In this document: positions 1 through 64,000 of the stretch, one piece after another
How the letters are laid out: every line of letters starts with the position of its first letter
Numbering within the stretch: the stretch's first letter is position 1
From: Chryseobacterium jejuense
Lineage (GTDB): Bacteria; Bacteroidota; Bacteroidia; Flavobacteriales; Weeksellaceae
DNA: 64,000 nucleotides
Direction: 5' to 3'
NCBI RefSeq assembly: GCF_900100075.1
Contig: NZ_FNEG01000004.1
Span: 248,001 to 312,000, forward strand
Program-made: the position numbers and the translations under genes
Notes under the pieces: generated by a model
Told to the model about the DNA's origin: nothing
What the model saw: the letters and a program-made list of their open reading frames with translations, nothing else
Databases searched by the model: none

Positions 1-1
1 T

Positions 2-1516
<1,515 letters not shown>

Positions 1517-1526
<10 letters not shown>

Positions 1527-2548
1527 ATGACATTGTAATTGAATTCATCGGTACAGAAAATTATAAACTTTCCCCTATTACTGATGGACTGATTAATACA
1601 ACTTATCTTTTGGAGGATAAGGACCGCAAAAAAAAGTTTATCCTACAAAAGATCAATCATCATGTCTTCAGACAACCGGAGGTTATTGTCAACAATCATT
1701 TGATGATTAATGAACTTCTCAGGTCAAATAATTACCAATTTCAAATTATTGAACCTATCCCCTCTCTTAGCAATACCCTTCTGGTAAAAGATGCTAATGA
1801 TGAGCCATGGCGTATGCTAAGTTTTGTAGAAAACAGTACTACCTTTCTTACTGCTCCATCTTTACAGACGGCTTTTGAAGCAGCTAAAGCCTTCAGTTAT
1901 TTCCTTAGCATTGTAAATACTGAAAAGCTACCGGTTATTGAAGATACGCTTCCTAATTTTCTCAATTTCGAAAAAAGAATTGCAGATTATAAAGAGGCAC
2001 TGGAAAATGCAGCTCCTCATTTAAAGGAAAATGCAAAGGCCGAAATAGAAATCACCAACCAGCTTATTTCCTTACCTGATCAATGGATAGCAATGGAGAA
2101 AAGCAATCAGATTCCCAAAAGAATCATCCATGCTGATGTAAAAATCAGTAACATCCTCTTCGATCAAAATCATAAACCGTTAGCTGTAATCGATCTGGAC
2201 ACCATGATGATTTCTACTATTTTATATGACTTCGGAACAATGATTCAGTCCTACACTAACAGAACCCATGAAGATGACGGAAGTGCCAACAACAATTTCA
2301 ATGCTGAAATGTATAAGGTGGTAAAAGAGGGATTCCTTTTCTATCTAAAGGAAAAACTGACTCCTGAAGAGTCTGCTTACCTTGATTATGCAGCACAAGT
2401 CGCTATTTATATTCAAGAGGTTCGTTTTTTAACCGATTATCTGAATGGAAGTATTTATTATTCTACGAAATATCCGGAACACAATCTGGACAGAACAAAG
2501 AATCAGCTGGAACTATTGAAAGGATTGAGAGCGTATTTAGACTGCTAA
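1517..2548 (+). CDS. NahK-like phosphotransferase (APH fold), putative N-acetylhexosamine 1-kinase
   Basis: 343 residues with the aminoglycoside-phosphotransferase kinase fold. The catalytic loop is HAD at 205-207 followed by KISN, and the metal-binding segment is VIDLDT with D226 and D228. The C-terminal EVRFLTDYLNGSIYY and YPEHNLDRTKNQ segment resembles N-acetylhexosamine 1-kinase NahK of the bifidobacterial GNB/LNB pathway rather than antibiotic kinases. It would phosphorylate GlcNAc or GalNAc at C1 with ATP. It overlaps the nucleotidyltransferase by 10 bases, and the pair would make UDP-N-acetylhexosamine from free sugar. MurNAc/GlcNAc kinase AmgK, from cell-wall recycling, is an alternative. 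Confidence 0.8.
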
Positions 2549-2578
2549 TTTTATATCCTTGTCAAAATACAATATTGA

Positions 2579-2643
2579 GATTCCTACGGAATGACAAAGT
2601 GTGCGGATAGTCTAAGCGCGTTGTTTGTCGTTCCGTAGGAATC
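2579..2643. repeat. 65-bp dispersed inverted-repeat element, copy 1
   Basis: Arms GATTCCTACGGAATGACAAA (2579-2598) and its near-complement (2624-2643, one mismatch) flank a 25-base loop. A second element with the same arms and the same 65-base length lies at 17000-17064. It sits between two convergent genes and could act as a bidirectional terminator or be a small MITE. Confidence 0.75.
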
Positions 2644-2712
2644 TATACTTTTATTGTTCAGAGATATTTAAGGTTCAGCCCCGCTCTAATACTCTAATAC
2701 CCTCAAACTCGA

Positions 2713-3210
2713 TCATCCCAAAAACTCCAGAACCTTCTTCCATTCTTCAAACTTCCTTTCAAAGGAAATGGTATGAAGCGGACTTGTAGATGGCATTAGA
2801 AAAATAGGAAGCTTATAGTTTTTTCCTAAAAGCTTTTGCAGATTTTTATATGATTTTCCACCGTTACAGAAGATTGCTTTCACATTCGGATATTCTTCCA
2901 AAAGTGCATCAATCTGATTGGCTTCTTCATTTTTAATCTCAGAATCCAGACTTCCTTTTCTTTCACAGGAATCTATGACATCCCAAAGAGCAATGTGATG
3001 TTTCTTTATGATCTCCATTCTTTTGGAATAATCTTCAGTAAAATATTCATTCAACAGTTCAAGGATGATTTTCCAGAATTTATTTTGTGGATGGGCGTAA
3101 TATTGTTGCATTTCCAAGGATTTCACTCCAGGAATAGAACCTAGAATTAGAATTTCAGACTGGTCATCAATGAACGGTGGAAATGATGAAATACGGTTTT
3201 GCATATTCAA
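2713..3210 (-). CDS. DNA-deoxyinosine glycosylase (UDG superfamily)
   Basis: 165 residues, near the usual family length. The N-terminal LILGSIPGVKSLEMQQYYAH followed by PQNKFWKI is the active-site region of hypoxanthine-DNA / Mug-like glycosylases, and MPSTSPLH near residue 140 is the minor-groove loop of the superfamily. It removes deaminated bases (hypoxanthine, possibly uracil) from DNA in base excision repair. It is monocistronic, convergent with the kinase gene upstream and separated by repeats from the peptidase gene. Substrate preference within the superfamily cannot be read from sequence alone. Confidence 0.85.
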   Translation of the reverse strand: MNMQNRISSFPPFIDDQSEILILGSIPGVKSLEMQQYYAHPQNKFWKIILELLNEYFTEDYSKRMEIIKKHHIALWDVIDSCERKGSLDSEIKNEEANQIDALLEEYPNVKAIFCNGGKSYKNLQKLLGKNYKLPIFLMPSTSPLHTISFERKFEEWKKVLEFLG

Positions 3211-3313
3211 ATATATAAATTTTGTCTGTTTTATTTTCTATTGTTTAGAAGATTGAAGCGCCTGTTTTTCCAGGTTTTGGCTAAAGCCATTGGAATAGTT
3301 TGTTATAAGTAAA

Positions 3314-3443
3314 GCAGGCTAAAGCCCGCTCCTATTGATATTATTAACCACAGATAGCACAGATTTTCACAGATGATCATGAATATTATCTATAAAGCTT
3401 GGGCTTTTCCAATAAAAAAAGCGGGCTAAAGCCCGCTTCTATT
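3314..3443 (-). terminator. GC-rich hairpins downstream of the S9 peptidase gene
   Basis: The hairpin GCGGGCTAAAGCCCGC at 3421-3436 is followed on the minus strand by a U-run (3413-3420), directly after the peptidase stop: a standard intrinsic terminator. A near copy (GCAGGCTAAAGCCCGC) sits at 3314-3329. Each is followed by CTATT- or TTCTATT-like sequence, so the hairpin is also a small repeat. Confidence 0.7.
3348..3377. repeat. 30-bp repeat rich in ACAGAT, copy 1
   Basis: Thirty bases starting CCACAGATAGCACAGATTTT are identical to 16811-16840. Related 'cagatttt/gcagatt' strings recur at 15180-15330, 16850-16890 and 28420-29130, always between genes. Confidence 0.7.
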
Positions 3444-3456
3444 CATGTATTATGTA

Positions 3457-5451
3457 TTACAATGTTTCTTTTAACCAGTCGAAGAATTCTCTCTGCCATA
3501 CTAATCCATTTTGTGGATGAAGTACCCAGTGGTTTTCGTTCGGGAAATAAACCAATTTAGATTTTAATCCTTTTAGTTTTGCAGCCTGGAAAGCTTCCTG
3601 CCCCTGCTCATAAGGTACACGGAAATCAATTCCTCCCTGAACGATCATGATTGGCTTATTCCATTTGTCTACAAAGTTGCTTGGATTGAACTCTGTATAC
3701 GCTTTTGGCTGTGGTTTTTCCCATGGAGAACCGATATCCCAGTTGGCAAACCAAAGTTCTTCAGTGGTAAGATACCATGATTTCATATCGAATAATCCGT
3801 CATGAGCAATGAAAGTTTTGAATCTGTTTTCATGGATTCCAGCTAACATAAATACACTGTAACCTCCATAACTTGCTCCAACCGCTGCTACTCTTTCTCC
3901 ATCTACATATGGTAATGTTTTGGCGTAATCTGTTGCCGCAAGATAATCTCTCATTGGCTGTCCACCCCAATCTCTTGAAATCTCTTCATTCCATTTTGTT
4001 CCCCAACCCGGCATTCCTCTTCTGTTTGGAGCTACTACGATATAATCATTGGCTGTCATTAGGGCAAAATTCCATCTTACACTGAAATATTGAGTTAATG
4101 CAGATTGTGGACCACCCTGGCAGTATACCAATGTTGGATATTTTTTGTTAGGATCAAAGTTCGGTGGATAGTGGAACCATACGCCCATTTCTTTACCATC
4201 CGAAGTTTTTACCATTTTAAGTTCAGATTTCCCTTGTGTTAACTTAGCATAAGTATCTTTATTCGCTTCAGTAACCTGCTTCATCTCTCCGTTTTTAAGA
4301 TTTACAGAGAATAATTCTGTAGCATGGTTTACATCTGTTCTTCCTACTAATACTGAAGTTTTGTTATCTGTGAAAATTTCATTCACATCAAAATCTCCTT
4401 TGGTGATCTGCTGTACTTTTGCAGACTTTGAATCTAAAGAGAACAGTTGTTTTGTTCCTCTGTAGGCCGCTGTAAAATAAATCGTTTTTGAATCTGCACC
4501 CCAAAGTACATCTCCCGAAACACTATCATCCCAAGCTCCAGTAAGATTAGTGGTCTTTCCTGACTTCCAATCTAAGATTTTTACATCATTTTTATCAGCT
4601 TCATATCCGTCTCTGGCCATACTCTGCCAGATCAAAGATTTTCCATCCGGGCTGAACTTTGGATTGACATCATATCCTTTATTTGACTCTGTAAGATTCT
4701 TGGTTGCACCTGTAGCTAAATCATAAGCAAAGATATCTGTATTGGTACTTGTTGCGTACTCTTTACCGCTTTTTGGTTTGGTAACATATAAAAGCTGTGC
4801 AGAATCTGGGCTCCAGACAAAATCTTCAGCACCTCCGAAAGGTCTTTGAGGAGAATCCCAAGTTTTTCCTTCCAACAGATCTTTAGCAGCTTCTACTTTA
4901 TCTGAAGTATTTACAACAAATACGTGGTTATATTTTCCTTCATTAAAGTAATCCCAGTGTCTGTGGTTAAGGTCTGTATATACTTGAGCAGTCGTTTTAG
5001 GGGTGTCGGCATATTTGTCTTTCCCCATTAATTTTTCTACCAATACCTGCTTACTGAAAGCAATTCTTTTTCCATCCGGAGAAATTACAATATTGTCAGC
5101 TTCACCAATGGTATAGAATTCTGCCCATGTTTTTCCGGCATCTTTTGAAAGATAGATCTTATCTCCTTCCTGCGCATAGATTCCGTTTTTATCCCATTGG
5201 ATCAATGCTTTTTTACCGAAATCAATTTTAGAAGCCTCATGATTAAGAACATTCAGAAAGTAGTTCTCATTTTTAGTTTTTTCTGTTTTCAGATCTACTT
5301 GTCCTACTTTATAAATAAGGGATGCCTGATCCGGTGAAACTGCCTGTACTCCCACTTTTTTCAAAGTCCAAAGAATTTCAGGCGTCATTAATTGTTGTGC
5401 ATTCATTAAAAACGGAGCTGCCAGAGCCAGCAGGCTGTACTTAAGTTTCAT
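3457..5451 (-). CDS. S9 family peptidase, DPP5-like prolyl oligopeptidase
   Basis: 664 residues. A signal peptide (LALAAPFLMNAQQ) exports it, an N-terminal WD40-like/beta-propeller region covers about residues 25-400, and the alpha/beta hydrolase domain follows. The catalytic triad reads as S527 in GASYGGYS, D609 in GGIDFRVP and H641 in ENHWVLHP. The sequence closely recalls Porphyromonas gingivalis dipeptidyl peptidase 5, which releases N-terminal dipeptides in the periplasm so that asaccharolytic Bacteroidota can use peptides. It is monocistronic with its own terminator at 3421-3436. Confidence 0.92.
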   Translation of the reverse strand: MKLKYSLLALAAPFLMNAQQLMTPEILWTLKKVGVQAVSPDQASLIYKVGQVDLKTEKTKNENYFLNVLNHEASKIDFGKKALIQWDKNGIYAQEGDKIYLSKDAGKTWAEFYTIGEADNIVISPDGKRIAFSKQVLVEKLMGKDKYADTPKTTAQVYTDLNHRHWDYFNEGKYNHVFVVNTSDKVEAAKDLLEGKTWDSPQRPFGGAEDFVWSPDSAQLLYVTKPKSGKEYATSTNTDIFAYDLATGATKNLTESNKGYDVNPKFSPDGKSLIWQSMARDGYEADKNDVKILDWKSGKTTNLTGAWDDSVSGDVLWGADSKTIYFTAAYRGTKQLFSLDSKSAKVQQITKGDFDVNEIFTDNKTSVLVGRTDVNHATELFSVNLKNGEMKQVTEANKDTYAKLTQGKSELKMVKTSDGKEMGVWFHYPPNFDPNKKYPTLVYCQGGPQSALTQYFSVRWNFALMTANDYIVVAPNRRGMPGWGTKWNEEISRDWGGQPMRDYLAATDYAKTLPYVDGERVAAVGASYGGYSVFMLAGIHENRFKTFIAHDGLFDMKSWYLTTEELWFANWDIGSPWEKPQPKAYTEFNPSNFVDKWNKPIMIVQGGIDFRVPYEQGQEAFQAAKLKGLKSKLVYFPNENHWVLHPQNGLVWQREFFDWLKETL

Positions 5452-5680
5452 ATGTTGATATTCATTTTTTAGCGGATCTACAAAACCATAGTGATTTCAT
5501 ATAATCCTTTCATTAAATTCAAAGATTGCCAAAGTTAGTATTTAAAATAAAAATCACCGAAAGAATTAACATTAAAATTAGCATTATAAAGGAAAATAGT
5601 AAAAATAGAGAAGGTTAAGAGACAAAGTAAAGGGGGTGAGCTATCAATTTTACTTATTATCGAATACTCAAGCTCATAAA

Positions 5681-5713
5681 AAAAGTCCGCCGGCATAATA
5701 CCAACGGACTTTT
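5681..5713. terminator. Terminator hairpin after the holin-like gene
   Basis: AAAAGTCCG pairs with CGGACTTTT around a 15-base loop; A/T runs on both sides make it usable on either strand. It lies 20 bases beyond the stop of the gene at 5733-6077. Confidence 0.75.
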
Positions 5714-5732
5714 CAAATTTATTTTCTATCTA

Positions 5733-6077
5733 TTAATCTCCATCCGAGAACATTGAGTTCGCCAGAGACGTTACAATTGATAATAATATACTAAAGACAA
5801 AGGCCCACCAGAAACCATCTACCACCATGCTGTCTATAAAATAGTCTGCAATAAGGACAATTCCGGCATTAATAACCAATGCAAAGAATCCTAAAGTAAG
5901 AATGGTAAGCGGAAGCCCAAACAGGCTTAAAATAGGCTTTACAAATATGTTTAAAACCCCAAGTACAATCGCAAAGATAATCGCGGACGAAAATCCTTCA
6001 AAATGTACTCCCGGTAAAACTTTAGTTAAAAGGTATGCCACAATTGCAGTGACAAACAAGCGGATAATTAAGTTCAT
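5733..6077 (-). CDS. Phage holin family protein (holin superfamily IV, PF04020-like)
   Basis: 114 residues with four hydrophobic segments (about 1-18, 28-50, 55-78, 88-107) separated by short loops, plus the typical IFAIVLGVLNIFVKPILSLF and PLTILTLGFFALVINA segments of the 'mycobacterial 4-TMS phage holin' family (YvlD-like). Despite the name, these proteins are common chromosomal inner-membrane proteins without phage neighbours, and none are here. The role is unknown; membrane stress functions have been proposed for relatives. It ends at a clear terminator. Confidence 0.85.
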   Translation of the reverse strand: MNLIIRLFVTAIVAYLLTKVLPGVHFEGFSSAIIFAIVLGVLNIFVKPILSLFGLPLTILTLGFFALVINAGIVLIADYFIDSMVVDGFWWAFVFSILLSIVTSLANSMFSDGD

Positions 6078-6197
6078 TTCGTTAATTTTTTAATATTTAT
6101 GGGGTGTATGGAGCAAAAGCTATTCCATTTTATTAAAAAAATCTCTTTAAACCCTTTATTCATGGAATATTTTACTCAATACAATCTGAAAAGTTCG

Positions 6198-6620
6198 TTA
6201 TTTTATCTTCATCATGGTGACTAATGAAGTTGCAACATGACTTTCTGAACCGGGGTCTTCACTCTGAACATAGATTTCTGTTCTGATGACACTGATCTTG
6301 GAACCTCCTTTGATAACATAGGCTTTTGAAACCAGAGCATCCCCTATAGCCGGACGAAGATAGTTCACTTTTAATTCAACGGTTACCACATAGCAGTCTT
6401 CCGGATAATGACTCACAGCAGCATATCCTGAGGAAACATCTACCAGAGAAGCAATCATCGCTCCATTGAACATCCCTGCTTTTCTGGTCATCATTTCCAT
6501 TTTGGGAATTTTAATAGAAACGAAATCTGTTTCTACTTCCAGAAGTTCTGCTTTATAGAATTTTAGTGTTTCTGAACGACTGAAACTGTCTGTCATGAGT
6601 TTTTTTTTCTCTGGAGTCAT
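6198..6620 (-). CDS. PaaI/DUF4442-type hotdog-fold thioesterase
   Basis: 140 residues from the ATG at 6620; a longer in-frame start at 6785 would run through a terminator and into the upstream gene, so I reject it. The GMFNGAMIASLVDVSSGYAA and TVELKVNYLRPA segments are those of PaaI-like hotdog thioesterases, which hydrolyse acyl-CoA thioesters. The FNG-x(7)-D pattern carries the likely catalytic Asp. A 24-base shorter start (MTDSF) is also possible. It has no obvious partner; the GMC gene upstream has its own terminator between them. Confidence 0.85.
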   Translation of the reverse strand: MTPEKKKLMTDSFSRSETLKFYKAELLEVETDFVSIKIPKMEMMTRKAGMFNGAMIASLVDVSSGYAAVSHYPEDCYVVTVELKVNYLRPAIGDALVSKAYVIKGGSKISVIRTEIYVQSEDPGSESHVATSLVTMMKIK

Positions 6621-6685
6621 GAGTCTTATTTTTAAACAAAGGTAAGGGATTGTATTTTTCAATGAATACATCATTGTAAAAAAGA

Positions 6686-6720
6686 AAACAGCCACCTCAA
6701 AATTGATGAAGTGGCTGTTT
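6686..6720 (-). terminator. Intrinsic terminator of the GMC/ALDH operon
   Basis: A 13-base stem with one mismatch (6686-6698 with 6708-6720, core ACAGCCAC/GTGGCTGT) is followed on the minus strand by a U-rich run. It lies 20 bases after the GMC oxidoreductase stop. Confidence 0.8.
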
Positions 6721-6739
6721 CTGGATTTAAAACCCCTAT

Positions 6740-8290
6740 TTAAACTAACAATAACTTTTCTTCTACTCCAGATTCTTTTAGACAATGATCTTCTTTAATC
6801 ATATCCGCTGCTTTTTCTCCAATCATAATGGTAGGAGCATTGGTATTTCCGGAAACTACATCCGGCATAGTGGAAGCGTCCGCTACACGGAGGCCTTTCA
6901 CTCCATACACTTTTAATCTCGGGTCAACCACAGAAAGACTGTCTATACCCATTTTACAGGTTCCGGTCATATGATGATAAGTGGAACATGACTTTTTAAT
7001 ATAATCTATTACTTCTTCCTTTGTTTTGCCTTCACCAGGATAAATTTCACCGTCATTCCATTCTTTCATGGCTTCTGTACGACCCATTTCACGGCAGATT
7101 TCTACACATTTATACAGGGCTTCCAGATCAGATTCTTCGGATAAATACCTTGGATTGATTTCCAATGGTGAAGCCGGATCTGAAGATGTTAATTTAATAT
7201 ATCCTTTGCTGGCAGGTCTGATAAATCCGGCACAGAATGTAAATGCGTTTTCCGGCCCTGTGAATCCCGGACTGTAATAAGGAAGTCCCATGAATAGAGG
7301 CTGAAGATCAGGAAAAGCCATTTCTTCTTTACTTTTCCAGAAGAGCTGGGCTTCCAGCAAATTGGCTTCAGGAGCTGGAATTTTTTTTTTCGCTTTAAAA
7401 ATCACACTGGTTAAAAGATGATCCTGAAGGTTTTTGCCTACTCCTTTCAGATCTTTTATCACTGAAATTCCCAGAGGTTCCAGTTCTTCTTGATCTCCGA
7501 TCCCGGAAATCATCAGAAGTTTTGCAGACTCTATCGTTCCACAGGATACAATAACTTCTTTATCTGCCTTAGCTTCCAATAATTCTCCATTTTTTATATA
7601 TTGAACACCAACGCATTGATTGCCTTCAAAAATTAGTTTTTGAGCAAGAGCATCAGTTTGAATATGCAAATTAGTGCGTGATGAAACAGGATCTAGAAAT
7701 GCTTTAGCAGTAGAGCATCTTTTCCCATCTTTCCCTACGCTAAGGTGATTAAGACCTGCGCCCCAGATTTCTTTATTAAAATCATCAGTCAATGGATATC
7801 CTAATTCTTTACATGCTTCAATAGCACTTATTGAAATAGCGTTTGGACGTTTGATACGGCTTACAAAAAGAGGTCCTTCACCGCCATGAATATTGTCTTC
7901 CCCTTCTTCGTGAGTTTCTGATTTTTTAAAGTAAGGCAGTACACTTTCCCAGTCCCAGCCCACACATCCGTTATAAGCCCAATGATCGTAATCCTGCTGA
8001 TGCCCTCTGATATAGATCATTCCATTGATAGAACTTGAACCTCCTAACGTTTTTCCACGAGGCCAATATCTTGTATTTCCACCTGCACTTTCCTGAGCAA
8101 CGGTATGATAAGCCCAGTCTCTTTCTGTATTCCAGATCGCGGGCCATCCGGCCTGGTCCTGTACTTCATTCACTTTATCATCAGGACCTGCCTCCAACAG
8201 GAGTACATTTATATTTTCGTTTTCACTTAATCTGTTAGCAATGACAGCCCCTGCTGAACCGGAACCAACCACTATAAAATCGTATTTCAT
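6740..8290 (-). CDS. GMC family FAD-dependent alcohol/choline dehydrogenase
   Basis: 516 residues. The N-terminal FAD motif is VVGSGSAGAVIANRL (residues 7-21), the GMC signature is GKTLGGSSSINGMIYIRG near residue 80, and the C-terminal YHHMTGTCKMG carries the active-site His, with SGNTNAPTIMIGEKAADMI closing the FAD domain. It oxidises an alcohol to an aldehyde. The gene ends 19 bases before the ALDH gene begins on the same strand, giving an alcohol-to-acid pair. No BetB-like or choline-uptake gene is nearby, so choline is not favoured over other alcohols. The last ~15 residues (HCLKESGVEEKLLLV) extend past the usual family end. Confidence 0.9.
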   Translation of the reverse strand: MKYDFIVVGSGSAGAVIANRLSENENINVLLLEAGPDDKVNEVQDQAGWPAIWNTERDWAYHTVAQESAGGNTRYWPRGKTLGGSSSINGMIYIRGHQQDYDHWAYNGCVGWDWESVLPYFKKSETHEEGEDNIHGGEGPLFVSRIKRPNAISISAIEACKELGYPLTDDFNKEIWGAGLNHLSVGKDGKRCSTAKAFLDPVSSRTNLHIQTDALAQKLIFEGNQCVGVQYIKNGELLEAKADKEVIVSCGTIESAKLLMISGIGDQEELEPLGISVIKDLKGVGKNLQDHLLTSVIFKAKKKIPAPEANLLEAQLFWKSKEEMAFPDLQPLFMGLPYYSPGFTGPENAFTFCAGFIRPASKGYIKLTSSDPASPLEINPRYLSEESDLEALYKCVEICREMGRTEAMKEWNDGEIYPGEGKTKEEVIDYIKKSCSTYHHMTGTCKMGIDSLSVVDPRLKVYGVKGLRVADASTMPDVVSGNTNAPTIMIGEKAADMIKEDHCLKESGVEEKLLLV

Positions 8291-8309
8291 GAGTTTTAAT
8301 TTAAGATGT

Positions 8310-9716
8310 TTACTTTTTGATGCTGATTACTTTGGGAGTGGTTACAGCTTTTAACCCTTCAATTCCGAATTCTACTCCATAACCGGATTGTTTTGCGCCC
8401 CCAAAAGGCACAAAGGGATGAATAGCTCCATGCTGATTGATCCAGACTGTTCCTGCTTCTAGTTGTGCTGCTACTTTTTGAGCCTCATCTAGATCATCAC
8501 TCCAAACTGAAGCGCCCAGCCCATTTTCTGAATCGTTAGCCTTTATGATGGCCTCATCTAATGTTTTATATTTAATGATAGGCAAAACAGGTCCAAACTG
8601 CTCTTCATCAACAATTCTATCTCCGTTATCCACGTTCCCGACAAAGGTTACAGGAATAAAATAGCCTTCCAAATCTGGCTTTTGCCCTCTGAATATAAAG
8701 TCTGCTCCAATATTTTCAGCATCATGAATCAGATCCTGAATTTTATTGTACTGCATTTTATTTTGTATGGGGCCCAGAACAACGTTTTCATCGGCTCCGT
8801 TCCCCATTGGAATATTAGCGGAATATTCCGCTAAAGCCTGGCTTATTTTTTCATATTCATCTTCATGCACATATAATCTTTTCAAACTAGCACAGGTTTG
8901 TCCCATATTCAGAAATGCTCCCCAGAAGATATTTTCTATGTGTTTGGCCACATCAAGTCCGGGTAAAATAATTCCGGCATCATTACCACCACATTCCAAG
9001 GTAAGGCGAGCCATATTAGCAGCGGAAGCCTCAATGATTTTTTTCCCTGTTGCCGTAGAGCCTGTAAACATAATTTTACCTATTTCCGGATGCCCTATAA
9101 GATAAGATCCTACTTCTCCTTTACCTGTAACTACCTGTAAAATTCCTTCAGGAAGCACCGTATTAATTACTTTTATCATTTCCAGGCTACAGTACGTTGT
9201 ATATTCTGAAGGTTTAATAACCACAGCATTTCCCATTCTCAAAGATGGAATAATCTGCCAGATGGCAATCATTAACGGCCAATTCCAAGGGGCAATTGCG
9301 GCAACAATCCCAATTGGATTTCTGTAGAGTACATCTTTTCGGGTTTCATCTTCAAAAACAATTTCTTCAGGAAGATCGAGAGATGCCGGTACCTGAGTCC
9401 AGCCTACACAAGCCTGCATTTCAAAATGAGCACCCGGTCCATTGAGTGGTTTTCCTTGCTCTTTGGTAATCCATTCCGCTAAATATTTGGAATTGTTCTG
9501 TAAGGCTTCTCCTACTTTTAATAAAATTTCTTTTCTTTCTGCATCTGGCTTTGCTGCCCATAGTTTTTGGGCTTTCTTTGCTTTTTCAATGATAGCATCT
9601 ATTTCTTCACGGGATGTATTTTCAACTTTACCAATAACCTCTAAAGTAGAAGGATTCAGAGATAAAAAATCAGTATTTGAAGTATAATTTTCTTTTTCTA
9701 ACGATGTTGTTTCCAT
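8310..9716 (-). CDS. NAD(P)-dependent aldehyde dehydrogenase
   Basis: 468 residues from the ATG at 9716 (METTSLEKEN); an upstream ATG at 9776 adds 20 residues unlike the family. The catalytic residues are C275 in GQTCASLKR and E241 in LTLECGGND, with the cofactor motif FTGSTATGK near 217-225 and the PWNWPL loop at 143-148. It oxidises an aldehyde to the acid. It precedes the GMC oxidoreductase in the same operon and diverges from an AraC-type regulator 100 bases away, which probably controlled this pair. The substrate is unknown. Confidence 0.92.
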   Translation of the reverse strand: METTSLEKENYTSNTDFLSLNPSTLEVIGKVENTSREEIDAIIEKAKKAQKLWAAKPDAERKEILLKVGEALQNNSKYLAEWITKEQGKPLNGPGAHFEMQACVGWTQVPASLDLPEEIVFEDETRKDVLYRNPIGIVAAIAPWNWPLMIAIWQIIPSLRMGNAVVIKPSEYTTYCSLEMIKVINTVLPEGILQVVTGKGEVGSYLIGHPEIGKIMFTGSTATGKKIIEASAANMARLTLECGGNDAGIILPGLDVAKHIENIFWGAFLNMGQTCASLKRLYVHEDEYEKISQALAEYSANIPMGNGADENVVLGPIQNKMQYNKIQDLIHDAENIGADFIFRGQKPDLEGYFIPVTFVGNVDNGDRIVDEEQFGPVLPIIKYKTLDEAIIKANDSENGLGASVWSDDLDEAQKVAAQLEAGTVWINQHGAIHPFVPFGGAKQSGYGVEFGIEGLKAVTTPKVISIKK

Positions 9717-9815
9717 TATTTTAAATATTTTGTATTTTACACAATTCGAAAATGACAAAAACATGGTATAATTCATTTACTTATTCTCTATTTTTTTTAA
9801 CCTAAACTCTATCCT

Positions 9816-10685
9816 ATGGAAAAGATCGAAGAAAGAACTGTTTTCAGCATTCCTTTTGGTGAATTGAATGTATTTGAAACGAATGTTGTGTGCCATGATT
9901 TTCCTTTCTTTTTTGAAAAGCCTGTCATCACACTTATGCTGAGTGGCAATAAAATCATCCGAAGTGAGGAAGAAACTTTTGAGTTTAATGAAAGAAGTGT
10001 ATTCATCCCGCCCTGTAATAAGGAACTCAGTATAGACATTCACCCTGTTTTCAAAGAACCAACTAAATGCCTGGTATTGAATATTGAGCAGGAATACATA
10101 GACAGTGTTTTTCATGAAGTTATTGAAAACTGGCATCCCGACTGGGACAGAACGGGAATTATGATGAAAGAAAATGCGGTGAAAAAGTTTGTAAGCTCAG
10201 ATGAGTCTTTATGGAGAAGTCTCACCAATCTGTACAACAGAAGAGTGGATGAAAGTATTTACAACACATCAGATTTTTTGTTGAGTTTAAGCCTTAAAGA
10301 ACTTATTTACGAACTGATGAAGACTAATGCCAAGCATATTCTGCTCCACTCTGACAGGACAGAAAATGTACAAAACGGACTTCATTAAGTCGTGTATTTT
10401 ATCAAGCAAAACTACAGAGAACCTATTACCATAAAACAACTGTCTGCCTTAGCGGGAATGAGTGAGGCTAATCTGTTTAAAAAATTCAAGCATTCTTACA
10501 ACTGTACACCGGTGGAATATATTATTCAATTAAGAATAGAACATGCTAAACAATTATTAATCAACAATCCGGAAATCGGAATTAAAAATATATGTTTTGA
10601 ATCCGGGTTTAATACCCTGGAGTATTTTTACAGAAAATTCACCCAAATTACTGGAAAATCTCCGAAGAAATTTACTACAAATTAA
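9816..10685 (+). pseudogene. AraC family regulator interrupted by an in-frame TAA
   Basis: The reading frame from 9816 encodes an AraC_N-like effector domain (190 residues) and stops at TAA 10386-10388; the same frame then resumes at 10389 without any shift and encodes a complete two-HTH AraC domain (ITIKQLSALAGMSEANLFKK and GIKNICFESGFNTLEYFYRK) ending at 10685. Restoring one sense codon gives a normal ~289-residue regulator. This is therefore a nonsense mutation, a sequencing error, or two separately translated parts (a GTG at 10392 could start the DNA-binding half). It diverges from the ALDH-GMC operon, its likely target. Confidence 0.8.
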
Positions 10686-10721
10686 TAGCTTAGAGGTCTG
10701 AATATTGCTTTTTTCAGTAAC

Positions 10722-10771
10722 GCGTTTGACTGGCAGTCAAAAGGCACGGGTTCGAATCCCGTATTCTCCAC
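10722..10771 (+). tRNA. 3' fragment of a tRNA-Ala(GGC) gene
   Basis: An anticodon arm TTTGA-CTGGCAG-TCAAA (10725-10741, anticodon GGC), a T arm ACGGG-TTCGAAT-CCCGT (10746-10762) and the 3' acceptor strand ATTCTCC plus discriminator A are all present. T at position 70 fits the Ala G3-U70 identity pair. There is no 5' acceptor strand or D arm upstream, and the variable loop is one base short, so this is a partial copy, as left by tRNA-targeted integration. Confidence 0.75.
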
Positions 10772-10794
10772 GAGAAAAAAACTTACTTTTGAAC

Positions 10795-10900
10795 CTAGTC
10801 TATATTGAGATTCTTCCTTCGTCAGAAATCGAAGATTATCTCCTTTCAATCGATGAATATTATTTCGAGGTAGTCAATGACAAGGTATATAAATAAGAGG
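10795..10900. repeat. Degraded copy of the MITE interior
   Basis: GAGATTCTTCCTTCGTCA (with AAATCGAAGATT following) and a downstream GTCAATGACAA string match the interior of the element at 61020-61201 (61118-61165). The terminal inverted repeats are missing apart from AGAGGCT near 10896. Confidence 0.5.
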
Positions 10901-10916
10901 CTATATATTAGAATGA

Positions 10917-13043
10917 TTAGCTAAGCAGTACCTGAAAATCATCTGTTAAAGAAAGTACGCCTTCTGCTACACCTTCCGGATGAGCATTGAACCCTTTCAG
11001 TTTAGAGGTTTTTCCTTTTAAAACAAGATCTAAAAGCTGCTTATCAGATAATTTTTTTCCGAAGATTTCAAAAGTAATTTTGAATCCGCAATTTTTGAAA
11101 TCAGAACATCCTACAGCCGTTTTCCCTTTGATTAGATTATGTTCCTTACATTTCGGGCACTTTGTTTCTTCCCAGGACTGAAGTTCTTTTTTCTGTGCAG
11201 GTTCTCTTTTTTTCTTTTCCTTTACTTCTTCTTTCTCTTCGTCCTGTAGGGTAATCACTTTTCCTTTTCCGTAAACCACTTTATCAGTCAGTTCTGTGAC
11301 CATCTGAATAAGTTCTTCTTTGAAAAGGTTGGCTTCATACTCGCCCTTTTCAATTTTACGAAGTTTAGACTCCCATTCTCCTGTAAGCTCCGGACTCTTT
11401 AAAAGTTCGTCTTCAATGGTATCGATAAGCTGAATTCCTGTTTGGGTGGCAATCAGGTTTTTTCGTTTCTTCTCAATATATTTTCTTTTGAAAAGTGTTT
11501 CGATGATGTTGGCACGGGTGGATGGTCTTCCAATCCCGTTGTTCTTGAGCATTTCACGTAATTCTTCATCTTCAACCTGTTTTCCGGCAGTTTCCATTGC
11601 TCTCAGCAAGGTTGCTTCGGTATAAGGTTTTGGCGGAGTGGTTTTCCCCTGGTGAATCATCGGATCATGAGGTCCGGTTTCTCCTGCAATAAATTCAGGA
11701 ATGGTTTGTTCTTCCTCTTTTTCCTTTTCTTTATCTGTAGATTCTTCCTTAGGTTCTTTAGCATAGACAGCTCTCCAACCTGGTTCAAGGATTTGTCTTC
11801 CGCTGGTTTTGAAAGGAATAGTTCCTACTTTTCCTTCTACCAAGGTATTTGAAATTTTACATTCAGGGTAAAAAACAGCAACGAAACGTTTGGCAATCAG
11901 ATCATAGATCAGCTTTTCTTCCCTGCTCAGATTTTGAGAAGGTGGAATTTCCGTAGGGATGATCGCATGGTGATCGGTTACTTTCGTATCGTCAAATACC
12001 GCTTTTGATTTTGGAATAGGAGCTTCCAGTAAAGGAGCTATTAACTCCTGATACGGATACATTTTTCGAAGAATTCCTTCTATTTTCGGATATAAACTAT
12101 CTGATAAATAAGTGGTATCAACACGCGGATAGGTTACATGCTTCTTTTCGTAAAGACTCTGAACATAGTTCAATGTATTTTCCGCAGAATATCCGTATTT
12201 TTTGTTGGCTTCTACCTGTAATCCGGTCAAATCGAAAAGTCTTGGATTCTTTTCTTTTCCTTCTTTAATTTCGAATGAAACAATTTCGAATGGATTTACT
12301 TTAAGGTATTCCAGTCCTTTTTCTGCTCTATCTAACGTTTTAAGACGATCAATCGCCGCATTGAAAATTACATCACGGTATTTGGTTTTCAATTCCCAAT
12401 ATTCTTCCGTGGTAAAGGCATCAATTTCTTTCTGACGCTGCACCAGCATAGCCAATGTAGGAGTTTGTACCCTTCCAATGGAAAGAACCGCTTTATTACC
12501 ACCAAATTTCTTGGTAAATAACCTTGTGGCATTAATTCCCAATAACCAATCCCCGATGGCTCTGGCATTTCCGGCCAGATATAGGTTTTTATAATCTTCT
12601 GCTGGTTTAAGGCTTTCAAAACCTTCTTTGATGGCATCTTCCGTCAATGAGGAAATCCATAAACGCTGAACGGGTTTGTTGCATTTTGCTTTCTGCAATA
12701 CCCAACGCTGGATTAATTCTCCCTCTTGCCCGGCATCCCCACAGTTAATAACCTCATCACATTCTTCTACTAATCTTTCAATCACTTTAAACTGATTTTC
12801 AACGCCTTTATTCGGAATCAGCTTGATACCAAAACTGCTGGGAATAATGGGTAATGAAAATAAATTCCAGGATTTGAATTGTGGACTGTAATCGTGAGGT
12901 TCCTTTAGCGTACAAAGATGTCCGAACGTCCATGTTACGCAATAGCCGTTCCCTTCCATATAGCCTTGTTTAGATGTGGTAGCACCTAATACTTTGGCGA
13001 TATCTCTGGCAACACTTGGTTTTTCGGCAATACATAATTTCAT
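10917..13043 (-). CDS. topB: DNA topoisomerase III (type IA)
   Basis: 708 residues from the ATG at 13043 (MKLCIAEKPSVARDIAKVLG, the conserved N-terminus); an ATG at 13070 would add nine residues and is less likely. The Toprim acidic motif is GDAGQEGEL near residue 102, and the active-site Tyr is Y305 in HVTYPRVDTTYL. The C-terminus has one four-Cys zinc-ribbon-like unit (CPKC...C...C, about residues 620-650) and a lysine-rich linker. It relaxes and decatenates DNA by single-strand passage. Its 3' end lies close to the tRNA fragment and the broken AraC gene, but it shows no sign of being on an element. Confidence 0.95.
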   Translation of the reverse strand: MKLCIAEKPSVARDIAKVLGATTSKQGYMEGNGYCVTWTFGHLCTLKEPHDYSPQFKSWNLFSLPIIPSSFGIKLIPNKGVENQFKVIERLVEECDEVINCGDAGQEGELIQRWVLQKAKCNKPVQRLWISSLTEDAIKEGFESLKPAEDYKNLYLAGNARAIGDWLLGINATRLFTKKFGGNKAVLSIGRVQTPTLAMLVQRQKEIDAFTTEEYWELKTKYRDVIFNAAIDRLKTLDRAEKGLEYLKVNPFEIVSFEIKEGKEKNPRLFDLTGLQVEANKKYGYSAENTLNYVQSLYEKKHVTYPRVDTTYLSDSLYPKIEGILRKMYPYQELIAPLLEAPIPKSKAVFDDTKVTDHHAIIPTEIPPSQNLSREEKLIYDLIAKRFVAVFYPECKISNTLVEGKVGTIPFKTSGRQILEPGWRAVYAKEPKEESTDKEKEKEEEQTIPEFIAGETGPHDPMIHQGKTTPPKPYTEATLLRAMETAGKQVEDEELREMLKNNGIGRPSTRANIIETLFKRKYIEKKRKNLIATQTGIQLIDTIEDELLKSPELTGEWESKLRKIEKGEYEANLFKEELIQMVTELTDKVVYGKGKVITLQDEEKEEVKEKKKREPAQKKELQSWEETKCPKCKEHNLIKGKTAVGCSDFKNCGFKITFEIFGKKLSDKQLLDLVLKGKTSKLKGFNAHPEGVAEGVLSLTDDFQVLLS

Positions 13044-13270
13044 GAACTCGGGTTTAATGAAGGAGTGCAAAAATCGGGATTTTTTTTGGATTTAGCTAAT
13101 TTAGTTGGGAGTTGGTAGCCAGGAATTGAATGGTTATTAAATTAAGTTCTGTGTTATAAAGGGTTGGAAGCTGAAGGATGGAAGAAGGAAGTCATGAAGA
13201 TCATAAAATAGAATACTCTTTCTTTTTTCACCCTTTCTAAGGTTCTTTTATAATGGGGTTTATACAAAAA

Positions 13271-13291
13271 GCCCCCTTAAAAAAAGGGGGC
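13271..13291 (-). terminator. Terminator of the pirin / M17-N operon
   Basis: GCCCCCTT and AAGGGGGC form an 8-bp stem around a poly-A loop, followed on the minus strand by a U-run (13266-13270). It lies 32 bases past the stop at 13323. Confidence 0.85.
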
Positions 13292-13322
13292 AGGATCAAC
13301 AATATTAATGAAACTAAGTTCA

Positions 13323-14027
13323 TTATTTCTTGTGAGCTTCTGCAATGGCTTCAGAAATTCCTCCTCCAGCAATCTCAAAGAAGGAAGGACCAGCCAATAG
13401 ATATACTTTTTCTATTTTTTTTGTTGTGGAAAGCTTATGTTCTTTTAGATAATTATCGGAACGGTTGGCCTGTACAATACCTCTCACTACATTTCCAGCA
13501 ACTAAAGCTGTTGGGGAGTCTATTCCGGCATCTTTTAAATCACTGGCAAAAGCAAAATTTGAAACGCCTAACCTCATGGCTTCGCGGGCAGCAACCTCTC
13601 CTACTGATATCATCAGCTCAGGGGTAAATTGGGTACGATCACCTAACCCTATCAATAAGAGTTTTTTTGCAGACATAGCGCCTTGGGGAGATGTAATTAA
13701 GATTGTCTCCAAAGAATGTCCCAAAAACTGCCCTGATTTTCTGATATTGGTAAGTTCTCCTTTTAAAGCTTCATCTAAATGTACTAATCCATTCAAATTA
13801 GCGGGTAAAGCAGGAGCCTTAAAGATATCATCTTCAATATATTCAAAAACACAGGCTACTTGAAGCTGGGTATCCGCTGAAGAAGGGCCTTGTACCAGTC
13901 CTATCATGGAAATTCCATCTACAGAACCCCAGTTTTTGGATGTTCCTGTAGCAACTGTCTGTGCAAATATCAGGTTTGAAAGCACTAAAACGACAGCTAT
14001 CATCAATTTGTTTACTAAATTTTTCAT
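13323..14027 (-). CDS. Secreted M17 leucyl aminopeptidase N-terminal domain protein
   Basis: 234 residues. It has a signal peptide (MIAVVLVLSNLIFAQ, cleavage near residue 22), then a single Peptidase_M17_N-like domain: VACVFEYIEDD, AKKLLLIGLGDRTQFTPE and AREAMRLGVSNFAF match the non-catalytic macro-like N-domain of PepA. The metal-binding C-terminal catalytic domain is absent and the gene ends at a clean terminator, so it is not a truncation by assembly. It follows pirin by 12 bases in one operon and shares its promoter. The function is unknown; a periplasmic ligand-binding role is conceivable. Confidence 0.8.
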   Translation of the reverse strand: MKNLVNKLMIAVVLVLSNLIFAQTVATGTSKNWGSVDGISMIGLVQGPSSADTQLQVACVFEYIEDDIFKAPALPANLNGLVHLDEALKGELTNIRKSGQFLGHSLETILITSPQGAMSAKKLLLIGLGDRTQFTPELMISVGEVAAREAMRLGVSNFAFASDLKDAGIDSPTALVAGNVVRGIVQANRSDNYLKEHKLSTTKKIEKVYLLAGPSFFEIAGGGISEAIAEAHKK

Positions 14028-14039
14028 GATATTGTTATT

Positions 14040-14915
14040 TTACATTGTCATAGGAACTTCCATAAGAAGAATTTCTGTGTTTTCTTCTATCGTTTTAATA
14101 TTTAGATCTTTGATATCCCATACTCCGAAACCGTCTCTTTCTTCTACTAACTGGCCTTCCATCTCAGCACTTCCTTTAAGGATAAAGGCATATACACCGT
14201 TTCCTTTTTTTCGGATCTGATAATTGATTTCTCTATTCTGATCGAAAGTTCCCAGATGAAACCATGCATCCTGATGAATCCATACTCCTTCATCATCGGC
14301 ATTTGGAGAAAGAATCTGTTGGAATTGGTTCTGGTTTTTTGTTTTGTCTAAAGTGATCTGATCATATCTTGGCGTTACATTTCTTTTTTTCGGGTATACC
14401 CAGATCTGAAGAAATTTGACCAACTGATCGCTGTTTTTATTGAATTCGCTGTGCATGATTCCTGTTCCGGCACTCATCACCTGGATATCACCACTTTTGA
14501 TAATGGCTGTATTTCCCATGCTGTCTTTATGTTCAAGATCGCCTTCTAAAGGAATACTGATAATTTCCATATTATCATGCGGATGGGTTCCGAAACCTCG
14601 GCCCGCTTCTACTCTGTCATCATTCAAAACTCTTAACACTCCAAAATGCATTCTTTCGGGATTATAATAGTTGGCAAAACTGAAAGTATGCTGGCTCAAT
14701 AACCAACCGTGATCTGCCTTCCCTCTTGAATCTGCCTTATGAATGACAGAATTTTCTTTAATTTTCGAATCTGTATTGGGCAGATGATTATATCCTATGG
14801 GCTCTAGTGGTTCAATTTCGTCAATTTCGTTTTGCATGGTATTTCCCAGAGAAGCAGATGCTACAAACATTCCTGTTCCGAGTAACCCTTTTTTTAAAAA
14901 ATCTTTTCTGTTCAT
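14040..14915 (-). CDS. Pirin family protein (exported cupin)
   Basis: 291 residues. The N-terminus MNRKDFLKKGLLGTGMFVAS is a Tat-like leader with RK instead of RR. The double cupin then shows the pirin signature: DHGWLLSQHTFSFANYYNPE with the metal-binding HPHDNMEIIS and GTGIMHSEFN (His, His, His, Glu). Bacterial pirins such as YhaK/YhhW bind iron, and some have quercetinase activity. It is first gene of an operon with the M17-N protein. Its promoter carries the 22-bp motif shared with the ring-cleaving dioxygenase at 19151, so quinone or catechol stress is a plausible inducer. Confidence 0.9.
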   Translation of the reverse strand: MNRKDFLKKGLLGTGMFVASASLGNTMQNEIDEIEPLEPIGYNHLPNTDSKIKENSVIHKADSRGKADHGWLLSQHTFSFANYYNPERMHFGVLRVLNDDRVEAGRGFGTHPHDNMEIISIPLEGDLEHKDSMGNTAIIKSGDIQVMSAGTGIMHSEFNKNSDQLVKFLQIWVYPKKRNVTPRYDQITLDKTKNQNQFQQILSPNADDEGVWIHQDAWFHLGTFDQNREINYQIRKKGNGVYAFILKGSAEMEGQLVEERDGFGVWDIKDLNIKTIEENTEILLMEVPMTM

Positions 14916-14947
14916 ATCTCAATTGTTATTTGTTTGTTTTGATGTGA

Positions 14948-14996
14948 CAAATGTAAGGCGGTAAAAATGGGTGGACATTTAACTAGTTTAATAAAT
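14948..14996 (-). promoter_or_regulatory. Promoter and shared palindromic operator of the pirin operon
   Basis: On the minus strand a perfect Bacteroidota -7 box TACATTTG (14948-14955) is preceded, after exactly 19 bases, by a 22-base motif (14975-14996) identical to 20127-20148. Its core ATTAAACTAGTTAAAT is palindromic with one mismatched pair and covers the -33 position, where a repressor would block RNA polymerase. Confidence 0.75.
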
Positions 14997-15122
14997 TGCT
15001 TTATTTTAAAAAAATGAGACTGTTGGAATACGCTAAGGCGCGAGATGATTTTAAAAAGTTGCTGATATAAGGCGCAAGGATTTTATCTCCGATAAAATTG
15101 TACACTGTTGAGCTTTATGTTG

Positions 15123-15372
15123 GCCACGGATGCACGAATAGTTTTATCCTATGGATTTAATGAATGAGAAAATTTTACTCTCGCGGATTTTGCGGATTGT
15201 GCAGATTCTATTGGGTTGGGATATTGGAAATACAAATTATAAGAGTTAGCCACGGATGCACGAATAGTTTTATTCTATGGAGTTAATGAATGAGAAAGTT
15301 TTACTCTCGCAGGTGTTTCAGATTGAGCAGATTTTATTGTGTCGGAATCTTAAAAACCCCAATCATAAGAGA
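15123..15372. repeat. Two tandem ~126-bp repeats in an intergenic region
   Basis: 15123-15248 and 15249-15372 are diverged copies, both beginning GCCACGGATGCACGAATAGT and containing AATGAATGAGAAA. The 14997-15453 stretch holds no gene that I can support. Confidence 0.75.
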
Positions 15373-15420
15373 GGTTATTAATACTAATGAATCTTCAATC
15401 TCTATAAAAATTCGGCCGCC

Positions 15421-15455
15421 ACCTATTACCTATTACCTATTACCTATTACCTATT
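15421..15455. repeat. Heptamer tandem repeat (ACCTATT)x5
   Basis: Five perfect ACCTATT units run up to and overlap the stop codon of the Crp-type gene (15454-15456, minus strand). It is a candidate slippage (VNTR) locus. Confidence 0.85.
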
Positions 15456-16035
15456 ACCCTTTTGAAGCCAGACGTTTTCTGATGGTGCTTACAAATTCTT
15501 TTGAAACTCCGAGATAAGAAGCGATATAGTATTGAGCAACCCGTTGTGGGATGGAAGGATATACTTTGATAAATTCAAGGTATCGGTCAGATGCAGACTT
15601 GGAAATGGTATCTACCAGACGGCTTTGAAGTGTAGTGAGATTCCTTTGTACCAGCATTCTGAAAACCCTTTCAAACTTAGGAACTTCATTTAACAGCTTT
15701 TCTTTTGTCATCGGACTCAGCATATAAATCTCTGAATCTTCCAATGTTTCAATATAGACTTTAGAAGGCTTTTGTTCCTGAAATGAGGCAATATCACTGA
15801 TCCACCAGTCTTCAATAGCAAATAGAATCGTGACTTCAGTTCCATTATCATCCAAACAATACATTCTCAAACATCCTTTATGAATATAGCCTTCAAACTG
15901 GCAGATCTCTCCTTCTCTTAATAGAACAGTCTTCTTAGGAAATTCCTGACACACCAGTAAATCTGTAAATATTTTCTCTTCTTCCGGTGTGACGGTAATG
16001 AATCTTGTAATGTTTTTGATGATATTTTCAAACAT
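15454..16035 (-). CDS. Crp/Fnr family transcriptional regulator
   Basis: 193 residues from the ATG at 16035 (MFENIIKNITRF). An N-terminal cNMP-binding beta-barrel (about residues 10-125, with GEICQFEGYIHKGCLRMYCLD) is followed by a short HTH ending YIASYLGVSKEFVSTIRKRL. No Cys cluster for an FeS centre and no haem motif is evident. Flavobacterial regulators of this type usually lack a defined effector. It is the last of three genes (cupin, pseudo-receiver, Crp) spaced 10-15 bases apart. An ATG at 16083 would overlap the upstream gene and adds unrelated residues. Confidence 0.88.
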   Translation of the reverse strand: MFENIIKNITRFITVTPEEEKIFTDLLVCQEFPKKTVLLREGEICQFEGYIHKGCLRMYCLDDNGTEVTILFAIEDWWISDIASFQEQKPSKVYIETLEDSEIYMLSPMTKEKLLNEVPKFERVFRMLVQRNLTTLQSRLVDTISKSASDRYLEFIKVYPSIPQRVAQYYIASYLGVSKEFVSTIRKRLASKG

Positions 16036-16045
16036 GGAGTACGTT

Positions 16046-16357
16046 TTACTCCTGCAAATTAGGAAAAAGACTGTAAACTTCATTCTTTAAAAGTCCACTT
16101 CCGCCTCCATAATGGTCAATTACCTTAACCTCTTTATCTAAACCTCCACAAAATACTTTTATATCTTTTTCAAACTGGTCCTCCAATCCTGCACTCAACA
16201 GTACAATATCTACATGATTTTCTCTGATATATTCATAACAGAAGTTCTCATCACTCTGAATTTCGGCCGTCCAGCCTTCATTGTTTTCGATAACTCTTTT
16301 TAATACATCCAGAATTTCCTGATTCTTTCCTATGACTAAAAAATGTAATGTTTTCAT
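16046..16357 (-). CDS. Degenerate response-regulator receiver-like protein
   Basis: 103 residues. MKTLHFLVIGKNQEILDVLK looks like the first strand and helix of a CheY-like receiver, VDIVLLSAGLED like the third strand, and VKVIDHYGGGSGLL like the end of the domain. The phospho-acceptor Asp expected after VLL is Ser, and the acidic pocket after the first strand is GK rather than DD/ED, so phosphorylation as in a normal receiver is unlikely. It stands alone between a cupin gene and a Crp gene in a tight operon and may act by protein binding. The fold assignment is by eye and modest. Confidence 0.55.
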   Translation of the reverse strand: MKTLHFLVIGKNQEILDVLKRVIENNEGWTAEIQSDENFCYEYIRENHVDIVLLSAGLEDQFEKDIKVFCGGLDKEVKVIDHYGGGSGLLKNEVYSLFPNLQE

Positions 16358-16372
16358 GACTAAGTTCTAAGT

Positions 16373-16720
16373 TTAAATATAAATAAACAGTGATTTTCTG
16401 ACTTTAGGCTCCAAATTTTTCGTTTTATGCCCTTTTCCGGTAACATCTTCTACCAGAAGAATTTCACCCGTCTGAAATCGTCTTTTTTCACCCAATGAAG
16501 TTTCTATCTCCACGCCACCATCCAAAAGTACGATATATTGCTTTTGTGGAGCACAATGAAAATCGTAATCATAGTTTGCAGAAACCTGTCTAAACTGTAA
16601 TTTTTTAACTTCAAGCGTTTCAGAAAGAAATCCGATATCCCCCTGATCTATAAGAGGAATTTCTAAGGTTGCAAAATGAGTTTCTCCTTTTTCATCGCTG
16701 AAAATTCTTGTGATATTCAT
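16373..16720 (-). CDS. Small cupin-fold protein
   Basis: 115 residues, single domain. The pattern HCAPQKQYIVLLDGGVEIET and FQTGEILLVEDVTGKGHKTK fits a one-domain cupin, with H near residue 55, Q, and H near 97 as candidate metal ligands. There is no signal peptide. It is first in the three-gene operon with the pseudo-receiver and Crp regulator, so it may bind the small molecule to which the operon responds. The substrate is unknown. Confidence 0.65.
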   Translation of the reverse strand: MNITRIFSDEKGETHFATLEIPLIDQGDIGFLSETLEVKKLQFRQVSANYDYDFHCAPQKQYIVLLDGGVEIETSLGEKRRFQTGEILLVEDVTGKGHKTKNLEPKVRKSLFIYI

Positions 16721-16810
16721 TGTTTTATTTTTTAAAGATTAATGCTCATCAATAGGGTTGCGTGTTTTTCTTATATCTCGTAGATTGAGCAAATCTCGCA
16801 GATTTTTTTC

Positions 16811-16840
16811 CCACAGATAGCACAGATTTTCACAGATGAT
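16811..16840. repeat. 30-bp ACAGAT-rich repeat, copy 2
   Basis: Identical over 30 bases to 3348-3377. The 16721-17118 stretch contains this, related 'gcagattt' strings and the element at 17000-17064, and no gene that I can support. Confidence 0.7.
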
Positions 16841-16999
16841 TATGCATAAAGATCTGCGTCATCTGTAAAATCTGCGAGATATTTATTTCTGAGATTTTTC
16901 ATTACGCGTTTGAACTACGTTCGCAAGCCTTCAGTCTGTATTCAGAATGATTTTCCAATCATTATTGTAAAAATTAATGTTCATCATCTACTTTGTGTA

Positions 17000-17064
17000 G
17001 ATTCCTACGGAATGACAAATAGAACGCTCTAGCTATCCATACACTTTGTCATTCTGTAAGAATC
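17000..17064. repeat. 65-bp dispersed inverted-repeat element, copy 2
   Basis: Left arm GATTCCTACGGAATGACAAA (17000-17019) is identical to that of the copy at 2579; the right arm (17045-17064) pairs with two mismatches. Both elements are 65 bases long. Confidence 0.75.
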
Positions 17065-17118
17065 TCACCTTACTTAACTACTAACAATATAAAATTTACC
17101 TGTTCAAGATTAAAACAT

Positions 17119-17739
17119 TTATTTAAAAATGATTGAATTGGCCAGTTCAATTTCCTCCTGATTAATAGAGTGTCCGAAATTAGCGTATACTTTTTCCGTT
17201 ACCTCAGCATTCATCTCTCTTAAAATATTGGCTGTAGCATATACTCTTTCTACAGGAACATGAAAATCCGGATTGCTGGTTCCCAATACAACAGGAGTTC
17301 CTGTGAAATCACCTTTGTAATTTTCACGGTTGATCTTATCACCAATCACTCCACCGATAATGGCGACTGCACCACCGAACTTCTGGGCATTTCTGGCTAA
17401 AAATTCTAATGTTAGACACGCTCCCTGGGAAAATCCGAAAAAGTAAATATTTTCAGGGGCAATTCCTGCATCTGTAACCGCCTGTACTGTTTCTTCCACC
17501 ATTTCCAAAGCTGATGACAACCAGGGCTCATTCTGTTCTACCGGTGCCATAAATGACAATGGGTACCAGGTATGATTCAAAGCCTGTGGGGCTACTATTG
17601 CATACTCTTTTACATTCAAATGTTGTGAAAGGCTCAGAATATCCTGAGCAGTTCCGCCTCTTCCATGAACCATAATCAAAGCTTTTTTAGCCTGTCTTAG
17701 TGGTATTCCTGCTGTTTTTATATTTAAAATATGACTCAT
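17119..17739 (-). CDS. Alpha/beta hydrolase, MhqD-like carboxylesterase/phospholipase
   Basis: 206 residues from the ATG at 17739 (MSHILNIKTAG). LIMVHGRGGTAQD is the oxyanion-hole loop, and FGFSQGACLTLEFLA carries the nucleophile Ser; the later Asp (TSNPDFHVP) and His (NFGHSI) complete a triad. The family is the dienelactone-hydrolase/phospholipase type of Bacillus subtilis MhqD. It lies 7 bases after a ring-cleaving dioxygenase, the same pairing as mhqO with mhqD, so it may act on ring-fission products of hydroquinones. That role is an inference from context. Confidence 0.85.
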   Translation of the reverse strand: MSHILNIKTAGIPLRQAKKALIMVHGRGGTAQDILSLSQHLNVKEYAIVAPQALNHTWYPLSFMAPVEQNEPWLSSALEMVEETVQAVTDAGIAPENIYFFGFSQGACLTLEFLARNAQKFGGAVAIIGGVIGDKINRENYKGDFTGTPVVLGTSNPDFHVPVERVYATANILREMNAEVTEKVYANFGHSINQEEIELANSIIFK

Positions 17740-17746
17740 TATTTCT

Positions 17747-18700
17747 CTATCTGTATTTTTCTGTTGGATAATCAATCTTTGGAAGAACATCTAACAGACG
17801 ATTTCTACGTTTTTCAAACTGTTGGGGCAACTGCAGATCTTCTCCTAAAAATGCAGCTTCTTCATCCACATCGAATCCCGGACCTGAAGTGGCAATCTCA
17901 AACAATACACCTCCCGGTTCTTTAAAATAAACGGATGTAAAGTATTTCCTGTCTTTCACTTCGGTATGTTCCAGTCCAAAAGCATTGAGTCTTTCAACCA
18001 TTTCAAGCTGAGTCTGGGCATCCGGAGTTGCAAAAGCCACATGGTGAACGGTACCTCTTCCCGCTAGTCCTTTTAATGCATTAGGAGTAGAAAGAAGGTC
18101 TACATATTTTCCCGGAAGATCTTCTGTACCTAATCTCAGTCGGTCAGGGCTTTCTGAAATAATTTTATGATCCATCTGAGTCGTTAACAGAGCTGCTGTT
18201 CTTTCATAGGCATCCTGCCAGATTTCAACGTGGTGAATTCCTTTTAAGGCAAAGTCTTTAGGAATATATCCGTTATAGTATCCTTTTCTGTCATCTTTAT
18301 CATTAAAAACCAACTCAAGTCCCAATCCGTCAAAGTCTTCAAGATAAATAAAAACCTCACCTGATAATCTTTGTTGTGGCTGTTTGTAAGCAATATTAAA
18401 CTGATCTAAACGGTTTGTCCAGTAATCCAATGCTTCCATAGATACTGAAAAGGCAGTGGTATTCAGCATACCTTTACCATGTCTTCCATTAATCAGATCT
18501 TTACCATAAGGAAAGGTAGTCATAATGGTTCCCGGGGTTCCGTATTCGTCCCCGAAATAAAAGTGATATACATCTGAATAATCAAAGTTTACTGTTTTTT
18601 TAACCAGACGAAGTCCTAAAACTCCGGTATAAAAATCTATATTTTCCTGTGCATTACCCGTAATTGCTGTTACGTGGTGCAATCCTGTGATCAGGTTCAT
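17747..18700 (-). CDS. VOC-family ring-cleaving dioxygenase, MhqO-like (first paralogue)
   Basis: 317 residues made of two vicinal-oxygen-chelate domains; each begins with the typical GLHHVTAITGNAQENIDFYT-like and GIHHVEIW/TVHHVAFATPD strands, and FKEPGGVLFEIATSGPGF carries the C-terminal metal-binding Glu. Such enzymes use Fe2+ and O2 to open (methyl)hydroquinone-type rings. It is 7 bases before the MhqD-like hydrolase. The protein is clearly paralogous to the one at 19151, with a GNAT gene between them, suggesting a duplication. Confidence 0.9.
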   Translation of the reverse strand: MNLITGLHHVTAITGNAQENIDFYTGVLGLRLVKKTVNFDYSDVYHFYFGDEYGTPGTIMTTFPYGKDLINGRHGKGMLNTTAFSVSMEALDYWTNRLDQFNIAYKQPQQRLSGEVFIYLEDFDGLGLELVFNDKDDRKGYYNGYIPKDFALKGIHHVEIWQDAYERTAALLTTQMDHKIISESPDRLRLGTEDLPGKYVDLLSTPNALKGLAGRGTVHHVAFATPDAQTQLEMVERLNAFGLEHTEVKDRKYFTSVYFKEPGGVLFEIATSGPGFDVDEEAAFLGEDLQLPQQFEKRRNRLLDVLPKIDYPTEKYR

Positions 18701-18802
18701 AATGTGGGTTGTTAATGGGTTGTTCTAATTGGCTAAGAAGAAAGAGAAGGTAAAAGAGGAAATACAATACCCTGTCTTTTCCCTCTCAAACTCTATGAGT
18801 TT

Positions 18803-19099
18803 TTATGCTTCTTCTTTTAACCAAACATCATTATATTCTTCCGGATGGCGCTTGAACTGTGCATGTACAAACGGACATAGCGGTAATATTTTCAAATCAT
18901 TTTCTCTTGCATAGGAAACCAGCCTTTCCAATAAAATTTTGGCAAAACCTTTTCCTTCAAATTCAGGATCAACTTCGGTATGGTATACGGTCAGTTTCTT
19001 TCCAATAACTGAAATATCCATTTTACCGGCTTTCTTATCCTCTGAGAAAAGTTGGATTTCTCCTTTTCTTCCTTCCAAAACTATTTCTGTTCTTTCCAT
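18803..19099 (-). CDS. Small GNAT-like N-acetyltransferase (YjdJ type)
   Basis: 98 residues. GKMDISVIGKKLTVYHTEVD followed by PEFEGKGFAKILLERLVSYA shows the acetyl-CoA-binding R/K-G-x-G/A loop in a minimal Gcn5-like domain, and ILPLCPFVHAQFKRHPEEYN is the conserved C-terminal Cys-Pro-Phe region of this short subfamily. The substrate is unknown. It sits between the two ring-cleaving dioxygenases, 51 bases after the second one, probably in the same transcript. Confidence 0.87.
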   Translation of the reverse strand: MERTEIVLEGRKGEIQLFSEDKKAGKMDISVIGKKLTVYHTEVDPEFEGKGFAKILLERLVSYARENDLKILPLCPFVHAQFKRHPEEYNDVWLKEEA

Positions 19100-19150
19100 G
19101 TCTTTTATTTTTATTCAAATTTAATTCCTTTATACAAGGCAGATGATGAT

Positions 19151-20083
19151 CTATGATAACTTCGGTAATACTCCTTCTATTTTACTACGCATTCCTTCGT
19201 ACTGAGCAGGAAGTTTTAAGTTTTGTCCTAATTCATCCAAAGGTTCATCTACTGTAAATCCGGGATTATCTGTTGCGATTTCAAACAAAACACCTCCCGG
19301 TTCACGGAAATACAGTGAGTAGAAATAATCTCTGTTGATTTTCGGCGTAATACTTAAACCTGCAGATAAAGCTTTTTCACGGTATTCCATCAAAACAGTA
19401 TCATCTTTTACTCTGAAGGCAATGTGATGGTTGGTTCCTGCTGCATTTCTTCCGGTTGAAGTTTTATCATTCTCAATAATATCAATAAGGTTGGCTGTAT
19501 CAATTGCATCTGTTACAAATCTGTATCGTTCGCCTTCCTGTTTTTGAAGGTCATAGCCTAAAAGGTCAGTCAGAACTTTAATCGTTGGCTCTGCTCTTTT
19601 CAAGGTTAAGGTGACATTATGGAATCCTTTTAAAGCATTTTCATCCTTGATATCATCAGTAGTCCATACTTTTCGATTATCATCTCCAGCTGGTTCAATA
19701 AACTGTAACTGAAGCCCGTCCGGATCTTTAAAAGAAATCGTTTTCTCGCCAAAGATTTCCCCTTCTTCCACATTCACGTTGAAGCTTTTCAAACGGTTTT
19801 TCCAGAATTCCAGGCTTCCTTTAGGAACTGAATATCCAATATGAGTAGCCATTCCGCTTCCGTTGCTACCTTTTCCAATTCCTTCCCAAGGAAAGAAAGT
19901 AAGGATTGTTCCCGGTGTTCCGGTTTCGTTTCCGAAATAGAAATGATAAGTTCCCGGATCATCAAAATTAACGGTTTTCTTTACCATTCTTACTCCTAAA
20001 ACCTGAGTATAAAAATCTAAATTTCTTTTCGCGTTGTCTGCAATGGCAGTGATATGATGTAGACCTAATATTCTATTGTCCAT
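19151..20083 (-). CDS. VOC-family ring-cleaving dioxygenase, MhqO-like (second paralogue)
   Basis: 310 residues, two VOC domains with RILGLHHITAIADNAKRNLD at the start, GTNHHIAFRVKD mid-way and REPGGVLFEIATDNPGFTVD near the end. It is colinear with the paralogue at 17747. It is the first gene of a probable operon (dioxygenase, GNAT, dioxygenase, hydrolase). Its promoter holds the 22-bp palindromic motif found before the pirin gene. A MarR-type regulator lies directly upstream, on the same strand and behind a terminator, and is the obvious candidate repressor. Confidence 0.9.
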   Translation of the reverse strand: MDNRILGLHHITAIADNAKRNLDFYTQVLGVRMVKKTVNFDDPGTYHFYFGNETGTPGTILTFFPWEGIGKGSNGSGMATHIGYSVPKGSLEFWKNRLKSFNVNVEEGEIFGEKTISFKDPDGLQLQFIEPAGDDNRKVWTTDDIKDENALKGFHNVTLTLKRAEPTIKVLTDLLGYDLQKQEGERYRFVTDAIDTANLIDIIENDKTSTGRNAAGTNHHIAFRVKDDTVLMEYREKALSAGLSITPKINRDYFYSLYFREPGGVLFEIATDNPGFTVDEPLDELGQNLKLPAQYEGMRSKIEGVLPKLS

Positions 20084-20099
20084 GTCTTTAATTTTGATG

Positions 20100-20148
20100 C
20101 TAAATTACACCGACTGAGAATTCTGCACATTTAACTAGTTTAATAAAT
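20100..20148 (-). promoter_or_regulatory. Promoter and shared palindromic operator of the dioxygenase operon
   Basis: On the minus strand a -7 box TAATTTAG (20100-20107) is preceded, after exactly 19 bases, by the 22-base motif 20127-20148, identical to 14975-14996 at the pirin promoter. The spacing from motif to -7 box is the same in both. Confidence 0.75.
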
Positions 20149-20150
20149 GC

Positions 20151-20177
20151 AAAAACCCGGCACTCGACCGGATTTTT
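20151..20177 (-). terminator. Terminator after the MarR gene
   Basis: AAACCCGG and CCGGATTT pair around CACTCGA-type loop sequence, with T/A runs on both sides. It separates the SDR-MarR transcript from the dioxygenase promoter. Confidence 0.7.
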
Positions 20178-20209
20178 AAAATAACATCATATAAGTAACC
20201 TAAGTCACT

Positions 20210-20647
20210 CTATTTCTTTCCTATTTTTGATAAAAGGCTGATGAGCATTTCTACTTCTTCATCTTCCAAATTTCCATAAACAGCATCTACATTGGAAAGT
20301 TCATCAGAAACTTTTTTACATAGTGTTTCTCCTTTTTCTGTAAGCTTTACATCAATCAAACGTTTATCATCCGGGTTCACACCTTTTTCTACAAGATCTT
20401 TCACAATAAGACGGTCTACCAATCTTGAAACACCTGCATTTTTCTCCAGCATTTTCTTCAGAATATCAGAGGTAGATAACGGAGTTCCTGCATCATGTAA
20501 AATAGACAGGACATTGTATTGCTGGGAAGTGAGTCCATATTCCGCAAAAAATTCCTGTGATTTTTCATACACATTGTTGTAGGTTTCTACCATGGTAATA
20601 CCGAGTTTTCTGCGAAGAGGTATATCGTTAAGATCTTTTGTATTCAT
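20210..20647 (-). CDS. MarR family transcriptional regulator, MhqR-like candidate
   Basis: 145 residues. The winged-helix core LTSQQYNVLSILHDAG, LSTSDILKKMLEKNAGVSRL and VEKGVNPDDKRLIDVKLTEK is a standard MarR domain, with flanking dimerisation helices. No Cys is near the N-terminus, so a simple OhrR-like thiol switch is not seen; C110 (ETLCKKV) is the only cysteine. It follows an SDR gene by 15 bases and precedes the dioxygenase operon, matching the genetics of MhqR, which represses mhqO/mhqD genes in Bacillus and responds to quinones. I infer it binds the shared 22-bp motif. Confidence 0.88.
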   Translation of the reverse strand: MNTKDLNDIPLRRKLGITMVETYNNVYEKSQEFFAEYGLTSQQYNVLSILHDAGTPLSTSDILKKMLEKNAGVSRLVDRLIVKDLVEKGVNPDDKRLIDVKLTEKGETLCKKVSDELSNVDAVYGNLEDEEVEMLISLLSKIGKK

Positions 20648-20661
20648 TTCTCTGTTTTAAA

Positions 20662-21414
20662 TTACTGTATCAGGTAGCCACCATCTACCGGAAGATAAGC
20701 CCCCGTACAGAAGCTTGCATCTTCAGATGCCAAAAATAAGACAGCTTTTGCAATTTCCTCGGGTTTTCCTAATCTTTTCATCGCATGTTTAGATTCCATA
20801 TAGGATCTGTACTCTGCACTTTGCGCTGCATTATCCATTAATAGAGGGGTTTCTATGTATCCGGGACCAATGGCATTCACACGAATATTGTTAGTTCCAT
20901 TTTCAAGAGCGGCAACTTTGGTAAGCCCAACCAGCCCGTGTTTCGATGAAGCATAAGAAGCAATTCCGAATTCTGCTACCTGGCTCATAATAGATCCCAT
21001 ATTAATAACTGCCCCACCGGTTTCCTGTTTTCTCATCTGAGCAATCTGATATTTCATTCCATAAAATACGCCGCTCAGATTAATATTAATCACTTTCTGC
21101 CATTCTTCTACAGACTTTTCATGAACCGGAGAAGCGTCTACAATTCCAGCATTATTCACCGCTACATCCAAGCTTCCGAATGCTTTCACCGTTTCATTAA
21201 CTGCTTTTTCTACTTCTTCATGATTGGATACATCGCAGGCAATAAATCTGACATCGGTTCCTTCTTTCAGAACTTCTTCCAGTGTTTCTTTATTTTCTTT
21301 AAGATCAGCAATAACAATTTTTGCTCCTTCTCTGGCCATTAAAACGGCAACGGCTTTTCCTATTCCTGAATTTCCGCCTGTAATAAAAGCGACTTTGTTT
21401 TCAAAACGTTTCAT
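20662..21414 (-). CDS. SDR family oxidoreductase (FabG/glucose-1-dehydrogenase type)
   Basis: 250 residues from the ATG at 21414 (MKRFENKVAFITGG); the longer start at 21447 adds residues not seen in the family. It has the Rossmann motif TGGNSGIGKAVA, NNAG at the fourth strand, and catalytic S-Y-K (GSIMS, YASSKHG), ending FLASEDASFCTGAYLPVDGG. It reduces or oxidises a carbonyl/alcohol with NAD(P). It is co-transcribed with the MarR gene 15 bases downstream, from a -7 box TAATTTTG at 21450-21457. Confidence 0.9.
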   Translation of the reverse strand: MKRFENKVAFITGGNSGIGKAVAVLMAREGAKIVIADLKENKETLEEVLKEGTDVRFIACDVSNHEEVEKAVNETVKAFGSLDVAVNNAGIVDASPVHEKSVEEWQKVININLSGVFYGMKYQIAQMRKQETGGAVINMGSIMSQVAEFGIASYASSKHGLVGLTKVAALENGTNNIRVNAIGPGYIETPLLMDNAAQSAEYRSYMESKHAMKRLGKPEEIAKAVLFLASEDASFCTGAYLPVDGGYLIQ

Positions 21415-21479
21415 ACTATCTGTTTTTAAAGTTATTAAAATTGACATTTCAAAATTAATGACTAATCATCAATGTCTAA

Positions 21480-21846
21480 TCATAAATATTGTTAAATTTT
21501 AATCTAATCTTGTTATTCAATTAATTACAACCATTCAAAAGGATATTTGTGCCATCGCTTTTTTAATAATTATTGATGGGATTTCTTCATTTCAATTTCA
21601 ATTTCCACTAACAAAAACACTTTGCATTTTTCATAAAAATTTCAATTTATTTTACCTTTTCCATAACGTTAAAAACATCGAATTTCAATATTAAATGAAT
21701 TAAAAAATAGAACAATCAATTTTAAACATTCTAAATCATAAAAAAATACAACAATCAAAATACTGATTATCAATGATATAATTCATTAACGATAATTTAA
21801 TATTTAAAAACTCTACATTTTTGGTGGACTAATAAAAATTATATTA
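21480..21846. other. AT-rich intergenic stretch without a gene
   Basis: This is very AT-rich with no ORF of substance. It carries the upstream part of the promoter of the leader peptide (TTTG at 21820-21823). Confidence 0.6.
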
Positions 21847-21854
21847 TATATTTG
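21820..21854 (+). promoter_or_regulatory. Promoter of the leader-EamA-metNIQ operon
   Basis: The -7 box TATATTTG (21847-21854) matches TAnnTTTG; a TTTG lies at 21820-21823, 23 bases upstream, slightly longer than the usual 19-21. Transcription would start around 21860, about 20 bases before the leader ORF. Confidence 0.6.
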
Positions 21855-21880
21855 CAAACGTATTCAGGAAATAAAATAAA

Positions 21881-21979
21881 ATGAGCACAGAAACAAAGAA
21901 TAACGCAACAATAAAACACATCATAAAAAACATGATGAAGGATATCTGTATGCCTGTGCATAAAGAATACTGTGGGTGA
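21881..21979 (+). CDS. Met/Cys-rich 32-residue leader peptide
   Basis: ATG at 21881 to TGA at 21977-21979. The N-terminal half is ordinary (MSTETKNNATIKHIIK), but the C-terminal half, NMMKDICMPVHKEYCG, holds M18, M19, C23, M24 and C31: five sulphur residues in the last 15. It is followed 27 bases later by a strong intrinsic terminator and then by EamA and methionine ABC transporter genes, the layout of ribosome-mediated attenuation. A small hairpin (TATGC/GCATA, 21949-21962) lies over the Met24 codon. No homologue is known to me; the peptide's role is inferred. Confidence 0.6.
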   Translation: MSTETKNNATIKHIIKNMMKDICMPVHKEYCG

Positions 21980-22005
21980 CCTTACTTTTAATATGACATA
22001 CTTTT

Positions 22006-22036
22006 AAAGGCCCTACCAAGTTGTAGGGCCTTTTTT
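22006..22036 (+). terminator. Intrinsic terminator / candidate attenuator before the EamA-met operon
   Basis: An 11-bp stem AAAGGCCCTAC (22006-22016) / GTAGGGCCTTT (22023-22033) is followed by a U-run. It lies between a promoter-plus-leader ORF and the EamA start at 22068, with no other promoter visible, so read-through must be regulated. The CCTAC of the 5' arm could pair with GTGGG at 21972-21976, over the last leader codons; this alternative pairing is only five bases. Confidence 0.8.
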
Positions 22037-22067
22037 ATTTAAAAACCAAAACATTAAAAAAATAACA

Positions 22068-23066
22068 ATGAGCAATTCTAAAAACAAATGGCTGGTTCCA
22101 TTGGCATTTACAAATATCTATGTAATATGGGGGATTACGTTTTTAGCTATTTCATTTGGCTTAAAAGGTTTTCCGCCGTTCATTCTTTCGGGATTGAGAT
22201 TTCTGGTAGCAGGAATTCTGATGATTGGATATCTCCTGGCTAAAGGGGAAAAAGCAAACTCTCTCATCAACTGGAAGAAAAACGCAATTACCGGAGTTCT
22301 TATTCTTACCGGGGGAACAGGGCTTGTAGCCTGGGGCGAGCAATATGTAACTGCTTCTGAGGCGGCAATCTCCATAGCAACCGGGCCATTCTGGTTCATT
22401 GCTATTGATAGAAAAAACTGGAAATACTATTTTTCAGATAAGTTTATTCCTATAGGATTAGCGATTGGTTTTGTAGGATTGGTCTTTTTCTTAAAAGGAA
22501 GTGTCAATTCAACGGCGGCACATGCTGCTGCAGATCCTCAACTCCGTATTACTGCTTTTGTGGTATTGGGACTAAGTTCTATTGCGTGGGTTTTGGGTTC
22601 TTTATATTCTAAGAAAAATCCGGCTTCGCAATCTACTTTTATGAATATTGCCCAACAGCTTATTGTGGCAGGAACAGCTGCTTTTCTTATTGCCTTATTA
22701 AGAGGGGAATGGACTGATTTCTCGGTGTCTACAGTACCGGTCTCAGCCTGGACAGGCGTTCTGTTTTTGATCTTCTTTGGATCGATAGTCGCTTATTTGT
22801 CGTACATTTGGCTGCTGTCTGTAAAACCCGCTGCATTGGTGAGCACTCATACTTACATTAACCCTATTGTAACGGTTATTGCAGGATGGATTGTGGCCAA
22901 TCAAAGTATCAATGGAGGTCAGTTATATGGTTTGGCAATCATATTGCTGGGAGTATTGCTGACCAATGTCACCAAGTATTTCAAGCTTTCAAAAAGGGCT
23001 AAGGTCAAAATCAGAAGAGTTAGAAGATTTTTTAACAGGGCAGGCAAAAGGTATCAACCTATTTAA
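22068..23066 (+). CDS. EamA/DMT family transporter
   Basis: 332 residues with ten hydrophobic segments forming two EamA repeats (FTNIYVIWGITFLAISFGLK at the start of the first; SVKPAALVSTHTYINPIVTV in the second), as in YedA/RhaT-type drug/metabolite exporters of the inner membrane. The C-terminus is a basic cytoplasmic tail (KRAKVKIRRVRRFFNRAGKR). It is first in an operon with metN (18 bases) and metI, behind the Met/Cys-rich leader. A role in amino-acid export or overflow of methionine/cysteine-related compounds is plausible but unproven. Confidence 0.9.
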   Translation: MSNSKNKWLVPLAFTNIYVIWGITFLAISFGLKGFPPFILSGLRFLVAGILMIGYLLAKGEKANSLINWKKNAITGVLILTGGTGLVAWGEQYVTASEAAISIATGPFWFIAIDRKNWKYYFSDKFIPIGLAIGFVGLVFFLKGSVNSTAAHAAADPQLRITAFVVLGLSSIAWVLGSLYSKKNPASQSTFMNIAQQLIVAGTAAFLIALLRGEWTDFSVSTVPVSAWTGVLFLIFFGSIVAYLSYIWLLSVKPAALVSTHTYINPIVTVIAGWIVANQSINGGQLYGLAIILLGVLLTNVTKYFKLSKRAKVKIRRVRRFFNRAGKRYQPI

Positions 23067-23084
23067 ATAGTATAAAACATCAGA

Positions 23085-24113
23085 ATGATAGAAATCAGAA
23101 ACATATCAAAAACATTCCATCAGAAGAAACAGGCCTTCAAGGCATTGGATCAGGTGAGCCTCAATATAGATAAAGGAGATATCGTAGGAATTATAGGATT
23201 CTCCGGTGCCGGAAAAAGTACCCTGATCCGTACCGTTAATCTGTTGGAAAGACCGGATGAAGGACAGATCATTATTAATGGAAAAGATTTTACCCAATTA
23301 AGTTCAAAGCAGCTTGCTGAGGAACGTAAAAAAATAGGAATGATCTTCCAGCATTTTAATCTTCTTTCTTCGAGAACAGTTTTTGATAATGTAGCCCTTC
23401 CACTGGAACTGGATCACAGCAGCAAAGATCAAATCAAGAACAAGGTCAACGAATTATTAAAAATTGTAGGTCTTGAAGATAAAGCCAACGATTACCCAAG
23501 GAGTCTTTCCGGCGGCCAGAAACAAAGAGTAGCCATTGCAAGAGCTTTAGCTAATGATCCTCACCTTCTGCTTTGTGATGAAGCAACCAGTGCCCTGGAT
23601 CCGGTGACCACTCAATCTATTTTACAGCTTTTAAAGGATATTAACCAGAGATTAGGAATTACCATCCTTCTGATTACCCATGAAATGGAAGTTATCAAAT
23701 CTGTTTGTAACCATGTTGCTGTAATCGACAAAGGAAAACTACTAGCCAAAGGAACTTTAAGTGAGATCATTTCAAACCGTGAAAATCCGGTGATCCAACA
23801 ATTTATAAATTCAGACGTCATGACCCTGCCACAGGAACTTAATAACAGACTACAGAAAGAGCCACAGGATGGTTTATTTCCGCTGGTCGAAATAGAACTT
23901 AACGAAAACATAAGTGTTGAACAAATTCTTTCAGCATTATATAATGAACATAAAATCCCATACAAACTTTTGAAAGCAGATGTAGAATATTTTGGGAATT
24001 CTAATTTTGGTAAACTACTTTTGCAACTTCAAGGTGAAGCTGAGGAAAACCAAAAAGCCATCTATTATTTTAATCAAAATAAAATTCAAAATACAGTAAA
24101 AGGATATGCTTAG
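23085..24113 (+). CDS. metN: Methionine ABC transporter ATP-binding protein MetN
   Basis: 342 residues. The ATPase has Walker A GFSGAGKST near residue 38, the signature LSGGQKQRVAIARAL near 140 and Walker B LLLCDEATSALD. After about residue 260 the NIL ligand-sensing domain of methionine importers follows (VEIELNENISVEQILSALYN), which allows inhibition by bound methionine in homologues. It overlaps metI by eight bases. With MetI and MetQ it imports methionine across the inner membrane. Confidence 0.95.
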   Translation: MIEIRNISKTFHQKKQAFKALDQVSLNIDKGDIVGIIGFSGAGKSTLIRTVNLLERPDEGQIIINGKDFTQLSSKQLAEERKKIGMIFQHFNLLSSRTVFDNVALPLELDHSSKDQIKNKVNELLKIVGLEDKANDYPRSLSGGQKQRVAIARALANDPHLLLCDEATSALDPVTTQSILQLLKDINQRLGITILLITHEMEVIKSVCNHVAVIDKGKLLAKGTLSEIISNRENPVIQQFINSDVMTLPQELNNRLQKEPQDGLFPLVEIELNENISVEQILSALYNEHKIPYKLLKADVEYFGNSNFGKLLLQLQGEAEENQKAIYYFNQNKIQNTVKGYA

Positions 24114-24762
24114 TGATGTGGTACTTGCCCTTTTGGCAAAAGGAACCTGGGAAACGGTTTATATGACATTTGTGTCAGGATTTTTTGGTTTTGTGCTAGG
24201 CCTTCCGGTTGGAATTCTGTTATTTTTAACAAGAAAAGGACAACTATTGGAAAATGTTGCCTATTACAGAGCATTATCCATTATCGTGAATGTATTCCGT
24301 GCCATCCCTTTTATTATTTTAATTGTGTGGATGATTCCTTTTACAAGGATTTTAGCAGGAACATCCATCGGAGTAAACGCAGCATTGGTTCCATTAAGTG
24401 TAGGAGCAGCTCCTTTTATTGCCAGATTGGTGGAAAACAGCCTTATTGAAGTTCCTCACGGATTAATTGAAACAGCAAGAGCGTTGGGAGCATCTCCTTT
24501 CCAAATCATTAGAAAGGTTTTACTTCCGGAAGCACTTCCTTCGCTGATTAATAATGCTACTATTACTTTAATCACATTAGTAGGGTATTCTGCAATGGGT
24601 GGTGCTGTAGGTGCCGGCGGATTAGGACAGGTTGGTTATCAGTATGGATATATTGGTTATGATATTGTCATCATGAACACCGTTTTAGTATTGCTTGTTC
24701 TTTTGGTATTTATCATCCAGTTTATGGGAGATCGATTGTCTAAAAGATTTGACCATAGATAA
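24106..24762 (+). CDS. metI: Methionine ABC transporter permease MetI
   Basis: 218 residues with five membrane segments and the EAA coupling loop ETARALGASPFQIIRKVLLP near residue 125, which docks on MetN. The start overlaps metN by eight bases. RAIPFIILIVWMIPFTRILA and GYSAMGGAVGAGGLGQVGYQ are characteristic of MetI. It forms the membrane channel of the importer. Confidence 0.95.
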   Translation: MLSDVVLALLAKGTWETVYMTFVSGFFGFVLGLPVGILLFLTRKGQLLENVAYYRALSIIVNVFRAIPFIILIVWMIPFTRILAGTSIGVNAALVPLSVGAAPFIARLVENSLIEVPHGLIETARALGASPFQIIRKVLLPEALPSLINNATITLITLVGYSAMGGAVGAGGLGQVGYQYGYIGYDIVIMNTVLVLLVLLVFIIQFMGDRLSKRFDHR

Positions 24763-24882
24763 GTTTCGGGGTGCGGGATTCGGGTTGGAGAGTTTGAGGG
24801 TTTGAGAGTAAAGGAGATTCTTGTAAACGAATTTTCTAAATAGTTTTACCTTCTTACCTTTATATATATTAAAAAGAATAGA

Positions 24883-25692
24883 ATGAAAAAAATAAAGATT
24901 TTAGGTTTAATAGCTGCTGGTGTACTGCTTTTCAGTGCATGCTCAGGAAGAAAGGATGATCCGAATTTCATCAGGGTCGGAATTACTTACGGACCGGAGC
25001 AGGAAGTGGCCGAAGTAGCTAAAAAGGTAGCGAAGGAAAAATATAATCTTGAAGTGGAACTTATCCCTTTCAACGATTATGTAGTTCCCAACGAAGCCTT
25101 GGTAAATGGTGACATTGATGCCAATGCTTTCCAGCATGCTCCTTATTTAGCCGAACAATCAAAACAGAGAGGGTATAATCTTGCAATTGTAGGAAATACC
25201 TTTGTCTACCCTATTGTTGCCTATTCTAAAAAGATTAAAAACCTTAGTGAGTTGCAAAATGGGAGCACGATTGTTATCCCTAATGACCCTACCAATGGCG
25301 GCCGTTCTTTACTTCTGCTACAGAAAAACGGTTTATTGAAACTAAAAGCAGGAGTCGGATTGCTTCCAAAAGTCACTGATATTACAGAAAATCCAAAAGA
25401 GTTGAATATCATGGAAATTGAAGGGGCACAAATCCCTAGAGTTTTGGATGACAGAGATGTTGTTGTAGGAATTATCAATAACAATTTTGCAGCACAAGCC
25501 GGATTAGATTCGGAAAAGCAAGGAATATTTAAAGAAGATAAAGATTCGCCTTATGTTAACCTTGTTGTGACAAGACAGGATAATAAGAACAGCCAGAAGG
25601 TAAAAAACTTTGTGAAAGCTTACCAGTCTGATGAAGTGGAGAAAAAAGCCCTTGAGGTATTTAAAGGAGGTGCGGTAAAAGGATGGGATTAG
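24883..25692 (+). CDS. metQ: MetQ/NlpA family methionine-binding lipoprotein
   Basis: 269 residues. A lipoprotein signal ends in LLFSAC with the lipid-carrying C20, followed by the NlpA solute-binding domain (FIRVGITYGPEQEVAEVAKK; FNDYVVPNEALVNGDIDANA with the conserved QHAPYL; TIVIPNDPTNGGRSLLLLQK). It delivers methionine to MetNI. It starts 120 bases after metI; no terminator is seen in between, so it can be in the same transcript, though a separate promoter is possible. Confidence 0.95.
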   Translation: MKKIKILGLIAAGVLLFSACSGRKDDPNFIRVGITYGPEQEVAEVAKKVAKEKYNLEVELIPFNDYVVPNEALVNGDIDANAFQHAPYLAEQSKQRGYNLAIVGNTFVYPIVAYSKKIKNLSELQNGSTIVIPNDPTNGGRSLLLLQKNGLLKLKAGVGLLPKVTDITENPKELNIMEIEGAQIPRVLDDRDVVVGIINNNFAAQAGLDSEKQGIFKEDKDSPYVNLVVTRQDNKNSQKVKNFVKAYQSDEVEKKALEVFKGGAVKGWD

Positions 25693-25892
25693 GTGTTTGA
25701 GTATGAGAGTTTCGGGGTGCGGGGTTCGAGATACGGGGTTATAATCCCTTCGCTCCAAATTGATGATTCACTTGTGAAGCAAAATTAACTATTGACATTG
25801 AGAGTTCAATATTTTCTGTCTATTATCTCTTCGTCTATCATCTTCATGCCTCTTGTCTCTATTATAGCATTTCTACTTTACAATAAATAACA

Positions 25893-25923
25893 AGCTGTCA
25901 GCATTTTTGCAGGCAGTTTTTTT
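25893..25923 (+). terminator. Terminator of the met operon
   Basis: CTGTCAGCA (25895-25903) pairs with TGCAGGCAG (25908-25916) around TTTT, with one mismatch, followed by seven T. The remaining 25693-26003 gap holds this and the next promoter. Confidence 0.75.
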
Positions 25924-25947
25924 ATGTCTGAAAATTTATTTTCTCAA

Positions 25948-25980
25948 TTTGAGATAATATAAAAATTTTGTTTATTTTTG
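25948..25980 (+). promoter_or_regulatory. Promoter of the GH3 gene
   Basis: TTTG (25948-25951), a 21-base spacer and TATTTTTG (25973-25980) fit the Bacteroidota consensus; the ATG is 23 bases downstream. Confidence 0.65.
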
Positions 25981-26003
25981 CTTTAATCCAATAAAAAGGC
26001 ATT

Positions 26004-28262
26004 ATGTTAAAGAAAACCGCCATTGTAAGCTTATTCACCTTTATTTCTGTTTCTTATATGGCCCAGAACAATACTCCCGTTTATTTAGATGAATCAAAAC
26101 CTGTAGAAGAGCGTATCAAAGATGCTCTTTCCAAAATGACCCTGGAAGAAAAAGTAGCTATGCTTCACGCACAGTCGAAATTCAGTTCTCCTGGTGTTCC
26201 AAGATTAGGAATTCCTGAATTCTGGACAACTGATGGTCCTCACGGGGTACGCCCTGAAGTAATGTGGGACGAATGGGATCAAGCCGGATGGACTAATGAT
26301 TCTATTATCGCCTACCCTGCCCTAACCGCTCTATCTGCAACATGGAATAAAAAAATGTCATGGAACTATGGTAAAGCATTGGGAGAAGAAGCCCGATACA
26401 GAAAGAAAGATATTCTTTTAGGACCTGGAGTTAACATCTACAGAACTCCATTGAATGGAAGAAACTTTGAATACATGGGTGAAGATCCTTATCTGACTTC
26501 AAAAATGGTGGTTCCTTATATCAAAGGGGTACAATCTAACGGAGTAGCCACTTCTGTGAAACATTTTGCCCTGAACAATCAGGAAATGTTCCGTCATACC
26601 AGCAATGTGAATGTGGACGACAGAACTCTTTATGAAATATACCTTCCACCTTTCAAAGCTGCTGTTACAGAAGGGGATTCCTGGACAATCATGGGTGCTT
26701 ATGACCTATATAAAGGTCAATATGCCAGCCAGAATCAATACCTTTTGAATGATATTCTGAAAAAGGAATGGAATTATAAAGGTGTAGTAGTTTCCGATTG
26801 GGGCGCAGTTAACAATACTGAACAAGCGATTCACAACGGATTGGATCTTGAATTCGGATCATGGACCAATGGACTTTCTGCAGGAACTAAAAATGCTTAT
26901 GATAATTATTATCTGGCCAAGCCTTATCTTGATCTGATTAAAGCCGGAAAAGTAGGAACTCAAGAACTGGATGACAAGGTAACCAGACTCCTTCGCCTTG
27001 CTTATAAAACTACCATGAACAGAAATAAGCCTTTCGGAAATATTGCTTCGGAAGAGCACAAAGCTGTGGCTAAAGAAATCGGAGAAGAAGGCGTTGTTCT
27101 ATTAAAAAACCAGGGAAATATCCTTCCGATAGACCTTAATAAAGCTAAAAAAATTGCTGTTATTGGGGAAAATGCCATCAAGATCATGACAGTTGGTGGC
27201 GGATCTTCCTCACTAAAAGTAAAATATGAAACCCTACCATTGGACGGAATCAAATCCAGATTTGGTAAACAATCGGATGTACAGTATGCCAGAGGATATG
27301 TAGGAGACATTGGCGGAGAATATAATGGTGTAAAATCCGGACAGGACTTAAAAGACACCCGTTCAGCAACTGAATTATTAAACGAAGCAGTAGAATTAGC
27401 AAAAAAATCTGACTACGTAATTTTCGTTGGCGGACTGAATAAAGCAGATTTTCAGGATAGTGAAGGAAATGACAGAAAAAGCTATGGATTGCCATATAAT
27501 CAGGACAATGTGATTTCAGCATTAGCCAAAGCCAACAAAAACCTAGCTGTAGTTCTGGTTTCCGGAAACGCTGTTGCCATGCCTTGGATCAAAGAAGTAC
27601 CAACCGTTTTACAGTCATGGTATCTTGGTTCTGAAGCTGGAAATTCTATCGCTTCTATTTTAGCAGGTGATGCTAACCCATCAGGAAAACTTCCGTTTAC
27701 ATTCCCTGTAAAACTTGAAGATAATTCCGCTCATCAGCTTGGAGAATATCCGGGGCAGAAAGACGAATTCGCTGCCGGAAAAGGAAAAGATCAGAAAAAC
27801 CCAATCAATATTACCTATAACGAAGGAGTATTTGTAGGATATCGTTGGCATGACACCAAAAACATCAAACCTCTTTTCAGCTTTGGGCACGGATTGAGCT
27901 ACACTACTTTTGAATTTGGAAAAGCTAAAGCAGATAAAACCACCTTATCACCAAACGATACTATCACCTTTACTGTAACTGTTAAAAATACAGGCAAGAA
28001 AGCAGGAGCCGAGGTTGCACAGCTTTATATCAATGATGTGAAATCATCTGTACCACGCCCTGCTAAAGAGTTAAAAGGTTTTGAAAAGGTGTTTTTAAAT
28101 CCTGGAGAAGAAAAAGAAGTGACTTTCACTATTGACAAGTCAGCTTTAAGTTTCTTTGATGCTCAGAAACACGACTGGGTAGCTGAGCCGGGTGATTTTG
28201 AAGCTTTAATCGGAAATTCTTCGGATGCCATTAAAACAAAAATAAAGTTTACGTTGAAATAG
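26004..28262 (+). CDS. bglX: Glycoside hydrolase family 3 beta-glucosidase, BglX-like
   Basis: 752 residues. A signal peptide (VSLFTFISVSYMAQ) exports it. The GH3 N-domain (about 30-350) has the nucleophile D265 in VVVSDWGAVNN, the C-domain (about 360-600) contains GVVLLKNQGNILPI and a WYLGSEAGNSIASILAGDAN segment, and a fibronectin type III-like domain closes the protein (VTVKNTGKKAGAEVAQLYIN). It cleaves beta-linked glucose or related sugars from oligosaccharides in the periplasm. It is monocistronic with its own promoter and has no SusC/D pair beside it. Confidence 0.93.
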   Translation: MLKKTAIVSLFTFISVSYMAQNNTPVYLDESKPVEERIKDALSKMTLEEKVAMLHAQSKFSSPGVPRLGIPEFWTTDGPHGVRPEVMWDEWDQAGWTNDSIIAYPALTALSATWNKKMSWNYGKALGEEARYRKKDILLGPGVNIYRTPLNGRNFEYMGEDPYLTSKMVVPYIKGVQSNGVATSVKHFALNNQEMFRHTSNVNVDDRTLYEIYLPPFKAAVTEGDSWTIMGAYDLYKGQYASQNQYLLNDILKKEWNYKGVVVSDWGAVNNTEQAIHNGLDLEFGSWTNGLSAGTKNAYDNYYLAKPYLDLIKAGKVGTQELDDKVTRLLRLAYKTTMNRNKPFGNIASEEHKAVAKEIGEEGVVLLKNQGNILPIDLNKAKKIAVIGENAIKIMTVGGGSSSLKVKYETLPLDGIKSRFGKQSDVQYARGYVGDIGGEYNGVKSGQDLKDTRSATELLNEAVELAKKSDYVIFVGGLNKADFQDSEGNDRKSYGLPYNQDNVISALAKANKNLAVVLVSGNAVAMPWIKEVPTVLQSWYLGSEAGNSIASILAGDANPSGKLPFTFPVKLEDNSAHQLGEYPGQKDEFAAGKGKDQKNPINITYNEGVFVGYRWHDTKNIKPLFSFGHGLSYTTFEFGKAKADKTTLSPNDTITFTVTVKNTGKKAGAEVAQLYINDVKSSVPRPAKELKGFEKVFLNPGEEKEVTFTIDKSALSFFDAQKHDWVAEPGDFEALIGNSSDAIKTKIKFTLK

Positions 28263-28626
28263 TAAAGGGTGGAAGATGGAAGCATGAAGATGGAAGTTAC
28301 TATTTGACGGCTAACTAATCTATCTATTAATTTTGTAGAATTTGAGCAGGTTTCTTTTTGGAGCCTGCTTTTTTGTTTCTCATGCAGATCAAACTTATGA
28401 CACAGATCAGATCTCCACATCAATCTGCGTAATTTGCGAAATCTGCGTGAAATTAAATTACTAAGTCATTAAGAAAAATTAAAGATTTTAAGAGAAGTTA
28501 AGTTTCATCAAAGATGAATGAAAAAAACGCTTACCAATAGCTTCAGCTATTTCCTTAACTATCCTTAAAAACTTAAAGCCTCTTAATGGTTCAATTTTTA
28601 GAAAATCTCTCGCTGATTGAGCTGAT

Positions 28627-29060
28627 GACGCAAATTTTTTAGATAAAACGCAAAGAAAATTTGTTGAACCGTTTTATTCCAAGGGAGCTAAGAAGTGCGA
28701 CAAGTCGCTGATGAAGCAATATGATTAACCATGCGCTTAATCAAAATCGATTGCAAATCGATTACTCTCTTAGCTTCCTTACAATATAATGTCAGAATAT
28801 TTTAAAAACTTTACGTTAAATAAAACTATCCGTGATTCGAATTTTAAAAATTTCTCACAGACCAGATGATTACGCAGATTTTTTAGATAAAAACGCAAAG
28901 AAAATTTGTTGAATCGCTTTATTCCAAGGAAGCTAAGAAGTGCGGCAAGCCGCTGATGAAGCAATATGATTAACCATGCGCTTAGAAAGAATCAATGCAA
29001 TTGATTCCCCTTAGCTTCCTTGAAATATAACATCAGAATATTTTAAATCTTTGCGTCAAA
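28627..29060. repeat. Two ~190-bp intergenic repeats with internal inverted repeats
   Basis: 28627-28820 and 28871-29060 are diverged direct copies sharing ACGCAAAGAAAATTTGTTGA, GCTGATGAAGCAATATGATT and AACCATGCGCTTA. Each carries an inner inverted repeat; in the second copy GGAAGCTAAG pairs perfectly with CTTAGCTTCC. They fill most of the 967-base gap at 28263-29229, in which I see no gene. Confidence 0.8.
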
Positions 29061-29173
29061 AAAACTCATAAAGATTAAGGTTTTTAGTAAATCTCTCGCA
29101 GATTTCGCAAATTGTGCAGATTTTTTTGAGCATGTATTTATGTCGTTATAAAAATTGGAACCTTGAAATAAGT

Positions 29174-29200
29174 AAAAAACAGGCCTCAAAATGAAACCTG
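29174..29200 (-). terminator. Terminator of the outer-membrane beta-barrel gene
   Basis: CAGGCCTCA (29180-29188) and TGAAACCTG (29192-29200) form a 9-bp stem including G-U pairs; on the minus strand a U-run follows (29174-29179). It is 30 bases past the stop. Confidence 0.65.
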
Positions 29201-29229
29201 CTTTATATTTAATTGATCTAACACCTCTT

Positions 29230-31407
29230 TTATTTTGCTCCACCAGCATTTTTCTCCACATCTGTTTTTGTGTTTTCTTTCACCTTTTGGTTTCCGAAAC
29301 GCTTTACAAAAGTAACGTTCACCCCGTACCAATCCCATAATTCATATCTTCTGACTGTTCCTCCCTGATTGTAAGTGATATCATCAGAATAAGGTCTTTT
29401 AAAAATATTCATCAGCTGTATACTGGCTTCCATTTGTGTTTTAGGGAATATTTTGGTGATCGAGATATTATGGAATACGTTGGTGTTATTAGCCTGGGTA
29501 TTTCCATTGTTCTGATTGGAAATTTCCATCCACGCACTCAGATTAATGTTCTTATTGAAAAGGTTTGTATAAGAAAGATTGGCTGAACCACCCCAATAAT
29601 TGATATAAGCTTTTCCACCAATATCATTCTTCAAATTGAAATCATGATTATCAATATAGTACCAACCAAATCCAACATTCACATTTAGCTTATTTTTAAG
29701 GAAATTTTGATTGGTATTGGCAAAAAGGTAATATTTCTCAACTCTTCCATTAAAGTTCCCGGGATAAGACACATTTCTTCCACCTTCACTGGAATAAGTG
29801 GTCCAGTAATCCTGATTGGTATACATATATCTTGCAGAAATAAAATACTTTTTCAGGATTCCAAACTTCAGGTAAAGCCTGTCATTAGGGTTAGGATTCA
29901 AATCCATATTTCCTCTGGAATAGGTTCCATCAATAGAGGGTGTTAAAAAAGGATTGAATTCCGAATACCAAGGTCTCCAAATTTTGCGGTCGTAAGTAAG
30001 ACTCAGATCATACTTATCTGAAAAACTGTATTTCAGCAATAAATTAGGGAGAAAAGTGCCATAGCCATCTTTTCTTTCAGTTCCTGCTACATCCTGTCTT
30101 ATCTTAAAATCAATATATTCATATCGAAGTCCGAACCTGGCTTCCAATTTCTTGAAAAACGTTTTACTATAATTAGCATAAACAGAAGTGATATTATCCT
30201 CATAATGGAATCTATCTCTTGTTGAAAGCCCTGCATACTCAGAAGTCCCAAGACTGTATCCATAGAGGTTATTAGGAATAACATGGTTGTTGAATTCTGT
30301 TTTTGCTCCTACTTCAATAGTTCCCCAGGATTTTCCTAAAGGCTGGGTATAATCCACTTTCAGGTAATAATTACGCATCTGGGCATTGTTTATGGATCCT
30401 ATTTCTTTAACCTTGGGATTGTTTACAATTGTCTTATTGATGAGATCATTATTATCATTACCTGAATAATTGGTCCCAAGATTTACATCCAAAATTCTGT
30501 TTTTTTCTTTATCATAATACTTATAAAAAGCATTGGTACCCAAGTTTCGGTAAAAACCATTAGCAGTTTGAGCCTGATGGTAATTTATAAAGTCTTTTTT
30601 ATCATAATCATACTCTCTTCCGTCAGTATTGGACCATGATAAGTTTCTGCTCTGATAAAATTCCAGAACAAGCCCTATATTATTTTTGTCATTCAGTTCA
30701 AATTCAGAAGTAGAGGAAAGGGACGGGGTTTCACTTTTGGAAATGGTTTCATAGCTTAGATCCCTGTTCAATTTTTCATCAGCATAAAACACAAGGTTAC
30801 TGGAGCCTTTTTGTACATAATTATTATTGGCATAACTTCCAATCAGGGTCTGGGTAAATTTCTTCTTATGATAATTCAGGTTAAAGTTAGAATACTGTGT
30901 ATTTTTTGTACTGTGCCTGTTGCTTAGCGAAATACTTCCTTTTAATCCTTCATCATCGCGTTTCTTCAAAACAATATTGATAACAGAACCGGTAGCTTCA
31001 TATCGTGAAGATGGGCTGGTGATCACCTCAATCTTCAATAGATTATCTGCGGGAATCGTTTTAAGATATTCTTTTAATTCTTTTCCTGTAAAAACTGATT
31101 TTCTGTCATTGATATATACAGTCACAGACTGTCCTTCCGCCTTTATAGCATCACTGTTATCAATGCTTACCAGAGGAGTCATTCTCAGAACATCCCATGT
31201 TGTATTTCCGGCTACAATGGCACTGTTGGCCACATTAAAGACAGTTCGGTCTACTTTAGACTCTACTGTAGGTTTTCTCGCCACAATGGTTACCGCTTCA
31301 ATCTCTTTTGCATCGCCTTTTGTAGTGTCCTTCACAGCAGGAGCCTGAGTTTGTGCAAAAGCCAAAGAGCCCGTTAATAGTGCGATAGGAAATAATATTA
31401 CTTTCAT
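29230..31407 (-). CDS. Outer-membrane beta-barrel protein (OMP_b-brl_3, TonB-receptor-like)
   Basis: 725 residues. The signal peptide ends LTGSLAFAQ. A plug-like domain follows (VTIVARKPTVESKVDRTVFN, DVLRMTPLVSIDN, VYINDRKS, LLKIEVITSPSSRYEATGSV), then a long barrel rich in aromatic strands (from about residue 150) ending with a WYGVNVTFVKRFGNQ-like strand and a charged tail. Proteins of this family resemble TonB-dependent receptors but often lack a clear TonB box and carboxypeptidase-like domain, as here. No SusD or transporter is adjacent, so the ligand is unknown. Confidence 0.9.
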   Translation of the reverse strand: MKVILFPIALLTGSLAFAQTQAPAVKDTTKGDAKEIEAVTIVARKPTVESKVDRTVFNVANSAIVAGNTTWDVLRMTPLVSIDNSDAIKAEGQSVTVYINDRKSVFTGKELKEYLKTIPADNLLKIEVITSPSSRYEATGSVINIVLKKRDDEGLKGSISLSNRHSTKNTQYSNFNLNYHKKKFTQTLIGSYANNNYVQKGSSNLVFYADEKLNRDLSYETISKSETPSLSSTSEFELNDKNNIGLVLEFYQSRNLSWSNTDGREYDYDKKDFINYHQAQTANGFYRNLGTNAFYKYYDKEKNRILDVNLGTNYSGNDNNDLINKTIVNNPKVKEIGSINNAQMRNYYLKVDYTQPLGKSWGTIEVGAKTEFNNHVIPNNLYGYSLGTSEYAGLSTRDRFHYEDNITSVYANYSKTFFKKLEARFGLRYEYIDFKIRQDVAGTERKDGYGTFLPNLLLKYSFSDKYDLSLTYDRKIWRPWYSEFNPFLTPSIDGTYSRGNMDLNPNPNDRLYLKFGILKKYFISARYMYTNQDYWTTYSSEGGRNVSYPGNFNGRVEKYYLFANTNQNFLKNKLNVNVGFGWYYIDNHDFNLKNDIGGKAYINYWGGSANLSYTNLFNKNINLSAWMEISNQNNGNTQANNTNVFHNISITKIFPKTQMEASIQLMNIFKRPYSDDITYNQGGTVRRYELWDWYGVNVTFVKRFGNQKVKENTKTDVEKNAGGAK

Positions 31408-31661
31408 GTGAAATCTTAGTTTTATCTATAAGACCACTATACCCTAATATTTGTTACATCGAAAAAATTAAAGAACAGTAATAAACCTCTATGTTTTAAC
31501 AGTTTACAAATTTTAAATTTAGGAATAATTCAAAAAAATAACATTTATTAAGACATGATAAATAATTAAACACTCTTATTTCTACTACTTGTACAATAAA
31601 TTGATAATAGCAATAATTTCCATTAACCAAACTTTAACATATTTATTTTCATTTTACCCAT

Positions 31662-31687
31662 AAAAAAAGCCCGGATCTCACCCGGGC
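31662..31687 (-). terminator. Terminator of the RND / DUF2652 operon
   Basis: GCCCGG (31669-31674) pairs with CCGGGC (31682-31687); on the minus strand a seven-base U-run follows (31662-31668). The rest of the 31408-31732 gap is AT-rich upstream sequence of the beta-barrel gene. Confidence 0.8.
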
Positions 31688-31732
31688 CGCTAGCAATAGC
31701 AAATTTACAAGGATTAAAAAATAAAGAATATG

Positions 31733-32287
31733 CTAGTGTACGTTTTCAAAATAATGAATCATGCCTACTTCTGGTAAGTGATGCTGATCTATATTGAAAT
31801 CAGTTTTCTGATTATGAGTATTTTCTAAAAAAGAATTACTGAATAAAGCATACGAAGGCTGCTGTGCCAATCCATTTTTCAAAAGCTGATGCGCCTCAAC
31901 AATCGTTTTCCCATACAGCTTTCTGAAACTTCCGATATTATATTGCGAAAAGGCTCCATAATGAACGATAAACTTCAGAGACAAATCTATAGTGGTGCTT
32001 AAACTTTTACTCAATTCTTTTATTTTTCTGTTGAATGCATTACGCATTTTCCAAAGCATTCCTGAAATATTCTGATAAGACGGATTTTCATCATAGCGAT
32101 AAAACAAAATGGCATCGCCTTCAATTTCAGAAATTTCAAAATACTGATCGTTCACATCAATCAGCGTAGATAATAGTTGTCTTACAATATATTCTCCTGT
32201 ATAAAGTTTGGTATTGAACACAAATTCTGTAAATCCGCTGAAATCCGGAATTAAAATGATTCCCTCTTGTATATCTGTATTCTTCAT
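31733..32287 (-). CDS. DUF2652 domain-containing protein
   Basis: 184 residues. ILIPDFSGFTEFVFNTKLYT and EISEIEGDAILFYRYDE are the hallmark segments of DUF2652, which resembles the class III nucleotide cyclase fold (Asp in DFSGF, Asp in EGDA) but is short, and activity is not established. It lies 57 bases after the RND outer-membrane gene and ends at a strong terminator, so it is probably the last gene of that transcript. The link to efflux is unexplained. Confidence 0.85.
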   Translation of the reverse strand: MKNTDIQEGIILIPDFSGFTEFVFNTKLYTGEYIVRQLLSTLIDVNDQYFEISEIEGDAILFYRYDENPSYQNISGMLWKMRNAFNRKIKELSKSLSTTIDLSLKFIVHYGAFSQYNIGSFRKLYGKTIVEAHQLLKNGLAQQPSYALFSNSFLENTHNQKTDFNIDQHHLPEVGMIHYFENVH

Positions 32288-32344
32288 AATGATTTTGGAT
32301 TAAAAACCTGCTGCATCTAAAGACGAAGCAGGTTTAATTTTACT

Positions 32345-33757
32345 TTATTGCCATCCGCCACCTACAGAACGGTAAAGCGCAGTTATTGCATTCAATCGTT
32401 GAGCTTTCAGAGAAGCCAGTTCCAATTCGGCATTAAGCTTATTGGTTTGAGCCATGATAACCTCTACATATGTTGCTGAATTATACTTGAATAACAGATC
32501 TGCTTTCTTCACAGCTTCACCGGATTTCACTACCAATCCTTCAGCAATTTTCTGTTGCTCTTCCAGCTTCTGAATCTGCACCAACGCATCAGAAACTTCG
32601 CCTACCGCTTTTAAAACAGATTGCTTAAAACCTATTTCAGCCTGATCTGCTAATACTTTAGACTGCTCATACTGAGTTTTCAGCTGTTTTCCATTCAAAA
32701 TAGGCTGAGCAATAGCTCCGGCAGCCATTCCAAAAAGAGATCCCGGAATACTGAACCATTTGCTAATCTGGAAAGCATTCACTCCACCTTGAGCTGTAAT
32801 ATTCAATGAAGGATACATACTCATTTTAGCAATATGGATTGCTGCCGCGCTTTTTCTCACCTCTAACTCAGCCGTTTTCACATCAGGTCTGTAACTTAAT
32901 AACTCTGACGGAACTCCTGCTGAAATGTGATCGGGAGACTGTACATTATTCAAGCTTGCTTTTCTTTCAATTTTCCCTGGCATGGAACCGGTTAACAGAC
33001 TTAAAGCATTCTCCTGCGTAGCCACAGAACTTTCAATGGCAGGAATCGTTTTCAGGATCTGATCTTTTACAATTTCCTGTTGCTGCACCGCCAAAGCTGT
33101 TGTTAATCCCAACTCCTGTTGCTTCACTAAAAATGTAAGGGTATTATCAGCATACGCTAAATTAGACTTTGTAATTTCCAACTGCGTATCCAGCATCAAA
33201 AGATTATAATACCCTTGAACTACAGCAGCCACCACTTGTGTCTTTACCGCCTTTGCTGCCTCCTGGGTTTTAAGATAGTCTGCCAATGCCTGCTCCTTTC
33301 TTCCTTTAATCTTTCCCCAGATGTCAGCTTCCCACGAAAAATTTAGGGCTGCTGTATAATCTTCCATATATCTTTTTCCCATAAACTGACCTGCCATCAT
33401 TCCGTTCATACTGTTGTCAGAAGGTCGGCTGATATTAGCATTTGCAGTAGCATTGATAGTGGGAACATTTCCCCACTTACTTTGAGTATACGCCAGTGAA
33501 GCAAATTCGATTTGTTTTAAAGCAACTTGCAGATCATTATTCTGCACCATCGCCTTATCAATTAATCCTACCAAAACCGGATCTTTGAAAAAGTCTTTGT
33601 AACCGATTTTTGCAATATTTTCATTCTGCTCCACCACAATACTGTCACTTCTGAAAGCTTCAGGCATCTTCACTTCAGGCTGTTTATACTTTTGAACGCC
33701 ACACGAAACGGCTGTCCCGGAAATGAATGCGATATATGCTATATTTTTAATTTTCAT
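32345..33757 (-). CDS. RND efflux outer-membrane lipoprotein (TolC/OprM/NodT family)
   Basis: 470 residues from the ATG at 33757 (MKIKNIAYIAFISG); the ATG at 33787 would overlap the permease stop. A lipoprotein signal ends SGTAVSC with C19. Two OEP repeats follow; SYRPDVKTAELEVRKSAAAI and YNSATYVEVIMAQTNKLNAE mark the family. It forms the outer-membrane duct of the tripartite pump. It starts 17 bases after the permease gene. Confidence 0.93.
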   Translation of the reverse strand: MKIKNIAYIAFISGTAVSCGVQKYKQPEVKMPEAFRSDSIVVEQNENIAKIGYKDFFKDPVLVGLIDKAMVQNNDLQVALKQIEFASLAYTQSKWGNVPTINATANANISRPSDNSMNGMMAGQFMGKRYMEDYTAALNFSWEADIWGKIKGRKEQALADYLKTQEAAKAVKTQVVAAVVQGYYNLLMLDTQLEITKSNLAYADNTLTFLVKQQELGLTTALAVQQQEIVKDQILKTIPAIESSVATQENALSLLTGSMPGKIERKASLNNVQSPDHISAGVPSELLSYRPDVKTAELEVRKSAAAIHIAKMSMYPSLNITAQGGVNAFQISKWFSIPGSLFGMAAGAIAQPILNGKQLKTQYEQSKVLADQAEIGFKQSVLKAVGEVSDALVQIQKLEEQQKIAEGLVVKSGEAVKKADLLFKYNSATYVEVIMAQTNKLNAELELASLKAQRLNAITALYRSVGGGWQ

Positions 33758-33774
33758 TGTTAAAATCATTTGAA

Positions 33775-36700
33775 TTAATATTCCCAATCCGCATCTGTTA
33801 CTACTTTTCCGTTGATTTTCTCATGCAAAGCCTGGAACATCACAAAAAGTACCGGAACTACAAAAATTCCTAAGATCGTTCCAAAAAGCATCCCTGAAAT
33901 TGCAGCATATCCAATAGAATGGTTACCCATCGCAGATGGTCCTACCACAAAAATCAATGGAAGCAATCCGGTAATAAATGCCAGAGAGGTCATCAAAATA
34001 GGACGTAAACGAGCTTTAGCTCCCTCAACCGCTGAAGCAATAAGACTTTTCCCTGCTCTACGTCTCTGAATGGCAAATTCCACAATCAAAATACCGTTCT
34101 TCGCCAGAAGCCCAATCAACATGACAAGAGCAATCTGAACATAAATATTATTGGATAATTCTGCGAAAGTAATTCCCACAAAAACGCCTGACAATCCTAC
34201 CGGAATAGCGATCAATACAGCTAATGGAAGGATATAACTCTCATATTGTGCTGATAACAGGAAGAATACAAATACAATACACAACCCGAAAATCATCACT
34301 GACTGAGAACTGGATCCTGCTTCTTCACGGCTCATTCCTTTATAATCATAAGTATATCCCGGAGGAAGTACCTGCTTGCTTACTTCTTCTACCGCAGCCA
34401 TTGCCTGACCTGTACTGTAACCCGGAGCAGCCATTACTGTTAAATTGGATGAGTTGAAAAGGTTGAAACGGTCTACTACCTCAGCTCCTGTCGTCTGTTT
34501 TAAGCTTACCAAAGTAGTGATAGGAACCATTTGTCCCAGATTATTCTTAACAAAAAGCCCGTTAAGGGATTCTTTATCCTGTCTTGTTTCTGGAGTAGAC
34601 TGTACTAAAACTCTATAATATTTTCCAAATCTGTTGAAATCAGAAGCCTGAATACTTCCATAATATCCTTGCATCACGCCTAAAACATCAGAAACATTCA
34701 CTCCAAGCTGAGCTGACTTCACCTCATCTACCAATACTTCAAACTGTGGATAGGTAACATCAAATGTTGTAAATGCTACCGCAACTTCCGGTCTCTGCAT
34801 CAAAGCTCCCATCATTCCGTAAGAGATGTTTCCAAGGTTCTGAAGTTCTCCATTGGTACGGTCCTGAAGCACAAGCTCCATCCCACTCGTATTCCCGAAA
34901 CCATCTACTGTTGGCGTATTCAATACAAGAAAATTAGCTCTCTTATCCTGTGAAAGTGTCCCTTGTACCTGTCCGATAATCGCATTGATATCATTTACAG
35001 GACCTCTTTTCCCACCATTTTTTAATTTAACGAAAATAGAAGCTGCAGAAGAAGACATTGATCCACTGAATAAGTTTAATCCATCTACTGAAATTACCTT
35101 GTCTACTGCCGGATTTTTCATCAAAAGATCTTCTGTATCAGAAACTACTTTAGATGTTCTATCTTTAGAAGCTCCCGGAGCCAGATTCGCTGTTACGATA
35201 ATAAAACTCTGGTCTTCATCAGGAATAAATCCTTTTGGAGTCGTCATAGACATCCAGGCAAACAATCCTCCGAATGCTACAATGATCGCCAATGCAATCC
35301 ATTTTTTCTTCAAAAGGAATAATACAGCTTTTCCATAACGGAATGTCAGTTTATTGAAACTTGCATTAAATCCAGCAAAGAAACGGTCTTTAAAGTTCAT
35401 TTTTTCATGATCTCCTCCATGATGTTGTTTAAGGAATAAAGCACATAAAGCAGGACTCAGCGTCAATGCATTGATCGCAGAAATCACAATGGCAATCGCC
35501 AATGTTAAAGCAAACTGCTGATAAAACAACCCTGTAGAACCACTCATAAATGCCACCGGAACGAATACCGCAGACATAATCAACGTGATGGAAACAATGG
35601 CTCCTGTAATCTCACTCATCGCTGACATGGTTGCCGCTCTTGGATTCAGTTTTTTATGCTCCATTTTAGCGTGAACTGCTTCCACCACCACAATGGCATC
35701 GTCTACTACAATTCCAATGGCGAGCACTAGAGCAAACAAGGTCAAAATATTGATAGAGAAACCAAAAACTTTCATGAAGAAAAACGTTCCCACAATAGAA
35801 ACCGGAACTGCAATCGCCGGAATTAATGTGGATCTGAAATCCTGTAGGAAAATATACACCACAATAAATACAAGGATAAATGCTTCAATCAAAGTATGAA
35901 TTACCTGTTCAATAGATTGATCCAACGCTTCTTTAGTAGCATACGGAATTTCATAATCCATTCCTGCCGGGAAAGATTTTTCCAGTTCCTTCATTCTGTC
36001 CTGAAGCGCAATCTGTACTTCATTGGCATTGGATCCAGCCATCTGGAAGATCGCCATCGTTACAGAAGCCTTCTTATTAAAGTTGGATGAAACTGTATAG
36101 CTATAAGCACCGAATTCAACTCTCGCAATATCTTTTAGCTTTAAAACAGAACCATCATTCAATGCTTTAATTGTGATATTCTCGTACTGTTCAGGCTCTG
36201 TGAATTTCCCTTTGTATCGAAGAACATATTCCATTACTTCCTTACTTCTTTCTCCTAATCTTCCGGGTGCCGCCTCAAGGTTTTGAGTCTGAATCGCACG
36301 GGAAACTTCGGATGGAGTAAGATTATAGGAAGCCAGCTTATTCGGATCAAGCCATACACGCATAGAGTAATCTTTGTTACCATACACCATCGCATCTCCT
36401 ACTCCTTTTACCCTTTTTAATTCCGGAACAATATTAATTTTCGCATAGTTCTCAAGGAAAAGATCACTCATTGAACCATCTTTACTGGTTAGAGAAACCA
36501 TTGCAATCATACTGTTCTGCCTTTTTACAGTGGTAATCCCAGCTTGGATTACCTCAGCAGGAAGCTGGTTGGTTACCTGCGCTACTCTGTTCTGAACGTT
36601 AATGGCTGCCTGATCCGGATCTGTTCCCAATTTAAAGATTACAGTGATACTCAATGTACCATCATTACTCGCCGTAGAAGTAATGTAATCCATATTTTCC

Positions 36701-36915
36701 ACTCCATTGATGGCGTTTTCCAACGGCGGAGCCACAGATCTTGCAATCGTTTCAGCATTGGCTCCTGGATAGGCAGCGGTTACCATAACGGTAGGCGGTG
36801 CAATATCCGGGAATTTTGTAATCGGCAGGCTGACCATACCGACGATCCCGAGAATGACCAGCAATACGGAAATAACCGTTGCCAGTACGGGTCTTTTTAT
36901 AATTTTCTTTAACAT
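33775..36915 (-). CDS. RND multidrug efflux permease (HAE1 / AcrB-like)
   Basis: 1046 residues, full length. There are twelve membrane segments and two large periplasmic loops. The proton-relay Asp pair is in GIVVDDAIVVVEAVHAK, with FGLCIVFVFFLLSAQYES in the second half. The porter region PPTVMVTAAYPGANAETIAR starts near residue 40. It expels drugs and other amphiphiles by proton antiport. It sits between the adaptor gene (9 bases upstream) and the outer-membrane gene (17 bases downstream). Confidence 0.96.
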   Translation of the reverse strand: MLKKIIKRPVLATVISVLLVILGIVGMVSLPITKFPDIAPPTVMVTAAYPGANAETIARSVAPPLENAINGVENMDYITSTASNDGTLSITVIFKLGTDPDQAAINVQNRVAQVTNQLPAEVIQAGITTVKRQNSMIAMVSLTSKDGSMSDLFLENYAKINIVPELKRVKGVGDAMVYGNKDYSMRVWLDPNKLASYNLTPSEVSRAIQTQNLEAAPGRLGERSKEVMEYVLRYKGKFTEPEQYENITIKALNDGSVLKLKDIARVEFGAYSYTVSSNFNKKASVTMAIFQMAGSNANEVQIALQDRMKELEKSFPAGMDYEIPYATKEALDQSIEQVIHTLIEAFILVFIVVYIFLQDFRSTLIPAIAVPVSIVGTFFFMKVFGFSINILTLFALVLAIGIVVDDAIVVVEAVHAKMEHKKLNPRAATMSAMSEITGAIVSITLIMSAVFVPVAFMSGSTGLFYQQFALTLAIAIVISAINALTLSPALCALFLKQHHGGDHEKMNFKDRFFAGFNASFNKLTFRYGKAVLFLLKKKWIALAIIVAFGGLFAWMSMTTPKGFIPDEDQSFIIVTANLAPGASKDRTSKVVSDTEDLLMKNPAVDKVISVDGLNLFSGSMSSSAASIFVKLKNGGKRGPVNDINAIIGQVQGTLSQDKRANFLVLNTPTVDGFGNTSGMELVLQDRTNGELQNLGNISYGMMGALMQRPEVAVAFTTFDVTYPQFEVLVDEVKSAQLGVNVSDVLGVMQGYYGSIQASDFNRFGKYYRVLVQSTPETRQDKESLNGLFVKNNLGQMVPITTLVSLKQTTGAEVVDRFNLFNSSNLTVMAAPGYSTGQAMAAVEEVSKQVLPPGYTYDYKGMSREEAGSSSQSVMIFGLCIVFVFFLLSAQYESYILPLAVLIAIPVGLSGVFVGITFAELSNNIYVQIALVMLIGLLAKNGILIVEFAIQRRRAGKSLIASAVEGAKARLRPILMTSLAFITGLLPLIFVVGPSAMGNHSIGYAAISGMLFGTILGIFVVPVLFVMFQALHEKINGKVVTDADWEY

Positions 36916-36924
36916 GATTTCTTC

Positions 36925-38070
36925 TTACGATTTTTTCTGTTGAGCATTTTTCTTTTGTGCCACTACAGGAGTTCCCGGCTGTAATCTGTCGAAACCGGAT
37001 ACGATATATTGATCTCCGGCTTTAAGCCCTTTGGAAACTATAAAATGATCACCCGCTTTTCCATTCACTTCTACCGGAAGCATTTCAGCTTTTCCATTCT
37101 TAATAGTGAACACAAAAACTTTATCCTGAATGGTTCTGGTAGATGCTATCGGAAGTAATACAACATTGCTGTAGAACTGATCTAACAAGATCTTTCCTGT
37201 ATTTCCGCTTCTCAACGTATTATTCGGATTGTTGAATTTTGCTCTTAAAGTAATAGAACCCGTAGTTTTGTTAAACTGACCTTCAACAGCATCAATTCTT
37301 CCCATTTCAGCATACTTATCACCTCCGGAAAGCTGCAGAGATACTGCAGGAGTGTTTTTAATAACCTCATCAATACTGCTTCCCACATATTGCTTCTGGA
37401 AATTATTAAAGTCATTTTCACTTAAGCTGAAATAAGTATATACCTGATGAATGTCTGATAACAGGGTAATCGGTTCCTGATTACCTGGGGTCATCAAGCT
37501 TCCCAAACGGTAGTTGAATCTCCCGATAAATCCGCTTACCGGAGCTTTAATCGTTGAGAAGTTAAGATTGATCTTTGCAGATTCAATAGAAGACGTTGAT
37601 TGGCTTACTGCCCCTCTTGCTGCATTATAAGCTGCCTCTGCTTCTTTCACCTGAATTTCGGAAACCATTTTATTTCTAAAAAGTTCCTTTTTTCTATCCA
37701 GGTCAATTTTTGAAGTGGAAAGATTGGCCTGTGCAGTAATTAAGGATGCCTGCGCACTTTTCAACTGCTCAGCAAATATCCTGTCTTCAATTTTAAAAAG
37801 TGGCTGCCCCGCTCTTACATAATCTCCTTCGTCCACAAAAATTTTGCTTAAATATCCGGTTACCTGAGGTCTGATTTCTACATTGGAAATTCCCTCAATG
37901 GATGCTGCATATTCTCTGGAAACAGAAGCGTCTCCCTGTTTTACTATTTCTACAGGAAGTTCCGGTGCCTGCTGTTGATAAGCCTGATTTTGATTACCTT
38001 TCTTACACCCCGCCAAAGCGATGAGCGCAAGGAAAAGTAAGGTTGATTTTTGAACAAAAAATCTTTGCAT
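36925..38070 (-). CDS. RND efflux periplasmic adaptor lipoprotein (AcrA-like)
   Basis: 381 residues from the ATG at 38070; an ATG four codons upstream (38082) is equally possible. The signal ends LALIALAGC with the lipidated C22. Then come the lipoyl half-motifs (EIRPQVTGYLSKIFVDEGDY and NFSTIKAPVSGFIGRFNYRL), an alpha-hairpin between them, and the beta-barrel and membrane-proximal domains. It joins the permease to the outer-membrane duct. It is the first gene of the RND operon, and the AraC regulator precedes it on the same strand with a 215-base gap that can hold the promoter. Confidence 0.94.
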   Translation of the reverse strand: MQRFFVQKSTLLFLALIALAGCKKGNQNQAYQQQAPELPVEIVKQGDASVSREYAASIEGISNVEIRPQVTGYLSKIFVDEGDYVRAGQPLFKIEDRIFAEQLKSAQASLITAQANLSTSKIDLDRKKELFRNKMVSEIQVKEAEAAYNAARGAVSQSTSSIESAKINLNFSTIKAPVSGFIGRFNYRLGSLMTPGNQEPITLLSDIHQVYTYFSLSENDFNNFQKQYVGSSIDEVIKNTPAVSLQLSGGDKYAEMGRIDAVEGQFNKTTGSITLRAKFNNPNNTLRSGNTGKILLDQFYSNVVLLPIASTRTIQDKVFVFTIKNGKAEMLPVEVNGKAGDHFIVSKGLKAGDQYIVSGFDRLQPGTPVVAQKKNAQQKKS

Positions 38071-38285
38071 AACTCTAGTCATTTAAATTTTCTGTACAAA
38101 AATCGAACGAAAAAAATTCAATAGAATTATTCAAAAAACCCCTTGTTTTGTCAAAAAGACTCCTTATTTTTAAAAACATGAGAAATATCATTCATAGATA
38201 ATTTAAATGAGATATTTCTAAATTTTAAATCGAAAATAAGTGTTAGTTTTATCAAAAAGACACCTAAAACACAACTGCCTCATTA

Positions 38286-39212
38286 TCAATACAAATCATC
38301 TTTTCTGTATTCTAAAGGAGCTCTACCAGTGTGTTTTTTGAAAAATTTACTAAAAGACGCCTGATCAGAGAATTTAAGCTGTGCAGCCACCTCACTCACA
38401 TTTAGATTAGGGTTTTTAAGCAGCAATCTTGCTTCTACCGCCAATACATGATGGATAATATCTCGTGGTGTTTTAAGCATGGTTTTATTGATAACCTTTG
38501 TAAGATATTTTCTACTGATAAACATCTTATCCGCATAAAACTGAACATTATGCTCTTCCTTGAAATGTTCCTGAACCAACTTAAAAAAACTGGTCGTAAG
38601 TTCATCTTCCCGATGAGTAACGGTATGAGGTTTTTCAATTTTCTTGAAATAATTGTCTATTTCATAAATCACCAGCGAGAAGTGATGCCAGATCATTTCA
38701 TTGAAATAGTAGTTATCTTGCTCCTTGTTATTCAACTGTTTCAGTTCATCAAGGTGAAAATTCAATTTTCTGAATAAATCCGGCTCATTCCTGATAATAT
38801 GGGTAGGATCTGACGAAAGGCTCTTCAGGACATTATTGGATTTGTAATTAAAACCTGCCTGAGAAATAAAATCAACGGAAAAGAAAATATAGGTTGCCCT
38901 ATAATCCTCCGCAATATTTTCCACCCAAAAGGTTTCCGACATAGGGCAGAAAACCGCATCTCCTTTAAAAACTTCATAGCTTTTATCATCCAGTTTGAAG
39001 CCAACGCTCCCATCCTGCACAAGGAAAATGCAGAAATAATCTGAACGGTAAGGAATATTTGGCTTTATGATATAATTTTCCCTGTCTATATCCATCACCA
39101 CAAACTCCTTAACTCTAAGATCAAATTCTACTTGTTGTAAAACTTCATCAAAAGCCAGCTGTGAAACAAAATCGGGTTGTTTGGAGAGTTCTTTGCGGGA
39201 TTTTTTAGCCAT
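38286..39212 (-). CDS. AraC family transcriptional regulator of the RND operon
   Basis: 308 residues from the ATG at 39212 (MAKKSRKELSKQPDF); the ATG at 39275 adds a Phe-rich stretch foreign to the family. An N-terminal cupin-like sensing domain (VQDGSVGFKLDDKSYEVFKG) is followed by two HTH motifs (VQFYADKMFISRKYLTKVIN and LNVSEVAAQLKFSDQASFSK) and the FKKHTGRAPLEYRK end. Its position directly before the RND operon suggests it controls it in response to a small ligand. The ligand is unknown. Confidence 0.9.
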   Translation of the reverse strand: MAKKSRKELSKQPDFVSQLAFDEVLQQVEFDLRVKEFVVMDIDRENYIIKPNIPYRSDYFCIFLVQDGSVGFKLDDKSYEVFKGDAVFCPMSETFWVENIAEDYRATYIFFSVDFISQAGFNYKSNNVLKSLSSDPTHIIRNEPDLFRKLNFHLDELKQLNNKEQDNYYFNEMIWHHFSLVIYEIDNYFKKIEKPHTVTHREDELTTSFFKLVQEHFKEEHNVQFYADKMFISRKYLTKVINKTMLKTPRDIIHHVLAVEARLLLKNPNLNVSEVAAQLKFSDQASFSKFFKKHTGRAPLEYRKDDLY

Positions 39213-39446
39213 GGAAAATGGGTTGTGAGGTACGAAGGTAGTGAAAAAGGTGAAATTGTGAAAAGAAGAGAACAATTGTGAAGCAGTTCAAAAAGATAGA
39301 ATATACGTAACCACCCCGTCAAAAATTCTTTGAATTTTCGCCACCCCTCCAGCGAAGGGGAATGATTGAAGTCTTTTTTTATTAATAATAGTGGCTACTT
39401 TTACGTAACACATTTATTTCCTATTCTTTTTTTACTTTTTCAAGTT

Positions 39447-40193
39447 TTATATTTCAATAATCAACTCCTTCTCGTAGCCATTATATCTTTCATCAATATA
39501 GCCATGGGGATTACAAATGACCTCAGTTTTTTCAATTTTATATCTGGATGGGGTATGAATATGACCATGAACCCAATATATAGGCTGGTGTTCCAGAATC
39601 ATATCTTCCAAATTGGAGGCGTACGCTGAAGTCAACGGATCTTCTTTATAATGTTCCGGTACAGATTGAATACTGGGAGCATGATGGGTAACCACTATAT
39701 TTTTAAGTCCTTTCGAAACTTCAAGACTCTCCTCCAGCCACACTTTTGAAAGCTGATGAATCTTAAAAGTATCTATTGTTCTCAATTTAGAATAAGAAGG
39801 ATCACGGGTGATCTTTTTATAATCATTCATCATGGGTTGGCAGATCATTCCATATTTTACAGGGTTTCCAAAAATTGAAAAATCAGTCCATAAAGTAGTT
39901 CCATGAAAACGTACATCTTCAATATCTATGAAAGAATTTTCGAGTACAAAAACATTGGAATCTTCAGCAGCATTTTTAATTTTATGTAATGTCTTCGGAT
40001 AAGAACCTTTATAATATTCATGATTTCCCAGCACATAAATGACGGGCTTATCCGAAATTGCTTCTTTAATCCATTCAATTCCTTTGGTTCCCAGATTAAT
40101 ATCACCAGCCAAAACAACAACGTCCGCATTATCAAAACATAATTCAGTTCGTCCAAATTCCTGATGAAGATCGCTAATGATTTGTATTCTCAT
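39447..40193 (-). CDS. Metallophosphoesterase (calcineurin-like)
   Basis: 248 residues. The five metal-binding blocks are all present: ISDLHQEFG (D-x-H), VVLAGDINLG (GD), YVLGNHEYY (GNHE), VVTHHAPS (second His) and YWVHGHIHTPS (GHxH). There is no signal peptide, so it acts in the cytosol. The substrate of such short single-domain enzymes (phosphodiesters, nucleotides) cannot be told from sequence. It is monocistronic. Confidence 0.92.
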   Translation of the reverse strand: MRIQIISDLHQEFGRTELCFDNADVVVLAGDINLGTKGIEWIKEAISDKPVIYVLGNHEYYKGSYPKTLHKIKNAAEDSNVFVLENSFIDIEDVRFHGTTLWTDFSIFGNPVKYGMICQPMMNDYKKITRDPSYSKLRTIDTFKIHQLSKVWLEESLEVSKGLKNIVVTHHAPSIQSVPEHYKEDPLTSAYASNLEDMILEHQPIYWVHGHIHTPSRYKIEKTEVICNPHGYIDERYNGYEKELIIEI

Positions 40194-40292
40194 GCTGCAA
40201 AAGTAATGAAGAGGAATGAAAATAAAAAAAGGAACCGACGCCTAAACACCGATTCCCTGCTCATATAGTTTGTGTAATTTTAAGGCCGCTTA

Positions 40293-41681
40293 TCAGGAAA
40301 CAACTACTTCTGTCTGCTTCACTTTTAAGCTTTTCATTATAAAATAGAATAACATTCCAAGGGCTAAAAGAGCGTAACTAATCAATACGATCAGATTCAA
40401 GCTTCCTACGGCAAATTCTGAAGGAAAAACCTGACTCATTAAAGTCATGAATGATAGCCCGATCCCCGCTCCCAGGAAGTAACTTGTAGAACTCAAACTT
40501 GATGCCAATCCGTAATTGGAAGGTTCAACATCCTGAATTCCCATCACGGAAAGCGCTGTAAAGCAGAAAGTCATTCCTATTCCCGAGATACAGGCAGCTC
40601 CTAATAAAACTACCGTCAACGGATGTCCCGTATATACTGAAATTAATAACAATACTCCTCCTGTCAGCATAAAAGACCATCCCAACACTCCCATTTGAGA
40701 TGAACTCAATCGTTTTGAAATGCGAGGTAAGATAAATTTAGCCGTTAAAGCAGACAGAAGACTGAACGGAACAAGCATTAATCCTGAAGCAGCAGCACTA
40801 TAGCTCATATCTTTCTGAAGCATTAAAGAAATCAGGAATAAAAATCCGATAAAAAAAGCTCCTAAAGTAAAGAAAGCAGCGTTGGAAACTACTAAAGAAC
40901 CATGCCTGAATAATTTCAAATCAAATAGTGGTTCTGCAACGGTTTTCAATCTGAAGAATACCATTACCAGAAGCAATACAGCAACCACTAATGAACCTAT
41001 TACAAGAAAAGGCTGTTCTTTGATGTGAACCAATTCATGGGTTCCATAGGTTAAGCTTAAAAGACCAACAACCATTAATATTCCGGAAATAACATCTGTT
41101 TTTTGTGCCTTTTCATTTTTCTCATCTGTTGGTAAATAATAATAAGACAGAATAAGGGTGATTAAAAGAATCGGGACATTAATAAGGAAAACCCAGTGCC
41201 AGCTTAGATATGTACTGATAATTCCGCCTACCGAAAGTCCACTTCCCGAACCAATAGCTGCAAATGAACTAAAAACTCCGATAGCTCGATTTCTTTCCTG
41301 TTCTTCTCTGAAAGTATTGGTTACAATAGATAAGGCTGCCGGCATTACAAACGCAGCTCCCAATCCCTGTAAAGCACGGAATATCGCTAACATATTGAAA
41401 CTTTCGGAAAGACCTGCTCCCAATGAAGTCAGCATGAAAATCAGCGCTCCCAATAAGAACATTTTCTTTCTTCCAATCTGATCGGAAAGTTTTCCGCCAA
41501 TAATAAGGAAACCACCAAAAAACAGTACATAGAGCGTTTGCAGCCATTGAACTGTTCCTGCACCAATGTGAAACTGTTCCTGAATAGAAGGAATGGTTAA
41601 ATTAATAATGGCAATATCCAAAGCCTCTACAAAAGTTCCTACAGATGCTAAAATTAATATTACATTCTTCCTTGTATCCAT
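40293..41681 (-). CDS. MFS multidrug transporter, DHA2 (EmrB/QacA-like, 14-TMS) type
   Basis: 462 residues with about fourteen hydrophobic segments. LASVGTFVEALDIAIINLTI at the start holds the D in TM1 typical of DHA2; motif A reads GGKLSDQIGRKKMFLLGALI, and motif C-like GVFSSFAAIGSGSGLSVGGI marks an antiporter. It probably exports drugs by proton antiport without an EmrA partner. It diverges from an Lrp-type regulator across 142 bases, its likely controller. Confidence 0.92.
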   Translation of the reverse strand: MDTRKNVILILASVGTFVEALDIAIINLTIPSIQEQFHIGAGTVQWLQTLYVLFFGGFLIIGGKLSDQIGRKKMFLLGALIFMLTSLGAGLSESFNMLAIFRALQGLGAAFVMPAALSIVTNTFREEQERNRAIGVFSSFAAIGSGSGLSVGGIISTYLSWHWVFLINVPILLITLILSYYYLPTDEKNEKAQKTDVISGILMVVGLLSLTYGTHELVHIKEQPFLVIGSLVVAVLLLVMVFFRLKTVAEPLFDLKLFRHGSLVVSNAAFFTLGAFFIGFLFLISLMLQKDMSYSAAASGLMLVPFSLLSALTAKFILPRISKRLSSSQMGVLGWSFMLTGGVLLLISVYTGHPLTVVLLGAACISGIGMTFCFTALSVMGIQDVEPSNYGLASSLSSTSYFLGAGIGLSFMTLMSQVFPSEFAVGSLNLIVLISYALLALGMLFYFIMKSLKVKQTEVVVS

Positions 41682-41737
41682 ATATTCAAATTTCCTGCAA
41701 AATTAAAATTAACAGAACGTAAGTAAAAATTTTATGG

Positions 41738-41745
41738 TAAATTTG
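41738..41745 (+). promoter_or_regulatory. -7 box upstream of the Lrp-type gene
   Basis: TAAATTTG matches TAnnTTTG and lies 78 bases upstream of the ATG at 41824, in the divergent region shared with the MFS gene. Confidence 0.5.
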
Positions 41746-41823
41746 GAACAATAAAACTAAATAGACATTATTAAAAGAACAAATTAACTGAAACATCAAA
41801 ATTAATCCTCTAAAACAGAACAA

Positions 41824-42294
41824 ATGCCAACAGAAAATTATACTCCTGACGAAAAAGACCTTTCTATCCTGAGACTTCTTCAGAAAGATGCGAAGATGAG
41901 TGTCCGTGATATTTCTGCAAGGATTAACCTTAGCCCCACGCCTACCCATGAACGTATTAAGCGTATGGAAAAGCAGGGAATCATTAAGGAATATACAGCT
42001 GTAGTAGACCGCAAAAAGGTGAATAAAGGCATGATGGTGATCTGTATGATCGCTTTGAATGTTCACAATAAAAAAACAGCCGGAAAATTTATTGAAGAAG
42101 TAAGCAGGTTAAAAGAGGTGGTTGAGTTTTACAACATCAGTGGTGATTTTGATTTCATGCTCAAAATTTTGGCCCCCAATATGGATGAATTTCATGAGTT
42201 CTTCATCAATAAATTATCGGAAATTGAAGGCATTGCCCAAACCAAAAGTATTTTTGTGATGAGCAGCATTAAGGAAAGTGCTCAAATTATATAA
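41824..42294 (+). CDS. Lrp/AsnC family transcriptional regulator
   Basis: 156 residues. The N-terminal HTH (LQKDAKMSVRDISARINLSP followed by TPTHERIKRMEKQGIIK) and the C-terminal RAM domain (VVEFYNISGDFDFMLKILAP, then IFVMSSIKES) are complete. Such proteins form octamers and respond to amino acids. It is divergent from the DHA2 pump, so pump control by an amino acid or related ligand is a reasonable inference. Confidence 0.93.
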   Translation: MPTENYTPDEKDLSILRLLQKDAKMSVRDISARINLSPTPTHERIKRMEKQGIIKEYTAVVDRKKVNKGMMVICMIALNVHNKKTAGKFIEEVSRLKEVVEFYNISGDFDFMLKILAPNMDEFHEFFINKLSEIEGIAQTKSIFVMSSIKESAQII

Positions 42295-42453
42295 AGAAAA
42301 TTAAACACATATCAATCAACCAGTTAAAAATTCACATTTCAATCTTAGAATTTTATTTAAATCAAGTAGGTATTGGACCTGTACTTATTTTTCACTAATT
42401 TAGTTGCTTAAATCTGCTTTTGGAAGAATCAGATTTTATTAAGCAACAAAAAG

Positions 42454-42639
42454 ATGATGAGTACTCAATTTATTAATTCTGACAGCTATAATAAGTTGTC
42501 GGGCATTGCATTACCAATCAATATAAAGAAATCCTGTATCGTTTTACCCTCCATTACAAATGAAAACGACAACCTTCTCTACAATTGGATATGTCTTTTT
42601 TCAGACAACAGTATCGAGACTATTTTCATCATTATATAA
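42454..42639 (+). CDS. Possible small protein of unknown function
   Basis: 61 residues, starting with two Met codons, with no recognisable motif; hydrophobic C-terminus ending IETIFIII. It lies between the Lrp gene and the TPR-HTH gene, ending 22 bases before the latter, in an otherwise empty 367-base gap (42295-42661). A -7-like TAATTTAG precedes it at about 42395. It could equally be a chance ORF in the leader of the next gene. Confidence 0.25.
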   Translation: MMSTQFINSDSYNKLSGIALPINIKKSCIVLPSITNENDNLLYNWICLFSDNSIETIFIII

Positions 42640-42661
42640 ATGATACAAAATCATAGAATTC

Positions 42662-44089
42662 ATGAACTTCATCAATGATATCTATTTAAAAAATCACAGA
42701 ATATTTATATCTCTATGTATTGCAATTTCCTTGAGTAGTTGTGATAAAAAAATCGATATCCGGCAAATTGATAATACCTTACTTACCAAAAATGAAAAGC
42801 TAAGACTGGAAGGAAAAGAGACAGAGCTCATTACTTTGAATAAAAAAATCATCAGACAGTCAAAAGAAGGTGGATATTTAAAAGGAGAAGCATTGGGATA
42901 CATTAATCTTGCTAATACTTATGGCATGATGGGAAGGTATAAAACCAGCCATGAATATCTGAAATCGGCAGAAAAAATAGCCACCCGCCTTAATGATAAT
43001 TTCCTTTATGCTAGGCTCTATCATGAATATGGTCAGATGAATTATGTTACCGGACTCGTCAATACAGCATTAAATTATAATGCAAAAGCCATTCATTATG
43101 GCAAAAAACTGGATGAAAAAGGCTGGCTATTAGGCAATATGTACGAACAAAGAGCTGATTTTATTTCTTCAACCTATAAAGATTCGGCATTGATTTATCG
43201 TCACAAAGGTTTTAGTCTGGACCCTTCTGCCATCAACGCTTCTTTGATTGGGAATTATCATTTACAAGAAACCAGAAACCTTGATTCTGCTACTTTTTAC
43301 AATGACAAAGCTCTGTCTCTTCTTAAAGCTCCTGAGTATGGAACGGTAAGAGAAGGCATCATTTACTATTTTTATGCTGATCTTCTTTCTGAAAAAAAAG
43401 AATTTGAAAAAGCATTAGATTTTTATAAAAAAGCCGCAGATATTTTAGTTAAAACAAAAAGGATCAATAAATTACCGGGCCTTTATCAACAGATCGCTTT
43501 TGTTTACCAAAATCTCAATAACAAAAAAATGGAAGATGCCTATACTTCCAAAGCTGAAGAATTGGATCAAAAACTTAAGGTATCTGGAAATGAAGCTATT
43601 GACCTTTCTCTAAGTGAAGTTATTGAAGAAAAAAACAAGGATAATATTAACCTCATTCTCCTTTCCATTGGAGCCCTTGTTCTGATTGTTGGAATTATTT
43701 TATTTTTAATGATCAGAAACAGGAAATATAAGAAGGAAGACAACAACTCCGGAAAATCGAGTAATATAGCTTTTCCTTCAAAAGAAAGAATTTCTAAGGA
43801 AGATTTCACAGAATTATTAGATCTTGCCAAGAGTAATGATCTTAAGTTTATTAAGAGGTTTGAGGAGATTAATCCTAGTTTATTTCAGAATATTTTAAAA
43901 ATCAATCCGCAGCTGACAAAATCTGAGCTGGCTTTGTGTGCCATGATCTGGCTCGGTTTTTCGTCGAAAGATATTGCTGATTTTACTTTTATACAACACA
44001 GATCTGTACAGACCAAAAAAGGCAGACTCAGAAAAAAACTTAATATCTCTTCGGAAACAGATCTTTACAGCTTCTTTACTTCCCTGTAG
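42662..44089 (+). CDS. TPR repeat membrane protein with C-terminal LuxR-like HTH
   Basis: 475 residues. A signal/anchor ends ISLSSCDKK (lipobox-like, C about 27), about six TPR-like helical repeats follow to residue 320, then one membrane span (INLILLSIGALVLIVGIILF) and a cytoplasmic part ending in an HTH (LTKSELALCAMIWLGFSSKD, then FIQHRSVQTKKGRLRKKLNI). Such TPR-TM-HTH proteins are common one-piece regulators in Flavobacteriia. Targets are unknown; the secreted-protein pair at 44.9-46.5 kb is the nearest neighbour, on the opposite strand. Confidence 0.82.
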   Translation: MNFINDIYLKNHRIFISLCIAISLSSCDKKIDIRQIDNTLLTKNEKLRLEGKETELITLNKKIIRQSKEGGYLKGEALGYINLANTYGMMGRYKTSHEYLKSAEKIATRLNDNFLYARLYHEYGQMNYVTGLVNTALNYNAKAIHYGKKLDEKGWLLGNMYEQRADFISSTYKDSALIYRHKGFSLDPSAINASLIGNYHLQETRNLDSATFYNDKALSLLKAPEYGTVREGIIYYFYADLLSEKKEFEKALDFYKKAADILVKTKRINKLPGLYQQIAFVYQNLNNKKMEDAYTSKAEELDQKLKVSGNEAIDLSLSEVIEEKNKDNINLILLSIGALVLIVGIILFLMIRNRKYKKEDNNSGKSSNIAFPSKERISKEDFTELLDLAKSNDLKFIKRFEEINPSLFQNILKINPQLTKSELALCAMIWLGFSSKDIADFTFIQHRSVQTKKGRLRKKLNISSETDLYSFFTSL

Positions 44090-44373
44090 CTTTTTTGAAA
44101 TCGTAAACTCTTGCTTAATGGTAGGATTTTTATGATGCTTATGGCAACAAAAAGAGTAAGAATTTATTAAAACATCCTTCCCTTTCAATGATATCCATTA
44201 CATAATATTTAATATAAAATTTACACTAAAAGGATACTTTTTATTAAAAAGACTAATGATTGTTAGGCTAAAAAGACATTCTTCATTGAAGGGTTTTCAG
44301 TTTTTATTTTGCAAAAAATAGTTTTCACAGCTTCCAAAACCTAAATTTAACAAACTAACAATCAGTAAATTAA

Positions 44374-44420
44374 ATAACCCGTCGTAGCTATAGTGTAGCT
44401 ATGTCGTATGTTATTTTTTG
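44374..44420 (+). terminator. Long hairpin with U-run in an intergenic region
   Basis: ATAAC (44374-44378) pairs with GTTAT (44410-44414), and inside it two TAGCTA strings, each self-complementary, can pair across TAGTG; a run of T follows. It is 285 bases after the TPR-HTH stop, far for its terminator, so it may end a small transcript. Confidence 0.5.
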
Positions 44421-44765
44421 GAAATATTTATCATTATTGAATATGTTTGTGATGTTAAAAATATAAACCTTTTACCCTATTAAAATACCATCAAAAGAAC
44501 AAATATAAAATCTCCCCCTCTGCAACTACTTTACTTATAATCTAACAAAAGTATTTAAAAACACAAATGACAAACACAAATGATGAAAACCACGAGGGGT
44601 GAGATTTATTTTATAAACTAAACAAATAATATTAGCTAAAAACACAAATAAAAAAAGAGGCCTATTTAACACAACATCCTATGATGAAATAATAATCTCA
44701 GAATTATAATCATACATCTTTTCATAAAAGCCTGAGAATATTACAATTTATATTATTTGTTTAAC

Positions 44766-44857
44766 AGAGAGATTACACTTGAGAATTTGTAATCTCTCTT
44801 TTTTATAAAAAAGAGAGATTACACTTGAGAATTTGTAATCTCTCTTTTTTATAAAAA
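44766..44857. repeat. Tandem duplicated terminator hairpin, 46-bp unit
   Basis: Two identical units starting at 44766 and 44812 each contain the 11-bp stem AGAGAGATTAC / GTAATCTCTCT around ACTTGAGAATTT, followed by a T-run. Both units are exact copies, so the duplication is recent or conserved by gene conversion. Confidence 0.85.
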
Positions 44858-44889
44858 AAACAGCAGTATACATTCATATACTACTGTTT
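44850..44889 (-). terminator. Terminator of the secreted-protein pair
   Basis: A 13-base stem with one mismatch (44858-44870 with 44877-44889) is followed on the minus strand by eight U (44850-44857). It lies 57 bases after the stop at 44946. Confidence 0.8.
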
Positions 44890-44945
44890 CAATACACATT
44901 ATAAACTTATATACACCGGTTTCCCGGAAATTATTTCATACCAGC

Positions 44946-45461
44946 TTATTTCCAGTAATTCCAGACTGTTCCGTCAAATACTGCCAATGTTTTACTGGTT
45001 GTATCATAACACATCATTCCGGGGTATGGATTTTTTACATTAATATGGGGTGTTGCAATCTGAGGAAGGATCATTGCTTTATCTGGAGATTCCAGTACCA
45101 ATACTCCATCTGCAGTACTGGATGGCGCCCCGATAACCACTCCTTTCCCTAGCTCCGCAGAATTGTTCGCAACAACAGCGCTTGAGCTGCCTGCATCAGA
45201 TAATGGTTTCCATACATCATTCTCATACACCTTTACTTTATTGTCTGTTACATCAAAAACAAATGTTCCGTTTACCAGAGATCCGGTTGGAAGACCAGAG
45301 GTTGCAGGAAGGATTAATCCTTTTGTATTTCCGGATACATTATTGAAATCCAAAACAGTACTGCTTCCATCTACTGCTTGTTTCCCAATAGCTACTTGCG
45401 CAATTGAAAAGTTAAAAATAACAAGGGCAACAGCTATGCTTATATTTTTTATGTTTTTCAT
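44946..45461 (-). CDS. Secreted protein with repeated Y-D-x-x-x-K-x-x-V-Y-x-x-x-x-W motif
   Basis: 171 residues from the ATG at 45461 (MKNIKNISIAVALVIFNFSI); the ATG at 45488 would overlap the upstream gene. The signal peptide ends FSIAQ. The body contains two copies of one pattern: GTFVFDVTDNKVKVYENDVW and PGMMCYDTTSKTLAVFDGTV followed by WNYW. The same pattern ends the upstream protein. Such segments are common in flavobacterial secreted proteins of unknown role and recall short beta-hairpin units. It is 20 bases from the upstream gene, in one operon. Confidence 0.75.
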   Translation of the reverse strand: MKNIKNISIAVALVIFNFSIAQVAIGKQAVDGSSTVLDFNNVSGNTKGLILPATSGLPTGSLVNGTFVFDVTDNKVKVYENDVWKPLSDAGSSSAVVANNSAELGKGVVIGAPSSTADGVLVLESPDKAMILPQIATPHINVKNPYPGMMCYDTTSKTLAVFDGTVWNYWK

Positions 45462-45480
45462 CCTTTTATTAATTTTTAGA

Positions 45481-46536
45481 TTAATCATTACAGCCTCGCT
45501 CTACACACTTCCATTCAGTACCATTGTAAAGCTTCACACATTTATCCTGAAGATCATACAACAGCATTCCTTCTTTTGGGTTTGCAATAGCATCTCCTGG
45601 CTGTGGGGTCTGGCTTACGTGCTGAACTCTTGTAATCACAAAACCTTTATCTTTTGCTTCCATAGCAACAAAGCCGTTTGGAACATTTTCCGGCCAAGCA
45701 TTATTTTTTTGCTGAATTGTAATTCCGAATTTGGTAAATCCATCAGGAGTTCCGGTAGCACCAGGTTTTGTACAGAACGTATCTATATTGTCAATAATTG
45801 TTGGCGCGTTACCACAACTGTCTTTATCATCAGATAATCCATTTGGCCAAAGAGATGGACACGTAGCTGAAGTTGCATTCGGGCCACAAAAGCTTGCTCC
45901 TCCAGCACCAAGCCCTATTACATTTCCCATAGCAATGGCTACAATCTGGCTATCATTACTGATAACTGCAGTACCACCACTTCCACTCACATCTGCTTTT
46001 GCAATACAATAGGCTTTTCCAGTGGGAATTCCAACATAATTAACTGATGGATAAGTTACTGATCGCTGAGTATACGTTCCACATATCTCCACTACACTAT
46101 TAGTTCCCATTTCAATAACTGATGTTGTTCCAGGAAAAATCCCACCAAAAGTTGGATCATCCTGAGTAACAGATCCTGTAAGGGAAAGAAAAGACTTTGT
46201 ACCTAGTTTAATTTTTGAATTTTGTTGAGTACCCCACACCCCTATCTGGATGGAACCAGTTGACTTAACACTTGCTCCATCGCCAATCTCTAGAGTTCCC
46301 ATTACCTGAACACCAGAAACCTGAAACTGTCCAGATTTTACAATAAGTGTTGCTCCATTTGGAATTGTAACCCCAGTCGTAGAAGTATAGTTACCATCAA
46401 TACAGTAAGTAGTCCCACTTACCATTGCCTGTCCCGTATACGGTGTACAGGTCTGCGCATTTACCCCCCCATAGAAGGCAATCATTAATAAAAAAATCAA
46501 TTTCCTATTAAAATCGAAAAAATTTAAGTTATTCAT
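45481..46536 (-). CDS. Secreted beta-rich protein of unknown function
   Basis: 351 residues. The signal peptide ends MIAFYGGVNAQ. Residues about 30-170 are a beta-helix-like series (NGATLIVKSGQFQVSG, GTLEIGDGASVKSTGSIQIG, then SVIEMGTNSVVEICGTYT). A Cys-containing middle follows, and the C-terminus is PKEGMLLYDLQDKCVKLYNG then TEWKC, the same motif as its neighbour. I do not recognise a family; an adhesin- or fibre-like surface role is only a guess. It is first of a two-gene operon that ends at 44850. Confidence 0.72.
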   Translation of the reverse strand: MNNLNFFDFNRKLIFLLMIAFYGGVNAQTCTPYTGQAMVSGTTYCIDGNYTSTTGVTIPNGATLIVKSGQFQVSGVQVMGTLEIGDGASVKSTGSIQIGVWGTQQNSKIKLGTKSFLSLTGSVTQDDPTFGGIFPGTTSVIEMGTNSVVEICGTYTQRSVTYPSVNYVGIPTGKAYCIAKADVSGSGGTAVISNDSQIVAIAMGNVIGLGAGGASFCGPNATSATCPSLWPNGLSDDKDSCGNAPTIIDNIDTFCTKPGATGTPDGFTKFGITIQQKNNAWPENVPNGFVAMEAKDKGFVITRVQHVSQTPQPGDAIANPKEGMLLYDLQDKCVKLYNGTEWKCVERGCND

Positions 46537-47198
46537 ATATGTTTATGCTAAATTAACAAATTATTCACATTATAATAATTAATATGTGTTTTTTTTGCAG
46601 CATTGAGTCCCTACCCAACAATTAACATACCAAACTTCATTATTATCTTAAATAACAATATAACACCATGCCGAAATTCATTTTTATCAAAAATATTTTT
46701 TTACTGTGTTTAATTCTACAATAAAAACAACTTATTGATAGGTAACTCTTTAAATAAATCAAAATTAAATATATTTAAGAAATCATTTTATATTATTTAA
46801 AAATTCAATATTATCATACATATGCAATGGTTTATTACTTTCAGAAAAAATCAATCTCAAGAAATATAAAGTAATAGATATCAATCTCATAAGTTATTCA
46901 ATACTTTTTTCATCAGTTTATTTATTTATCATGAATACCCTTATTTCCCATACAATTTCAGCTTTTCCCTGTACCACCTCTTAAAAAACAGATATAATAA
47001 AATTTATCTATCAAAATAATCTTAATCATAAGGAAAGTCAACTTTTCTAACCATAATCACAAAGAATATTGATGCTTTTAGACGCCTGTATATATTCAAA
47101 AGATCATTTGATTGGAAAAGTGATGCTGGAAGACCTCTCCTGATAAGAAGTATAGACAATACATATAGCCTCCTCTATACAATTTGTATTAAAAAGCG
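46537..47198. other. Long AT-rich intergenic stretch
   Basis: This divergent region between the secreted-protein operon and mnmE holds no ORF that I can support. A TAATTTG string on the minus strand about 55 bases upstream of 46536 may be part of that gene's promoter. Confidence 0.6.
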
Positions 47199-47206
47199 TA
47201 AATTTG
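47199..47206 (+). promoter_or_regulatory. -7 box abutting the mnmE start
   Basis: TAAATTTG ends only four bases before the ATG at 47211, which would place the transcript start at or next to the A of ATG. Confidence 0.5.
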
Positions 47207-47210
47207 CGCC

Positions 47211-48596
47211 ATGAATAACGATACTATTTGTGCGCTGGCTACTGCCAATGGAATAGGTGCTTTAGGCATTATCAGAGTTTCCGGAAATGATGTTTTACCC
47301 ATAATTCAGAAAAGTTTCCCGGCAAAAAAGCTGGAGAAACAAAAATCTCATACCATTCACTACGGTTATTTTATGGATGGTGAAGAAGCTATTGATGAAA
47401 TCATGCTTTCCATTTTCCTGGCACCGAAAAGTTTCACTACAGAAAATTCTGTAGAAATTGCTTTTCACGGTTCACCACATATCGGAAAACGTATTCTTGA
47501 AACCCTTATTAAAAATGGAGCAAGAATGGCTAAGGCTGGAGAATTTACCCTTCGTGCTTTTATCAATGGAAGAATTGACCTTTCGCAGGCAGAAGCTATT
47601 GCTGATGTAATTGCGTCTGAAAATGAAGCTTCCAGAAAAGTAGCTATCAACCAATTAAAGGGTGGAATTACAAATGAAATATCGTTATTAAGAACTGATC
47701 TTCTGAATTTTGTTTCTCTTATTGAATTAGAATTGGATTTTGCAGAGGAAGATGTAGAGTTTGCGGACAGAACCGCTTTAAGTGGATTACTGGATAAAAT
47801 CGATGTAAAATTAAATTCTCTTATTGAGAGCTTCCAATATGGAAATGCCATTAAAAATGGTACTGCTGTTGCGATCATCGGGAAACCCAATGCAGGAAAA
47901 TCTACCCTTCTTAATGCTTTATTGAAAGAGGAAAGAGCTATTGTAAGTAATATTGCCGGAACAACAAGGGACACCATTGAGGAAATTCTTCATATTAAAG
48001 GACATGCTTTCCGTTTGATTGATACTGCGGGTTTGCGTGAAACAGTGGATGAAATTGAGGCCATTGGGGTAAAAAAAGCTAAGGAAAAGGTAGAAAATGC
48101 CAATATTTTAGTCTATCTGGCTGATGCTGCTACTGAAGATTTCTCTGAGGACATTGAAATGATTGAGTCTTTGTTAAGAGAAGATTTGAAATTAATCATC
48201 TGTGCTACTAAAATTGACGAGGTTACCCCTACAAAATACGAAACGGTAGAAAATATTTTCAGAAAGGCTATTTCTCATGAATTTGACTTCATCAAAATCT
48301 CTGCTGTTGAAAATCAGAATATCCAGGATCTTAAGAATGAATTATCTTCTTACGTAGAGCAATTAAAATCGGAAGAAAATAACGTAGTTATCACCAATCA
48401 ACGTCACTTCGAAGCTTTACAAAAATCTTTGGATGCTGTAAACAAGGTAAAAGAAGCTATTTCTATCCAGATTTCTACAGAATTACTGGCTTATGAGTTA
48501 AGAAATGCTTTGGAACACCTTGGTGAGATTTCCGGTGAGGTTACGAATGATGAAGTGCTGGGGAATATTTTCTCTAAATTTTGTATCGGAAAGTAG
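47211..48596 (+). CDS. mnmE: tRNA modification GTPase MnmE
   Basis: 461 residues, full length. The N-domain starts DTICALATANGIGALGIIRV; the GTPase has G1 GKPNAGKS (near 223), G2 GTTRDT and G3 DTAG, and G4-like TKID; the C-terminus is the invariant FCIGK with the catalytic Cys. With MnmG it adds the carboxymethylaminomethyl group to U34 of certain tRNAs. It is monocistronic with a terminator close behind. Confidence 0.97.
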   Translation: MNNDTICALATANGIGALGIIRVSGNDVLPIIQKSFPAKKLEKQKSHTIHYGYFMDGEEAIDEIMLSIFLAPKSFTTENSVEIAFHGSPHIGKRILETLIKNGARMAKAGEFTLRAFINGRIDLSQAEAIADVIASENEASRKVAINQLKGGITNEISLLRTDLLNFVSLIELELDFAEEDVEFADRTALSGLLDKIDVKLNSLIESFQYGNAIKNGTAVAIIGKPNAGKSTLLNALLKEERAIVSNIAGTTRDTIEEILHIKGHAFRLIDTAGLRETVDEIEAIGVKKAKEKVENANILVYLADAATEDFSEDIEMIESLLREDLKLIICATKIDEVTPTKYETVENIFRKAISHEFDFIKISAVENQNIQDLKNELSSYVEQLKSEENNVVITNQRHFEALQKSLDAVNKVKEAISIQISTELLAYELRNALEHLGEISGEVTNDEVLGNIFSKFCIGK

Positions 48597-48637
48597 ATAT
48601 TTTTTAAATGATATAATTAAGGTTTTTATAAAAATCA

Positions 48638-48663
48638 GAGCGGGTTGTTAACTCGCTTTTTTT
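48638..48663 (+). terminator. Terminator of mnmE
   Basis: AGCGGGTT and AACTCGCT form an 8-bp stem with one G-U pair around GTT, followed by a seven-base T-run, 41 bases after the stop. Confidence 0.85.
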
Positions 48664-48688
48664 GTTTTTATATTTTATGAAATAATGA

Positions 48689-48775
48689 TTAGTCTTGCAC
48701 TCCATTGATATTGACCACGCCAGAATTGGTAACAAGAACCAGCCTTATATCATTGGTAGCTCCTTTGCTAATACA
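48689..48775 (-). pseudogene. Short coding remnant of unknown origin
   Basis: Directly after the methyltransferase stop and in the same frame, 28 codons (CISKGATNDIRLVLVTNSGV continuing to VQD) end at a TAA. The composition looks like a protein C-terminus, but there is no start codon of its own. It may be the tail of a lost gene. I cannot name the family. Confidence 0.3.
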
Positions 48776-49372
48776 CTAGGACATCTTTCTCCAAAAATTT
48801 AAAAACCCGTTATAAGCGGTATCAATTAAATCAAAATTACATGGAATTTCATCCCAATTGCTCCAATAGGTAACCAGTCGTGTCCCAACAGGAGTTTTAT
48901 CAAGCTGTTCTTTTACATACTCTGAATAGGTATAGTACAGGTCCTTATCTGGAAATAGGGTATCATCTATTGAACATGAAGTATCAATATTTTCATAAAA
49001 AGAATTAAAAAAATAGAATGCTTCATAATTCAAAAAAGAAATTTCATCAATATTAGAATTTATAAATTCTACATTCTCAATTTTGTACCTGTCTGCTATT
49101 TTTTTTGATAGTTTTGTGAGAGATTCCCTTTGCTCAACACCGTAAAATCGACCCTTTGTAGAGGCTGCTCCCACTAAACAGAACTTTCCAGCCCCAGAAC
49201 CAATATCCAATACTTTACTATATGGCTTCTCAACCAGATAATCTGCAGCAATCTTGGCAACATCAACAGGAGTCCAATGGCGCGCAGACAGTTCTTTTAT
49301 GTGATAAGGATATAATTTATTAAAGGTATTATCATCCACATCAATATTTGATGCTAGCTTTTTAAAAATCAT
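48776..49372 (-). CDS. Class I SAM-dependent methyltransferase
   Basis: 198 residues. Motif I is VLDIGSGAGKFCLVGA near residue 55, followed by FYGVEQRESLTKLSKK (motif II acidic residue E) and VEFINSNIDEI (post-motif). The C-terminal YYTYSEYVKEQLDKTPVGTR is not diagnostic. The substrate is unknown; the layout somewhat resembles small-protein or Dot1-like methyltransferases. Upstream at 49396 lies a CTAGTTAACATTT string that only half-matches the pirin/dioxygenase motif. Confidence 0.85.
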   Translation of the reverse strand: MIFKKLASNIDVDDNTFNKLYPYHIKELSARHWTPVDVAKIAADYLVEKPYSKVLDIGSGAGKFCLVGAASTKGRFYGVEQRESLTKLSKKIADRYKIENVEFINSNIDEISFLNYEAFYFFNSFYENIDTSCSIDDTLFPDKDLYYTYSEYVKEQLDKTPVGTRLVTYWSNWDEIPCNFDLIDTAYNGFLNFWRKMS

Positions 49373-49571
49373 ATGATAAATTTAGTCTATTTTTTTCTAG
49401 TTAACATTTCATTTCCAGAATATTGATTGAAATAGTTATAAATCAGTAATGAAATACTTTTGATTTAAAAACTTTTGTGAAAATAGGGTATGGACTAGAG
49501 ATAACTGACTCTGCAGTTAGCCAAAATAAAGATCAATTTAACAAAAATAAGTTTAATGACAAAGCCATCAG

Positions 49572-49705
49572 CTAGGTGGTTTTGCTGTCAATATGAGGAT
49601 TTTCGATGCAAACTCTCCAATCCAAGGAAGGCTCTGAGCTGCTTTCAAATTTATTATCTTCGTGATGAGTCACAGCTACAGTAATGCCAGATAAAGGTCG
49701 TATTT
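49572..49705 (-). pseudogene. Orphan C-terminal coding remnant
   Basis: On the minus strand an open stretch encodes PLSGITVAVTHHEDNKFESS, then SEPSLDWRVCIENPHIDSKT and T before a TAG at 49572-49574. The composition looks like real protein, but upstream lies the TonB receptor promoter and no start. It is probably the 3' end of a gene deleted when the neighbouring block arrived. The rest of the 49373-49832 gap holds the promoter below. Confidence 0.35.
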
Positions 49706-49735
49706 GACATAGGATATTCTAATAAAAAACCAAAT

Positions 49736-49773
49736 ATTTATTATTTAGAATAAATAGAAATAATATATCTTTG
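49736..49773 (+). promoter_or_regulatory. Promoter with operator-like inverted repeat before the TonB receptor gene
   Basis: ATTTATT (49736-49742) and AATAAAT (49749-49755) form a perfect 7-bp inverted repeat with a six-base spacer, over the -33 position of a TATCTTTG -7 box (49766-49773). The placement suits a repressor such as Fur; the sequence is not a classical Fur box. Confidence 0.45.
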
Positions 49774-49832
49774 CACCTATCCTTTTTTAATAAATATATA
49801 GTTAAGAATCTTCTACCCTAGCATTACTAGCA

Positions 49833-52181
49833 ATGAAAGTTAACCAATACAAAACGGCTAAAATTACCGCTGCACTTTTATACTTTTCTTATTCTTTATC
49901 TCCGAAAGTCTATGCAGAAATCCCCTTTAATGCCGAAAGCCCTTTGCAGGTTTATTCGTTGCATGCACAACAAAAAGGAGGTAATATAAGTGGTCGAATA
50001 GTCAACGCAGAGGGCAAACCTTTAGCCAATGTGCGTATTCAATTAATCGGAGTGGGGAATACTGTGTCTGACAAAGGAGGCTATTTCAAATTTGAAGGGG
50101 TGATGTATGGGAAATATGAGCTGGTAATTAGCTTAGAAGGTTATGAAAATATCACCCAAACTATTGAAGTAAACGAAGAAAATTATCAATTTGTTGAGCC
50201 ACTCGTTATGCAAGCTGCACGACATCATTTGGATGAGATTGTTGTTACTGCGAGCAGATTAGCCGAACACATTGATGAAGTTCCGTCATCAATAACCTAT
50301 ATTGGGGGTAAGACACTGGACCAGCAGCGACAGATCAACGATAACCTGCCATCTATCTTAATGCAAAAGGTTCCCAGTATATCGCCCAGCGAAGAAAGCC
50401 AAAATAACTTTATCGCTAAGATCCGTGGACGTAATTTCCTGGTGCTGATTGACGGCATCCCACAATCCACCCCTTTGCGTAATGGTGGACGTGATCTACG
50501 CACTATTGATGCCAGTGCAATAGATCATATCGAAGTGATCAATGGTGCAACGGCCATGTATGGTAACGGAGCCGCTGGCGGTGTGATAAACTACATTACT
50601 AAAAAGCCCAAAAAAGGTAAAAAACTGAGTTCATCTACTTATCTTAATAATTCGCTAAGCTTGGTAAGACCAAACGAAACCTATGGCTACAATATTGCAC
50701 AGGTTTTTTCCGGACAGATTGGAAAATGGGATTATGTCCTTCAAGGCAAAATGGGTCGTACTGGTGTTGTCCGAAGTTCTGATGGCACAGTAGTAAGCCC
50801 TTTTTATGGATTAGGCGAGACCAAATCTTATAATACATTGGCCAAAATCGGTTATCAGATTGCTCCCAACCATCATGTAGAAGTAATGGGAAACTACTAT
50901 CGCAGTTTACAGGATAGCAAATATATAGGTACAACGGGTAAGTTTGGTGAATCACCAGCAATTGGTATTCCTACTAATACGAGCATTAATGGAGGTACTC
51001 CCTATAACAAGGCCTTACATTTAAAATATGATGGTCAGTATGGAAAAACTGAGGCCAACCTGAGTCTGTATTATGAAGATATGAATACGGTCTTTGAAAC
51101 TTATAATCAAAACTATTCAGATCATAAAGGAGCCAGACTTAATTTCAATACTCCATTTCAACTTGGTGCCACTTCCAAAATCTCCCTTATTTACGGTATG
51201 GACCTCCTGAAGGATCATACGGTACAGAAAACTTTGAAAGACGAATTGGTGACACCGGATATGAACATGAATAATCTCGCCTTTTATGTACAGGGTAAAG
51301 TAAACATAGGGAACGACTGGATTTTAAAAGGAGGAATACGTTATGAAAATATCCGTTTTAAGGTTGGCGATCTGACTAAAAATGGTAAACTGACCGCCGG
51401 TGAAAATAATCATTCGGATGCTTTTGTATTTAATCTGGCAACACGATATAATAAATATAGCTACCTACAGCCTTTTGCTTCCTTTTCACAAGGATATTCT
51501 ATTGGTGATGTGGGGCTTATTCTACGCAATGGAGTACCCTTAAGCAAGATTGATCCTAAGCCTGTTGTCGTTAATAACTTCGAATTAGGAGTAAATGGTA
51601 AGATAGATGTCTGGGATTACCAGTTGATAGGCTATTATAGTACCTCTAAGAAAGGAACTACTTTCGCTGAAACTTCTGTACCGGGTAATTACGAACTGAG
51701 TCAGGTACCGCAACGTATTTACGGAGTGGAATTTGTCGCCAATGTAAAACCTGTTCAGTGGTTGACTGTTGGAACTGTGCTGGGTTATATGGATGGCCGT
51801 CAGGATTTGAAAAATGAGGGGAATTTCAAGGACAAGCTGGACAATTCCATTATCTCACCTTTCAAAATTAATTTGAATGTTGATGTTAAGTTATCCCAGC
51901 AGTGGAATGTATACCTACAATACCTTCATTTAGGAGGCAGAAATGTGTTTTCTCCTGAAGAATACAACTATGGGAAATATCCGATTTCAGGTTATAATCT
52001 TGTAGATTTACAAACGAAATACAAATATCAGCAATTTACTTTTTCATTCTCCATTAATAATCTATTCAATGCTGATTATTATCCCATTCATGCTGAAGTA
52101 AGAGGTGCAACCAATGAAGGTCGCTATTATATCAAAGGGTCAGGAACAATGGCAAGTCTGGGGGTACAATTCGATCTTTAA
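49833..52181 (+). CDS. TonB-dependent siderophore-type receptor
   Basis: 782 residues. The signal region is followed by a carboxypeptidase-like regulatory domain (about 48-128; GGNISGRIVNAEGKPLANVR), the plug (about 135-250; EIVVTASRLAEHIDEVPSSI, RGRNFLVLIDGIPQSTPLRN, IEVINGATAMYGNGAAGGVI) and the barrel to the last strand ending SLGVQFDL. The plug motifs match ferric-siderophore or vitamin B12-type receptors rather than SusC. It imports its ligand using TonB energy. It is monocistronic, and its promoter overlaps an inverted repeat. Codon use seems somewhat richer in G/C than the flanking genes, which hints at transfer. Confidence 0.92.
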   Translation: MKVNQYKTAKITAALLYFSYSLSPKVYAEIPFNAESPLQVYSLHAQQKGGNISGRIVNAEGKPLANVRIQLIGVGNTVSDKGGYFKFEGVMYGKYELVISLEGYENITQTIEVNEENYQFVEPLVMQAARHHLDEIVVTASRLAEHIDEVPSSITYIGGKTLDQQRQINDNLPSILMQKVPSISPSEESQNNFIAKIRGRNFLVLIDGIPQSTPLRNGGRDLRTIDASAIDHIEVINGATAMYGNGAAGGVINYITKKPKKGKKLSSSTYLNNSLSLVRPNETYGYNIAQVFSGQIGKWDYVLQGKMGRTGVVRSSDGTVVSPFYGLGETKSYNTLAKIGYQIAPNHHVEVMGNYYRSLQDSKYIGTTGKFGESPAIGIPTNTSINGGTPYNKALHLKYDGQYGKTEANLSLYYEDMNTVFETYNQNYSDHKGARLNFNTPFQLGATSKISLIYGMDLLKDHTVQKTLKDELVTPDMNMNNLAFYVQGKVNIGNDWILKGGIRYENIRFKVGDLTKNGKLTAGENNHSDAFVFNLATRYNKYSYLQPFASFSQGYSIGDVGLILRNGVPLSKIDPKPVVVNNFELGVNGKIDVWDYQLIGYYSTSKKGTTFAETSVPGNYELSQVPQRIYGVEFVANVKPVQWLTVGTVLGYMDGRQDLKNEGNFKDKLDNSIISPFKINLNVDVKLSQQWNVYLQYLHLGGRNVFSPEEYNYGKYPISGYNLVDLQTKYKYQQFTFSFSINNLFNADYYPIHAEVRGATNEGRYYIKGSGTMASLGVQFDL

Positions 52182-52405
52182 GCATATGGTAAACTTCTTT
52201 GTTTTCCAATCAACTTAATGTAATCATATCATTTTACTTGCCCCTTATATTTATTTTTCAAGACGACTTTGAATAAGCTAAAAAATAGACTTATTGAAAA
52301 AATCTGTACTTTAGTAGAACGTTCTGGCTTTAAAATCCCGCTCGTCATAAGAACCAAGCCGTTAGTTGTAAATTTTCCAAAACAGACCGCACAAACTAAA
52401 AACTG

Positions 52406-53506
52406 ATGAAGAATATAGAACAACTTCAAGAAAAATTCTGCAAAGCTCAAAATAATTATCAATCGATTAAAAAGAACACAGAACAAAAAGTAATTAGATG
52501 GTTCTGGACAACCGACAGCATTTCTAATCTTGAGCCTTTTTATTTTGAGGAAAACCACTTTCCAACAGGCAGACTTCATAAAGAGGAACCTGTAAAAAAA
52601 GAAAATCAATACCAATATGGTGTTGATGACAATAATGAAATAATTGTTGAAAGACAATTCACGGGTCTAAAAGATTTATTTTACGAAATTTTTTATATAA
52701 GGGAAAAAGATAGAATAGAAAGCTACCGATTTGATTATAGCGTGGAAAAAGGAGTAGACAATGTTGAGCTTTTCATTTATGAGAATTCAATATTAACTAT
52801 CAGTTATACTGTTTTTAAAGACGGTTGGATTAAATATGTTTACACTTACAGTAAAGGAAAACTTTCAACTAAGACAATGCAGCGCATTTATCAAAACAGA
52901 GAAGTTCCTGATAGAGTATTTGACTATCATTATGACGAAATAGGATTACTTCAATCTATAAAAGAAAAAGAGCATTATTGGTATAATAAGCCTAACAAGA
53001 AAATTAGCTACAAAAAATTAACCGATCTTGTATCAGAAAAACTTCTTGAAATTCTGAAGCAACACATTTTAAATTATAACATTCGGGAAAAAATTTACTG
53101 CATTTATGTTTATTACTATCATGAGAATATTCTTCCCCCTTCAGTTGGATTTGGAACGGAGGCAGACCGCAAAGAATGGCAAAATGAAAAAGGGAAAGAA
53201 GCAAAATGGATCATTTGGAACCCAATAGACTATTCTCATTCTATTGAAATTGATTTGAATGAAGAAACTCAAAACCTGTTTAATGTATACAATCAAGAAA
53301 CCTCTTTACATAATAAAGATAATAATACCATAAAAATGATTGTAGAATGCTGTAAAAATTTAAAAAATAGCATTTCTGAATTTGAACTTAACAAAACTGA
53401 TGATTTTGTGATTGTTGCTTCAGACTATGAACAAAGCGATCTGAAGAAAAATTTCAAACTTATTAACCCTGAATTATTTGATGAATTTAAAAATAAGCTT
53501 GTGTAA
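52406..53506 (+). CDS. Protein of unknown function
   Basis: 366 residues, no signal peptide or membrane span; charged and rich in Tyr, Lys and Glu. Features are FYIREKDRIESYRFDYSVEK, a VFDYHYDEIGLLQSIKEKEH stretch that recalls YD/RHS-like repeats only superficially, and a C-terminal half with YCIYVYYYHENILPPSVGFG. I do not recognise a family. The next gene (83 bases on) encodes a DUF2625 protein; single cytosolic genes of this kind near such families are often immunity proteins of polymorphic toxins, but no toxin is visible here. Confidence 0.7.
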   Translation: MKNIEQLQEKFCKAQNNYQSIKKNTEQKVIRWFWTTDSISNLEPFYFEENHFPTGRLHKEEPVKKENQYQYGVDDNNEIIVERQFTGLKDLFYEIFYIREKDRIESYRFDYSVEKGVDNVELFIYENSILTISYTVFKDGWIKYVYTYSKGKLSTKTMQRIYQNREVPDRVFDYHYDEIGLLQSIKEKEHYWYNKPNKKISYKKLTDLVSEKLLEILKQHILNYNIREKIYCIYVYYYHENILPPSVGFGTEADRKEWQNEKGKEAKWIIWNPIDYSHSIEIDLNEETQNLFNVYNQETSLHNKDNNTIKMIVECCKNLKNSISEFELNKTDDFVIVASDYEQSDLKKNFKLINPELFDEFKNKLV

Positions 53507-53588
53507 AAAAGCTACATCAAAAAAAGATTTTTATGTCAGTTTAGCTGAAGTGCAAACTTCACCCTACACCAACAAAAATTAATAAAAT

Positions 53589-54257
53589 ATGAAGAAACTT
53601 GAAGAACTCATAAACTTGGAAGAGCCAGGCTGGGAATTAGTAACAGAATGGTTAAATGAAGCCAAAAATGAATATGAAATTTTACCCAAAGACGAGAGAA
53701 GAGCAGAAAAAGAACTTGTGAATGCTCAAGTCACAACACGATCGCCAATGGGTGCTGTAATCTACGAAACGGGTGGTATATTAATTGACAATGGCTGGCT
53801 TAGGATTTTAGGCTCAGGAAGTGAAAAACTTGACAGAGGTTTGGCTGAATGGAATAAAGGAAAAACTTTTAAAAATTATGGTGACCAACCTTCACATTTT
53901 TTAATTGCGGACGATATAATCGGTGGATATTTTGCCTTAAATGCCGGCGGAATTGGAAGCGAGATGGGACAAGTTTATTATCTACCACAAGACACCCTTG
54001 AATGGGAATGTTTAGACATCAACTATTCTGAATTTCTTTATTGGGCTCTGGCTGGCGACATCCATACGTTTTATGAGATTTTCAGATGGAAAAATTGGCA
54101 AAATGACATAAAAAAAGCAAACGGAAATCAAGTGTATTCCTTTGTGCCGTTTTTGTGGACTAAAGAAGGAAAAGACATAGAAAAAACAAGCAGAAAATTA
54201 GTACCGATTGAAGAAAACTATAATTTTACTGTAGAATCTGGAAAACTTGCTCCATAG
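53589..54257 (+). CDS. DUF2625 domain-containing protein
   Basis: 222 residues. PGWELVTEWLNEAKNEYEIL, MGAVIYETGGILIDNGWLRI and GSEMGQVYYLPQDTLEWECL are the conserved blocks of DUF2625. There is no signal peptide. The function is not known; the family occurs in settings that suggest a toxin-immunity role. It is 83 bases after the unknown gene at 52406, probably one transcript. Confidence 0.85.
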   Translation: MKKLEELINLEEPGWELVTEWLNEAKNEYEILPKDERRAEKELVNAQVTTRSPMGAVIYETGGILIDNGWLRILGSGSEKLDRGLAEWNKGKTFKNYGDQPSHFLIADDIIGGYFALNAGGIGSEMGQVYYLPQDTLEWECLDINYSEFLYWALAGDIHTFYEIFRWKNWQNDIKKANGNQVYSFVPFLWTKEGKDIEKTSRKLVPIEENYNFTVESGKLAP

Positions 54258-54387
54258 TAATCCATTCAAATTGACTCGTTATTTCTGTATCGCTATTTCA
54301 GGACGGGACAATTAAATAAAATTCACATAGTTATATCGGGAAATAGACAGTTTATAGATTGCATATAAATTGCAAGTACAATAATAC

Positions 54388-54420
54388 AACCCTTTAAAAT
54401 TAATGTTTAAAGGGTTTTTA
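54388..54420 (+). terminator. Terminator after the DUF2625 gene
   Basis: AACCCTTTAAA (54388-54398) pairs with TTTAAAGGGTT (54406-54416), followed by T. Confidence 0.75.
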
Positions 54421-54511
54421 TTTTCAATAGATCCTAACAAGCCACATCTATGTTTTGAGTAAAATATCATCGATAAATCCATTTGTTTTTTCCTAAATTG
54501 TAGACTATAAA

Positions 54512-55336
54512 ATGAGACAAAACAAATTAATATATGATAGTTACAGAATTCCTGTTCCAGAGGAGTTTGAAGCGGTATTCTCTCATTTTTATTTTGCTGA
54601 AAATAATTCTGAAATAACAGTCACCAAAACCCTACTCCCTTCTTTCCAAACCATCATGGTTTTTAATTTCGGAGCTCATGCCTTCTTGATTTCCAAACAA
54701 AAAACGAAAATCGAAGTTGGTAAATGCATTGTTGTAGGTCCTATAAAGTCCTCATTTGAATATTGTCTGCCTCCCAACTCCAGTATATTGGTTGCTAATT
54801 TCAAGAATGATGCATTTTACCGTTTTTTTGGAAAGGCAATTCTATCTGATCATTTTCCAATCCACCCCGATGAAGCAATGGAAGAGAATTGTTTTAACCG
54901 GTTAGCATTGCAATTAAATACTATTGATACAGCAGAAGAAAAAGTAAATCATATTCTCAATTTCTGTAAGCCATACCTCAACCAGCAGGATACCACCTCC
55001 AGCCTATTGGCTAATTTTAAATCGGATACGATGAATCCCATCAAATCCATTGCTGAACAAGTTAAACAAAGTGAAAGAAACATTCAACTGATACATAAAA
55101 AACACTTTGGCTTCAGTGCAAAAGAAATCAACAGATATCATCGCTTTTTAAAAGCTATTGAATTGATTCAACACCTAGATTTTACTAAAGAAAAAGTAAA
55201 CTGGTTTGACATTATTAATAAGTGTGGTTATTATGATCAAAGCCAACTTATTCATGATTTTAAGCATTTCATTAATCTTTCGCCAAAAAATTATCTGAAG
55301 TTCCAACAGGATATCTGCCAAGCGACCAGCGAATAG
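54512..55336 (+). CDS. AraC family transcriptional regulator
   Basis: 274 residues. An N-terminal sensing domain (residues ~1-150; FQTIMVFNFGAHAFLISKQK) is followed by an atypical first HTH and a clear second one (VNWFDIINKCGYYDQSQLIH, then DFKHFINLSPKNYLKFQ), as in DUF6597-type AraC proteins. It starts 95 bases after the terminator at 54388 and lies 77 bases before a NAD(P)H oxidoreductase gene on the same strand, which it may control. Confidence 0.88.
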   Translation: MRQNKLIYDSYRIPVPEEFEAVFSHFYFAENNSEITVTKTLLPSFQTIMVFNFGAHAFLISKQKTKIEVGKCIVVGPIKSSFEYCLPPNSSILVANFKNDAFYRFFGKAILSDHFPIHPDEAMEENCFNRLALQLNTIDTAEEKVNHILNFCKPYLNQQDTTSSLLANFKSDTMNPIKSIAEQVKQSERNIQLIHKKHFGFSAKEINRYHRFLKAIELIQHLDFTKEKVNWFDIINKCGYYDQSQLIHDFKHFINLSPKNYLKFQQDICQATSE

Positions 55337-55413
55337 CCAATTTCGTTTTCTTACAATTTTTCCGGTGTCCCCTATTTTACTTTTGTACTGTTCAATCAAT
55401 TAAAAGTAACAAT

Positions 55414-56016
55414 ATGAAACACCTTATTATCTATGCACACCCGAATCAGGAGAGCCTGAATAGTCAGATTAAACAATCTATTGAAAAAATTTTAGAAGAG
55501 CAGGAACAGGAAGTAATTGTCAGAGATCTTTACAGTCTTGGATTTGATCCTGTACTGTCTCTGGACGATATGGCAGAACAACGAAAAGGTATCGTTAATG
55601 AACTCATCAAAAAAGAACAGGAATATATTTTGTGGGCAGATGTAGTAACTTTCATCTACCCAATCTGGTGGACTGGTATGCCTGCAATCATGAAAGGATA
55701 CATTGACAGGGTATTTAGCTATGGTTTTGCCTATCGTTATGATCAGGGAATACAAAAGGGATTATTAACGGGGAAACAGGCTATAATTCTTAACACTCAT
55801 GGAAAATCTCATGAAGAATATTCAGCTATCGGCATGGATAAAGCATTATTACTGACTTCTGATAAAGGGATCTACACCTATTGTGGTTTCCAGATTAAAG
55901 AACATTTCTTTTTGGATAAGGCAGACCGTGCAACTCCTGAGGCCATACAAATATGGTTATCTAAAATCAGAGATGTATATACTATGACGAATAGTATTCA
56001 AGTGAAAAATGCTTAA
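55414..56016 (+). CDS. NAD(P)H-dependent oxidoreductase (flavodoxin-like, NQO/MdaB type)
   Basis: 200 residues. LIIYAHPNQESLNSQIKQSI is the FMN/FAD phosphate loop; DVVTFIYPIWWTGMPAIMKG followed by YIDRVFSYGFAY is the conserved quinone-reductase active-site region. It reduces quinones or nitro compounds by two electrons using NAD(P)H. An AraC regulator is directly upstream. With the Mhq-like cluster at 17-21 kb this makes a second quinone-detoxifying capacity in the window. Confidence 0.93.
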   Translation: MKHLIIYAHPNQESLNSQIKQSIEKILEEQEQEVIVRDLYSLGFDPVLSLDDMAEQRKGIVNELIKKEQEYILWADVVTFIYPIWWTGMPAIMKGYIDRVFSYGFAYRYDQGIQKGLLTGKQAIILNTHGKSHEEYSAIGMDKALLLTSDKGIYTYCGFQIKEHFFLDKADRATPEAIQIWLSKIRDVYTMTNSIQVKNA

Positions 56017-56165
56017 TAATAAAGGCTTTCATTTTTGCATGAGGAAAACTCTAAGAATTTGGATTTGATTTGGATTTAGTATCAAAATAGTGTGCTCAAA
56101 TCGAAAGCTTACTAATTTTTAAAATCATGTTATCAACTATGAGTTCACCCTATTAGATTCTGCTC

Positions 56166-56753
56166 TCAACTCTTTTCCCAGGAACCATTTTCATCAAGAA
56201 TTTTTAAATAACTGGAAACAGGTTCTTTATCATGGTAAAGTTGATACATCTGATCGGTTAACGCTGTGAGAAAGTCAAAGAAAACAGAAAAATCTTCCTT
56301 TGCGTTATAAAGCCCACTCCACTCACTCAACATCCAACAAAACGTTTTGCCATCATTAGCTGTAATTGAAGTGACGAGATGAGGGATATCTGCTTCAGTT
56401 CGTTTATAATAATCATAGTTTACTCCACCCAACAATGATATTTCCCGGGCAGGAATTTTGATAGAGGTTATATCCGAAAATAAAACAGACCCGAAACAGG
56501 AGCTGGTAAATCCTTCTTTATTTAACGTAATGATCTCTATCGACTGTCTCCTGGATGCTACTTTATACAGCTTATAAATGGATAGTAACATTAACGGAAA
56601 GGTGAACAGCAAGAGCCAGTTCGGAAAATAGGCTTCCACAGGAACCACTAACATAGTTGTTGTTAGTGTAATAGTAAGTAATGTCGAAAAAAACCAAAAC
56701 AAAATAGCTGCGGTCTTATTGTTATTATTAAAACGGAATTGATAGGTATTCAT
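56166..56753 (-). CDS. Membrane protein of unknown function
   Basis: 195 residues. Two membrane spans occupy the N-terminal third (AAILFWFFSTLLTITLTTTM and PNWLLLFTFPLMLLSIYKLY), followed by a soluble C-terminal domain of about 125 residues with a strand-rich SIEIITLNKEGFTSSCFGSV start, which recalls bacterial PH-like (YcxB-like) domains. I cannot assign a function. It is monocistronic, convergent with the oxidoreductase gene. Confidence 0.7.
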   Translation of the reverse strand: MNTYQFRFNNNNKTAAILFWFFSTLLTITLTTTMLVVPVEAYFPNWLLLFTFPLMLLSIYKLYKVASRRQSIEIITLNKEGFTSSCFGSVLFSDITSIKIPAREISLLGGVNYDYYKRTEADIPHLVTSITANDGKTFCWMLSEWSGLYNAKEDFSVFFDFLTALTDQMYQLYHDKEPVSSYLKILDENGSWEKS

Positions 56754-56887
56754 TACTGTCCAAAAGGTTAGTTAAATAAAGTGACTTCTTTCTCAAAGAA
56801 AAACCATAGTCTCCAGTAGTAAATGTATACATATTCAGCTAAATATTAGCACAGTAATGATTTCCTTTCATAAAATCTCTGTCCAAA

Positions 56888-58633
56888 TCAGTCTTTTAAT
56901 ATGGGAATTTTAACAAAACTATCGTTGTACCATTTCACTTTTAATGGTTCTTTGGCATCTTTAATGGTTTCTTCCGTTACCGTTTTACCTGTTCCGTAAT
57001 TTAATTCAGAGAATGGATTCTTATTTACATTGAGATACACTAATAGTCTGCTTCCTTTGCTTAGTCGTTTGCTCACCAAGTGTGTATTAGAGAATGGAAT
57101 GGTTTCAATAACATTGGGTTTTAATAACTTTCTGTGGGTGATATCATTTGCATAACTGGCCCGTCCGATAAAATAAGATAGGTGAAAATATTCTCCATTG
57201 GGCATTACTTCATATAATGTTACACCAATATCCATATCCAGCTTGTTGATGCTTGCCTTGATGGCTCCTAGAAATGAACCATTTATTAATATGGATTCTT
57301 TTAAAGGCTCACTCATAAAATTAAATCCATTGGCTGTATCTATTTCTTTCCGAATAAGGGGTTCCGGATAATAATCATTATTGGTTTTATCTCTATCGGC
57401 AAAATCAACTTCTTGCGATAAAAAACTACTTTTAACAGGTTTCCTGGAGTTCAAAGCATAGTATTTGCCAGCCTTGTCATTGGTTAAGTAAAGTGTTAAA
57501 AAACCATTACTCATTTTATCAATGGATGGGGCACTGCGCCATTCATTGGCACCCATTACCTCATAGTTGATTTTATCCTTTAGAATTTCCGGTTTAGTTC
57601 CGTTTTTTAGAATGTAATCAAACCATTGATAAGTAATTTTATTGATATCAAACAACGCAACGGGATCAACCTTATATTCATACAGAACACTTTCTCCGCC
57701 ACTTTGTGTACCAAAATGTCCGTAAGGTCCAATAACAAGATATGCGGGTGTTTGAGGGCTATATTTCTGAAGTTCTCTCAAATAATACAATCCGGAGCTT
57801 TGTCCATCATTATAATATCCGTCAAAGGCTAAAACCGGAATTTTTATCTGTGCAAAATCTTCTTTATAAGGTGTCATTTTTTGCCAATAACTATCAAAAG
57901 ATGGATGACTTATCCATCGTTGAAACCATTTATTAGGAACACCGTCTATGCTGTCTAATTTTTTATAGGCAACTCCAGTTTCCCACCATTTATTCTGCAT
58001 TTCGCGAAAACGTTTTCTGTCATTTCCGGCTATAGTATCCAGATATTTATTATTTCCAACATAAAATGACCATTCGTAATTGGGGTTGACGAAAATATTA
58101 TTTTCTACAGGCAGCCCCTGACCTGGTCGTGCGGCAACTGATGGTACAATTGTTTTAAGAGCTGGATGCAGGATTTTACACGCTGCCCATTGCGTAAAGC
58201 CATTATAACTTCCACCATACATCCCTACACTTCCATTACACCACTTTTGTTTGCTGATCCAGTCGATAACATCGTAAGTATCATGGGCATCATTTTCATA
58301 GGGAAATATCTCGTCAGGGCTAAATCTCTTTCCTCTTGCATAAGCAATAACACCCACGTAGCCATTGTCTACAGATCTCTTTAATGATATCATATCTCTA
58401 CCTTTATCTCTAACATAAATAGTGGATTGAAGGATGACAGGTTTAGGATTCTCATCTCCCTTTTTTCTGACAATCATTAAAGATAATGTTGCTCCGTCTC
58501 TCGTTTTTACCAAAACACTATCCTGGATGTTATAGATGCTTTTTAAATCTTCTGACTTTATTTTTCGAGTTTGTTGTGCTGAACCGGTGAAAAATGCCAG
58601 AAACAGAATGATGAAATTCAAAAATGTTTTCAT
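56888..58633 (-). CDS. CocE/NonD (S15) family hydrolase
   Basis: 581 residues. The signal peptide ends FFTGSAQ. The alpha/beta hydrolase domain has the nucleophile S142 in VGMYGGSYNG, the X-Pro dipeptidyl-peptidase-like GYYNDGQSSGLYYLRELQKY region with catalytic Asp, and the HFGTQSG loop with the His. The C-terminal jelly-roll domain (from about 390) is the PepX_C domain (LNVNKNPFSELNYGTGKTVT). It may be a secreted esterase or peptidase; the substrate is unknown. It diverges from an HxlR regulator over a 370-base gap. Confidence 0.9.
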   Translation of the reverse strand: MKTFLNFIILFLAFFTGSAQQTRKIKSEDLKSIYNIQDSVLVKTRDGATLSLMIVRKKGDENPKPVILQSTIYVRDKGRDMISLKRSVDNGYVGVIAYARGKRFSPDEIFPYENDAHDTYDVIDWISKQKWCNGSVGMYGGSYNGFTQWAACKILHPALKTIVPSVAARPGQGLPVENNIFVNPNYEWSFYVGNNKYLDTIAGNDRKRFREMQNKWWETGVAYKKLDSIDGVPNKWFQRWISHPSFDSYWQKMTPYKEDFAQIKIPVLAFDGYYNDGQSSGLYYLRELQKYSPQTPAYLVIGPYGHFGTQSGGESVLYEYKVDPVALFDINKITYQWFDYILKNGTKPEILKDKINYEVMGANEWRSAPSIDKMSNGFLTLYLTNDKAGKYYALNSRKPVKSSFLSQEVDFADRDKTNNDYYPEPLIRKEIDTANGFNFMSEPLKESILINGSFLGAIKASINKLDMDIGVTLYEVMPNGEYFHLSYFIGRASYANDITHRKLLKPNVIETIPFSNTHLVSKRLSKGSRLLVYLNVNKNPFSELNYGTGKTVTEETIKDAKEPLKVKWYNDSFVKIPILKD

Positions 58634-58899
58634 TAGTTATTGTTAGTTTTTTGAGAAACTGGAACGTTTATATTGTGTTTACTTATACATGCCAGAAAAC
58701 AGTTTCATTATTTTTGTGATTCAGAATAATGAGTTGTTTTTTTAAAGCACTAATGTAGTAGTAATTTGTGAATATAAATGATCTATATTCTATTCATTCA
58801 AACAGTTTGGATGATGTCCTTCAAAATTCACCAGACAAAGTAAAGCAGGTTAATACATTATCGCTCATTTCAATAAAAATGTATGTACAAACTATCACA

Positions 58900-58931
58900 T
58901 TGCGAGCATAAAATTAAAGATGATACATTTG
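58900..58931 (+). promoter_or_regulatory. Promoter of the HxlR gene
   Basis: A perfect -7 box TACATTTG (58924-58931) is preceded by TTG at 58900-58902. The 58634-59003 divergent gap otherwise holds no gene. Confidence 0.55.
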
Positions 58932-59003
58932 CAGTTCCGGATGAAACGAATACGTTTTTGAATGCAATTCCAATTGGCAGGATATTAAAATAATTATTAA
59001 CTG

Positions 59004-59372
59004 ATGTACGAAAGAAAAATAGAAAAAGAATACAGTTGTGGGATAGAAATTACAAGCGAAATTATCGGCGGGAAATGGAAACCTACATTGATCAATCTGA
59101 TCCATAGTGGTATTATCAGACCCAGCGAACTACAACGGGCTATGCCTGCAGCACCAAGACGTGCCCTTAATATCCAGTTGAATGAATTGCAGGAACACGG
59201 CATCATCGAAAAAAAGATCTATCCTGTTCTACCCCCAAAGGTAGAATATACACTCACAGAGTTTGGGATCTGCCTTCTCCCAATAACCCTCGCCATGGAG
59301 GAATGGGGAAATAAGTACCGTGACCATTTCAAAAAACTTCTTGAACTAAAGAAAAAAACAGACGATAAATAA
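59004..59372 (+). CDS. HxlR family transcriptional regulator
   Basis: 122 residues. The winged helix reads EIIGGKWKPTLINLIHSGII then RPSELQRAMPAAPRRALNIQ and LPPKVEYTLTEFG, the standard HxlR pattern. A Cys near the N-terminus (EYSCGIEIT, C13) is the residue used as a redox or electrophile sensor in relatives such as HypR, YodB and CatR. A following small-protein gene, tautomerase and SDR lie on the same strand; the CocE hydrolase diverges. Confidence 0.93.
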   Translation: MYERKIEKEYSCGIEITSEIIGGKWKPTLINLIHSGIIRPSELQRAMPAAPRRALNIQLNELQEHGIIEKKIYPVLPPKVEYTLTEFGICLLPITLAMEEWGNKYRDHFKKLLELKKKTDDK

Positions 59373-59469
59373 CTCTTCTATAGGGAATAATTTTGCCGTA
59401 TCTGAATCGTTATGCCGTTATTGTGACAACTTTTTTTTGATGCTAACTTTGCAACAAAGAAAAAGAGTT

Positions 59470-59688
59470 ATGATTAATGTAAGCATACGGTATTATTCTC
59501 CTATTGACGAAATGAGCCATTCAAGAGAAGTCTTAACTGCAACTACAGAATGGGTTCAACTTACTGACAGGTTAGAATTTAAACAATTTTGGATTTCTGA
59601 ACATGGTGAAATCTCAGAACGCTTTAAGCCTACGGAAGCTTTATATCCCTATAGAAAGCAACATATTGAACAGCTTGTTACTCCATAA
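59470..59688 (+). CDS. Small protein of unknown function
   Basis: 72 residues from the ATG at 59470 (MINVSIRYYSPIDEMSHSRE); an in-frame ATG at 59437 would add 11 residues. WVQLTDRLEFKQFWISEHGE follows. No family recognised. It is on the same strand between the HxlR gene and the tautomerase, but with 324 bases to the next gene, so co-transcription is uncertain. Confidence 0.5.
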   Translation: MINVSIRYYSPIDEMSHSREVLTATTEWVQLTDRLEFKQFWISEHGEISERFKPTEALYPYRKQHIEQLVTP

Positions 59689-60012
59689 CGGATGAAGTAA
59701 TGCTATTTTTTGGTACAGAAAACAGAATGCAGGGCATTAAATTACTTTCAGAAGTATCCAATTAAGATTTCACATCATTTGAGGAAGTGACACAAATCTG
59801 AAAATTTCCTTTTCAATAATCAGAGACAGTACAGTTTAAATAAAAACGCATCAACAATGCAGTGCACAGGATTGGTGTGAGGGATCGGTATGCTCAAAAA
59901 CTGATAACAGGCTTCAATCAACAAATGCTTAAATAACTGATTACAAATAATTTACAATACATAATAGATTCTACAGTATGCCACAATATAATGAACATAA
60001 AATAATATAGTT
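59689..60012. other. Intergenic stretch without a supported gene
   Basis: Only very short ORFs occur here. It may include decayed coding sequence, but I cannot show that. Confidence 0.5.
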
Positions 60013-60237
60013 ATGCCAGTCATCAAGATTGAACTTACGCGGGAAGGCGTTACCAGAGAACAAAAACAGATCCTCATAAAAGGAATAACTGATTTAATAA
60101 CAAAGACATTGAACAAAGATCCTCATCTCACCCATGTTATCATTCAGGAGGTTGAGCTTGATAACTGGGGATATGCCGGAGAACAGGGTTCAGTGATAAG
60201 AGAAAAGGCTTTAAAGCTAAATAACAAACAAAAATAA
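60013..60237 (+). CDS. 4-oxalocrotonate tautomerase family protein
   Basis: 74 residues. MPVIKIELTREGVTREQKQI supplies the N-terminal Pro that is the catalytic base after Met removal; THVIIQEVELDNWGYAGEQG is the conserved C-terminal half. Members tautomerise or otherwise act on keto-enol compounds such as ring-fission products. It is 12 bases before the SDR gene, so the two form an operon. Confidence 0.93.
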   Translation: MPVIKIELTREGVTREQKQILIKGITDLITKTLNKDPHLTHVIIQEVELDNWGYAGEQGSVIREKALKLNNKQK

Positions 60238-60249
60238 TTTTTTAAAACA

Positions 60250-60984
60250 ATGAAAAAACAGACAATTATAGTTACTGGTGCTGCATCAGGAATAGGAAAA
60301 GGAATCGCAAAATACTTTTTAGACAAAGGTGATAATGTAGTGATTAATTCATTGTTACCAGCTGCACTTGAAGAGGCTTTCAAGGAATTGGGTGCAGGTA
60401 ACAATCTTGCAATGGCTGCAGGGGATGTGAGTGATAAACAGACCGGAGAGCAGCTGCTGAAAGTAGCCCTTGAAAAATTTGGATCTGTGGATGTACTCAT
60501 CAACAATGCAGGTATTTTTGACAGCAGACCATTTTTAGAAGTGGATGAAGATTATCTGGATAAATTTTTGAAAACCAATTTCAAAGGAACTTATTTCACC
60601 ACACAAGCTATTATTCCACAAATGCTTCGCCAACAGGACGGTGTGGTTATCAATATCGGAACACCTCTTGTTACCCATGGTTTTGGAGGGCTGCCTGCTA
60701 CAGCGGCTATTTCTAGCAAAGGGGCTATTCATGCACTAACGGTTCAGCTGGCAGCAGAATTTGGAAAACAGAACATTCGGATCAATACCATAGCTCCGGG
60801 GATCATACGTACACCGATGCATGGTGACCATGCAGACAAGAGCGCTGGTTTACACTTACTGAACAGGGTCGGAGAAATTGATGACATTGCAGAAATGGTG
60901 TATACTGTTGCAAAAAGTAATTTTATTACGGGTTCAATCATTAATGTTGATGGTGGTAAAGGTGCCGGGCGCAACTTAAATTAG
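60250..60984 (+). CDS. SDR family oxidoreductase
   Basis: 244 residues with TGAASGIGKGIAKY, NNAG at the fourth strand and a C-terminal FITGSIINVDGGKGAGRNLN. In the catalytic region the usual YxxxK is replaced: AAISSKGAIHALTVQL has SSKG without the Tyr of YxxxK (A-I-S-S-K), so the proton-donor Tyr appears absent. It may bind NAD(P) without normal redox activity, or use another residue. It is downstream of the tautomerase in an operon. Confidence 0.9.
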   Translation: MKKQTIIVTGAASGIGKGIAKYFLDKGDNVVINSLLPAALEEAFKELGAGNNLAMAAGDVSDKQTGEQLLKVALEKFGSVDVLINNAGIFDSRPFLEVDEDYLDKFLKTNFKGTYFTTQAIIPQMLRQQDGVVINIGTPLVTHGFGGLPATAAISSKGAIHALTVQLAAEFGKQNIRINTIAPGIIRTPMHGDHADKSAGLHLLNRVGEIDDIAEMVYTVAKSNFITGSIINVDGGKGAGRNLN

Positions 60985-61019
60985 AGATAAAACTATTGTA
61001 GCCATTAGTTTTTATTAAA

Positions 61020-61201
61020 AGAGGCTGTCTCAAAAGTGTTATTCTGAACACAAACTGAAAGTCTGCGAACATAGGTTATAAATGTAGTGAAGAACCTCAT
61101 ACACCAGGTTATCAAAGAGATTCTTCCTTCGTCATAAATCGAAGATTCGACGTATTTTCAATGACAAAAGCCAAATTATTTAACTTTTTGAGACAGCCTC
61201 T
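61020..61201. mobile_element. MITE-like element with 15-16-bp terminal inverted repeats
   Basis: GAGGCTGTCTCAAAA (61021-61035) and TTTTGAGACAGCCTC (61186-61200) are perfect inverted repeats; one more base pair (61020/61201) also matches. About 182 bases long with no transposase. Its interior has CTTCGTCATAAATCGAAG and a related fragment at 10795. No obvious target-site duplication is seen. Confidence 0.75.
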
Positions 61202-61330
61202 CCTCTATTTTTTTCATAGTTCTTTAAAAATTGAATCTAACAGAAAGATCAATCTAAGTATCTACGCTTTGATAAAAATGAACAGCTAAATGTTATCAAA
61301 TCCAGAATTCTGTACTATCCAGAGATATTC

Positions 61331-62131
61331 TTATAAAATATTTAATTCTCTAAGAATCTTCAATGTAATTTCCTTTCTACATTTACCAAAATTATGGTTA
61401 AGATCTTTACGGTCTTTAATGAGACGTGTTGCAAAAAAATACACATTGTTGGGGCGCTCCACATATCCCACCCACCATCCGGTGTCTTTTCCTTTATCCC
61501 TCGTCCAGCCAGTTTTAGCCCTTATTGTATACTCTTCTGTTTTGGTATCAATCATCATGTCTTTGAGCGCTTTGAATGAGCTTTTTTTAAAAGGCAGGCT
61601 TTCTTCATAAACACCCCGTACTATTTCTATTTGGTTCACCGGAGAGATCGCAAAGTTTCCGAAATTCCAAAAATCATCGTCATTCACAGATAGGTCTCCA
61701 TTTCCGTATCTGCTCATCTTCAAATATTTTTTATATCTTTCTTTACCAATTTTCTTTGCTACCTCAACATAGGCCCAGCCTGCAGACAATTTAAAAGCCT
61801 CTTTCATGCTCATGTCATGATAAATATCCGGGCGAAAACCATATTTCAGCGTATCTGTTGAACCCGGCCATTTAATCACTTCTTCTGCATTGGAGACTGC
61901 ACCTGTTTCTAAGGCAATCAGGGTATTTATAATTTTAAAGGTCGAAGCAGGTAAAGTTGGCCGATTGCTGTCCATACTATCACTAAATATCCATTTCTCG
62001 TTCTTAAAATCATATATAGTGATACTTCCCTTGATCTTACAATCTTCAAAAGGCTTTACAAGATCTACCTGTGCATTAAACCTGGCAGTCAGCACATTGA
62101 TTAACAATAGGAATAAAAAAACATTTCTCAT
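61331..62131 (-). CDS. Class D (OXA-type) beta-lactamase
   Basis: 266 residues from the ATG at 62131; the ATG at 62164 adds 11 residues before the signal peptide. The signal (NVFLFLLLINVLTARFNA) exports it. The class D motifs are S63-T-F-K66 in PASTFKI, Y142-G-N in SRYGN, W155 in DDFWNF and K206-T-G in RAKTGW. The second motif, normally S-x-V, is S116-A-G118. It would hydrolyse beta-lactams by an acyl-Ser/carboxy-Lys mechanism, but the Val-to-Gly change may alter substrate range. BlaR1-like sensor domains share the fold, but this protein is free and secreted. Confidence 0.88.
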   Translation of the reverse strand: MRNVFLFLLLINVLTARFNAQVDLVKPFEDCKIKGSITIYDFKNEKWIFSDSMDSNRPTLPASTFKIINTLIALETGAVSNAEEVIKWPGSTDTLKYGFRPDIYHDMSMKEAFKLSAGWAYVEVAKKIGKERYKKYLKMSRYGNGDLSVNDDDFWNFGNFAISPVNQIEIVRGVYEESLPFKKSSFKALKDMMIDTKTEEYTIRAKTGWTRDKGKDTGWWVGYVERPNNVYFFATRLIKDRKDLNHNFGKCRKEITLKILRELNIL

Positions 62132-62371
62132 TACATTAGTTTTATTTCGATAACCATATATCATCTATACTAAAGCTAATATACCTTTTTTAGTGTTGCC
62201 CTCTTCTGTAAATCCTTGGTCAGCTGCTACATTTTCAAAGTCTGAACAAGATTTTCCGGTTTTTCTTCAATGTTTTTAATGCAGGCTTGGAATGACATCC
62301 TATTTTGTTTTTTTTGGTTACTCTTTATTTTTCAAATATATAATCAAGCATTTCGGTATGGTACAACACTC

Positions 62372-63727
62372 TTAATCCTTTTTCTTTCGTATCTCCCCTA
62401 CTCCTGCCTTAGTCAGCTTAATCGTTGAATATTTTCCTTTGGAATCTTTAATAAATTCAACTGTTCTGTTATCATCATCTGACCTAAAAAATTTAGTATC
62501 TGATTCCGGAAACAATTCAGTATCAAGGTCATTATAATAAAGCTTCCCATTATTTTCAAGAATTTTAATATCATCATAATTTCCTGTAAAAAGTGAGTAA
62601 AGACCTCCATTATTTTTAACCTTCTGATGATGATAAGGAAGTTCAACCTCTTTATCAAAACATATTGCCGCTAATCCGTAGGCCAACATATATGCTGGAG
62701 ACTGATTATTGGAAAGAACGGTGATAAACAAGCCATCATCTGTATAACGGTTAAAGGAAGTCATTGTCCCAAAAAAACCACCATCATGAGCAATTAATTG
62801 ATGTCCTTGATTGTAGAAAGGATTGATTACAAAGCCATATCCAAAATTTTGATCTTTATAGGAAGTAAACATTCGTTTTTTCATTTTTTTTGATAAAATA
62901 GTCGTCCCATAAAGCGCTTTGTCCCATAATGCCAAATCTTCAACGGTAGAATAAGCACCATCATGCCCAATGTTAAATTTCCAATTGATATAGGGGTTAT
63001 GAGCCAACCCATTTTCTGTGTGATGATAAACTTTCGCTTTTTTTAGAATTATCGAATCATTATTACTAATTCCAGTATTCTTCATTCCTACTTTTTCAAA
63101 TATATTTTTTCCCAAAAAAACTGCATATTTTTCTCCTGATACTTTTTCAATAATTTTACCTAATAAATAATATCCAATATTGCTGTATTCACTTTTAGTT
63201 CCCGGTGAAAATGCATAGGGTATTTTTTTTATTTCATTATAGGCAGAATCAGCTGATAGGGTACTTAAAGCCAAATCTTTAAATCCCAAAGAAAGGCCGG
63301 AAGAATGTGACAATAGCATATGAATGGTAACACTTTCCGCATTAGGGTAATCTGGAAAAAATTTACTTAACTTATCATCAAGTGATAATTTTCCTTTTTC
63401 TACCAATTGAAGGATTGCTGCTGCTGTAAATTGTTTTGTTACAGATGCTAACTGAAATTTGGTATCTATTGTGTTTTTAATATTCCATTCGTAATCTGCC
63501 AAACCATAAGCCTCCTGCAGAAGTACAGCATCTTTTCTGACAATCAGAACAGTACCGCTAAACCCATTCACATCTGCCTGGGCTTTCATATATTGTGACA
63601 ACTTATCAGAAAGACTGATCCGATTCTTCGTTACGTTGACATTTCCTACAATTGCTTTAGTTTGTGAAAGGCCTTTGAAAGGGAGCAAGCTAACTCCTAA
63701 AAGAAATATTATTTTTGAGTTTTTCAT
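62372..63727 (-). CDS. Serine hydrolase, AmpC/class C beta-lactamase-related (Pfam Beta-lactamase)
   Basis: 451 residues. The signal peptide is LLGVSLLPFKGLSQ. SxxK is S95-V-T-K98 in LASVTKQFTA, YxN is Y181-S-N183 in SEYSNIGYYLLG, and the third motif is HDG in IAHDGGFFGTM. An extra C-terminal domain of about 100 residues (from ~360; DDIKILENNGKLYYN) is beta-rich, as in many esterase/peptidase members. It is more likely a peptidase, esterase or D-amino-acid hydrolase than a true lactamase. It is followed at 240 bases by the class D gene on the same strand, without an obvious shared promoter. Confidence 0.88.
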   Translation of the reverse strand: MKNSKIIFLLGVSLLPFKGLSQTKAIVGNVNVTKNRISLSDKLSQYMKAQADVNGFSGTVLIVRKDAVLLQEAYGLADYEWNIKNTIDTKFQLASVTKQFTAAAILQLVEKGKLSLDDKLSKFFPDYPNAESVTIHMLLSHSSGLSLGFKDLALSTLSADSAYNEIKKIPYAFSPGTKSEYSNIGYYLLGKIIEKVSGEKYAVFLGKNIFEKVGMKNTGISNNDSIILKKAKVYHHTENGLAHNPYINWKFNIGHDGAYSTVEDLALWDKALYGTTILSKKMKKRMFTSYKDQNFGYGFVINPFYNQGHQLIAHDGGFFGTMTSFNRYTDDGLFITVLSNNQSPAYMLAYGLAAICFDKEVELPYHHQKVKNNGGLYSLFTGNYDDIKILENNGKLYYNDLDTELFPESDTKFFRSDDDNRTVEFIKDSKGKYSTIKLTKAGVGEIRKKKD

Positions 63728-63743
63728 AATTACTTTTTTCTAA

Positions 63744-64000
63744 TCAGATATACGTTTTATTTTTAAGTGGACTTTGATTGTTATTCAGCAGGTCATCTGC
63801 AATCTGTATCATTCCTGCATTATTACCTCCACCCCAAATTGCCCTTCCAAAAATATAACTTGTTGTGTATTCTTTCCAGGTACTGCAATATTTTTTCAAT
63901 TCCCTGTGGGATTTTGCTACATATTCAATGAGTTCTTTTTCAGAAATATAGCCTAATTCGTGGCAGCAGCGAGCTAAAAATACACTTCTGCCATAGTTCC
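63744..64000 (-). CDS. DUF1266 domain-containing protein (C-terminal part)
   Basis: The minus-strand frame is open from the window edge to a TGA at 63744-63746, about 84 residues. NYGRSVFLARCCHELGYISE, then KELIEYVAKSHRELKKYCST and WKEYTTSYIFGRAIWGGGNN match the C-terminal part of DUF1266 (G-R-x-V-x-L-A-R, GYIS, SWxE, Y-x-x-G-R-x-x-W). The function of the family is unknown. It lies directly upstream of the serine hydrolase gene on the same strand, 17 bases apart. Confidence 0.75.
   Translation of the reverse strand, partial: NYGRSVFLARCCHELGYISEKELIEYVAKSHRELKKYCSTWKEYTTSYIFGRAIWGGGNNAGMIQIADDLLNNNQSPLKNKTYI

Follow-up and report, generated by a model that had tools for sequence, protein, structure and literature searches.

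Leader-peptide attenuation is classically represented by the trp, his, thr and leu leader peptides of Proteobacteria, and a Bacteroides trp leader motif exists in Rfam; the control of methionine genes is known mainly through riboswitches, T-boxes and repressors. In Streptomyces lividans, a Met- and Cys-rich leader peptide, metL (MSTTSDRTPATEATTTPGARCMCRRMCAF), precedes metNIQ on a leaderless transcript, for which the authors, in the portion of the paper drawn on here, found no typical Rho-independent terminator (PMC8079986). Cysteine leader peptides of Actinobacteria, described in the excerpted part of their report as being without obvious terminators (PMC1262725), and uORFC-8-2, which in an excerpt of PMC8632094 precedes cysS of Rhodobacterales and has a terminator, share with the leader described below the runs or pairs of Cys codons in a short ORF ahead of sulfur-related genes, but their target genes are different ones and those same excerpts describe no Met cluster. 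According to the part of PMC2965389 used here, its authors knew of leader-peptide systems at that time in no phyla other than Proteobacteria and Actinobacteria, and they add Firmicutes. In Bacteroidota, the relevant section of PMC7366714 gives the -7 consensus TAnnTTTG and reports leader-peptide-like small ORFs in 5' UTRs of B. thetaiotaomicron, naming no methionine one there; the text of PMC6847099 held no match to leader terms. Among the matches listed in a search of open-access papers, we found no report of a Met/Cys leader attenuator in Bacteroidota, and the Bacteroides trp leader motif was not found there either.

The window, that is, the whole analysed stretch of 64,000 nucleotides from Chryseobacterium jejuense (contig NZ_FNEG01000004.1, positions 248,001 to 312,000), contains a leader that resembles the trp, his, thr and leu attenuators in its short ORF enriched for the pertinent codons, its predicted, mutually exclusive antiterminator and terminator and its position before an operon for the same amino acid, but differs from them in that the apparent signal is Met together with Cys, that the last codons and the stop codon themselves form the antiterminator strand, and that it belongs to another phylum and is unrelated in sequence. 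With metL it shares the operon and the richness in Met and Cys but no evident sequence similarity, and the two leaders probably originated independently. ORFs resembling S. lividans metL also stand before metN at two Streptomyces loci (L324, MTTTSIRILATEATLTPGARCMCRMCRMCAF; L350, MTATSSRTPATEAKMTPGARCLCRMCDR). The attenuation mechanism is thus of a known kind, and a Met/Cys leader before metNIQ has already been reported in Streptomyces. Our reading, to which we assign a probability of roughly 0.87 on comparative evidence, is that the leader in the window acts as a ribosome-mediated transcription attenuator of the methionine importer that responds to starvation for Met (and Cys). The features of the locus are the following.

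21810-21830, no strand assigned: degenerate inverted repeat ACTCTAC-N7-GTGGACT, adjoining the promoter on its upstream side and outside the attenuator proper
21847-21854, plus strand: -7 promoter box TATATTTG, fitting TAnnTTTG and kept in genus alignments
21881-21979, plus strand: leader ORF MSTETKNNATIKHIIKNMMKDICMPVHKEYCG and stop, 32 codons, frame kept across the genus
21932-21952, plus strand: candidate sensor codons Met18 Met19 ... Cys23 Met24, nearly invariant among 97 distinct ORFs
21969-21983, plus strand: predicted antiterminator left strand ACTGTGGG. G. CCTT, comprising the last codons, the stop and 4 nt beyond
22007-22021, plus strand: predicted antiterminator right strand AAGGCCCTAC-CA-AGT, identical with the terminator 5' arm and the loop edge
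22006-22036, plus strand: intrinsic terminator AAAGGCCCTAC(CAAGTT)GTAGGGCCTTT and T run, with an 11-pair stem at 22006-22033
22068-23066, plus strand: EamA-family transporter gene, first of the operon in the window clade (Pfam PF00892, 2.8e-28)
23085-24113, plus strand: metN, ATPase of the methionine importer, carrying a NIL domain (TIGR02314, 4.6e-134, under the curated cut-off; NIL, 2.1e-13)
24106-24762, plus strand: metI, permease (NF008049, 2.1e-113, above cut-off)
24883-25692, plus strand: metQ, lipoprotein (NF008285, 6e-120, above cut-off)

The first-pass annotation had listed a -7 box, a 32-codon ORF with three Met and two Cys among its last 15 residues, a hairpin over the Met24 codon, an 11-bp terminator with a U-run, and EamA followed by the methionine importer genes; all of these are present, the hairpin as TATGC/GCATA in the window fold. 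Of the 149 distinct ORFs of the genus, 112 have a 5-pair hairpin of some sort over the Met24 region by a permissive criterion that carries no chance control. Candidates for a protector or pause hairpin in the untranslated RNA are a CATYA/TGATG pairing, possible in 135 of the 149, and a GTGGG/CTTAC hairpin in the window fold. The composition of the ORF stands out: the window holds 310 ATG-initiated ORFs of 20-45 aa, and only this one has at least five Met plus Cys within its last 16 residues, so that a chance ORF can be rejected.

Comparison within the genus establishes both the reading frame and the Met/Cys cluster. The EamA-linked leaders have 31-34 codons and comprise 97 distinct DNAs from 106 upstream regions; counting the stop as -1, Met stands at -16 in 91 of the 97, at -15 in 96 and at -10 in 95, and Cys at -11 in 92. 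The invariant core of the leader is made up of the Met plus Cys codons located 10-16 codons upstream of the stop. The outcome that the first-pass annotation had named as refuting, a lack of conservation of the ORF or of its Met/Cys codons in relatives, was therefore not observed. Gly at -2 is equally constant (96 of 97) with a free third base (GGT 45, GGA 18, GGG 17, GGC 16); at the Met sensor codons synonymous change is impossible, Met having a single codon. In an alignment of 56 leaders (A1), 112 of the 113 gaps within the ORF are of 3 bases and one is of 6, as against gaps of mostly 1, 2 or 4 bases, some of 3 and two longer ones in the spacer. In codons 2-16 the third position clearly varies most (0.41 vs 0.25 and 0.27), whereas in codons 17-33 its excess is only slight (0.27 vs 0.24), and a simple pairwise count gives pN/pS of about 0.44; the ORF is, on this pattern, probably translated. 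The proposal that Met and Cys are the sensors agrees with the conserved core but does not extend to Cys31, which sits within the antiterminator strand and, by geometry, would be too near the stop for a useful sensor codon. We think that both amino acids are sensed, chiefly Met in the window clade, whose leader retains Met18, Met19 and Met24 with one Cys in the core.

Terminator-like sites number 9 in 10 kb as against 7.1 (sd 2.6) in shuffles, and sigma-70-type promoter matches are likewise not beyond chance by number; the weight rests on conservation. The terminator is established by comparison: its stem is preserved with a T-A/C-G exchange among the 56 leaders of A1, and an intrinsic terminator lies upstream of the first structural gene at all 159 genus loci scored, 36 of which had been selected beforehand with a T-run requirement. 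A block of the form TGTGGN-TGA-CCTT is complementary to AAGG plus the terminator 5' arm and loop. The pairing of GTGGG (21972) with CCTAC had been recognised at first pass but considered weak; it is correct, and it is the core of a longer helix, 21969-21983 with 22007-22021, of -11.1 kcal/mol. Clades differ in register (GGT with ACC in much of the genus, GGG with CCT in the window clade, GGA with TCT in others). The pairs of the plain A1 register fail in part (column 86 with 136, for example, holds in only 29 of 56 rows), and the pairing was therefore followed by energy. Own left and right partners pair better than permuted ones, -11.44 vs -10.56, with 0 of 5000 permutations as good (117 of 123 leaders, six being unparsed by the pattern; 85 distinct). 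The same holds for representatives drawn from 159 loci of 158 genomes (L243 being from the same genome as L154 and L233 ending at a contig edge): with 63 of them the values are -11.54 vs -10.60 (0 of 10000), and with 24 the count is 10 of 10000, but it does not hold with nine very distant ones, for which the count, 1576 of 10000, is not significant; in all these permutation tests relatedness among the leaders remains. With the terminator 3' arm omitted, at least 8 antiterminator pairs form in 112 of 112 distinct genus leaders; once the left strand is shuffled, the number falls to 29 of 112. Covarying pairs, which the first-pass annotation had named as a check, were found in several leaders: TGTGGA with TCTACA becomes TGCGGA with TCTGCA in L081 (U-A to C-G), TGTGGT with ACCACG becomes CATGGT with ACCATG in L221 (G-C to A-U), and GTGGT with ACCAC becomes GGAGT with ACTCC in L206, L211 and L239 (two pairs). 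An antiterminator complementary to, and mutually exclusive with, the terminator is thus predicted on comparative grounds, its complementarity being kept in the genus and beyond, less clearly in part of g9.

A covariance model, R1, built from the 56 leaders of A1 establishes the co-occurrence with metN. It matches 167 of 173 genus genomes at E<=0.01, and metN is found at E<=1e-100 in 165; all 165 metN-bearing genomes match R1, and the six genomes without an R1 match are also without metN. The leader ORF was seen in the sequence of 164 of the 165 (158 plus G021, G041, G142, G156, G165 and G135), and in the remaining one, G137, the contig ends inside it. Two further genomes lack metN, G172 and G107. 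The borderline R1 match in G172 (E 0.002), rejected as a leader, is to the terminator alone and covers model positions 84-136 only, at a locus (L385) without metN and without leader ORF; a second stretch of this genome with a weak peptide match (L244) has neither metN nor leader. In G107, a stand-alone NIL-domain ORF is preceded by a leader of divergent sequence with its terminator (L201, 631-1092).

Relatives' upstream regions show which genes the leader accompanies. It precedes EamA-metNIQ in 106 of 106 parsed EamA upstream regions (135 loci were listed and 106 kept; L001, L032-L034 and L036-L060 are second copies from the same genomes, and L035 and L137, both from G021, lack EamA on their contig). 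When the 32-aa peptide served as query, 128 of the 173 genomes gave matches at E<=1, a good number of which are weak or due to chance, and among 20 further loci fetched for peptide matches away from EamA the leader directly precedes metN in 17, the other three (L145, L147, L152) having neither metN nor leader. Among the matches listed, counted from an E-sorted list, a close EamA orthologue is absent from 66 of 173 genomes. Since the leader stands directly before metN where EamA is missing, and since R1 matches track metN, its target is metNIQ rather than EamA, and control of EamA only can be rejected; the position originally given, before EamA-metNIQ, stands, with its target shifted to the importer.

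In the proposed mechanism, RNA polymerase would start at the -7-box promoter with a ribosome translating the leader close behind. When Met-tRNA and Cys-tRNA are plentiful, the ribosome would reach the stop and cover the last codons and CCTT, and with the left strand so covered the terminator would form and metNIQ would be off. When Met or Cys is scarce, the ribosome would stall in the Met/Cys cluster, at a distance of 10-16 codons from the stop, leaving the 3' end of the leader free to pair with the nascent terminator 5' arm before the 3' arm is made, so that transcription would read through into (EamA-)metNIQ. Geometry and established footprint sizes suggest that stalling anywhere from codon -16 to codon -10 frees the left strand and that a ribosome at the stop covers it. 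At equilibrium the terminator of the window has -18.2 kcal/mol against about -8 for the antiterminator, is the stabler in every state folded and still appears in the folded post-stall RNA; because the terminator wins at equilibrium, only a kinetic model can account for read-through. Along the direct path, the window leader faces a barrier of about 9 kcal/mol (from a saddle at 110 dcal and an antiterminator at -8.1), and in g35 the barrier is only 3.7-8.3 kcal/mol.

Could the conserved peptide act otherwise than as a gauge of tRNA charging? By analogy with TnaC and MTO1, the leader peptide itself might arrest in the ribosome tunnel on sensing methionine, SAM or cysteine there. In favour of this is the strong conservation of a C-M-P block in the 97 distinct EamA-linked ORFs, in which even a Pro outside the sensor residues is kept (90 of 97, CCT in every case). 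Outside the genus, however, we saw no shared arrest motif but only Met/Cys content (MMMCCGPVM, MMCCNTVM, KMFCCYD, MYMCCFFM, ICCMEK), and in L142, L143 and L156 the TGTGGT RNA motif stays in place while the peptide end shifts by one codon (CGD and stop); we consider arrest quite unlikely. The ORF, conserved and apparently translated, might instead encode a working small protein ahead of a plain terminator, but residues outside the core diverge while the 3' end stays complementary to the terminator arm, the peptide has no match in Pfam or NCBIfam, and the g9 ORFs are only 11-19 aa long, which makes this hardly credible.

That EamA is the first gene here, with the exporter YedA as its best NCBIfam match (below cut-off), would suit a leader that senses a general, antibiotic-type slowing of translation and controls an exporter; the leaders that abut metN in the 17 genomes without EamA, the tracking of metN by the model matches and the many genomes lacking a close EamA orthologue render this reading very improbable. 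SAM riboswitches serve methionine genes elsewhere, and a metabolite-binding riboswitch might overlap the leader region. Rfam covariance models, however, give no family at gathering score over that region, neither a SAM riboswitch nor a T-box or other leader, a permissive scan (E up to 5) yields sub-threshold matches only, and what lies upstream of the antiterminator is AT-rich coding sequence, leaving a riboswitch scarcely plausible. The Rfam search also gave a weak tRNA match at 10700-10767 of the window (30.5 bits, gathering 29). Attenuation driven by Met- and Cys-tRNA charging accordingly remains our preferred reading, supported by the fit of own over permuted partners; all the evidence for it comes from comparison, and genomes that are related do not count as independent.

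Beyond the genus, the arrangement recurs with other sequences. In g26, of the same family (G285; L188/L288 1-1000, minus strand), two tandem leaders, MNSNFIKYSNINKTSKMMSYCKCMSSDVGCIG and MQTEVKNKTMKNSKDMNKMMMCYRMKMQRCCRI, precede EamA-x-metNIQ, both of them equipped with a separate terminator and antiterminator, and the L188 antiterminator is rewritten yet complementary, TGT(T)GTCGTA with TACGACACA; so is that of the leader MKIPQKHWALDKQIINYKMIMCCHIHLSHCCCN in g10, of the same family (G225, L189), TTGCTGTAA with TTGCAGCAA. Short ORFs with a CC pair occur at 5 of 5 metN loci of g9, again the same family (MSGKMFCCYDLTFRIYMKK and the like), and at L315 (MLKFCFVCCSNIFQ). In g35, of family f3 in the same order and probably Flavobacterium, 7 of 9 genomes have leaders of the type MRKKNQNRSYCNSNMMMCCGPVMRLIDLAYL. 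The antiterminator of L274 and L276-L280 is GGCTT with AAGCC. In f55, another family of the same class, the leader at L375 is MIQTVSNITYMYMCCFFMQPRTAYDI, with CGTATGA pairing TCATACG. Each of the rewritten antiterminators of L188, L189, L274, L276-L280 and L375 follows a short ORF with Met and Cys, and Met plus Cys, often as MMxCC, is the only feature visibly common to the leaders across genera. No such leader precedes metN at L273 (g16), at L281 and L282 (two of the nine of g35) or at Sphingobacterium L304. When 26 chosen leaders were tested against partners across genera, the own partner came first in 17, second in 5 and third in 1, the window leader ranking third of 19; in three of six g9-type leaders it ranks 9, 16 and 9 of 21, foreign partners being as good or better, and there the putative antiterminator is not convincing.

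Tandem leaders, MNTLIQYNNTQKTSMMVCCVCMQSRNCCIG and MKSKINNITAKICCMEKTIPIFCV, also stand before genes for a PLP enzyme, which we read as cysteine-synthase-like, and a JAB-domain protein in G262 (g11; L289 227-566, minus strand; L197), a locus found with R1 (E 8e-4) and not via metN; of 59 genomes searched, two have a close relative of the PLP enzyme, one of them being G262. The remaining R1 matches in other genera (E 4e-5 to 0.005; L190-L196, L198-L200, L202) have no metN operon behind them, mostly resemble 3' ends of unrelated genes and were set aside. At L191 and L196, weak R1 matches in two g26 genomes, a short ORF with MM (MPYPFIKLANLLTVNKMMTYIALLV) is followed by a terminator. The metN gene of this type is itself rare, occurring in 5 of 295 drawn from the class and in 1 of 199 drawn across f3, and a metN profile scan of contigs gave, by title, 3 Bacteroidota among the 80 records listed. 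A broader scenario, which we put forward tentatively and rate at somewhat below even odds, is that of a Bacteroidota sulfur-amino-acid attenuator that would read Met-tRNA and Cys-tRNA jointly as an either-or starvation sensor, whose antiterminator was rewritten several times with its logic kept, which came to be used in tandem and spread to a cysteine-synthase operon, and whose origin was independent of the Streptomyces metNIQ leader.

The inverted repeat at 21810-21830 may be an operator, in which case metNIQ may be under dual control. The window copy has 2 mismatches to a genus consensus of about AGTCTAC-N7-GTRGACT. The pattern GTCTAC-N6-8-GTRGAC occurs exactly at two other sites of the same genome, one ahead of an ORF that matches NIL weakly (L372; 20.9 bits against a cut-off of 24), the other ahead of an ORF resembling a peroxiredoxin by eye (L373); its count is not beyond chance (forward 1 and reverse 2, vs 1 and 1 for a control pattern).

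Bacteroidota make little use of Shine-Dalgarno sequences, and a complete Met/Cys attenuator in such a phylum would offer a natural reporter, in vivo, for starvation of sulfur amino acids. Since attenuation of this kind requires that a ribosome follow the polymerase closely, it would make transcription-translation coupling in Bacteroidota directly testable. The leader would furthermore be a clean case of attenuator logic kept while the antiterminator sequence is rewritten. For the bacterium itself, it very probably allows methionine uptake to be turned on once scarcity of Met or Cys makes ribosomes stall.
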